Positions 1 to 35,364 of a stretch of DNA of 35,364 bases are shown here, piece by piece (position 1 is the first letter of the stretch; each line of letters begins with the position of its first letter). Origin of the DNA: Nitrospira sp. CG24E (lineage in GTDB: Bacteria; Nitrospirota; Nitrospiria; Nitrospirales; Nitrospiraceae); contig NEWP02000018.1 of the NCBI GenBank assembly GCA_002869895.2, positions 31,241 through 66,604 on the forward strand. Reading direction: 5' to 3'. A program made the position numbers and the translations under genes. The notes beneath the pieces are model-generated. The model saw nothing but the letters and a program-made list of their open reading frames with translations, made no database searches and had not been told where the DNA came from.

Positions 1-1
1 G

Positions 2-418
2 TCCTATCCTCGCGGGTCGGTACTCAGTAAGGAAGGGGAGACGGCGATCGATGTTGTGGCCTATGCGGCTCAGATCGCCGCCCAGCTCGGCGCCCATGTG
101 ATTAAGGTCAAGCTTCCCACGGCGCATCTTGAACAGGCTGCGGCGAAGAAGGTCTATGAATCGGCCAAGATTCCGATCTCTACATTGGCGGAGCGCGTCA
201 AGCATGTGGTGCAGAGTTCCTTCGATGGACGACGAATCGTCATCTTCTCCGGAGGAGCGAAGAGCGAGGATGCGAACGTGTTCGAAGAGGCTCGTGCGAT
301 TCGTGACGGAGGCGGGTTTGGCTCCATCATCGGGCGCAACTCGTTTCAACGGCCCAAAACGGAAGCCATGAAGTTTCTCCACACCATCATGGGGATCTAT
401 TCTAGCGAGATACAGTGA
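2..418 (+). CDS. fbaB: class I fructose-bisphosphate aldolase, C-terminal part
   Basis: The reading frame is already open at the window edge, so this is the 3' part of a gene whose start lies to the left. The 138 visible residues match the C-terminal third to half of DhnA/FbaB-type class I aldolases, which cleave or form fructose 1,6-bisphosphate through a Schiff base in the cytoplasm. Visible signs are a YPRG segment near the start, the strand motif HVIKVKLP whose first Lys (codon 104-106) aligns with the FbaB Schiff-base Lys, the IVIFSGGAKS phosphate-binding strand, and the GGFGSIIGRNSF motif near the end. A GTG at 56 is in frame but lies inside the domain and is not a credible start. The next gene begins 66 bases downstream. 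Confidence 0.85.
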   Translation, partial: SYPRGSVLSKEGETAIDVVAYAAQIAAQLGAHVIKVKLPTAHLEQAAAKKVYESAKIPISTLAERVKHVVQSSFDGRRIVIFSGGAKSEDANVFEEARAIRDGGGFGSIIGRNSFQRPKTEAMKFLHTIMGIYSSEIQ

Positions 419-484
419 CGCACTCTGGTATCCTGTTTATGTGTGTTCGTTCGGGCTATGAGAGATGAAACGTAAGGAACACCT

Positions 485-2008
485 ATGAGACTCATTCGTG
501 CATGGCTGGTTCCGTTTACCCTCGTCACCGGGGGGATCGTCATCGGGGTTGTGGTGGCATCGAACATGGGTTGGCTGCCGACCGGCGCGGCCGGGCCTGA
601 GCCGATTCCCAATCCGATCGTTCGTCCTGTCGCTACCGCCCCGCAGCCGCCGATGGCAGGCGGCGATGGGAAGAACTTCGTTGAGATTGCCAAATCGGTA
701 AAGCCGGCGGTGGTCAACATCGCGGCAACTAGAACCGGAAAAGCTGGGGATAATCCGCACAGTTCCCCGCTCGATGATCCGTTTTTTCGCAAGTTCTTCG
801 GCGATGAATTTTTGAAGCGCGATGCCCCCCATCAACAACGGGAGCCCAAGGAGCGGGGGCAGGGGTCCGGGGTCATTGTGGAGTCCAACGGGTTGATCAT
901 CACGAACAACCATGTCGTGAACAAGGCCGACGACATTCGGGTATTTTTGTCGGACAAAAGAGAGTTTAAGGGCAAGCTGATTGGAACCGATGCGAAGACG
1001 GATATCGCAATCGTAAAGATCGAAGCGACAGGGCTTGCAACCATTCCCTGGGCTGACTCAGACCAACTGGAGGTCGGGGAGTATGTATTGGCGGTAGGGA
1101 GCCCCTTTGGGCTGACCCAGACCGTGACGATGGGGATTGTCAGCGCCGTCGGACGAGCGAGCATGGGTATCGCCGAATACGAAGACTTTATCCAGACCGA
1201 TGCAGCGATCAATCCGGGCAACTCCGGAGGCGCCTTAGTGAATGTACGCGGCGAATTAGTCGGGATCAATACGGCGATCTTCAGTCAAAGCGGTGGCAGT
1301 ATGGGCATTGGATTTGCGGTGCCCAGCAACCTATCGCGAGCCGTTATGGACCAGTTGGTACGGACCGGCAAGGTTGTCCGTGGCTGGCTGGGGGTCTCGA
1401 TTCAAGATTTGACTCCTGAATTGGCTTCCCAGTTCGGGATCATCGACACGAAGGGCGTGCTGGTCAGCGATGTCCTGGCGGAGAGTCCTGCGAAGAAGGC
1501 GGGGTTTGAGCGGGCAGATGTCATCGTGGAATATGACGGCAAGTCGATGGATTCTCCGACACATCTGCGGAATGCCGTGGCGCAGACCCCGATCGGGAAA
1601 AAGGTCTCGGTCAAGATGATCAGGGACAAGAAGCCCAAGACGATCGAGGTGACGATTGTGGAGCAGCCGAAGTCGTTAGGCCAGCCAGGCGCAGAGGAGA
1701 GCAGGGAATCAGCCGTGCCAACCGGAGTGCTCTCGGATCTTGATGTGCGAGAGGTCAACGAGGAGCTGGCGACCCGATATGGGCTGAAGGGCGTCGAACG
1801 TGGCGTGGTGGTCGTCAAGATCAAGCCAGGAAGCACCGCGGAGGAAATGGGTGTGCGCGAGGGGGATATTATCCTTGAAGTCAATCGCAAGGCAGTCACG
1901 TCGCTCAAGTCGTATGAACAGGCCGCCTCTGGTCTAGCCAAGGATCACCCGGTGCTCTTGCTGCTCAAGCGGAAGGGCCAAACGATTTATCTTACGCTGA
2001 AACCGTAG
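485..2008 (+). CDS. degP: DegP/HtrA-type periplasmic serine protease
   Basis: This is a 507-residue Do-like serine endopeptidase that degrades or refolds damaged envelope proteins. An N-terminal hydrophobic stretch (about residues 8-28) acts as signal peptide or anchor. It is followed by a trypsin-like domain with the complete triad His143 (TNNHVV), Asp173 (KTDIAIV) and Ser247 (NPGNSGGA). Two PDZ domains follow at about residues 285-375 and 410-505. The length is typical of DegP/DegQ/MucD rather than single-PDZ DegS. The ATG is preceded by an AAGGAA Shine-Dalgarno sequence. The stop is followed within 16 bases by an inverted 9-mer array that separates it from ispD. Assignment to DegP rather than DegQ or MucD cannot be decided from sequence alone. 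Confidence 0.93.
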   Translation: MRLIRAWLVPFTLVTGGIVIGVVVASNMGWLPTGAAGPEPIPNPIVRPVATAPQPPMAGGDGKNFVEIAKSVKPAVVNIAATRTGKAGDNPHSSPLDDPFFRKFFGDEFLKRDAPHQQREPKERGQGSGVIVESNGLIITNNHVVNKADDIRVFLSDKREFKGKLIGTDAKTDIAIVKIEATGLATIPWADSDQLEVGEYVLAVGSPFGLTQTVTMGIVSAVGRASMGIAEYEDFIQTDAAINPGNSGGALVNVRGELVGINTAIFSQSGGSMGIGFAVPSNLSRAVMDQLVRTGKVVRGWLGVSIQDLTPELASQFGIIDTKGVLVSDVLAESPAKKAGFERADVIVEYDGKSMDSPTHLRNAVAQTPIGKKVSVKMIRDKKPKTIEVTIVEQPKSLGQPGAEESRESAVPTGVLSDLDVREVNEELATRYGLKGVERGVVVVKIKPGSTAEEMGVREGDIILEVNRKAVTSLKSYEQAASGLAKDHPVLLLLKRKGQTIYLTLKP

Positions 2009-2024
2009 CAGACTGCCGAAAAGC

Positions 2025-2127
2025 CGGTTTGTTTGGTTTGTCTTGTTTATTTGGTTGGACCAAGACTACCCCGGATAAACCCGATGAACCAAATCAACCA
2101 AACAGACAAAACAAACCAGACAAACCG
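2025..2127. repeat. Inverted 9-nt-unit array A (TGGTTTGTY type)
   Basis: Left arm 2025-2057 and right arm 2095-2127 are 33-nt imperfect inverted repeats differing at 4 positions by eye, all transitions. Each arm is made of degenerate 9-nt units of the form TGGTTTGTY, read as RACAAACCA in the right arm. The spacer is 2058-2094. The array fills the gap between the degP and ispD genes and makes the ispD open frame look longer than the gene really is. Confidence 0.85.
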
Positions 2128-2140
2128 TCGGGGCTCTTTG

Positions 2141-2830
2141 GTGGTGGCGCTTGTGCCTGCCGCAGGCCGAGGGCTTCGAATGGGAGGCTCCGTTCCCAAA
2201 CAATTTCTTTCGATCGGCGGTGAACCCCTTATCGTTCAATCGTTGCGGGTATTGCAGGCTGCTTCCGTGATCGACCAAGTCGTTCTTGCCGTGCCATCGG
2301 CAGACATCGATTATTGTGAGAGGGAGATTGTCGCACGGCACCGATTTACCAAAGTGACGAGGGTGGTGGCTGGTGGCGCAGAGCGACAGGATTCGGTGCG
2401 GTGTGCGCTGGCGCAGATACCCTCCGATACCGAGATCGTGCTCATCCACGACGCAGTCCGTCCATTTGTCACGCAACGGATGGTTGAAGAGGTGGTGGCT
2501 GCGGCGAGGAAAGAGGGAGCGGCGATCATCGCCCTTCCCATGCGGGATACGGTGAAGCAGGTACGGAAGGATGGGATGATCGAGCGCACAGTCGATCGCA
2601 GCCCCCTATGGCTCGCGCAAACTCCGCAGGCCTTTCGGCGGGACTGGATCGAGACCGCTCACAGAAAGGGACAGATTGAAGGAGTTCAAGCTACTGATGA
2701 TTCATTCCTGGTGGAATGGCTGGGGCATTCGGTGGCGGTGGTTGAGGGGAGCGGGGAGAATATCAAAGTCACGAGGCCTGAGGACATGGTGATCGGCGAA
2801 GCGATTCTGGCGGCGCGAAAGGCACGTTAA
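2141..2830 (+). CDS. ispD: 2-C-methyl-D-erythritol 4-phosphate cytidylyltransferase (IspD)
   Basis: Transfers CMP from CTP to methylerythritol phosphate in the non-mevalonate isoprenoid pathway (cytoplasm). The nucleotide-binding motif VPAAGRGLRMG opens the domain and is followed by KQFLSI, then by LIHDAVRPF and TDDSFLVE, all classic IspD segments. The frame is open from 2033, but the first 30 or so codons are the right arm of the neighbouring 9-mer array and have no family counterpart. I chose GTG 2141, which gives 229 residues (normal for IspD) and has GGGG just upstream. TTG 2138 and ATG 2083 are alternatives. The ispF gene follows, as in many bacteria. The stop codon lies inside the left arm of an inverted repeat (2826-2842). 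Confidence 0.92.
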   Translation: MVALVPAAGRGLRMGGSVPKQFLSIGGEPLIVQSLRVLQAASVIDQVVLAVPSADIDYCEREIVARHRFTKVTRVVAGGAERQDSVRCALAQIPSDTEIVLIHDAVRPFVTQRMVEEVVAAARKEGAAIIALPMRDTVKQVRKDGMIERTVDRSPLWLAQTPQAFRRDWIETAHRKGQIEGVQATDDSFLVEWLGHSVAVVEGSGENIKVTRPEDMVIGEAILAARKAR

Positions 2831-2914
2831 ACGTGAATCGTTCAACGTTAATCGCGAAATGCGAGATGTCTCACAGAGTTAGACTTCTTCCACGGTTAAC
2901 GATTGACGTTTAAC
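2826..2914. repeat. Inverted repeat between ispD and ispF
   Basis: GTTAAACGTGAATCGTT at 2826-2842 is repeated in inverted orientation at 2898-2914 with one mismatch. The left arm includes the ispD stop TAA (2828-2830). A closely related element occurs at 29798-29881, sharing a 14-mer (AAACGTGAATCGTT). The spacer is about 55 bases. It could fold in the ispD-ispF transcript. Confidence 0.8.
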
Positions 2915-2934
2915 AATAACGAGGAGCGAAGCGC

Positions 2935-3408
2935 ATGCGAATCGGCTGCGGCTATGACATCCATCCGTTAGGGGCTGGGCGAAAACTGATTCTCGGCGGC
3001 ATCGAGATCCCGCACAGCAAGGGTTTGCTGGGACATTCCGATTCCGATGCCCTGGTCCATGCCCTGTGCGATGCGTTGCTTGGCGCGATGGGCGAGGGAG
3101 ATCTGGGCCGGCATTATCCGAGTTCCGATCAGCGGTTCAAAGATATTTCGAGCCTAAAATTGTTGGAGGATGTCGTCGGGAAGATGCGGGCGAAGGGGTA
3201 TCGTGTCGTGAACGTCGACACGGTCATTATCGCGCAGGCTCCCCGGCTGAGCTCATACTTGGGCGCCATGCAGAACCAGATGGCGCTGGTTCTTGGAGTC
3301 GATCAGGATCTTGTGAATGTGAAGGTGAAGAGCGGAGAGGGCATCGGCATGATCGGCCGTGAAGAAGGGATCGCCGCCCAGGCGGTCTGTTTGATCGAGT
3401 CCGCATAA
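2935..3408 (+). CDS. ispF: 2-C-methyl-D-erythritol 2,4-cyclodiphosphate synthase (IspF)
   Basis: Cyclises 4-diphosphocytidyl-methylerythritol 2-phosphate with release of CMP, two steps after IspD in the isoprenoid pathway. The protein has 157 residues, the usual length. The metal ligands are in their textbook positions: Asp8 and His10 (GYDIHP) and His42 (DALVHALCD), with the GHSDSDAL loop at 33-40 and the IGREEGIAAQAV motif near the C-terminus. The start ATG has GAGGAG upstream at good spacing. The segment before IGREEG reads KVKSGEG instead of the common KATTTEK, a variation in the nucleotide-binding region that I would not over-interpret. ispD is upstream across an inverted repeat. Confidence 0.96.
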   Translation: MRIGCGYDIHPLGAGRKLILGGIEIPHSKGLLGHSDSDALVHALCDALLGAMGEGDLGRHYPSSDQRFKDISSLKLLEDVVGKMRAKGYRVVNVDTVIIAQAPRLSSYLGAMQNQMALVLGVDQDLVNVKVKSGEGIGMIGREEGIAAQAVCLIESA

Positions 3409-3409
3409 C

Positions 3410-3449
3410 AGTTAAAAGATTGAAAGTTTGGAAAGTGTAAATGTTGGGG
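3410..3449. repeat. Left flanking repeat of the four-helix-bundle gene
   Basis: A purine-rich segment made of loose 9-nt words (GATTGAAAG, TTTGGAAAG) lies directly before the four-helix-bundle gene. Its inverted counterpart lies at 3872-3918. By eye about 16 of 23 aligned positions match, with further similarity after a one-base gap. The two copies bracket the gene. Confidence 0.55.
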
Positions 3450-3459
3450 AGAAAGAGAT

Positions 3460-3894
3460 TTGCCGAAGATCGAACGCTTCGAGGACATCAAAGTCTGGGG
3501 GATGGCTAAGGAGTTGGTTGCTGCCGTGTATCGGCTCAGTGGGGAAGGAAAGTTTTCACAGGACTTTGGGCTGCGGGATCAGATTCGAAGAGCATCAGTC
3601 TCGGTCATGTCGAATATTGCGGAAGGGTTTGAGCGAGGCTCAAAGAATGAATTTGCGAGGTTTCTGAGGATTGCCAAGGGTTCTTCCGGTGAAGTTCGAA
3701 GCCAATTGTATGTTGCGCTAGAGTTGGGATATGTTGATTCTCATGAGTTTTCAACAATGAGGGTTCGGGCGGAGGATGTGTCAAAAGCGTTGTCGGGATT
3801 CATCAGTTACTTGGCCCGAGGAATCGGAAGGCAGAAAAGTGTCAAGGCTGATAAGCTTTCTGGCGATGATCCCTTGCACATTCCAACTTTCTAA
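3460..3894 (+). CDS. four-helix-bundle protein (23S rRNA intervening-sequence type)
   Basis: A 144-residue protein of the family first found encoded in intervening sequences of 23S rRNA genes and also as free genes (related folds include Avd, the accessory protein of diversity-generating retroelements). Family marks are [16 protein letters not shown] at the start, [23 protein letters not shown] in helix 2 and the [19 protein letters not shown] segment of helix 3. The molecular role of the free-standing forms is not established. The start is TTG 3460 with GGGGAG upstream; no ATG lies near the family N-terminus. The gene is bracketed by imperfect inverted repeats and separates ispF from cysE, which suggests a cassette inserted there. 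No reverse transcriptase or variable repeat is nearby. Confidence 0.85.
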
Positions 3895-3918
3895 CCTTCA
3901 AGCTTCCACACTTTATGA
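3872..3918. repeat. Right flanking repeat of the four-helix-bundle gene
   Basis: Pyrimidine-rich inverse of the segment at 3410-3449. It contains the stop codon of the four-helix-bundle gene (3892-3894) and runs into the start codon of cysE, leaving cysE with no recognisable Shine-Dalgarno sequence. Confidence 0.55.
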
Positions 3919-4574
3919 CTCGTATGTTTACAGCTATTCGACAAGACCTTCAAGCCGTGTTCGACCGAGATCCGGCGGCGACCAGTTGGCTTGAAGTCGT
4001 GCTGACCTACGCCGGCTTTCATGCCGTCGTGGCCTACCGTGTATCCCATTGGTTCAAGACCCATCATATCCCATTTTTCCCCCGCTTCATTTCTCAGACT
4101 GCCCGCATACTGACGGGAATCGAAATCCATCCTTCGGCGAGGATCGGTACCGGGTTCTTCATCGACCATGGAATGGGTGTGGTCATCGGTGAGACGGCTG
4201 AAATCGGTGATTACGTGACTCTCTTCCAGGGCGTAACGCTCGGTGGGACCGGGAAGGAACGAGGGAAGCGCCATCCTACGCTCGGCAATCATGTGGTTGT
4301 CGGGGCCGGGGCCAAGATTCTTGGCGGGATCACGATCGGTGACAATGTGAAGATCGGCGCCAATTCGGTGGTGCTTAAGCATGTCACTGCCAATTCCACC
4401 GTCATTGGAGTACCGGCCCGCGTCATTAAAACACAAGGTGAGCGTCTGCCGGATGCGACAATGGACCATAGCAACCTGCCCGACCCGGTCAGTGACCGGC
4501 TCCTGGCGCTTGAGCAGGAGCTGATCGAACTACGCAAGAAGGTGGAGAACCAGGATTCCCCTCACCTCTTTTAG
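3915..4574 (+). CDS. cysE: serine O-acetyltransferase (CysE)
   Basis: Acetylates L-serine with acetyl-CoA, the first step of cysteine synthesis. The 219-residue protein has an N-terminal helical domain (about 1-65) and a left-handed beta-helix of hexapeptide repeats (about 70-185). Active-site candidates are Asp84-His85 ([11 protein letters not shown]) and His120 (GKRHPTLG). The C-terminal tail (after about 190) is coiled-coil-like rather than ending in the classic Ile. There are two near starts, ATG 3915 and ATG 3924; neither has a good ribosome site, because the region upstream is the right-hand repeat of the four-helix-bundle cassette. It may be read through from upstream genes. Confidence 0.94.
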
Positions 4575-4637
4575 CTAGGGACTGGCTCCGCCGTCTGAGG
4601 CGGCGCCTTGTCCCCGTTCCCGTGCTGCTTGTTTCTT

Positions 4638-4697
4638 CAGTTTGTTTGGTTTCTTTGGTGCTTCGAACAAAACAAACCAAATGAACCACACAAACGA
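4638..4697. repeat. Inverted 9-nt-unit array B
   Basis: Short version of the TGGTTTGTY array. Left arm about 4638-4660, right arm about 4672-4697, centred on GCTTCGAAC. It sits between the convergent cysE and psiF genes and could serve as a two-way terminator hairpin, although no clear U-run follows. Confidence 0.7.
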
Positions 4698-4736
4698 GAT
4701 GAACTTGTTGCGCACGTCTAGCTTGTCTCGCTCGTA

Positions 4737-5057
4737 TTAACTAGAAAGGCAGGTTCTCATAAATGTCTTGCGTTCCTCGCTCTTGAGACCCTTTGCGCCT
4801 GCTTCTTTATTGCAAGTTTTCATCTTGTTCTGTTGAGTCCCACCTGCCTTCACCGCCTTCGCCTGCTTTGCGGACAGGCATTCTTTCATGAATGCCTGTC
4901 GCTCATCTCCTTTTCCTTCATCCAAACCTTTCTCGTTCGCTTGGGCGTTGCAGGCTGCCATCTTGTTTTGCTGAGCCGGCGCCGCGATGGCCAACGGCAC
5001 AACGCATAGCCCGGACACAAAGAGGGATACCACCACAAGGCCGGTTATCTTTCTCAT
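4737..5057 (-). CDS. psiF: PsiF-repeat exported protein
   Basis: A 106-residue protein with an N-terminal signal peptide (hydrophobic to about residue 25, AIAAPAQ cleavage region) and two PsiF repeats. Each repeat has the pattern QQNKM-x-x-CN...F-M-x-x-CL, with two Cys per repeat that may form disulfides in the periplasm. E. coli PsiF is induced by phosphate starvation, but its biochemical role is unknown, and regulation here is not shown by the sequence. The start ATG has a strong AAAGGAG upstream on the minus strand. The 238 bases up to truA hold no other gene. Confidence 0.88.
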   Translation of the reverse strand: MRKITGLVVVSLFVSGLCVVPLAIAAPAQQNKMAACNAQANEKGLDEGKGDERQAFMKECLSAKQAKAVKAGGTQQNKMKTCNKEAGAKGLKSEERKTFMRTCLSS

Positions 5058-5221
5058 TTTGGTCTCCTTTGGTGAATGTGAGGGTGAAAGAACGCACTCA
5101 AGATAGCATACCTTTTTATGTATGTCTCCATATATTATTGTATCCTTTCTTGTGATGTCGCGACGCTATTGGCGGCGTTTCGGGAATCGATGCATACTAT
5201 GTCTGGCAGAGTTGAGCGATA

Positions 5222-5295
5222 CTGGCGCGGGAGGCCGGAAGAGTCCGAGGCTTTCCAGGCTTCAGCCTTCGGACTTCAGCCCTCCGCCTTCCGAG
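5222..5295. terminator. Possible hairpin downstream of truA
   Basis: GAAGAGTCCGAGGCT and its near inverse AGCCTTCGGACTTC flank a short loop at about 5237-5275, just past the truA stop on the minus strand. It is GC-rich and could end truA transcription. No long U-run is evident, so confidence is low. Confidence 0.35.
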
Positions 5296-6033
5296 CTACT
5301 CGTAATCGACGCGCATCAGGCAGAGTCCATGGGCCGGAGCGGTTTGGCCTGCTGCAGAGCGATTTTTAGCCTGTAATATTTCTGCAAGGCTATTGGGGGT
5401 TCGCCTGCCCAATCCCACTTCGACGACCGTTCCAACAATCGCACGGACCATGTGTTTCAGGAACCGATCTGCATAGGCCTCGATCTGAACCTGGTCGCCT
5501 TGGCGGATCACATCGAGTCTCTGTAGATAGCAGATGGGATTGGTATTGTCAGTGAGACTCCCCTCGAAGGAAGAAAAGTCCTGCGACCCGATCAGTGACG
5601 TTGCCGCCAGTTGCATGGCGCGGTCGTCGAGCGGCCTATAGATGTGCCATACGAATGCACGATCGATCGTTGGGCGGGTGGCGCGGTGGAGTATTCGGTA
5701 GGTATAGAGCTTGCCCCGGGCATCGTGTTGGGCATGAAACTGGGTATCGGCGAGGGTTGCGGAACGGACGGCGATATCTTTCGGTAGCACGGCATTGAGC
5801 GCCCGCATCCAGGTGAATGCGGGCCAATCACGGTCTATCCGAAAGCTTGCCACCTGTCCGAGCGCATGCACCCCGGCATCAGTGCGGCCGGCGCCGATGA
5901 CGGATACCGTGGCCTGGCTGACCTGCTGGACGGCTCGTTCGATCGCTTCTTGGATCGTGGGTTGATCGGGCTGCCGCTGCCACCCGGCATAACAGGTTCC
6001 ATCGTACTCCAGCGCTAACTTGACTGTTTGCAT
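5296..6033 (-). CDS. truA: tRNA pseudouridine synthase A (TruA)
   Basis: Converts uridines 38-40 of the anticodon stem-loop of many tRNAs to pseudouridine. The protein has 245 residues, a normal length. Catalytic Asp52 lies in the GAGRTDAGVHA motif, the start LALEYDGTCYAGWQRQ is typical, and FLKHMVRAIVGTVVEVG forms the C-terminal signature. The gene is transcribed after the amidase gene on the minus strand, with 28 bases between them, so the two probably share a transcript. The start is ATG. I see nothing unusual. Confidence 0.96.
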   Translation of the reverse strand: MQTVKLALEYDGTCYAGWQRQPDQPTIQEAIERAVQQVSQATVSVIGAGRTDAGVHALGQVASFRIDRDWPAFTWMRALNAVLPKDIAVRSATLADTQFHAQHDARGKLYTYRILHRATRPTIDRAFVWHIYRPLDDRAMQLAATSLIGSQDFSSFEGSLTDNTNPICYLQRLDVIRQGDQVQIEAYADRFLKHMVRAIVGTVVEVGLGRRTPNSLAEILQAKNRSAAGQTAPAHGLCLMRVDYE

Positions 6034-6061
6034 CGACGTGGAGAGCAGGCTGGTGTTGGAG

Positions 6062-7351
6062 TCATCGCGTGGCGAGTTTTGAAGAGGTGAGGAATGTGTT
6101 GATGCCTTCCATGAGCGCTTCTGCTACGCGGGTGGTAAAGAGGCCGGTTCGGAGGAGATCCTCTTCGCCGGAGTTCGAAATATAGGCGATTTCAGCCAGG
6201 ATGCTGGGCATGCTGGTGAAGCGCAGCACATAAAAGGGAGCGGTCTTTACCCCGTGATCCACCAGGGGGTAGTGGTTGTTGAGATTGCTCACCATGGCCT
6301 CTTTGGCGCTCCAGGCGAGTTCCAGAGATTCTTCGATTTTCTTTGCCGTCAGGAGATCGGCGACAAGATATTCCCATCCCACACCGGTACTACTGAGCGG
6401 GGTTCCATTTTCACGGGCTGCCACTTCCAGCGCCCGTTGATCCTTGGCCTCTCCGAAGTGATAGATTTCGAGTCCTTTTACGGAGCGTTGCGGATGCGAA
6501 TTCACATGGATCGATACGAAGAGGTCAGCCGACTGTTCATTGGCGAACTTCGCCCGGTCTTCCAACTCGACGAACTGGTCCCGTTCGCGTGTCATCAGGA
6601 CGTGAATTCCCGGTTGCCTGATCAAGAGATCGCGAAGCTTTAGCGCAACTTTCAATGTAATATCTTTTTCTTCCGTCCCTCGCTGCCCCCGTGCCCCAGG
6701 ATCTCGTCCGCCATGGCCAGGATCGATCACGATGGTCTTCAGCGGCTTGGCTCTCGGCTGAGCAGGCTGAGGAGGCGTGGTGAGTGGAAGTCCCCGATCT
6801 GGTATCGACTCAGTACTTGCAGAGACTAGGGGCTCACGGGCAGGCACCACGTCGATGACAAGCCGATGAGGGTTTGACAGTGTCAGTAATTTATAGCTTT
6901 GAAATGAGCCAGTTGGGAGAGAGACCTCGAGTGATCGTTCCGAGCTCTGGCTGATGATAAAGTATTTTGGAATCTTGCCGGCTGTCAGTTTTGCCTTGGC
7001 AGATTGGCTTAAGGTGGCATTGGGAATTTCGATCGTCAGACCCTCGGACTGGAGTTGAGGATTTTTATTGGGGCGGGCCTTGGCATCGAGATCGAGCACG
7101 AGTCTCATCCACCCTGGCGCGCTGGCCGTCCGGAGGTTCTGTACCGTGGCCAGGCCGAGTCCATTGGGAGACAGGTGGACCGGAGTGGTCCGTGACTTTG
7201 TGGGCTTAGCAGCGGGCTCCTGTTGGGCAGAGCTGGTTGCCGCATAGGCATGGCCTGCATGAAACTGGTCGAGGGCAGGCCAAGGGCTGTCGAAGAGTCC
7301 GACCAAGAAGGCGAGGATAAGGATGTGCCATCGAGCTGATCGCATGGGCAT
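6062..7351 (-). CDS. amiC: N-acetylmuramoyl-L-alanine amidase (AMIN + Amidase_3)
   Basis: Cleaves the amide bond between MurNAc and the stem peptide of peptidoglycan during cell separation. It has a signal peptide (hydrophobic about residues 9-27, Ala-rich cleavage region near 37), an AMIN-type localisation domain (about 65-170) and a zinc amidase domain (about 205-425). Zinc ligands are His213 (DPGHGGRDPG), Glu228 and His282 (FVSIHVNSH). Their spacing of 15 and 69 residues equals that of E. coli AmiC, and Glu387 (LAEIAYISN) is the likely catalytic acid. The domain order matches AmiB/AmiC; the exact paralogue name is uncertain. It is divergent from the NYN gene across a repeat-rich 282-bp region. 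Confidence 0.92.
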   Translation of the reverse strand: MPMRSARWHILILAFLVGLFDSPWPALDQFHAGHAYAATSSAQQEPAAKPTKSRTTPVHLSPNGLGLATVQNLRTASAPGWMRLVLDLDAKARPNKNPQLQSEGLTIEIPNATLSQSAKAKLTAGKIPKYFIISQSSERSLEVSLPTGSFQSYKLLTLSNPHRLVIDVVPAREPLVSASTESIPDRGLPLTTPPQPAQPRAKPLKTIVIDPGHGGRDPGARGQRGTEEKDITLKVALKLRDLLIRQPGIHVLMTRERDQFVELEDRAKFANEQSADLFVSIHVNSHPQRSVKGLEIYHFGEAKDQRALEVAARENGTPLSSTGVGWEYLVADLLTAKKIEESLELAWSAKEAMVSNLNNHYPLVDHGVKTAPFYVLRFTSMPSILAEIAYISNSGEEDLLRTGLFTTRVAEALMEGINTFLTSSKLATR

Positions 7352-7422
7352 TCACTATATGTGATGGGAGATAGAGTTTCTCTCAAATGCCGGTGCGGTT
7401 GTCAAGGGGATTGGCCATTCAC

Positions 7423-7598
7423 GAGCGAGACGTGCGAGACTGGCGGGAAAAGCGCGACTGGTTGACATGAAGTGCGAAGTTCTGAGTTAGAAGTTCCGGA
7501 AACCTCGAACTTCTGACATCTAACTCTTCCTCGTTGCGCAAGCCTCGCATTGCTCACGTCTCGCGAGTCTCGCTCCTCGCGCTTGTCGCGCGCCAATT
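7423..7598. repeat. Nested inverted repeats, GCGAGAC-type 9-mer array with inner hairpin
   Basis: The left arm 7423-7458 consists of four 9-nt units close to GTGCGAGAC. The right arm, about 7530-7598, carries inverted relatives of them. Inside lies a second hairpin of different sequence (about 7487-7515; TAGAAGTT paired with AACTTCTGA, loop about 5 bases). The structure occupies the divergent region between the amidase and NYN genes, where both promoters must lie. Confidence 0.65.
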
Positions 7599-7633
7599 GA
7601 CACGGCGCGGTGTGAGCGGTAGTTTCTCGAACT

Positions 7634-8167
7634 ATGGCACTCCATCTGATCGTTGATGGCTACAATCTCCTGGTTCAGGCGAGTCGGCTTGCTGGAAGAG
7701 AGAGTCTGCAGTCCGAGATGGCGCGCGAATCGTTGTTGCGGGATTTGGCTCTCTATCGTCAACGAAAGTCCCATGCGATCACGGTGGTTTTTGACGGGTG
7801 GCAACAGGGGTGGGGCACGGAACAGCGGGAGCATCGGCTCGGTCTCGAAATCATTTTTTCTCGGCGGGGAGAAAAGGCGGATCAGGTAATTCAACGATTG
7901 GCTGCCGAATTCGGATCCGCTTGCGCAGTGGTGAGTTCCGACCGTGAGATTATCGACTCTGCAAAAGCGCAGGGGGCCTTCGTGATGAAGGCCCAGGAGT
8001 TTGCCGGGAAACTGCATGAGAGACCGAACGCCATCAGGGTTGCGGCGCACAAAGAACTGGATACGGGGGAAGATCTTCGTCCGAAGCGAGGGCCTGACAA
8101 GCGCGGGAACCCTCGTAAGTTACCCAAGGCGCTGCGGCAGCGCAGCAGCCAGCTCAAGCGATTTTAG
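7634..8167 (+). CDS. NYN-domain protein (YacP/Rae1-like nuclease)
   Basis: A 177-residue protein of the YacP-type NYN (PIN-like) family, predicted metal-dependent ribonucleases. The Bacillus member Rae1 cuts mRNA on the ribosome. Visible acidic positions are Asp8 in LIVDGYNLL, the VVFDGW strand, the GEKADQVIQ segment and the VVSSDREI strand, which together supply the PIN acidic cluster. The C-terminal tail (about 145-177) is very basic (RPKRGPDKRGNPRKLPK), suiting RNA contact. The start is ATG. The stop TAG shares its last base with the end of a MITE-like element. Confidence 0.85.
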   Translation: MALHLIVDGYNLLVQASRLAGRESLQSEMARESLLRDLALYRQRKSHAITVVFDGWQQGWGTEQREHRLGLEIIFSRRGEKADQVIQRLAAEFGSACAVVSSDREIIDSAKAQGAFVMKAQEFAGKLHERPNAIRVAAHKELDTGEDLRPKRGPDKRGNPRKLPKALRQRSSQLKRF

Positions 8168-8360
8168 GAGGATGCTGAAAAAGTCGCTCTTCTCACCCGC
8201 CCAACCCCGGCGCGCCGAGACGCGCCTTTTCCCGTGCATCGTTCTCGCATCGCTCAGAGGCTCAACGTACCGAAGCGTACGCCTCGCCTCTTCGCTCGCT
8301 GCGGCGCCTCGCCTCTTCGCTCGCTGCGGCCTTGCTGAACGGCCTTTTTGAGCATCCTCC
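8167..8360. repeat. MITE-like element M1
   Basis: Terminal inverted repeats of about 20 nt at 8167-8186 and 8340-8360 (GGAGGATGCTGAAAAAGTCG, with its near inverse at the right end). Inside are a hairpin core related to AACGTACCGAAGCGTACG and an exact 24-nt direct duplication at 8281-8304 and 8306-8329. There is no coding capacity. It starts on the last base of the NYN stop codon and lies between convergent genes. Confidence 0.8.
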
Positions 8361-8420
8361 AGGGAACTCCAGCATCACCCCAGAGGCATAAGCTTCCGAT
8401 TTTCCGCCGGTTCAACCAGC

Positions 8421-9203
8421 CTATCGCAGCCTGCTAAAGAGTTGTTTTGCGTTTCGCGTCGTGAGCCTGCCGATCGTCTCGACTGACATCTCAGGCTCAC
8501 CGGCTCGAATGGTGGCGAGTTGTTGCGCGACGTGGGTGACGTGGGCAGGCTCGTTACGTTTCCCACGATGAGGCATAGGCGTGAGGTAGGGGCAGTCGGT
8601 TTCGATCAGGAGCCGATCGAGCGGAACAGTCTTCGCAATATCCCGCAGCATCGTCGCGTTCTGAAACGTGAGAATCCCGGAGAACGAAAGATAAAAACCT
8701 AGATCCAGAGCATCCTTCGCCAGCCAGGCATCTCCTGAGAAGCAGTGAAAGACCCCGCCGATTTCTGACGCTCGCTCTTCTTTCAAAATAGCAATCGTAT
8801 CCTCTTGGGCCTCCCGCGTGTGAATGATCACAGGCAGCGTTAGCTCGCGTGCGAGCTGGATCTGTTCCCGGAATCGCTCGCGCTGTTCTTTCGGTGACGA
8901 ATAATTGTAATGGTAGTCCAGGCCGATTTCACCGTAGGCGACGACCTTCCTGCTTTTCGCCAACTGGCGGAAGCCGTCGTACCAGTTGTCCTGGATATGT
9001 TTCACCTCATGCGGATGGACACCGACTGAGGCGTAGACGTAAGAGTGTTGCTCTGCCAGTGCGACCGCCGCCTGGCTGGTCGCCAGGTCACAGCCGATGG
9101 TCACGAAGGCTTCGACACCCGCTTCCCTTGCGCGGCTGATCATGGCCTCGCGGTCGTCATTGTAACGGGCATCGTCTAGATGGGTATGGGTGTCGATGAG
9201 CAT
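8421..9203 (-). CDS. tatD: TatD-family metal-dependent DNase
   Basis: A 260-residue TIM-barrel hydrolase of the TatD family; the E. coli and yeast homologues are 3'-5' exonucleases linked to DNA repair and turnover. All metal ligands are visible: His6 and His8 (DTHTHLD), Glu92 (GEIGLDYH), His128 (VIIHTRE), His153 (GVFHCFSG) and Asp203 (IETDCPYL). The start is ATG with the normal family N-terminus. It is transcribed after the DAHP synthase gene with array C in the gap. In many bacteria tatD follows metG or holB; here those genes lie 10 kb away. Confidence 0.94.
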   Translation of the reverse strand: MLIDTHTHLDDARYNDDREAMISRAREAGVEAFVTIGCDLATSQAAVALAEQHSYVYASVGVHPHEVKHIQDNWYDGFRQLAKSRKVVAYGEIGLDYHYNYSSPKEQRERFREQIQLARELTLPVIIHTREAQEDTIAILKEERASEIGGVFHCFSGDAWLAKDALDLGFYLSFSGILTFQNATMLRDIAKTVPLDRLLIETDCPYLTPMPHRGKRNEPAHVTHVAQQLATIRAGEPEMSVETIGRLTTRNAKQLFSRLR

Positions 9204-9213
9204 GGGGGGCTAT

Positions 9214-9296
9214 TGGGTTGATTTTGTTTGTTTGGTTTATCTGGTTAGTCTGGTTCAACCAAATAAACGAAACAAACCAGACAACCAAATAACCAG
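9214..9296. repeat. Inverted 9-nt-unit array C
   Basis: An almost loop-free imperfect palindrome centred at about 9256 on TGGTTCAACCA. The left arm is about 9214-9255 (TGGTTTATC-type units) and the right arm 9257-9296 (AACAAACCAG-type units). The right arm ends directly against the TTA stop (minus strand) of the DAHP synthase gene. Confidence 0.85.
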
Positions 9297-10355
9297 TTAG
9301 GCGGGCTTGGGTACGATCATGTCAGCCAGTTCAGAAAGTAAAGACTCGGTTTCTGCCCAGCCGAGGCAGGCGTCGGTGATAGAGACACCGTGGTTCAGGG
9401 CCATACCCTGTTTCCAGATTTGTTTGCCGGGGTTGAGATTGCTTTCGAGCATGATTCCCATGATGGATCGGCGGCCGTCGCGGAATTGGCGGAGCACGTC
9501 GCGCGCGACCACAGACTGACGCCGATGGTCTTTACTGGAATTATCATGTGAGCAGTCGATCATGATGGGGCGCGGGATGCCCTCGCTTGCAACCACAGCC
9601 TCCGCGCGGGCCACGTGTTCGGCTTCATAATTGGTTTTGCCGCCGCCGCCTCGAAGAACGATATGCCGGTCGGGGTTGCCGGTGGTCTTGATGATCGACG
9701 TGAGACCGTCGGCGTTGATGCCCAGAAAATGATGAGGCTGCTTTGCTGCGACCATGGCGTTCCAGGCAACTTCCAGGTTTCCCTCCGTGCCGTTCTTGAA
9801 GCCAACCGGCATGGAGAGTCCGCTGGCCATTTCCCGGTGTGGCTGGCTTTCGGTAGTGCGGGCGCCAATAGCCACCCAGCTCCAGAGATCGGCGATGTAT
9901 TGGGGCGATACCGGGTCTAAAGCTTCGGCTGCGCAGGGGACCTCTCGGTTGTTGATATTCAGGAGGATTGTTCGCGCGAGTCCCATTCCGGTGGCGACGT
10001 CGCAGGTGCCGTCCAAATGCGGATCGTTGATAAGTCCCTTCCACCCGACCGTAGTGCGGGGCTTTTCAAAATAGGTGCGCATGACGATCAGCAACCGGTC
10101 GCGCAATGCATCGGCCACTGGCTTCAGCCGGTCGGCATATTCGTAGGCGGCTTCAGGATCATGGATCGAACAGGGGCCGACGATGACGAGCAGCCGTTCT
10201 CGATCTTGGCCATGTAGAATACGGCGAACCGCGTCTCTGGTTTCCACGACCAGCGCGGCGGCTTGATCGGTAATCGGTAGTGAGGACTTAATCGTTCGGG
10301 GCGAGGGCAGCGGCTTGATTTCAATGATGTGCTGATTGTCGAGAGGTCTCTGCAT
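9297..10355 (-). CDS. aroG: 3-deoxy-7-phosphoheptulonate synthase (DAHP synthase, AroF/G/H type)
   Basis: Condenses phosphoenolpyruvate and erythrose 4-phosphate, the entry step of aromatic amino acid synthesis. The 352-residue length and motifs are those of the type I-alpha enzymes regulated by Phe, Tyr or Trp: VGPCSIHD, MRTYFEKPRTTVGWKG, GARTTESQ, PVGFKNGT, LRGGGGKTNY, DCSHDNSSKD and GIMLESNL. The Cys of GPCSIH and the His and Glu of the metal site are intact. Which amino acid inhibits it cannot be told from sequence by eye, so the symbol is a family label. It is divergent from the metal cluster, with a 180-bp intergenic region. Confidence 0.93.
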   Translation of the reverse strand: MQRPLDNQHIIEIKPLPSPRTIKSSLPITDQAAALVVETRDAVRRILHGQDRERLLVIVGPCSIHDPEAAYEYADRLKPVADALRDRLLIVMRTYFEKPRTTVGWKGLINDPHLDGTCDVATGMGLARTILLNINNREVPCAAEALDPVSPQYIADLWSWVAIGARTTESQPHREMASGLSMPVGFKNGTEGNLEVAWNAMVAAKQPHHFLGINADGLTSIIKTTGNPDRHIVLRGGGGKTNYEAEHVARAEAVVASEGIPRPIMIDCSHDNSSKDHRRQSVVARDVLRQFRDGRRSIMGIMLESNLNPGKQIWKQGMALNHGVSITDACLGWAETESLLSELADMIVPKPA

Positions 10356-10413
10356 AGTCCTGCCTGTTCACATGGGAATCGCCTGTATTGGTCGAGTATG
10401 ACGGGAACGATGC

Positions 10414-10446
10414 GCGTTGGGTGCGTAAAAATATAACGTATATGAA
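10414..10446 (+). promoter_or_regulatory. Possible promoter/operator upstream of the metal-uptake cluster
   Basis: A weak -35-like TTGGGT and -10-like TATATG about 16 bases apart precede the cluster. The -10 region overlaps an ATATA...TATAT near-palindrome (10431-10443) that could bind a regulator. No family-specific box (Fur, Zur) is convincing. Confidence 0.25.
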
Positions 10447-10495
10447 AGGAAATATCCACTGGAGGCGATACCAGACAGCTGAAGGAGGTTTCGCT

Positions 10496-10519
10496 ATGTT
10501 CCGTAAGCCGATTATTTGA
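10496..10519 (+). CDS. Possible 7-residue leader peptide
   Basis: A near-perfect Shine-Dalgarno (GAAGGAGG) at optimal spacing precedes ATG 10496, which opens a frame of seven codons (MFRKPII) ending at TGA 10519, 17 bases before the His-rich protein gene. The SD is far stronger than that of the downstream gene. This looks like a translated leader that may couple to, or regulate, the next gene. It could also be chance. Confidence 0.3.
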   Translation: MFRKPII

Positions 10520-10535
10520 CAAGCCGTGAAGACCT

Positions 10536-10889
10536 ATGTTACTTAGCTCGCCCGCAATGACTCTACGTACTCCCATACGACGTCTGCCCGGCTTTCTGCG
10601 GGGCAGCCTGGCGATCGGTCTGGTCCTCCTCCTGCTCGCCATTGCGCCGTTCGCTGTGGCGCAGGATGTCCATCACGAGTTGGCGGCGGCTGACCACGAT
10701 GGGCACGAACATTCCGATACCGACCTCTGCCAGTGGGTACAGCACCACACATCCGGTTCTCTCGATGATGGCGCTCCTCTCTTCACGGCACAGGAACTCG
10801 TAGCGCTGCTGGAACATCCAGCGGATTCCGTTCTCCTCTTGGTCGAACTTTCAACGCTCGGTCCATCACGCGCTCCTCCCCTCAGCTAA
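10536..10889 (+). CDS. small His-rich exported protein, cluster with TonB receptor
   Basis: A 117-residue protein with a long hydrophobic signal segment (about residues 25-43, ending FAVAQ). It is followed by a His/Asp-rich stretch (VHHELAAADHDGHEHSDTDLC, about 45-65) and QHHTSG. The C-terminus ends in SRAPPLS, which recalls the RAPP-type endings of small DUF2946-like proteins often found beside TonB receptors; that link is from memory. A role in binding a transition metal in the periplasm is an inference from the His-rich segment and the next gene. The start may be ATG 10536 or ATG 10557; both have weak ribosome sites. Confidence 0.55.
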   Translation: MLLSSPAMTLRTPIRRLPGFLRGSLAIGLVLLLLAIAPFAVAQDVHHELAAADHDGHEHSDTDLCQWVQHHTSGSLDDGAPLFTAQELVALLEHPADSVLLLVELSTLGPSRAPPLS

Positions 10890-10989
10890 TCACGTCATTT
10901 CGATCACGCCATCCTGAGACTGATGTCGCCGGGCTTCCCGCTCGGGGATGGTATCGTGTTTTCTTACTACGTGATTGGTGGGGGATTTC

Positions 10990-13398
10990 ATGCGATCTAT
11001 TACACTGTGCCGTCTCATTGTTCGAGTGATGTGTTTCTGTGCCTGTCTGAGTCTTTTTACTCCGGGCCGCGCTGTGGCGGATGAGCCCAATTTCATCACT
11101 GGATCGGTCCAGAATCAGGACCTCCGTCGGGTGGGGCAGGCGATTGTCGAAGTGAAAAATCAAGAAGGGGAGTTGGTGGCGACCGGCGTCTCGAACGATG
11201 CCGGCGAGTTCAGGATTTCTGTTCCGGCCGACGGCACCTATTCCGTCAGCGCGGTGCAAGAGACCTATCGCAGCGAGTACGTGGTATTGGTGTTGAGCGC
11301 AGACCAGCCGAAGCCGGTGACGCTCACGTTGTCGAAGACGAAAGAGATTTCGTTGGAGGTGCGGTCGCCGCTTCCACCGATCCAATACAAGGCTTCAAGT
11401 GAAACCTATTCCGTCAGCCGAAAAGAAATCGAAACGCTGCCGCGCGGCAACAACAATGAATTGCACGACGTGTTGTTGACGATTCCCGGCGCGGCCTATG
11501 GGTCGCTGAAGCAAGTGCATATCCGGCAAGACCATGCCAACATTCAACTCAGAATTGACGGTGTGCCGATTCCGGATACCGTGTCATCCACCTTCTCAGA
11601 TGTGATTAGTCCACGCGCGTGGGAACGGGCCGACATCGTCCTGGGGGGGATGGAAGCCAATGTCGGGAACAAGACGGCGGCGCTTATCGATATCACGACG
11701 AAGAGCGGGACCAAGCCGGGGTTCGGATCCGCCCAAATGTTCGGCGGGTCGAATAATCTGATCAATCCGTCATTCGAATATGGAAGCACGATCGGGGAGA
11801 AATTTCGTTTCTATATTTTGAACAGTTACACATCGACGAACAGAGGGATCGAGCCTCCGACCCTCGGCCACTCGATCTTCCACGGGCAGAGCGAGCGCAA
11901 TCAAACGATGTTCCGCGGCGACTATCAGCATGACAACAACAATAACTTCACCCTGCTGTTCTTGAACTCCATCGCGAAGTATCAGATTCCGACGTTCCCC
12001 GGTCAAACACAGAATGCTGCCGTCACGGGCCTCTTGCCCGGAGGGTTTTCGGCAGTGCCGTCGGAACGGGTCGATGAGAATCAGAAAGAAAACAATCAAT
12101 ACGCCCATTTGGTGTGGCGCCGCGATGTGTCGTCGAATCAATTCTTCAGCCTGGCGGGCTACTTTCGCCAGACGAGAGCCACGTTCAGGACCGATCCGTT
12201 CAATGTCTTGGCCTATGTGCCGGACGAAACCGAACCCTTTTCGGCTGCCAGTCAGGACCGCACGGGCTATTCAGGCGGGGTACGATTGGATTACACCTAT
12301 GTTCCCAACAGCAAACATCTTATCAAAGCCGGATTTCAAGCAGATCGGACGCAGGCGATCAACAAGTCCAGACTGTTTACATTTCTCGACGATGGCGCCG
12401 GGAACCCGACAGGCAATGTCCTGAACCTCAATGCCGACAACCGTCTGATTGGTTACCGGCAGGAGTTCTGGATTCAGGATCAGTGGTCGCCGAACGAACA
12501 ATGGACCTTCAACCTCGGTGTCCGGGGCGATGTAGTGCAGTACGCTCGTAACGAGGCCCAAGCCAGTCCGCGGATCGGTGTCACCTACAAGGCCGATCAA
12601 GTCAACGCCTTCCATGCGTTTTACGGGCGGCTCTTTACCCCTCCCAATCTCGAAGCCATCTCGTTCGCCAAGTTGAATACGACTGGAACGAAGGCCGCTC
12701 CGGAAGACACGACCAACAACACGGTTCGGGCTGAACGGGCCCATTATTTCGAGGTGGGGAGTTATCATGCCTTGACTCAGTGGGCGACGTTGCAATTGAC
12801 CGGGTACTACAAGCTGGCGAACTATCTGTCCGATGCGGGTCAGTTCGGCACCACGCCGTTGCTGAACTACTTTGCCTTCGAGCGGGGCTGGACGAGGGGC
12901 ATCAATGGAGCTCTGAAGCTTCAACTCATGGATAACCTGACGGCGCGCGGCAACGTGGCCTGGGGGCAGTGCAAGGGCTATGGGCTCCAATCCGGTCACA
13001 CGCTCCTTGAAGCGGCAGAAATTGCCGACATCAACTCGAAAAGCGGCGTGCATTGCGATCATCAGCAGACCTTGACGAGTTCTGCGGTGGTTAGTTACCG
13101 GTTCCTTGAGCGGACCACCTTCACAGGGCAGATGCTGTGGGCATCGGGATTGCGAACGGCGGAAGAAGGCGGCAAGACCAATTCGAGTCATAGCCCCTCG
13201 TATACAATCTATAACATGTCGATCGCTCATGTTATCCCATTGCCCTGGGATGGACAAAAGTTCCTGATCGGGTTTGATGTCGTGAACTTATTAGACCAGC
13301 AATATCTTATCAACCAAGGTGAGGGGACCATCGGGCTTGGCGTGTCCCACGCAGGGATGCCGCGGTCATTTTTCTTCCGTGGCCAATGGTTCTTCTAA
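10990..13398 (+). CDS. TonB-dependent outer-membrane receptor
   Basis: An 802-residue outer-membrane receptor. A signal peptide (to about residue 30) is followed by a carboxypeptidase-regulatory-like beta-sandwich (about 33-110), a plug domain (about 125-235, with IRQDHANIQLRIDGVPIPD and the ALIDITTKSGTKPG end) and a 22-strand-type barrel. The barrel ends in an aromatic C-terminus (RGQWFF), as needed for Bam-dependent insertion. The frame opens at TTG 10975, but ATG 10990 is preferred because a purine-rich GGTGGGGGA lies upstream and the signal peptide starts there. The substrate is not evident; the His-rich neighbour and nearby metal genes favour a metal or metal chelate. A MITE-like element begins one base after the stop. 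Confidence 0.9.
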   Translation: MRSITLCRLIVRVMCFCACLSLFTPGRAVADEPNFITGSVQNQDLRRVGQAIVEVKNQEGELVATGVSNDAGEFRISVPADGTYSVSAVQETYRSEYVVLVLSADQPKPVTLTLSKTKEISLEVRSPLPPIQYKASSETYSVSRKEIETLPRGNNNELHDVLLTIPGAAYGSLKQVHIRQDHANIQLRIDGVPIPDTVSSTFSDVISPRAWERADIVLGGMEANVGNKTAALIDITTKSGTKPGFGSAQMFGGSNNLINPSFEYGSTIGEKFRFYILNSYTSTNRGIEPPTLGHSIFHGQSERNQTMFRGDYQHDNNNNFTLLFLNSIAKYQIPTFPGQTQNAAVTGLLPGGFSAVPSERVDENQKENNQYAHLVWRRDVSSNQFFSLAGYFRQTRATFRTDPFNVLAYVPDETEPFSAASQDRTGYSGGVRLDYTYVPNSKHLIKAGFQADRTQAINKSRLFTFLDDGAGNPTGNVLNLNADNRLIGYRQEFWIQDQWSPNEQWTFNLGVRGDVVQYARNEAQASPRIGVTYKADQVNAFHAFYGRLFTPPNLEAISFAKLNTTGTKAAPEDTTNNTVRAERAHYFEVGSYHALTQWATLQLTGYYKLANYLSDAGQFGTTPLLNYFAFERGWTRGINGALKLQLMDNLTARGNVAWGQCKGYGLQSGHTLLEAAEIADINSKSGVHCDHQQTLTSSAVVSYRFLERTTFTGQMLWASGLRTAEEGGKTNSSHSPSYTIYNMSIAHVIPLPWDGQKFLIGFDVVNLLDQQYLINQGEGTIGLGVSHAGMPRSFFFRGQWFF

Positions 13399-13523
13399 CC
13401 AGATGCCGAACAACGTCACCAGCGGCGTTCTCAGTCGTCCGTCTCCTTGCGACGTACCCCAAGGGTACGCCTCAGTCGCCGGACTCCCTGCGGCCTTGCT
13501 GGATGACCTTGTTGGGCATCTGG
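13399..13523. repeat. MITE-like element M2
   Basis: Terminal inverted repeats of about 24 nt at 13399-13422 and 13499-13523 (CCAGATGCCGAACAACG..., inverse with 3-4 mismatches) enclose a hairpin core ACGTACCCCAAGGGTACGC at about 13452-13470. The same core occurs in M3 on the opposite strand. The element begins directly after the receptor stop codon and lies between two genes of the metal cluster, where it may end or attenuate transcription. Confidence 0.85.
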
Positions 13524-13553
13524 TGGTATAAGCAAATCGTCGGAGAAGAAAGA

Positions 13554-14015
13554 ATGGAACGAGAGATTTGTGAACGAATGAGACCCTATCGCTTCATTGC
13601 ACTGTTATTGGGATTTTGTGTGTCTCTTTGGCCGGCTATGGTTTTTGCAGTGGCTGGTGATGAGGCGACGCATGAGGACGACCACGAGGAAGATGTGCTG
13701 GAATTGCCTGAGGTCCATGTCCATGGCCTGCCGCTCAACAAGGATCAACAGTTAGGACCAGTTCCCAAAGCCACACCCTGGCCTGTTATTCCACCTGGAT
13801 TGGACGGCAAAGAACTCGACGATTGGATGAAAGTGCGTATGTTGGTCTCCAAGGGTGCGGCGGTGACGGTCGTCGTGTTGGAACCGGCCAAACATCGGGA
13901 GCTCACCATCGCCGGCATGGTTGCATTGAGCCAATGGACGTTCGACCCACAATTGAAAGGCGACGAGCCGGTGGATGGGGAACTCACCGTACGCATCCAC
14001 TTCCGCACGCACTAA
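13554..14015 (+). CDS. exported TonB-C-terminal-like protein
   Basis: A 153-residue protein with a signal peptide or anchor (about residues 12-33), an acidic and His-containing segment (HEDDHEEDVLELPEVHVHG, about 40-60) and a C-terminal domain (about 85-152). The C-terminal domain resembles the TonB C-terminus: a VSKGAAVTVVVLEPAKHRELTIAG-type strand-helix, then LSQWTFDPQLKGDEPVDGELTVRIHF. It lacks the long Pro-rich spacer of a true TonB. It may contact the adjacent receptor or act as an accessory energiser; that is inference. ATG 13554 has GGAGAAGAAAG upstream. A longer frame from 13386 runs through element M2 and is not used. Confidence 0.65.
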   Translation: MEREICERMRPYRFIALLLGFCVSLWPAMVFAVAGDEATHEDDHEEDVLELPEVHVHGLPLNKDQQLGPVPKATPWPVIPPGLDGKELDDWMKVRMLVSKGAAVTVVVLEPAKHRELTIAGMVALSQWTFDPQLKGDEPVDGELTVRIHFRTH

Positions 14016-14102
14016 AGCCACAAGGAGCTGATGGCTGCGGAGGCAAGTACATCGACCGCCGGGCTCTACAGGTGTCGCAGGGATGTTTTAGAAGGAGGAC
14101 GG

Positions 14103-14492
14103 ATGTACGGACTAAAGCCCGATGTTGACTTGAGTTTTTTTGTTGGAAGGGAACTGACCTCAGTAGAGGTGGCGCCCTTCAACGTCCAGTTAAATTTCGA
14201 TGGCCCAGTGTTGTCGCCAGGGGTTCAAAGTCTGGTGTCGCTTTCTGTTCAAAACCAGATTGAGCATAGTTCGAAAGGGGTTGTGAACGAGTGGGACGGA
14301 GATGAAAACATGCCACTTTCCGCTGCCAGCTTGCTGGGATTATTAGGCTCATCAGTGGTTTCGGTACAAGGGGACCCAGACGGGACGCTCACTCTAGAGT
14401 TTTCGAATGGCGATGTGGTGATGGTATTTGACCGCGAAGGTTACGAAGCGTATCAAATTCACAACGGGGATAAGGGAGGGGTCATCGTATAG
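14103..14492 (+). CDS. hypothetical protein (DUF6188-like)
   Basis: A 129-residue protein beginning MYGLKPDVDLSFFVG. It has alternating beta-type segments, no signal peptide and no membrane segment. From memory it resembles the DUF6188 family of small uncharacterised proteins; I cannot check this. The start ATG 14103 has a very strong GAAGGAGG. A second in-frame ATG at 14031 also has AAGGAG upstream and would add 24 residues of no recognisable character. No function can be named. Confidence 0.6.
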   Translation: MYGLKPDVDLSFFVGRELTSVEVAPFNVQLNFDGPVLSPGVQSLVSLSVQNQIEHSSKGVVNEWDGDENMPLSAASLLGLLGSSVVSVQGDPDGTLTLEFSNGDVVMVFDREGYEAYQIHNGDKGGVIV

Positions 14493-14537
14493 AGGATCAT
14501 GGCTTAGAGCGAATCGCACGGACCTGACCTACTTCGG

Positions 14538-14608
14538 ACAACCAGACAAACCAGATAGACCAAACAGACAAGATAGACCAAACAAACGAGATAGACCAGA
14601 CAGACCAC
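14538..14608. repeat. One-armed 9-nt-unit array D
   Basis: Eight successive 9-nt units (the first is 8 nt) without an inverted partner. Units alternate so that an 18-nt super-unit appears (ATAGACCAA ACAGACAAG and two close variants). Only the RACAAACCA orientation is present, unlike arrays A, C, E, F, G and I. The minus strand reads in one frame as repeating CLV/YLV codons with no gene character. It lies between the DUF6188-like and PAP2 genes. Confidence 0.8.
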
Positions 14609-14659
14609 TTTCCAGCTAGACGGTTGACGAATGACTGGTGACGCTTTATCGTCATCTCT

Positions 14660-15211
14660 ATGAGCGTGGACGAATCCATTTTCCGTGCCATCAACAGCCT
14701 CAGTGGACATTCCGACACGCTTGACTGGTTCGCACTCACCCTCTCCAACTCAAGCGTTCTCTGGGCGCCGGGGATTCTTCTTGCCCTGTATTGGTTGTGG
14801 CTCTCCTGGCGGGAGGTTCTGCTCGGGGCGCCTCTTCTCGCTGCCTCTATCGGATTGCTCGATTTCCTGGGGGCTCGGATTAAAGATCTCGTTGCTCGGC
14901 CACGTCCCTGCATGGCGCTTCTGGATATCAACCAGATCGAAGCCTGCGGCAAGACCTTCGGATTTCCCTCGAATCACGCGATCAACACCGCAACGGCGGC
15001 AGCCTTTTTCCAGGTGCTCTATCCACGTTCAGGCTGGGTGAGTTGGCCGCTGGTCGGACTCATCGGTCTGTCGCGTGTCTATATCGGGGCGCACTATGTT
15101 ACGGATGTGCTGGGAGGCTGGGCGATCGGCGGGTTGTTTGGAGCTAGTGTCGCCTGGCTGATTCTTCGCTACTCTCGTGTCCGCTCCTCACGCGAAAACC
15201 CTGCTGTGTAG
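14660..15211 (+). CDS. PAP2-family membrane phosphatase
   Basis: A 183-residue integral membrane protein with about five transmembrane helices. It carries the three PAP2 motifs: KDLVARPRP (KX6RP), PSNH (usually PSGH) and SRVYIGAHYVTDVLGG. Family members hydrolyse lipid phosphates such as undecaprenyl diphosphate or phosphatidylglycerol phosphate at the outer face of the inner membrane; a role in recycling undecaprenyl diphosphate is possible but not shown. The Gly-to-Asn change in motif 2 occurs in other members. The start is ATG. The stop TAG shares its last base with the half-element M4. Confidence 0.88.
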   Translation: MSVDESIFRAINSLSGHSDTLDWFALTLSNSSVLWAPGILLALYWLWLSWREVLLGAPLLAASIGLLDFLGARIKDLVARPRPCMALLDINQIEACGKTFGFPSNHAINTATAAAFFQVLYPRSGWVSWPLVGLIGLSRVYIGAHYVTDVLGGWAIGGLFGASVAWLILRYSRVRSSRENPAV

Positions 15212-15233
15212 CAGGGCGCTGAAAAAGTCCGCC
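15211..15233. repeat. Solo end of a MITE-like element (M4)
   Basis: A single terminal repeat related to the left end of M1 (GCTGAAAAAGTC is shared) begins on the last base of the PAP2 stop codon. No matching right end is found before array E starts at about 15247, so this is a remnant or a truncated copy. Confidence 0.6.
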
Positions 15234-15246
15234 AATTTCTCAATCA

Positions 15247-15376
15247 CGTCTATCTGGTCTATCTCGTTTATTTGGTTTGTCTTGTTTGTTTAGTTGGTTT
15301 GGTTCAAAGAACGAAAGAAACCAAATGAACCAGCTAACCAGAGAAACTGGAGAGACCAGACAGACCAGATAGCCAG
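15247..15376. repeat. Inverted 9-nt-unit array E
   Basis: The longest copy. The left arm is 15247-15305 (units such as GGTTTGTCT), the centre is GGTTCAAAGAACG, and the right arm is about 15309-15376 (units such as CAGACAGAC). It ends directly against the minus-strand stop TTA of the CobW gene, between convergent PAP2 and CobW genes. Confidence 0.85.
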
Positions 15377-16345
15377 TTAACTTGTCCTGCTCTCCTGGCT
15401 TTCTAGACAACCCAACAATTCGACTTGGCAGCGCTCCTGGTCGTAGCCTCGTCCGATCAACACGATTGCGTGGCTCGGTTCGTCCAGTAACGTGATCGGC
15501 GTAGTGGTCGCGTTGCCAGGAGGGGCATATTGAAATTCTTGGAGCTCCGGCCCCTTGGCGAAGCGGAAGAAGCCTTTCGCCCGTTCGAGTTCAGGGGGGA
15601 GAGTCTTTGTCCAGCGCAGGAATCGTTCAAGGTTCAAGGGGCCTGGCAGTCGAACCGTCGTGGCGATGGGATGATAGGAAGCCCTGGTGTTGGTCGTGGA
15701 TGATCGCGGCCCGCCAAATTCCACATTCACCGTCGGCGTTGGTGCCATACGGGTGATGGGTTTGAGTAGGGCTGCAGGATCGACCTTAGCATGGCTGGTT
15801 TCCCAGACCCGCGCGTAGGGATTCTGGTCGGTGATCGCGGTCTTAAACCCCTCCCAATGGCCTGGGACATAGAGGTCTCGCTTATTGAGAATAAGTTCGT
15901 CGGCGCAGCGAATCGCCTGCCTGGTCACAAAGCCCCCCATACTCTCCCGGTCTGTCGGGATCGGATGGAGCAGGGCAATGACTTTTTCCAAGTGTGTGAG
16001 CCGCGCAGTGTAGAGATCGGTGACGCCATCGATGACTTCAGCTGGATCGGCCATGCCGGAACATTCCAGAATGATCACATCCGACTCATAGTCCCGCACC
16101 AGTTGCGCAATCCCCCAGGACAGGTCTTCCTTCGTATCGCAACAGACACAGCCGCCCGCCAGATTCATGACTTGTTGTGCGATTGTGCCGGCGCGCGGCC
16201 CGTCGATGCTCACTTCTCCCGCTTCATTCATCAAGACGCCGGCTTTCTTGCCTTGGCCCTTCCAATATTCGAGAAGACGCATCAAGAGCGTGGTCTTGCC
16301 TGCGCCAAGAGAGCCGCAGAGGACATAAAAGGGGATCGGGATCAT
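15377..16345 (-). CDS. CobW/ZNG1-type GTP-binding metallochaperone
   Basis: A 322-residue G3E-family P-loop GTPase of the CobW/YciC/ZNG1 group, which deliver zinc or other metals to target enzymes using GTP. Visible motifs are the P-loop GSLGAGKT (11-18), the metal site CVCC (66, 68, 69), the ECSGMADP Walker B region and NKRD for guanine recognition. A CobW C-terminal domain follows (about 230-315). The start is ATG. The target is unknown. The gene is followed upstream on the same strand by a CDF exporter, which supports metal homeostasis. An array (E) abuts its stop. Confidence 0.9.
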   Translation of the reverse strand: MIPIPFYVLCGSLGAGKTTLLMRLLEYWKGQGKKAGVLMNEAGEVSIDGPRAGTIAQQVMNLAGGCVCCDTKEDLSWGIAQLVRDYESDVIILECSGMADPAEVIDGVTDLYTARLTHLEKVIALLHPIPTDRESMGGFVTRQAIRCADELILNKRDLYVPGHWEGFKTAITDQNPYARVWETSHAKVDPAALLKPITRMAPTPTVNVEFGGPRSSTTNTRASYHPIATTVRLPGPLNLERFLRWTKTLPPELERAKGFFRFAKGPELQEFQYAPPGNATTTPITLLDEPSHAIVLIGRGYDQERCQVELLGCLESQESRTS

Positions 16346-16417
16346 TGACTCATCCAGTTATTATTCGTGGCCACTTCTGCTGCAATCGGCAATCCACCGC
16401 GCTTGCGCGTGAACCGG

Positions 16418-16502
16418 CTGGTTTCTCTTGTTTATTTGGTCTGTTTGGTGTGTTTCGTTGAACTAGACCAACCAAACGAACAAAACAAACCAGATCAACC
16501 TG
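16418..16502. repeat. Inverted 9-nt-unit array F
   Basis: Left arm about 16418-16456 and right arm about 16465-16502 of TGGTTTGTY units around TCGTTGAAC. It lies between the CDF and CobW genes on the minus strand. Confidence 0.8.
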
Positions 16503-16518
16503 CCCCCGTCTCGCGCTC

Positions 16519-17469
16519 TCAGTGGTGCACATGCACGAGCCGCTCATTCTTGTGCTGCGAGGCTAGCGTGGTGAGATCGCAGTGGATTTCTTCTTGGTGG
16601 CAACAGTGGGTGCCCATTTGAATCGTCATATGGTTGATGCCGAAATCTGTGCTGACCCTGGCGCGGATGATGTGGAGCAGCTCATTGGTCAGCGCTGAGT
16701 CGTCCCCTTCGACGAGTATATGACAGGTCATCATAATCAAGCGAGGTTCGACCGCCCAGATATGGAGGTCATGGACGTTTCGCACGCCGGGCAGAGATTC
16801 AATCGTCGCAGCGACGTGCGATGCGCTGATCGTGGGAGGGGTGGATTCCAGCAACACGTCGAGGGATTCTTTGAATAGCGGCCAGGCTCCACGGAGAATA
16901 GCGCCGACCACGAGAAGACTGATGAGCGGATCGAGCACCGCCCAGCCGGTCAATAGAATCGCGCCGCCGCTCAGGACGACGCCGAGCGAGATCCAGGCAT
17001 CGCCCAACATGTGCCAAAAAGCACCGCGGATGTTCAGGTCGTCTTTCGCTCCGTGTTGGAGCAGCAGGGCGATGCTGAGATTGGCTGCAAAGCTGACGGC
17101 GGCAATCACCATGATCCAGCCGCCATCGACTGGGACCGGCTGCATTAGTCGCTTGACTCCGATGAAGATGATGCCGAGCGCAGTCAGCAACAGAATGAAC
17201 GAATTGAGAAAAGCCGCAATGACGCCGGCGCGATGGTAGCCGAAGGTTCTCGTTTCGCTGGCCGGCCGCCTGGTGAGGATGTGGGCGTACAGAGCCAGGA
17301 AAAGTGAACCTTGATCGACGAGGTTGTGCCCCGCATCGCTCATCAAGCCGATGCTGTTGAGCAGCCACCCGCCGACAAACTCGGCAGCGATAATGACGGC
17401 GTTCAGTCCGAGCGCCAGATGCAAGCGCGAGCGCAGGTGCTCATAGGAGGCAAGGCCGGTCATACGCAT
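16519..17469 (-). CDS. cation diffusion facilitator (CzcD-like metal exporter)
   Basis: A 316-residue membrane transporter exporting Zn(2+) or similar cations by proton exchange. It has six hydrophobic segments. Transport-site motifs are His48/Asp52 (SDAGHNLVD) in helix 2 and His153/Asp157 (FWHMLGDAW) in helix 5, and a cytoplasmic C-terminal domain begins near residue 215. The tail is Cys/His-rich (HCCHQEEIHC and HVHH), a likely metal-sensing feature. The frame is open to 17637, but the upstream 56 codons translate array G and a leader with no family match; ATG 17469 (or 17463) fits the family N-terminus. Zinc is the likely substrate, not proven. Confidence 0.9.
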   Translation of the reverse strand: MRMTGLASYEHLRSRLHLALGLNAVIIAAEFVGGWLLNSIGLMSDAGHNLVDQGSLFLALYAHILTRRPASETRTFGYHRAGVIAAFLNSFILLLTALGIIFIGVKRLMQPVPVDGGWIMVIAAVSFAANLSIALLLQHGAKDDLNIRGAFWHMLGDAWISLGVVLSGGAILLTGWAVLDPLISLLVVGAILRGAWPLFKESLDVLLESTPPTISASHVAATIESLPGVRNVHDLHIWAVEPRLIMMTCHILVEGDDSALTNELLHIIRARVSTDFGINHMTIQMGTHCCHQEEIHCDLTTLASQHKNERLVHVHH

Positions 17470-17570
17470 AGTGTCGCACGAGCTCGCCGATGCATCAAGC
17501 GTTGAAGGAATGAGTGATGAGGCTATTAGCGTTGGCTGATCGAGGGAAGGGGGGCCGACTAGGGGCAGGT

Positions 17571-17648
17571 TATTTGGTTTGTTTGGTCTATCTGGTTTCT
17601 TTTGTCCAAGGAACCAGAGAAACAAAAAACGAAACAAACCAAATGAAC
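17571..17648. repeat. Inverted 9-nt-unit array G
   Basis: Left arm about 17571-17607, centre TCCAAGGAACC, right arm about 17611-17648. It lies upstream of the CDF gene, and its translation produces a false N-terminal extension of that gene. Confidence 0.8.
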
Positions 17649-17916
17649 TAAATCTCTGCCACGCGTCGCGAAGTGTTAGATTGCAAGTAGCTAACCCTCA
17701 TTCTGTTTGACTTACTCTCGTTCTAGATTGCTTCCTTGCAGGCGCGTAAATAGGGGCAAACTGCAGCTGCCTAATATGATCTCCTCTTGATGTTGTGTTT
17801 CACGCATAGTGAACGAAGATTCTCCTCATTCCATTTTTCATGGTCATCGTAGTGATCGAGACGATCAAGTAGTATGGAGAAACACCTCCGCAATTCATAG
17901 GTTGGCGGGTCATCTT
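17649..17916. other. Gene-free stretch
   Basis: Between array G and the methyltransferase stop I see no gene, RNA or repeat of the families found elsewhere. It is more AT-rich than the neighbouring genes. It probably holds the terminator of the metG operon and the promoter of the CDF gene, but no clear signal is visible. Confidence 0.5.
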
Positions 17917-18573
17917 TTACTGAACGAATTCCAGAAAGTATTGTTTCGGCAGGAAACTGTGCTCGCGCGCAAGCTGGTATCCGGCTGCGGTCATTTCCTG
18001 GATGACGGTGTCCCGCGAAACGAGATGGTGTTTCGGGAATCCGAGATCGCCGGATCGTTCGTCGGGATAGAAATCGATGATGGCGATGCGCGCTCCTGGT
18101 TTTAGGGATGATCGGAGGTTGCGAAAGTATGTCGACCGTTCCTCCAGATGGTGAATGGTGTTGCAGACGAAGAGGAGATCGATCGATTCGAACGGCAGCT
18201 TTGGACTGTGAGGCATGGCGAGGACAAATTCCGCTGTGTAGGCGGTGTGCATGTGGATGACGCTCTCCTTGGTATAGGCCAGCATCTCCGGTTCGATGTC
18301 GACGGCATAGACCATTCCTGTCTCGGTCACGGCTTCGATGAAGCGACGTGTGAAGTAGCCGGAACCGGAGCCAAGGTCGGCAACCGCCATTCCCGGTTTC
18401 ACCTTGAGCGCATCAATCACCTGGGAAGGTTTCTGGTAGCGATCCCGTTCCGTACTGTCGAGTTGCTCCAGATATTGTTTGATGTCGTCCGGACGCCGAT
18501 GCTGGTCTTGGGCGAATGCAGATCCTGCGAGGAATACGCAGAAGGCTACTAGGAGAAACAGGTGCTTGTTCAT
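17917..18573 (-). CDS. exported SAM-dependent methyltransferase
   Basis: A 218-residue class I methyltransferase. Motif I is VADLGSGSGYFT (Asp66 to Gly72), the acidic end of strand 2 is YAVDIEPEM, and LLFVCNTIHHLEE is motif IV-like. An apparent N-terminal signal peptide (hydrophobic 5-20, cleavage near AFAQDQ) would send it out of the cytoplasm, which is unusual for an enzyme that needs S-adenosylmethionine, though similar proteins occur in other bacteria. The start ATG 18573 overlaps the stop of the upstream gene by 4 bases (ATGA), so the two are probably co-translated. A longer open frame to 18825 is not family-like. The substrate is unknown. Confidence 0.85.
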   Translation of the reverse strand: MNKHLFLLVAFCVFLAGSAFAQDQHRRPDDIKQYLEQLDSTERDRYQKPSQVIDALKVKPGMAVADLGSGSGYFTRRFIEAVTETGMVYAVDIEPEMLAYTKESVIHMHTAYTAEFVLAMPHSPKLPFESIDLLFVCNTIHHLEERSTYFRNLRSSLKPGARIAIIDFYPDERSGDLGFPKHHLVSRDTVIQEMTAAGYQLAREHSFLPKQYFLEFVQ

Positions 18574-19433
18574 GGTTTGCGCTTCCTCTCTGGCAAACGT
18601 TCGCTGAGCACGGGAAATGTCGCTTGTCCGACGCCGATGTTTCCGTTTGCGGGATCGGCTGCCACGACGCGCAACGTGACGCCGTCCGGGGCATCTGTAA
18701 GCGACGGCACGAAGAAGGGCGCTTCGAAGCCGGTATTGTCGCTGCCGTAGAACATCTGCAGACGTTCTATGATGCGGTCGCCGATCAGTACCTCGCCATA
18801 GATCTGTATCGTTCGAGAGTCCCAATCCCCATGGGGTCTGACAAGCGCGCCGGATAATGTTCTGATGGTAGCGCGGAGCATCACGTCGTCTTTTGCAATC
18901 AGTGACTCGCTTGATTGTGGCTGTTCGATCTTCACGACGTATCCGTACAGCGCGAGCACGATGCCGTCATTGGTCATGTCCTGGCCCGGAATGAGCCAGG
19001 TGCGTGTTGTGGCACGTTGAGTTGCAGCCGGATAGCCCAGCGGACCTTCTGCCGCAATATCCACGAGTATCGGATGGGGCAACTTCAAGGTGGTGGTGAA
19101 TGAAGCGGAGGCGCGTGAGCTGTATAACGGTTCTCCCATCAACCGGGGTGTGCGCATGATCTGGTTCTGATCGCCTGCGTCGCCCTGCTGAAGTCCGGAA
19201 GCGAGGATTTGCCCATGGGCCACATCCGTAATGGTGACGCGAGCCCCTCCCACGTCCTTCCCCAGCACCATCGATCCATGCGCCACGACGCGGACCAGAA
19301 TGATCGTGGGCTTCGGCTCGTTCAACTGTTGGTCTTGCGGCGGAGTCGTTTCAGCCGAGACTGCCAGGCAGGGTAAGGGAATCAGGAGGATCGACACAAG
19401 AAGAAGGCGGAGCTTGATACCAACTCGGGTCAT
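18570..19433 (-). CDS. exported protein of unknown function
   Basis: A 287-residue protein with a clear signal peptide (residues 1-27, ending LAVSAE). The rest is rich in beta-type segments (VRVVAHGSMVLGKDVGGARVTI, then LPHPILVDIAAEGPLG) with no recognised domain. It could be a periplasmic beta-sandwich protein. It overlaps metG by 4 bases at its start and the methyltransferase by 4 bases at its end, so all three are likely translationally coupled. Nothing ties it to methionyl-tRNA synthesis beyond position. Confidence 0.7.
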   Translation of the reverse strand: MTRVGIKLRLLLVSILLIPLPCLAVSAETTPPQDQQLNEPKPTIILVRVVAHGSMVLGKDVGGARVTITDVAHGQILASGLQQGDAGDQNQIMRTPRLMGEPLYSSRASASFTTTLKLPHPILVDIAAEGPLGYPAATQRATTRTWLIPGQDMTNDGIVLALYGYVVKIEQPQSSESLIAKDDVMLRATIRTLSGALVRPHGDWDSRTIQIYGEVLIGDRIIERLQMFYGSDNTGFEAPFFVPSLTDAPDGVTLRVVAADPANGNIGVGQATFPVLSERLPERKRKP

Positions 19434-21442
19434 TTCACCTTGGTGCCGGGATCGACTTCTTCCAGGATGGTGGCGAGGCCACGAACTTCGCTGTCGCCTG
19501 CAGCCAGGACCATGCCCTGCGATTCGATGCCCATCAGTTTGGCCGGTTTGAGATTGGCGACAACAATGATGGTCTTGCCAACCAGTGCTTCTGGCTCATA
19601 TTTCTTGCCGATGCCGGCCACAATCTGCCGTTGCTCGCTGCCGATAGAGACTTGAAGCTTGAGTAACTTTTCAGATTTCGGGACCCGCTCTGCGCTGACG
19701 ACCTTCGCAGTCTTGAGCTGAATCTTCACGAACTCGTCGATGGTGATTTGTATCGGGGGAGGGGCTTGGGGCGTGGAGCTAGGGGCACTAGGTGCTGGAG
19801 ACTGCGGAGCAGTGGCCGCTGTTGCTGGTGTGGCGGTGGCTGGTTGCAAAGGTTTCGGGATATCGCTCACGGTGTTAGCTCCTTGTGATTTTGATTCGAT
19901 GCGGGGAAAAAGGCCTGGGCCTTTGCAAATCTTGACTCCTGCGATTGGAGCGTTCCACTCATAGGAATTTTCAGGCAGGGCCTTGGAGAAATCGAATGCA
20001 AATCCTAGCTGCTGCGTCAGTTGCGCAGCGGTTTGCGGCATGTAGGGGTATAGCAGCACGGCCAGCAGGCGAAGGGCTCTTGCGGTGGTATTGAGAACGG
20101 TTCTGAGCTGCCCATGACTATCAGGATTCTTGGCCAACTTCCAAGGGGCTGCCTTGTCGATGTATTCGTCGCAGTACCCAATGAGTTCCCATGCGCTCTG
20201 GATATTGTCCCGGAAAGCCAGCTCGGTAAATCCTCTCTCGATCCGAAGAGGCAGGGTGCGTGCGACCTTGACGATCTGTTCTTCCAGCGTTGGCAAGGCA
20301 GGCTGATCTGCTTCGGGAATAGTGCCCTCCGCAAACCGCTCGATCATGGTCAGGGTGCGGCTTAAGAGATTGCCGATTCCGTTAGCCAGATCGCTGTTGA
20401 TGCTGCCGACCATGGCAGCTTGGGAGAAGTCGCCATCCTGCCCGAATGGAACTTCTCGAAAGAGGAAGTACCGGAAGGCATCAACGCCGAATTCATCAGC
20501 CATCTGGTTTGGATCGACGACATTTCCGCGGCTCTTCGACATCTTCTCCCCATCCACCGTCCACCAGCCATGCGCGAAGATCGTCTCTGGTAGTGGCAGG
20601 TTAAGGGCCATGAGCATCGTGGACCAATAGACTGCGTGGGTGGTGAGAATATCCTTTCCAACCAAGTGGACCGATGCAGGCCAGTAGCGATCTTGTGATG
20701 GCGACGGGGGGAGATAGTCCAATGCCGAGATGTAATTTACCAGCGCATCGAACCAGACGTAGGTGACGTAGTCCCTGTCGAACGGTAATTCGATGCCCCA
20801 GGAGAGGCGGGACTTCGGTCGTGAAATGGACAGGTCGCTGAGCTTCTGTGTGGTGAGGAATCCCAGGACTTCATTGCGGCGCGATTCAGGACAGACGAAG
20901 TTTGGCTGTTGCCTGATGTGTTCGATCAAGCGGTCCTGATACTGCCCCATCTTGAAAAAGTAATTGTGCTCGCTGATCTGTTCGACCGGTCGTTTACAGT
21001 CTGGACAGAGGCCGTTCTCCACATCTTTTTCGGTCCAGAATCGCTCGTCAAATGTGCAGTACCATCCGGTGTAGTCAGCCTTGTATATCAGTTGGTTGTC
21101 GTAAAGTTTCTGAAGATACTGTTGAACAATATTCTTGTGCTGTTGATCGGTCGTCCTGATGAAGGCGTTGTTGGAAATATTCAGCCGTTTCCAGAGGGTT
21201 TGGAATTGGGGCGCCAGCTTGTCGCAATGGGTTTGCGGGTCGATGCCGGCTTTGGCCGCAGCCTGCTGAACTTTTTGGCCATGCTCATCGAGCCCGGTGA
21301 GAAAGAAGACGTCACGCCCTCGCAGACGCCAGTAGCGAGCCAGGACGTCGGCAGCCACGGTGGTATAGGCATGTCCGATATGCGGCACATCGTTGACGTA
21401 ATAGATCGGCGTCGTGATGTAGAAGGTGTTTTGGCTACTCAT
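19430..21442 (-). CDS. metG: methionyl-tRNA synthetase
   Basis: Charges tRNA-Met with methionine. Of 670 residues, the catalytic domain has HIGH (PHIGHAY, residues 21-24), a zinc-knuckle CPDC region around residue 145, and KMSKSRGN around residue 297. The anticodon-binding helical domain follows. After an Ala/Pro-rich linker (about 535-570) there is a C-terminal EMAPII-like tRNA-binding domain (about 575-670), as in many bacterial dimeric MetRS. TTG 21454 also opens the frame, but ATG 21442 matches the family N-terminus; neither has a strong ribosome site. Confidence 0.96.
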   Translation of the reverse strand: MSSQNTFYITTPIYYVNDVPHIGHAYTTVAADVLARYWRLRGRDVFFLTGLDEHGQKVQQAAAKAGIDPQTHCDKLAPQFQTLWKRLNISNNAFIRTTDQQHKNIVQQYLQKLYDNQLIYKADYTGWYCTFDERFWTEKDVENGLCPDCKRPVEQISEHNYFFKMGQYQDRLIEHIRQQPNFVCPESRRNEVLGFLTTQKLSDLSISRPKSRLSWGIELPFDRDYVTYVWFDALVNYISALDYLPPSPSQDRYWPASVHLVGKDILTTHAVYWSTMLMALNLPLPETIFAHGWWTVDGEKMSKSRGNVVDPNQMADEFGVDAFRYFLFREVPFGQDGDFSQAAMVGSINSDLANGIGNLLSRTLTMIERFAEGTIPEADQPALPTLEEQIVKVARTLPLRIERGFTELAFRDNIQSAWELIGYCDEYIDKAAPWKLAKNPDSHGQLRTVLNTTARALRLLAVLLYPYMPQTAAQLTQQLGFAFDFSKALPENSYEWNAPIAGVKICKGPGLFPRIESKSQGANTVSDIPKPLQPATATPATAATAPQSPAPSAPSSTPQAPPPIQITIDEFVKIQLKTAKVVSAERVPKSEKLLKLQVSIGSEQRQIVAGIGKKYEPEALVGKTIIVVANLKPAKLMGIESQGMVLAAGDSEVRGLATILEEVDPGTKVK

Positions 21443-21505
21443 GCGGCGTGCCAAAAGATATCAGGTAATAAACGACGAAAGCTAGGCGAGTATCGGAGCA
21501 ACATC

Positions 21506-21541
21506 GTGCGAGACACGCGGGACGAGCGGGACAGGCGAGAC
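21506..21541. repeat. GCGAGAC-type 9-mer array beside array H
   Basis: Four 9-nt units: GTGCGAGAC, ACGCGGGAC, GAGCGGGAC, AGGCGAGAC. They are the same unit family as 7423-7458 and are directly followed by TGGTTTGTY-type units, so two 9-mer families meet here. Confidence 0.65.
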
Positions 21542-21546
21542 GGGGT

Positions 21547-21632
21547 GATCTGGTTCAACCAAACACACGAGTCAAAGCATTTAGGCCAGACAAACAAAAG
21601 CAACCAAACAAACCCAAGAAACAAGAGCAACA
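21547..21632. repeat. Degenerate 9-nt-unit array H
   Basis: A short left part (CTGGTT) and the centre GGTTCAACC are followed by a long right arm (about 21557-21632) of units like ACAAACAAA and CCAAACAAA. It is more degenerate than the others and lies between metG and holB. Confidence 0.65.
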
Positions 21633-21640
21633 AGTCGGTG

Positions 21641-22669
21641 CTATGCGGGCAGTGGGATGGACGATGCGGTCACCGCGTCGCGCAGACGGAGCAAGATCAT
21701 TTCCAGCGCCATGTGGAGGTTGAGGTGCCGCGTGGCTCGTTGCTCGGTCATCTCAATTTCACGGAGCAGCTCTAATAGCTGATCGGTGTCAGCCTGCTGC
21801 GCGTAAGACTCCAGCGTTTTTAGATCGTCGAGATAGAGCACCTGGTCACGATCTCCTCCAATTTGAATCAAGACGAGATCGCGGATCCAGCGAGACAGCC
21901 AGACGAGTATGTCCTGTGCGCGGTCGGCCTTTGCAATCGCTTCCGCCGATGAGAGGATCGACCCGATCGACTGCAAGGATTGAGGCCGGACCAAATCCAC
22001 AAGTTCCTGTTGGCGCGAACGAACGTCTTTGACATCTGCGGTGAGGGCTTCCCCGATTCGGCCCTCGCTGATGATGGCAAGAAATCGCGCGTCTGTCGGT
22101 GGGATTTCACGTTGTAGGATGAGCGCGGCTTCCACCTGTGTGCGAGCCGGTGTCATGAATCGGAGACCCTGACACCGGGATCGAATGGTGGCCGGTAGGG
22201 CGGCGGGGCGACTCGACATCAGGAGAAAAAGACTATGCGCCGGGGGCTCTTCCAGTGTTTTCAACAGCGCGTTGGCCGCACCGATCGTCATGCGGTCGGC
22301 GTCATCGATCAGACAGATTTTTCGCTCGCCGACAAGCGGGTGGTACATGATTTGGTGTTCGATCTCGCGAACCTGTTCAATCTTGATTTGCTGGGTGGCC
22401 TGTTCTCGATCCGGTTCAATGACGAAAAAATCGGGATGCGTACGGGCTTCGATCTGTCGGCAGGACCGGCAGGCGCCGCAACTGTCGAGGTCTTCTGCAT
22501 CGGGAGGCTGTTCGCAGCTGAGCGCCTGCGCGAGGCGAATGGCCGTCAATCGTTTTCCGATCGCGTCTTCGCCGTGGAACAGATAGGCATGAGCCAGGCG
22601 CTCATGGTTGACGGCTGCCTGCAAAAAAGCGATGGATGTTTGATGGCCGATACAATCGCGAAAGGGCAT
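21641..22669 (-). CDS. holB: DNA polymerase III subunit delta' (HolB)
   Basis: A component of the clamp loader that puts the beta sliding clamp on DNA. The 342-residue AAA+ protein has a degenerate P-loop (GEDAIGKR, residues 33-40), a four-Cys zinc site (Cys52, Cys64, Cys67, Cys70) and a Walker B-like LIDDADRMT followed by ALLKTLEEPP. In E. coli, delta' has no ATPase activity, and the altered P-loop fits that. The tmk gene is immediately upstream with 1 base between stop and start. The tmk-holB-metG order recurs in many bacteria. Confidence 0.94.
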   Translation of the reverse strand: MPFRDCIGHQTSIAFLQAAVNHERLAHAYLFHGEDAIGKRLTAIRLAQALSCEQPPDAEDLDSCGACRSCRQIEARTHPDFFVIEPDREQATQQIKIEQVREIEHQIMYHPLVGERKICLIDDADRMTIGAANALLKTLEEPPAHSLFLLMSSRPAALPATIRSRCQGLRFMTPARTQVEAALILQREIPPTDARFLAIISEGRIGEALTADVKDVRSRQQELVDLVRPQSLQSIGSILSSAEAIAKADRAQDILVWLSRWIRDLVLIQIGGDRDQVLYLDDLKTLESYAQQADTDQLLELLREIEMTEQRATRHLNLHMALEMILLRLRDAVTASSIPLPA

Positions 22670-22670
22670 G

Positions 22671-23345
22671 TTAACTCCGGCGTGGGGAACGACTCGGTCG
22701 AGTCATCCAGCCTAGCACGATCTCGGTGATCTCGTCCTGCACCTGTTTCGCGGGCCGATTCGCATTCACGACCTTCATGCGGGTCGGTTCCTCAGCGGCG
22801 AGCGTTAGAAATCCCCGGCGCACCTTTCGATGAAAACGTTCCGTTTCACGGTCCAGCCGATTCTGTTGGCCGCGGTCGGCTCGCCGCCTGGCTAGGCCAA
22901 CGGAAACCGAGAGGTCGAGCAGGAGGGTGAGGTCCGGTGTCAGCCCGCCTGTTGCGAATTCATCGGCTGTCCGCAACCATTGAAGATCGAGGCCGCGCGC
23001 GAATCCCTGATAGGCCAGGGTGGAATCGGAAAACCGGTCGCATAGCACGACAGTGCCTTGCTGTAGCGCCGGCACGATGAGATGCGTGACGTGCTGACAT
23101 CTCGCCGCGAAGATCAGCAGGGCTTCGGCTTGGGGTGTGACTGGTTCGTGAGAAGATGCGGTGAGGAGGATGTGGCGAATCGCTTCCGCGGTTTCAGTGC
23201 CACCCGGTTCTCTCGTCTTGAGCACAGATCGCCCAGCCTGAGACAACAGATCCGCGAGATGGGAAATCTGAGTACTTTTCCCACTGCCTTCGATTCCCTC
23301 CAGGGTAATAAACAGGCCACGACTCTGCTGCTTTTTTGTCCCCAT
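22671..23345 (-). CDS. tmk: thymidylate kinase
   Basis: Phosphorylates dTMP to dTDP for DNA synthesis. The 224-residue protein has the P-loop GIEGSGKS (17-24), TREPGGTE, the DRFSDST motif and an Arg-rich LID (ARRRADRGQQ), placing it with the standard bacterial type. The frame is open to 23435, but the 30 codons before ATG 23345 have no family counterpart. It is the first gene of the tmk-holB-metG group and divergent from the DUF502 gene. Confidence 0.95.
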   Translation of the reverse strand: MGTKKQQSRGLFITLEGIEGSGKSTQISHLADLLSQAGRSVLKTREPGGTETAEAIRHILLTASSHEPVTPQAEALLIFAARCQHVTHLIVPALQQGTVVLCDRFSDSTLAYQGFARGLDLQWLRTADEFATGGLTPDLTLLLDLSVSVGLARRRADRGQQNRLDRETERFHRKVRRGFLTLAAEEPTRMKVVNANRPAKQVQDEITEIVLGWMTRPSRSPRRS

Positions 23346-23476
23346 TTGCTCGGCCCCTGATCGGTGAAGAAAACGGGCGGGATGGTATTCCAAGTGGTTG
23401 AAAATAGCAATAAAAGGCTTGCGAGGCCTGCGCAATTCTCTGTATGATGACCCTCTATCTTTGTCTGCGGGTATTT

Positions 23477-24145
23477 ATGCTGAAAACCTCGCTAAAACGC
23501 TACTTTCTGACGGGCTTGCTCGTGATTATCCCCATCTGGGGAACGTTTCTCATTTTGAAGGCGATTTTTGTGGGCGTTAAAGGGATTCTTGGGGATCTCC
23601 TGGCCCGGTTGGTGCCGAGTCATTATGTGCCGGGGCTCGGGATTCTGGCCTTAGTCGTCTTGGTCTTTGCGGCCGGTCTGTTCGCTACCAATTTTATGGG
23701 TCGGCGAATCGTGAAGTGGTGGGAGGATTTGCTGAACCGTGTGCCGCTGGTGCGGGGGATCTACTCGACGCTAAAATCCATGATGGATATTTTGTCGGCC
23801 ACGGATCAGGCGTCATACAACCGTGTCGTGTTGATTCAGTTTCCGAAGAATGGCCACTATTGCATTGCCTTTGTCACAGGGGTGACCAAAGGGGAAATGC
23901 AAGATATTGCGCAGGAGCCGCTGGTCCATGTGTATGTGCCGACCTCGCCGAATCCAACGTCCGGCTATTTCCTGCTGGTGCCGGAACATGAAGTCACTTC
24001 TGTCGATATGACGGTTGAAGAAGCGATGAAGCTCATTGTCTCAGGCGGGCTCTGTGCACCGCCCGGGTCCCTGTCATCGGCGGTGACCGCCGCAACGAAG
24101 TGGAGCGATGTCAAACAGCCTGAAACGGGAGTACCGATCGGATGA
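23477..24145 (+). CDS. DUF502 membrane protein
   Basis: A 222-residue DUF502 protein with two N-terminal hydrophobic segments (about 8-30 and 48-72), a conserved RVPLVRGIYSTLKSMMD segment after the second, and a soluble domain containing VHVYVPTSPNPTSGYFLLVPE near residues 160-180. The family is widespread and uncharacterised. The frame also starts at ATG 23444; ATG 23477 suits the family better, but its ribosome site is weak. The stop overlaps the glmU start by 4 bases (ATGA), implying translational coupling. Confidence 0.85.
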   Translation: MLKTSLKRYFLTGLLVIIPIWGTFLILKAIFVGVKGILGDLLARLVPSHYVPGLGILALVVLVFAAGLFATNFMGRRIVKWWEDLLNRVPLVRGIYSTLKSMMDILSATDQASYNRVVLIQFPKNGHYCIAFVTGVTKGEMQDIAQEPLVHVYVPTSPNPTSGYFLLVPEHEVTSVDMTVEEAMKLIVSGGLCAPPGSLSSAVTAATKWSDVKQPETGVPIG

Positions 24146-25719
24146 GCCGTATGCGCGCCACTGAAATCCCGACGGGGAAAAAGCAGGTCAGCTTCGATCT
24201 GCAGGGGAAGATCGCCGGTCTTGCGGTGGTCGTGATGGCTGCCGGGCTTGGGAAGCGCATGCGCTCGAAGCAGGCGAAGGTGTTGCATCGCGTGGCAGGT
24301 CAGGCGATGGTGCTCTATTCAGTAGGGCTTGGGCTGCGTGTTGCGGGGGATCGTGTGGCGGTCGTGGTGGGGCATCAAGCAGATCTGGTGCGCCAGGTGA
24401 TCGACCGAGCGACGTCAGGAATGAGCGGCGAAGCTGCTATTGCGATTGTTGAACAGCGAGAGCAGTTGGGCACAGGCCATGCGGTCTTGCAGAGCCGCCC
24501 GGTGTTCGCGGTAGGCAAGCGGGGCGCTCCGTCCAACTATCTCATTTTGAACGGCGATACGCCGTTACTTCAAGAATCAACCGTGCGCGAACTGCTTCGT
24601 GTTCACAGAGAGAATCATGCGACGGTGACGGTTCTCACCGCGGTGCTCGAAGACGCAAGCGGATATGGGCGGGTGGTGCGCGCCCATTCACCGGGGCGGG
24701 GCGTTTCCCGCATCGTCGAGGATCGCGACGCCAATGCAGAGGAGCGAGCGATCCGGGAAATCAACGTGGGCACCTATGTAGTCGACGGTGAATTTCTCTT
24801 CAGCGCCTTGGAAAAGCTCGATCCCAGCAATGCCCAAGGGGAATATTATTTGACGGACATCATCCATCTTGCGGCAGAGCAGGGACGCCCGGTTGCCGCT
24901 GTGGTACTCGACAATCCCGACGAGGGGCTTGGCGTGAATACACGCCGACAGCTTGCCGAGGCTGAGCAGGTGGTGCGGCAGCAGATTCGGGAACGTTGGC
25001 TGGATGCAGGGGTGACGATGATCGATCCCGCCTCAACCTGGGTCGATGCCACAGTGACGATCGGCAAAGACACGGTGCTTTATCCCAACGTGACACTCGA
25101 AGGGACTACGGCCATCGGGGAAGACTGTGTGCTGCGGTCCTCGACCAGACTGACGAATTGCATTGTCGGCAATGGTGTGGAGATTCTGGATCACTGCCTG
25201 TTTACCGATTCTCACATCGAGGACGATGCGCACCTGGGTCCATTCGTTCACTTGCGTCCCGGTGTGGTGGTGCGGAAGAAGGCCAAGGTTGGAAATTTTG
25301 TCGAGATGAAGAAAACCGATCTGGGCGAAGGGTCGAAGGCGAACCATCTGAGTTACTTGGGAGACGCAACGATTGGGAAAGGGGTCAACATCGGCGCCGG
25401 CACCATTACCTGTAACTACGACGGTGCGCGAAAATTTCAGACGGTGATCGGGGATGGAGTCTTTCTCGGTAGCGATACCCAGTTAATCGCCCCGGTGACC
25501 GTGGGGGCAAGAGCCATCATTGCAGCCGGGACAACGGTGACCGAGGACGTGCCGGAAGATGCCTTGGTGATTGCCCGTGTGGCGCAAGTCAATCGTGCGG
25601 GGTGGGCTGCTCGCCGGCGGGCATTACAAGTCGGCGTGGATCGTGAAACGACGGCTACGCGCCTCACGAAGAAGCAACCGTTGGTTTCAAAAGGCAAGCA
25701 AGCGAAGAAACGCAAATAG
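24142..25719 (+). CDS. glmU: bifunctional UDP-GlcNAc synthesis enzyme GlmU
   Basis: Acetylates glucosamine 1-phosphate and then transfers UMP, giving UDP-N-acetylglucosamine for peptidoglycan and LPS. The N-terminal uridylyltransferase domain opens with MAAGLGKRMRS (about residues 32-42) and QLGTGHAV. The C-terminal acetyltransferase is a left-handed beta-helix (about 280-480) with HLRPGVVV, GNFVEMKKT, HLSYLGDA and TITCNYDG. At 525 residues it exceeds the usual 450-460 because of about 22 extra N-terminal residues and a basic C-terminal tail (KKQPLVSKGKQAKKRK). glmS follows after 9 bases, so both steps of the pathway are co-expressed. Confidence 0.95.
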   Translation: MSRMRATEIPTGKKQVSFDLQGKIAGLAVVVMAAGLGKRMRSKQAKVLHRVAGQAMVLYSVGLGLRVAGDRVAVVVGHQADLVRQVIDRATSGMSGEAAIAIVEQREQLGTGHAVLQSRPVFAVGKRGAPSNYLILNGDTPLLQESTVRELLRVHRENHATVTVLTAVLEDASGYGRVVRAHSPGRGVSRIVEDRDANAEERAIREINVGTYVVDGEFLFSALEKLDPSNAQGEYYLTDIIHLAAEQGRPVAAVVLDNPDEGLGVNTRRQLAEAEQVVRQQIRERWLDAGVTMIDPASTWVDATVTIGKDTVLYPNVTLEGTTAIGEDCVLRSSTRLTNCIVGNGVEILDHCLFTDSHIEDDAHLGPFVHLRPGVVVRKKAKVGNFVEMKKTDLGEGSKANHLSYLGDATIGKGVNIGAGTITCNYDGARKFQTVIGDGVFLGSDTQLIAPVTVGARAIIAAGTTVTEDVPEDALVIARVAQVNRAGWAARRRALQVGVDRETTATRLTKKQPLVSKGKQAKKRK

Positions 25720-25728
25720 AGGTTACGT

Positions 25729-27558
25729 ATGTGTGGAATTGTCGGGTACGTGGGCGATCAGGAAACAGTGCCGATTCTTATTGCCGGTCTTGCCAAGCTG
25801 GAATATCGAGGTTACGACTCGTCCGGCGTGGCAGTGCTGCAAGGCGACAAAATCGAAATTCGGCGCACAGTCGGAAAACTTTCCAACCTTCAGAAGTCGC
25901 TCAAGGAGAAAGCCCTCAATGGCACCGTGGGCATTGGCCATACGCGATGGGCGACGCACGGGAAACCCTCAGAGCAAAACGCCCACCCGCACCGTTCGAA
26001 AGGCTGTGTGCTCGTGCATAACGGCATCATCGAAAACTATCAGCCGTTGAAACAGCAGTTGGAAAAAGAGGGCTACAAATTTCATTCGGAAACGGACACG
26101 GAAGTCGTGGCGCATCTGATCGACCGATATCTCCAGCAGGATATGAAGCTGGCCGAGGCGGTGCGAGCTGCCACGAAGGATGTGCGAGGCAGTTATGCCC
26201 TCGCCGTCATTTCTGAGCGGGAGCCTGGGACGATGGTGGCGGCGCGCGCCGGATGCCCGCTGGTCGTTGGCACAACTGCCAAAGCGTCGTTTGTGGCGTC
26301 CGACGTGATGGCCATGCTCGCCCACACCCGTTCCGTGACCTACCTCGAAGAGGGCGATGTGGCGGTCGTGACCGCGACGGACATTCATTTTGCCGATATC
26401 GAAGGCCGCCCGGTAAAACGGAAATCGACCAAGATCACCTGGGATGCTTCTGCGGCGGAAAAGAGCGGATTCCCGCACTTCATGCTGAAGGAGATTCACG
26501 AACAGCCGCAGACGATTCTCGATACGATGCGCGGGCGCTATTCCTACGATACCGGCGAGGCGGATCTTCCGGATATCGGGTTGACGCCCAAACAGTTTGC
26601 CGCGATCGACCGCATCTGGATCGTGGCTTGCGGGACGTCGTGGCACTCGGGACAGGTGGGGAAGTATCTATTGGAGGAGATGGTTCGTACGCCGGTGCAG
26701 GTCGATATCGCCAGCGAATTCCGCTATCGTGATCCGTTGGTCGGTAAAGACGATCTGTTTATCACGATCTCGCAGTCCGGCGAGACGGCGGACACATTGG
26801 CTGCCGCTCGTGAAGCGAAGGAGAAGGGGGCGCGTGTCGTCTCAATCGTGAATGTGGTGGGCAGTACCCTGGCCCGGGAATCGGATGGCGTGCTCTACAC
26901 GCATTGTGGGCCTGAGATTGGGGTCGCCTCGACCAAAGCCTTTACCGCCCAGCTTGCGGCGCTCTATTTGCTGGCCTTGCATTTGGGCCGCGTGCGCGGA
27001 ACCCTGTCGGTTGCCGATGGGAAGGCCTGGCTGGATCGTCTGGTCCGGCTTCCGGTATTGGTCGAGCGAGTGCTTGGTCGTGAGGCGGAGATTGTTGCGA
27101 TTGCCAAACGATATTACAAAAAGCGCAACTTCTTGTTTCTCGGTCGAGGCATCAATTTTCCGATTGCGTTAGAAGGCGCCTTGAAGTTGAAAGAGGTGTC
27201 CTATATCCATGCCGAAGGCTACGCAGCAGGCGAGATGAAACATGGCCCGATCGCGCTCATCGATCGGGATATGCCGGTGGTTGTGTTGGCGCCAAAGGAC
27301 CGGTTGTACGAAAAGACCGTGAGCAATCTGATGGAAGTGAAAGCCCGGCATGCACCGGTCATCGCGTTCGTGGCGGAAGGCGAGCGGGAGTTAGGGAAGA
27401 TTGCCGATGCGGTCTTCACGATTCCCGACACCCATCCGCTGCTCTCGCCGATTTTGTTTACGGTCCCACTGCAGCTCTTGGCCTATCATATTGCCGTGCT
27501 GCGCGGCGCGGATGTGGATCAGCCGAGGAACTTGGCGAAGAGTGTCACAGTGGAGTAG
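25729..27558 (+). CDS. glmS: glutamine--fructose-6-phosphate aminotransferase
   Basis: Makes glucosamine 6-phosphate from fructose 6-phosphate and glutamine, the first committed step to amino sugars. The 609-residue protein has catalytic Cys2 (MCGIVGY), the glutaminase motif GHTRWATHG, two SIS domains (TSWHSGQ, SQSGETADT, then EGALKLKEVSY) and a C-terminus ending LAKSVTVE, the family consensus that contributes to the active site. The RBS is AGAGGTTACGT, weak but at normal spacing. There is no glmS ribozyme visible upstream; the gene follows glmU directly. Array I begins within 10 bases of its stop. Confidence 0.97.
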   Translation: MCGIVGYVGDQETVPILIAGLAKLEYRGYDSSGVAVLQGDKIEIRRTVGKLSNLQKSLKEKALNGTVGIGHTRWATHGKPSEQNAHPHRSKGCVLVHNGIIENYQPLKQQLEKEGYKFHSETDTEVVAHLIDRYLQQDMKLAEAVRAATKDVRGSYALAVISEREPGTMVAARAGCPLVVGTTAKASFVASDVMAMLAHTRSVTYLEEGDVAVVTATDIHFADIEGRPVKRKSTKITWDASAAEKSGFPHFMLKEIHEQPQTILDTMRGRYSYDTGEADLPDIGLTPKQFAAIDRIWIVACGTSWHSGQVGKYLLEEMVRTPVQVDIASEFRYRDPLVGKDDLFITISQSGETADTLAAAREAKEKGARVVSIVNVVGSTLARESDGVLYTHCGPEIGVASTKAFTAQLAALYLLALHLGRVRGTLSVADGKAWLDRLVRLPVLVERVLGREAEIVAIAKRYYKKRNFLFLGRGINFPIALEGALKLKEVSYIHAEGYAAGEMKHGPIALIDRDMPVVVLAPKDRLYEKTVSNLMEVKARHAPVIAFVAEGERELGKIADAVFTIPDTHPLLSPILFTVPLQLLAYHIAVLRGADVDQPRNLAKSVTVE

Positions 27559-27566
27559 TCAGGGAC

Positions 27567-27637
27567 AGTTTGTCTGGTTTGTCTCGTTCCTTTGGTTGAA
27601 CCAGACACACAAAACAAACTAAACAAACCAAAGGAAC
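27567..27637. repeat. Inverted 9-nt-unit array I
   Basis: Left arm about 27567-27597, centre GGTTGAACC, right arm about 27601-27637. The end of the right arm (CCAAAGGAACC) supplies the AAGGA that serves as ribosome site for gatC. Confidence 0.8.
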
Positions 27638-27643
27638 CTTCCT

Positions 27644-27946
27644 ATGGAGATAACGCAGCAAGAGGTTGAAAAGGTCGCGAAGTTGGCTCGGCTGGCGCTG
27701 ACGGATATTGAGAAGGCGGCCTTTGCGAAACAGTTGAGCCAGATCCTCACTCATGTGGAGACCCTGAAACAGTACGACACGACAGGCGTCGTACCGACGG
27801 CGACCATGCCGGGACAAATGAACGTGTTTCGCCCAGACATGGTGCGGCCGTCCCTGCCGGTCGACAGTGTGGTGGCCAATGCACCTGAGTCGGTCGACGG
27901 GTTCTTTGTGGTTCCAAAGATTATTGAGGATAGACAACCCCTTTAA
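27644..27946 (+). CDS. gatC: Asp-tRNA(Asn)/Glu-tRNA(Gln) amidotransferase subunit C
   Basis: The small stabilising subunit of GatCAB, which converts Glu-tRNA(Gln) and Asp-tRNA(Asn) to the correct amide forms. The 100-residue protein has EVEKVAKLARLALTDIE at the start, then the ILTHVETLKQYDTTGV helix and the VRPSLPVD and ESVDGFFVVPKII end that wraps GatA. The start has AAGGA provided by the end of array I. It is separated from gatA by panD. Confidence 0.94.
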   Translation: MEITQQEVEKVAKLARLALTDIEKAAFAKQLSQILTHVETLKQYDTTGVVPTATMPGQMNVFRPDMVRPSLPVDSVVANAPESVDGFFVVPKIIEDRQPL

Positions 27947-27957
27947 ACGAGGTCCGA

Positions 27958-28323
27958 ATGTTCAGACAAATGTTACGGTCGAAAATTCATCGGGCCACGG
28001 TGACGGAGTCTTGTCTCGAATACGAAGGCAGTCTGACAATCGACGAGGATTTGATGGAGGCTGCGGGGATTTTGCCTTACGAGGCGATCGTCTGTTCCAA
28101 TCTGAATAACGGGGAGCGCTTCATGACCTATGCCGTGGCAGGCACACGTGGAGCGGGCGAGATTATCCTCAATGGGCCGACGGCGAGGAAAGGCGCAGTT
28201 CGCGATCAAATTATCATCTTCTGTTACGAGTATTACTCGGAGGAAGAGATCAAGCGGCATGCTCCCAAGATCGTCCGAGTCAACGAGAAGAACAGGATTG
28301 TGCCGGGGAAGACAAAGCACTGA
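27958..28323 (+). CDS. panD: aspartate 1-decarboxylase precursor (PanD)
   Basis: Makes beta-alanine for pantothenate and CoA. This 121-residue pro-enzyme cleaves itself between Gly24 and Ser25 (YEGSLTID) to form a pyruvoyl cofactor. SKIHRATVT with Lys9, the NNGERFMTY loop and NGPTARKG match the family. It lies between gatC and gatA; the stop TGA overlaps the gatA start by one base (TGATG), so panD is translationally coupled to gatA. There is no other pantothenate gene in the window. Confidence 0.94.
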
Positions 28324-29789
28324 TGTCGATTCATAAACTCTCGCTCTATGAGCTCCATGAAAAGTTTGCTGCCGGCGAAGTGACGGCCGTAGAAATCGTG
28401 CGCGCCTACGGATTGCGAATGAGCCAGGTGGAGCCGAAGGTGAAGGCCTATATCACACAGGTAAAAGATACGGCAATTGCGCAAGCAAGCGCGCTCGATG
28501 CCTCCTTGAAAGGATGGCGCAAGACATTGCCGATGATGGGCATGCCATTGGCGATCAAGGACAACATCTGTACAGAGGGAGTGCTGACGACCTGTGCTTC
28601 CCGCATGCTCGGGAATTTCGTTCCACCGTACGACGCGACGGTGATTGCCAAGTTGCGCGCCCAGGGGTATTTGCTGCTTGGGAAGACGAACCTGGATGAG
28701 TTTGCGATGGGCTCCTCGACCGAGAATTCCGCAGTAGGGCCCAGTCGGAACCCCTGGAGCTTGCAGTGTGTGCCTGGTGGGTCCAGTGGGGGATCCGCTG
28801 CGGCCGTGGCAGCAGACGAATGTGCCGCGGCGCTGGGGTCCGATACCGGCGGATCGATTCGTCAACCTGCAGCCTTCTGCGGAGTGGTAGGACTCAAGCC
28901 GACCTATGGAAGGGTTTCCCGGTATGGATTGATCGCGTTTGCTTCTTCACTCGACCAAATCGGGCCGATTACCAAAGATGTGAGGGACGCGGCATTCCTT
29001 CTCGGAACCATTGCCGGCCACGATCCGCTGGATTCGACATCGGCGGATGTTCCGGTGCCGGATTATCTGAAGGCGCTTAAGAAGAGAGATCTCAAGAAAC
29101 TGAAGATCGGCGTGCCTGTCGAGTTCTTTGCAGAGGGATTAGACCACGAGGTAGAGCAAGTCGTGCGGGCGGCGATCCAGCAGCTGAAAGAACTCGGAGG
29201 CGAGATCAAAGAAATCCAGCTGCCGCAGACCAGTGCCGCAGTAGCGACCTATTATGTGATTGCCACGGCTGAAGCCAGTTCGAATCTGGCCCGCTATGAT
29301 GGAGTGAAGTTCGGGCTTCGCGCCAAGGAGACTAAGGGTCTGCTTGAGTTGTATATGAAGACCAGGCAGGAAGGTTTCGGGCCGGAAGTAAAACGCCGGA
29401 TCATGCTGGGAACCTATGTGCTCAGCGCCGGTTATTACGATGCCTATTATGGTAAGGCGCAGGCGGTGCGAACATTGATTCGTCAAGATTTCGAGGCGGC
29501 GTTTCAGGATGTCGATCTCATCGCGACGCCTGTGACACCGACGCCGGCGTTCAAGTTCGGCGCAAAGGCCGACGACCCATTGCAGATGTATCTGTCGGAC
29601 ATTTTCACTATTTCAGCGAATCTGGCCGGTGTGTCGGCTATCTCGGTGCCTTGCGGATTCAGTCAGGCAGGGCTCCCCATCGGGTTTCAGCTGATCGGTC
29701 GCCCATTCGAAGAAGAGACGCTTTTGCGCGCGGCCCATGCCTACGAACAGAGTACACAATGGCGAGCGAAGAAACCGACTATACGGTAG
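28323..29789 (+). CDS. gatA: Asp-tRNA(Asn)/Glu-tRNA(Gln) amidotransferase subunit A
   Basis: The glutamine-hydrolysing subunit that supplies ammonia to GatB through an internal tunnel. The 488-residue amidase has the catalytic triad Lys79, Ser154 and Ser178, at the same numbers as the well-known S. aureus enzyme, within [19 protein letters not shown] and [12 protein letters not shown]. The start overlaps the panD stop. It is followed by an inverted repeat and two small envelope genes before gatB, so the three Gat genes are not contiguous. Confidence 0.96.
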
Positions 29790-29797
29790 AGCGTGAA

Positions 29798-29881
29798 ACG
29801 TGAATCGTTAAACGTAAGAATGTGACGCGAAAAGTGAGCCTGTTCCTCCACTTCTTGCGGTTCACGTTTAACGGTTCACGT
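29798..29881. repeat. Inverted repeat between gatA and the DUF948-like gene
   Basis: ACGTGAATCGTTAAACGT at 29798-29815 recurs inverted at 29864-29881 with one mismatch; the similarity extends inward more loosely. It is related to the ispD-ispF repeat (2826-2914). It can form a hairpin in the intergenic transcript. Confidence 0.8.
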
Positions 29882-29895
29882 CTTAGGGAGGACGT

Positions 29896-30303
29896 ATGAC
29901 AATTGTTGAAATAGCCGCGATTATTGTGGCGATCGCCTTTGCGGTGCTGGTGGTCTGCCTCGTGCCCATGGTGCTTCAAGTTCGCAAGACCGTCGCGGAG
30001 TCCGAGCAGCTTCTGGCCAAAATGAACAATGACCTGCCGCCGTTGATCGGTGAACTTCGCGAGATGAGTCACCGTGTGAACGATCTGACCGAGCAAGCCC
30101 GCATGGGAGTCGAGCATGCAGCCGTGCTCTTGCATGCGGTCGGAGAAGTGGGGGAGTCGGTTCAGCATGTGCATAATGTCGTGAAGGGCTCGAGCGGATC
30201 GATGCTAACCAATATGGCAAGCGTGGTTGCCGGATTTAAGGCTGCCAGCCACGTCATGAAGGAACGGTTTCGAGAGGAAGGAGGGCATCACAATGGCGGA
30301 TGA
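29896..30303 (+). CDS. DUF948-like membrane protein
   Basis: A 135-residue protein with one N-terminal membrane segment (about 5-27) and an amphipathic, coiled-coil-like region (SEQLLAKMNNDLPPLIGELREMSHRVNDLTEQ) typical of DUF948 proteins. A His/Gly tail ends in GGHHNGG. The ribosome site GGGAGG is strong. It overlaps the YtxH-like gene by 11 bases. Pairs of DUF948 and YtxH proteins occur together in many bacteria, with a general-stress or envelope role suggested but not established. Confidence 0.75.
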   Translation: MTIVEIAAIIVAIAFAVLVVCLVPMVLQVRKTVAESEQLLAKMNNDLPPLIGELREMSHRVNDLTEQARMGVEHAAVLLHAVGEVGESVQHVHNVVKGSSGSMLTNMASVVAGFKAASHVMKERFREEGGHHNGG

Positions 30304-30616
30304 TCGAGGTTCTTCATCGGCAGGAGTCTTGCTGGCATTTTTAAGCGGTGCAGCGTTAGGCGCGGTGGCAGCATTGTTACTCACCCCACAAGCAGGGCGG
30401 GAATCGCGCGAGCAATTGCGCGGCTATGCCCGTCGCGCAGAGGGTAATCTTCGTGACCTGGCCGTCCAGGCAGGTGAGACCTTCGAAGAGGTTGTGGGGG
30501 AAGGCAAAGAATACGTCGACTCCAAGAAGTCGGTTCTGCGCGAAGCGTTCGATGCAGGCCGTGAGGCAATGAGGCGTGAGCGGGATCGGTTGCATGGAGA
30601 AGAGGACCGTGGCTAA
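30293..30616 (+). CDS. YtxH-domain protein
   Basis: A 107-residue protein with an N-terminal glycine-rich membrane segment (GVLLAFLSGAALGAVAALLL) followed by TPQAGRESREQLRGYA, the YtxH signature, and a charged helical region to the end. ATG 30293 lies inside the previous gene with GAAGGAGGG upstream, so the two are coupled. Function is unknown; YtxH is a general-stress protein in Bacillus. Confidence 0.82.
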   Translation: MADDRGSSSAGVLLAFLSGAALGAVAALLLTPQAGRESREQLRGYARRAEGNLRDLAVQAGETFEEVVGEGKEYVDSKKSVLREAFDAGREAMRRERDRLHGEEDRG

Positions 30617-30619
30617 CCG

Positions 30620-32311
<1,692 letters not shown>

Positions 32312-32385
32312 ATTGGCACAATATCCGTATCAAAATACCATACGTGGATAAGGATGGGTGGGATAGAGATTTGGTGATGGTCAGA

Positions 32386-32508
32386 CAGGCTGCTCAAAAC
32401 GGTAGCCAACGAGGCCGCAGGTGAGAGAAAACCGGATGCGTACCCTTGGGGTACGTTGAGGATTTTCTCGAACCGAGAACAAAGTTGGGTGCCGTTTTCA
32501 GCAGCCTG
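32386..32508. repeat. MITE-like element M3
   Basis: 25-nt terminal inverted repeats at 32386-32410 and 32484-32508 (CAGGCTGCTCAAAACGG..., about 4 mismatches) enclose the core GCGTACCCTTGGGGTACGT at about 32438-32456. This is the inverse of the M2 core. The element lies between gatB and eno and is followed by the eno ribosome site. Confidence 0.85.
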
Positions 32509-32509
32509 A

Positions 32510-33805
<1,296 letters not shown>

Positions 33806-33821
33806 TGACGAGCAAACGACG

Positions 33822-34151
33822 ATGATCATTAAACGGAATCGTGGACCTCAGTGGCTCGGTTGGCAACGCCGTATGCTGACAGGCGCGCACTACGTCGGAG
33901 TCGCTGTCTGTCTGCTGCTGCTCGTTGTGTTGGTCTTTGGCGATATGGGGCTTCCGCGGTACTTCTCCATGCGTGAGCATGCCCAACAGCTGGAGGTGGA
34001 CCTGCAGGAATTGCAGCGGACGACCCGCACGTTACAGGGCCATATCGATCGGCTGGAACACGACCCCGCAAAAATCGAGCAGTTGGCGAGAGAACAGCTG
34101 GGCTACGTTCGCAAAGGGGAAACCGTGTATCAATTGATTCCATCGCCGTGA
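33822..34151 (+). CDS. ftsB: FtsB/DivIC-type septum protein
   Basis: A 109-residue protein with one membrane helix (about residues 24-46), then a coiled coil (REHAQQLEVDLQELQRTTRTLQG and on) and a short C-terminal part ending EQLAREQLGYVRKGETVYQL. That topology and its position behind eno are typical of FtsB, which joins FtsL and FtsQ in the divisome. The frame is open from 33645 inside eno; ATG 33822 is the first plausible start, with no strong ribosome site. The stop overlaps the era start (GTGA). Confidence 0.85.
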   Translation: MIIKRNRGPQWLGWQRRMLTGAHYVGVAVCLLLLVVLVFGDMGLPRYFSMREHAQQLEVDLQELQRTTRTLQGHIDRLEHDPAKIEQLAREQLGYVRKGETVYQLIPSP

Positions 34152-35059
34152 CAGAAACGGAACAGCATAGCATTATGAAATTTGGAACAATTGCGATAAT
34201 CGGCCGGCCGAACGTCGGCAAGTCGACATTGCTCAATCGGCTGCTCGAGCAGAAGATTGCGATCGTGTCGGACAAGCCGCAAACCACGAGGACGAGAATT
34301 TTAGGGATCGTGCATGTACCGGGGGCGCAGATCGCATTGCTCGATACCCCGGGGTTGCACAAGCCGCAACATCTGCTTAATCGTCGGATGGTCCGCACCA
34401 CCGTCGAGGTGTTGGAGGAGGCGGATATCTTGTACGTGTTGATGGACACGACGAGTTCGCCTGGTCCCGGCGATCTATTGGTCATCGACCATGTGAAGGG
34501 GGCGGTTAGGAAACGTCCGCGTCCGGTGATTCTGGTGCTGAATAAGGTGGATTTGGTGAATAAGCTCAAATTGCTTCCGGTGATGGAAATCTACGCCAGA
34601 TTATTCGCCTGGACAGACGTGGTGCCTGTATCGGCCGAGACCGGCGACAACGTCGATCGATTGTTGTCCGTAACCGTGGCGCATCTTTCGGAAGGGGATG
34701 CGGCTTATGATGCAGACACGGTTACAGATCAGTCTATGAGGACCTTGGCGTCTGAGATGATTCGAGAGAAGATTCTGCATCAGACCTATGAGGAAGTGCC
34801 TTACTCGGTTGCCGTGGAGATCGATGAGTTTGTCGAGGAGGGGAAGCTCGCGCGCATCAGCGCGACGGTCTTGGTCGAGCGGGAGTCTCATAAGGCGATC
34901 CTGATCGGGAAGCACGGAGAGAGACTCAAGGCAGTCGGGACCGATGCACGACGCGAGATGGAGCAGATTTTTGGGATGAAAGTGTATCTGCAGCTGTGGG
35001 TGAAAGTGCGGGAGGCGTGGCGAGAGGATGAGCATGCCCTCACGGAATTAGGTTACTAG
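34148..35059 (+). CDS. era: GTPase Era
   Basis: A GTPase that binds the 3' end of 16S rRNA during small-subunit assembly. Of 303 residues, the G domain carries GRPNVGKST, the switch region KPQTTRTRI, DTPGLHKP and NKVD, and the KH domain has ILIGKHGERLKAVG. GTG 34148 overlaps the ftsB-like stop by 4 bases; ATG 34175 is an alternative start. The stop TAG (35057-35059) lies in CTAG, shared with the end of the adjacent transposase. Confidence 0.96.
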   Translation: MTETEQHSIMKFGTIAIIGRPNVGKSTLLNRLLEQKIAIVSDKPQTTRTRILGIVHVPGAQIALLDTPGLHKPQHLLNRRMVRTTVEVLEEADILYVLMDTTSSPGPGDLLVIDHVKGAVRKRPRPVILVLNKVDLVNKLKLLPVMEIYARLFAWTDVVPVSAETGDNVDRLLSVTVAHLSEGDAAYDADTVTDQSMRTLASEMIREKILHQTYEEVPYSVAVEIDEFVEEGKLARISATVLVERESHKAILIGKHGERLKAVGTDARREMEQIFGMKVYLQLWVKVREAWREDEHALTELGY

Positions 35060-35364
35060 TGGCCTGTACCAACTGATTGTGTACTGAGATGTCGCGACGG
35101 ATCAGCGTATTTCCATTTCACGGTTCGAGGCGACTTATTGTAATGGCGGATGTAGCGCATGAGCTTTCTCTTCAGGTCCGAAACGGACGTGAACACACCG
35201 CGGGCGATCACGTCGCGCTCGATCTTGCCGAACCACAGCTCGACCTGGTTGAGCCACGAGGAGTACGTCGGGGTGAAGTGCAGATGAACCTTCGGATGCG
35301 CACCGAGGAAGTCCTGAACGGGCTTGCTCTTGTGGGCCGAGAGGTTGTCGGCGATGACATGGAT
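35056..35364 (-). CDS. IS630-family transposase, C-terminal part
   Basis: On the minus strand a frame enters from the right edge and runs 102 codons to TAG at 35056-35058. It has IHVIADNLSAHKS with the second catalytic Asp, then TPTYSSWLNQVELWFG with the catalytic Glu, 35 residues apart, which is the DDE pattern and wording of IS630-type transposases. The N-terminal half lies outside the window. The element ends within the CTAG of the era stop, and IS630 elements target TA, so this appears to be an insertion exactly at the stop. Confidence 0.85.
   Translation of the reverse strand: MHVIADNLSAHKSKPVQDFLGAHPKVHLHFTPTYSSWLNQVELWFGKIERDVIARGVFTSVSDLKRKLMRYIRHYNKSPRTVKWKYADPSRHLSTQSVGTGH
35059..35364. 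mobile_element. IS630-family insertion sequence, one end
   Basis: The 3' end of the transposase runs to the very edge of the element, with the CTAG of era at the junction. The other end and its terminal inverted repeat lie beyond the window, so the boundary is inferred from the TA target rule and the coding end. Confidence 0.6.

Follow-up and report, generated by a model that had tools for sequence, protein, structure and literature searches.

Between the divergently transcribed amidase gene (6062–7351, minus strand) and NYN gene (7634–8167, plus strand) of this Nitrospira genome, the spacer holds a nested inverted array of 9-nt units, which raises the question of whether the array is a switch for its two neighbours or a repeat that happens to lie there. 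Positions refer to the window, the whole stretch of 35,364 nucleotides analysed, from contig C10 of the source genome (G000; 3.45 Mb in 99 contigs; the genomes are drafts throughout). Rather than a gene switch, the element is most likely a selfish-type repeat that is mobile. Its relatives are present in many copies, are inverted, are restricted to one bacterial family, lie between genes, are empty or replaced at orthologous sites and are nested with other palindromes, and the window feature is probably one of some fifty dispersed copies belonging to a Nitrospiraceae family of imperfect extragenic palindromes, which behaves as a non-autonomous element that spreads and disappears. Nitrospira is a key nitrifier genus, and no description of such a family in it was found in the open-access literature, where an account in a subscription journal could be missed.

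The feature itself (7423–7598) consists of two inverted arms of four 9-nt units each (core GCGNGAC), which flank an inner hairpin. The parts of the locus, and two further family members in the window, are listed below; GC denotes the GCGAGAC units, and TT a second word family, GGTTYRTYT.

4707–4731, minus strand: further family member, in which GC units pass in register into TT units.
7400–7405, minus strand: putative −35-like TTGACA box of the amidase gene; every aligned species, whether or not it carries the element, retains TTGTCAA on the plus strand.
7406–7596, no strand: stretch flanked by the two −35-like boxes; relatives without the element lack it or have other sequence in its place (orthologous intergenic alignment).
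7425–7460, plus strand: left arm of four 9-nt units, GCGAGACGT GCGAGACTG GCGGGAAAA GCGCGACTG; the arm consensus is the same in many genomic copies.
7484–7526, no strand: inner nested hairpin(s), GTTAGAAGTTC/GAACTTCTGAC and GAGTTAGAAGT/ACATCTAACTC; the module recurs in L145, L125, L044 and L046.
7537–7549, minus strand: extra GC-type unit located after the core and ahead of the right arm; its minus-strand sequence is TGCGAGGCTTGCG.
7556–7591, minus strand: right arm, inverted, GCGCGACAA GCGCGAGGA GCGAGACTC GCGAGACGT on the minus strand; L139 and L052 have near-identical arms.
7597–7625, plus strand: putative promoter-like site of the NYN gene, TTGACA-N17-TAGTTT, abutting the element; TTGACA is kept across aligned species.
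21508–21541, plus strand: further family member, kept in the close relative, with an inverted TT-type core preceded by four GC units.

Seven adjacent unit pairs stand at 9-nt spacing, a number reached by none of 2,000 dinucleotide shuffles of either the 176-bp feature or the whole intergenic region (shuffle average at most 0.05), and the autocorrelation has its maximum at lag 9 in both arms (0.62 and 0.70), which bears out the 9-nt units in two inverted arms reported by the initial annotation. The word named there, GTGCGAGAC, does occur as a unit, but as only one of four, the common core being GCGNGAC. The arm inversion covers 18 nt at 89% (7423–7440 / 7558–7575) within a 39-nt arm pair at 72%, and the inner hairpin (7486–7496 / 7507–7517) matches at 91%. 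This hairpin, described at first as unrelated to the arms, is real but not unrelated, as cores of the GAAGTTC / GAGGTTTCCGGA type also lie between the GCGAGAC arms of the same four loci that share the module.

A genome search for GCGAGAC-type units at 9-nt spacing found dozens of loci outside the feature with like spacing and inversion, which defeats the refuting condition set by the initial annotation. The three-unit pattern matched 105 times in the 3.45-Mb genome and not once in the reversed control, and GCGAGACNNGCGAGAC, with at most two mismatches, matched 243 times versus 49 in that control. With a covariance model, about 40 loci of the same genome were recovered at E<1e-5, including the window copy (7402–7600, 1.7e-8), and three loci of other genomes outside the training set (L173, L174, and L176) were matched at 82–105 bits. 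Among neighbouring arms at most 150 nt apart in the source genome, 23 pairs are head-on ('+-'), two are in tandem ('++'), and none is tail-to-tail ('-+').

Thirteen dispersed copies, 11 of them from the source genome or its close relative and the remaining two from further species, were aligned to give a canonical consensus, the A-type. It is about 150 nt long and comprises CGTTCGTGAA-type ends, four 9-nt GCGNGACNN units, a loop of about 20 nt, four inverted units and an inverted end. The left units GCGAGACAA, GCKAGACGT, GCGCGACAG, and GCGCGACTC stand opposite the right units GCGGGACTC, GCGAGACTT, GCGAGAAAA, and GCGGGACTG, and because the two sets of words face each other in this way, stem mismatches recur at unit positions 4, 8, and 9. 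The window copy is of a type related to the A-type, with a larger nested core.

Like the REP/BIME/REPIN sequences of the RAYT-associated GTAG superfamily, these repeats are high-copy, extragenic, imperfect palindromes with head-on pairs, lie mainly between convergent and tandem genes, and are missing from many relatives. Published REP units measure 20–40 bp, with stems of 5–13 bp and a terminal GTAG (PMC3116915, PMC2817692, PMC3733652), whereas the Nitrospira arms consist of 9-nt units, span 36 nt and show recurring mismatches; a terminal unpaired GTAG is found neither at the two ends of the window copy nor in the A-type consensus. The CGTC REPs have stems of 8–9 bp, loops of 4–5 nt and a CCA-like tail (PMC3733652). 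With these, the family shares an extragenic palindrome that has no dedicated transposase, and the A-type happens to carry CGTC near its end; however, its stem is about 36 nt and interrupted, and its loop is about 20 nt. The element resembles a REP/MITE-type extragenic palindrome, but fails both the GTAG and the CGTC REP definitions.

Orthologous places in relatives document the turnover. Thirteen loci were searched for empty sites by joining their flanks. The L126 locus has a clean empty site in G257 and five other aligned genomes, and the L124 and L139 loci have empty regions in relatives. At L145, L162, and L153 (compared with G257) and at L140 and L142 (compared with G214), the orthologous intergenic space has different content, in part another palindrome; at L134/L183, L158/L184, and L133/L275, the outer parts are kept and the interior or the right arm is replaced. 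The L142/L272 copy is kept in both species. At L278, L282, and L283, an inverted word family, AGGTTGAGG / CCTCAACCT, occupies the intergenic space that in the source genome is taken up by a GCGAGAC element. Old copies exist as well: well-separated species share the amidase/NYN locus's right boundary and an A-type arm after a PsiF-like gene, a pattern that would be expected of retained functional sequence too and counts against the mobile reading.

We propose that the non-autonomous element spreads and is lost by being moved in trans, that a folded single-stranded hairpin or a cruciform would probably be what a trans-acting enzyme recognises, and that recombination between copies may swap interiors and arms. 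As for the mobiliser, the Y1 transposases (PF01797) were searched for in the source genome and 60 genomes of the family: none of the three in the source genome is flanked by copies, and G236, with 113 pattern matches, has no PF01797 match at all, unlike what is seen with RAYT-associated REPs. A REPtron, i.e., mobilisation by RAYT/Y1 transposases, was rejected on these grounds as unlikely, and the lack of a flanked transposase also counts against the mobile reading as such. A strict 9-nt module, recurring mismatches, no requirement for RAYT, and fast turnover of presence and absence among related species would widen the REP/MITE class, and the family offers a tractable case for the spread of extragenic palindromes without a known transposase.

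Under a more conventional version of mobility, the element would be a classical MITE, a deletion derivative of an insertion sequence that keeps the terminal repeats and is moved by that sequence's transposase. The non-coding nature, the length of 100–200 bp, the shared ends of the fixed-length A-type, and the polymorphic presence with empty sites all agree with this. Unlike in a MITE, however, the interior is replaced while the ends stay: the end word CGTCGTTCGTGAA, which occurs 71 times in the source genome (5 in the control; e.g., L284–L311), bounds palindromes with many unrelated interiors, the GCGAGAC type included. A parent insertion sequence was sought through this word, and the loci read had only other palindromes, and no transposase gene, between such ends. 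No target-site duplication is readable at L126, the best empty site, whose flanks have partly diverged. A MITE origin is unlikely.

The repeat shares its genomes with a second 9-nt family. Across 245 genomes of the phylum, the three-unit GC pattern is frequent only in Nitrospiraceae (g1, the genus of the source genome, g5 and g10, with g2 and g9 in part) and stays at control level outside those groups. The genome set of the TT family, GGTTYRTYT, overlaps with this one: among genomes common to both samples, those with at least five exact TT matches (G000, G133, G193, G195, G214, and G236) all have at least 12 GC matches, while G125 has 97 GC matches and only three TT. The TT pattern is of low complexity and its control count is sizeable in some genomes (23 versus 62 in G000). 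TT words nest inside GC arms, and several arms pass from GCGAGAC units directly into GTTTGTCTG-type units with the 9-nt register kept, clearly so at window position 4707 (minus strand), L127, L146, L161, and L165. TT arrays located behind a GC arm are in phase zero more often than in any other phase (12 of 29 raw cases, some of them false or duplicate). Several in-register arms have the junction GACGGGTTGATCTGG in common and are probably descendants of one hybrid copy, so that the phase-zero excess, which is not a count of independent events, is suggestive. The initial annotation had taken the 9-nt period together with the inversion as the conserved property. This gains from a second 9-nt family that nests inside the first and often continues in register, but it is weakened by the copied hybrid subfamily and by other words of other periods in these regions.

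Two further readings start from these arrays. The 9-nt register may be a physical unit, by which some protein or enzyme assembles, binds or copies the arms one unit at a time, and the nested palindromes would then belong to one hairpin-based mobility system of Nitrospiraceae; we regard this as doubtful. If it were true, unrelated words (GCGNGACNN and GGTTYRTYT) could be joined in one arm without loss of phase. Alternatively, hairpin template-switching and slippage could make and remodel inverted tandem arrays as a mutational by-product, with no dedicated enzyme. Nested inverted arrays of several word families, differing in period, do lie together in the same intergenic regions, and whole 9-nt units are missing from one or both arms at L129, L163, L124, and L133, as such a process would leave them. 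A consensus of about 150 nt at many loci and in several genomes, however, needs copying between loci, for which slippage alone is insufficient, and we consider the by-product reading improbable.

The placement of copies relative to genes bears on the functional readings. Of 55 clusters, assigned with a home-made gene caller, 25 have tandem, 20 convergent and seven divergent neighbours, and the other three lie inside a called open reading frame. A genome must have about as many convergent as divergent gaps, and 20 convergent versus seven divergent clusters therefore amount to a bias toward gene ends. The same preference for convergent and tandem gaps has been described for REPs (PMC3733652).

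This bias, and the many copies that lie within 0–15 nt of a stop codon, would suit an RNA element, i.e., a transcribed 3′-end hairpin that acts as a terminator, mRNA stabiliser or processing site, as has been proposed for some REP sequences. The stem is also maintained among dispersed copies: across the 13 aligned copies, pairing in the main helix amounts to 90%, with 14 double changes versus 7.3 in shuffles (0/500), figures flattered by a structure taken from one row. Against this, the variable unit positions 4, 8, and 9 pair no more commonly than with random partners, if anything more rarely (32 elements), and no terminator-like site is present at the window copy, which lies upstream of both genes. 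A structured RNA was rejected as a candidate: Rfam 15 gives no gathering-score match in the window (best sub-threshold E=0.84), and the canonical copy folds as RNA with a z-score of only −0.8, the window feature as DNA with one of −2.3. An RNA function appears quite unlikely.

The amidase/NYN spacer measures 282 bp in the source genome, as compared with 113 bp in L043, the closest relative fetched (94% amidase identity), which is without the element, and about 127–131 bp in several element-free species; L040, L044, L045, L046, L047, and L052 carry differing insertions in it. The right boundary TTGTCGCGCGCCAATTGACA is common to the window copy and L044, and the left boundary to the window copy and L046. 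On the tree, filled species are mixed with empty ones, a pattern that does not fit one simple gain, so that the history is either a single old gain followed by several losses or the repeated occupation of one spot; the short odd remnant in L043 would reflect imprecise loss. In other species, the two promoter-like sites stand back-to-back, and the element here separates them and replaces neither. A consensus scan for promoters and terminators at the locus returned nothing above threshold, the NYN promoter-like site included. On the mobile reading, the element would have landed between the two sites, most likely only spacing them apart with no regulatory role needed, although it may have a local effect on the amidase and NYN genes.

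An operator, at which a repressor or activator binds the tandem 9-bp sites and controls the two divergent genes, would account for a position exactly between two conserved TTGACA boxes, for constant-spacing tandem sites in inverted arms, and for unit cores far better conserved than positions 4, 8, and 9 (detection favours the six core positions, so that core conservation is partly built in, while positions 4, 8, and 9 are unselected), but it is very unlikely, as 52 of the 55 clusters are intergenic with only seven divergent, L043 and several other species without the element have both boxes intact, the spacing is 9 rather than the 10–11 bp of a helical turn, and copies at orthologous places come and go. 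The regulatory effect that the initial annotation considered possible does not hold as a general rule; a general promoter-regulating role is not supported, and such arrays at promoters should not be taken for operators.

The surroundings offer a few further observations. The TAGTTT box and the NYN ATG are 8 nt apart (7620–7634), with similar spacing in relatives, and the NYN transcript could, therefore, be leaderless. Among the window's other genes, an open reading frame at 3460–3894, amid housekeeping genes, presumably encodes a protein similar to the four-helix-bundle type known from 23S rRNA intervening sequences, and a protein fragment at the window end (35056–35364) appears from its translation to resemble an IS630-type transposase. 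The word AGGATGCTGAAAAAGTC, which begins directly after the NYN stop codon (8168–8200), turns up again in many intergenic places in these genomes.
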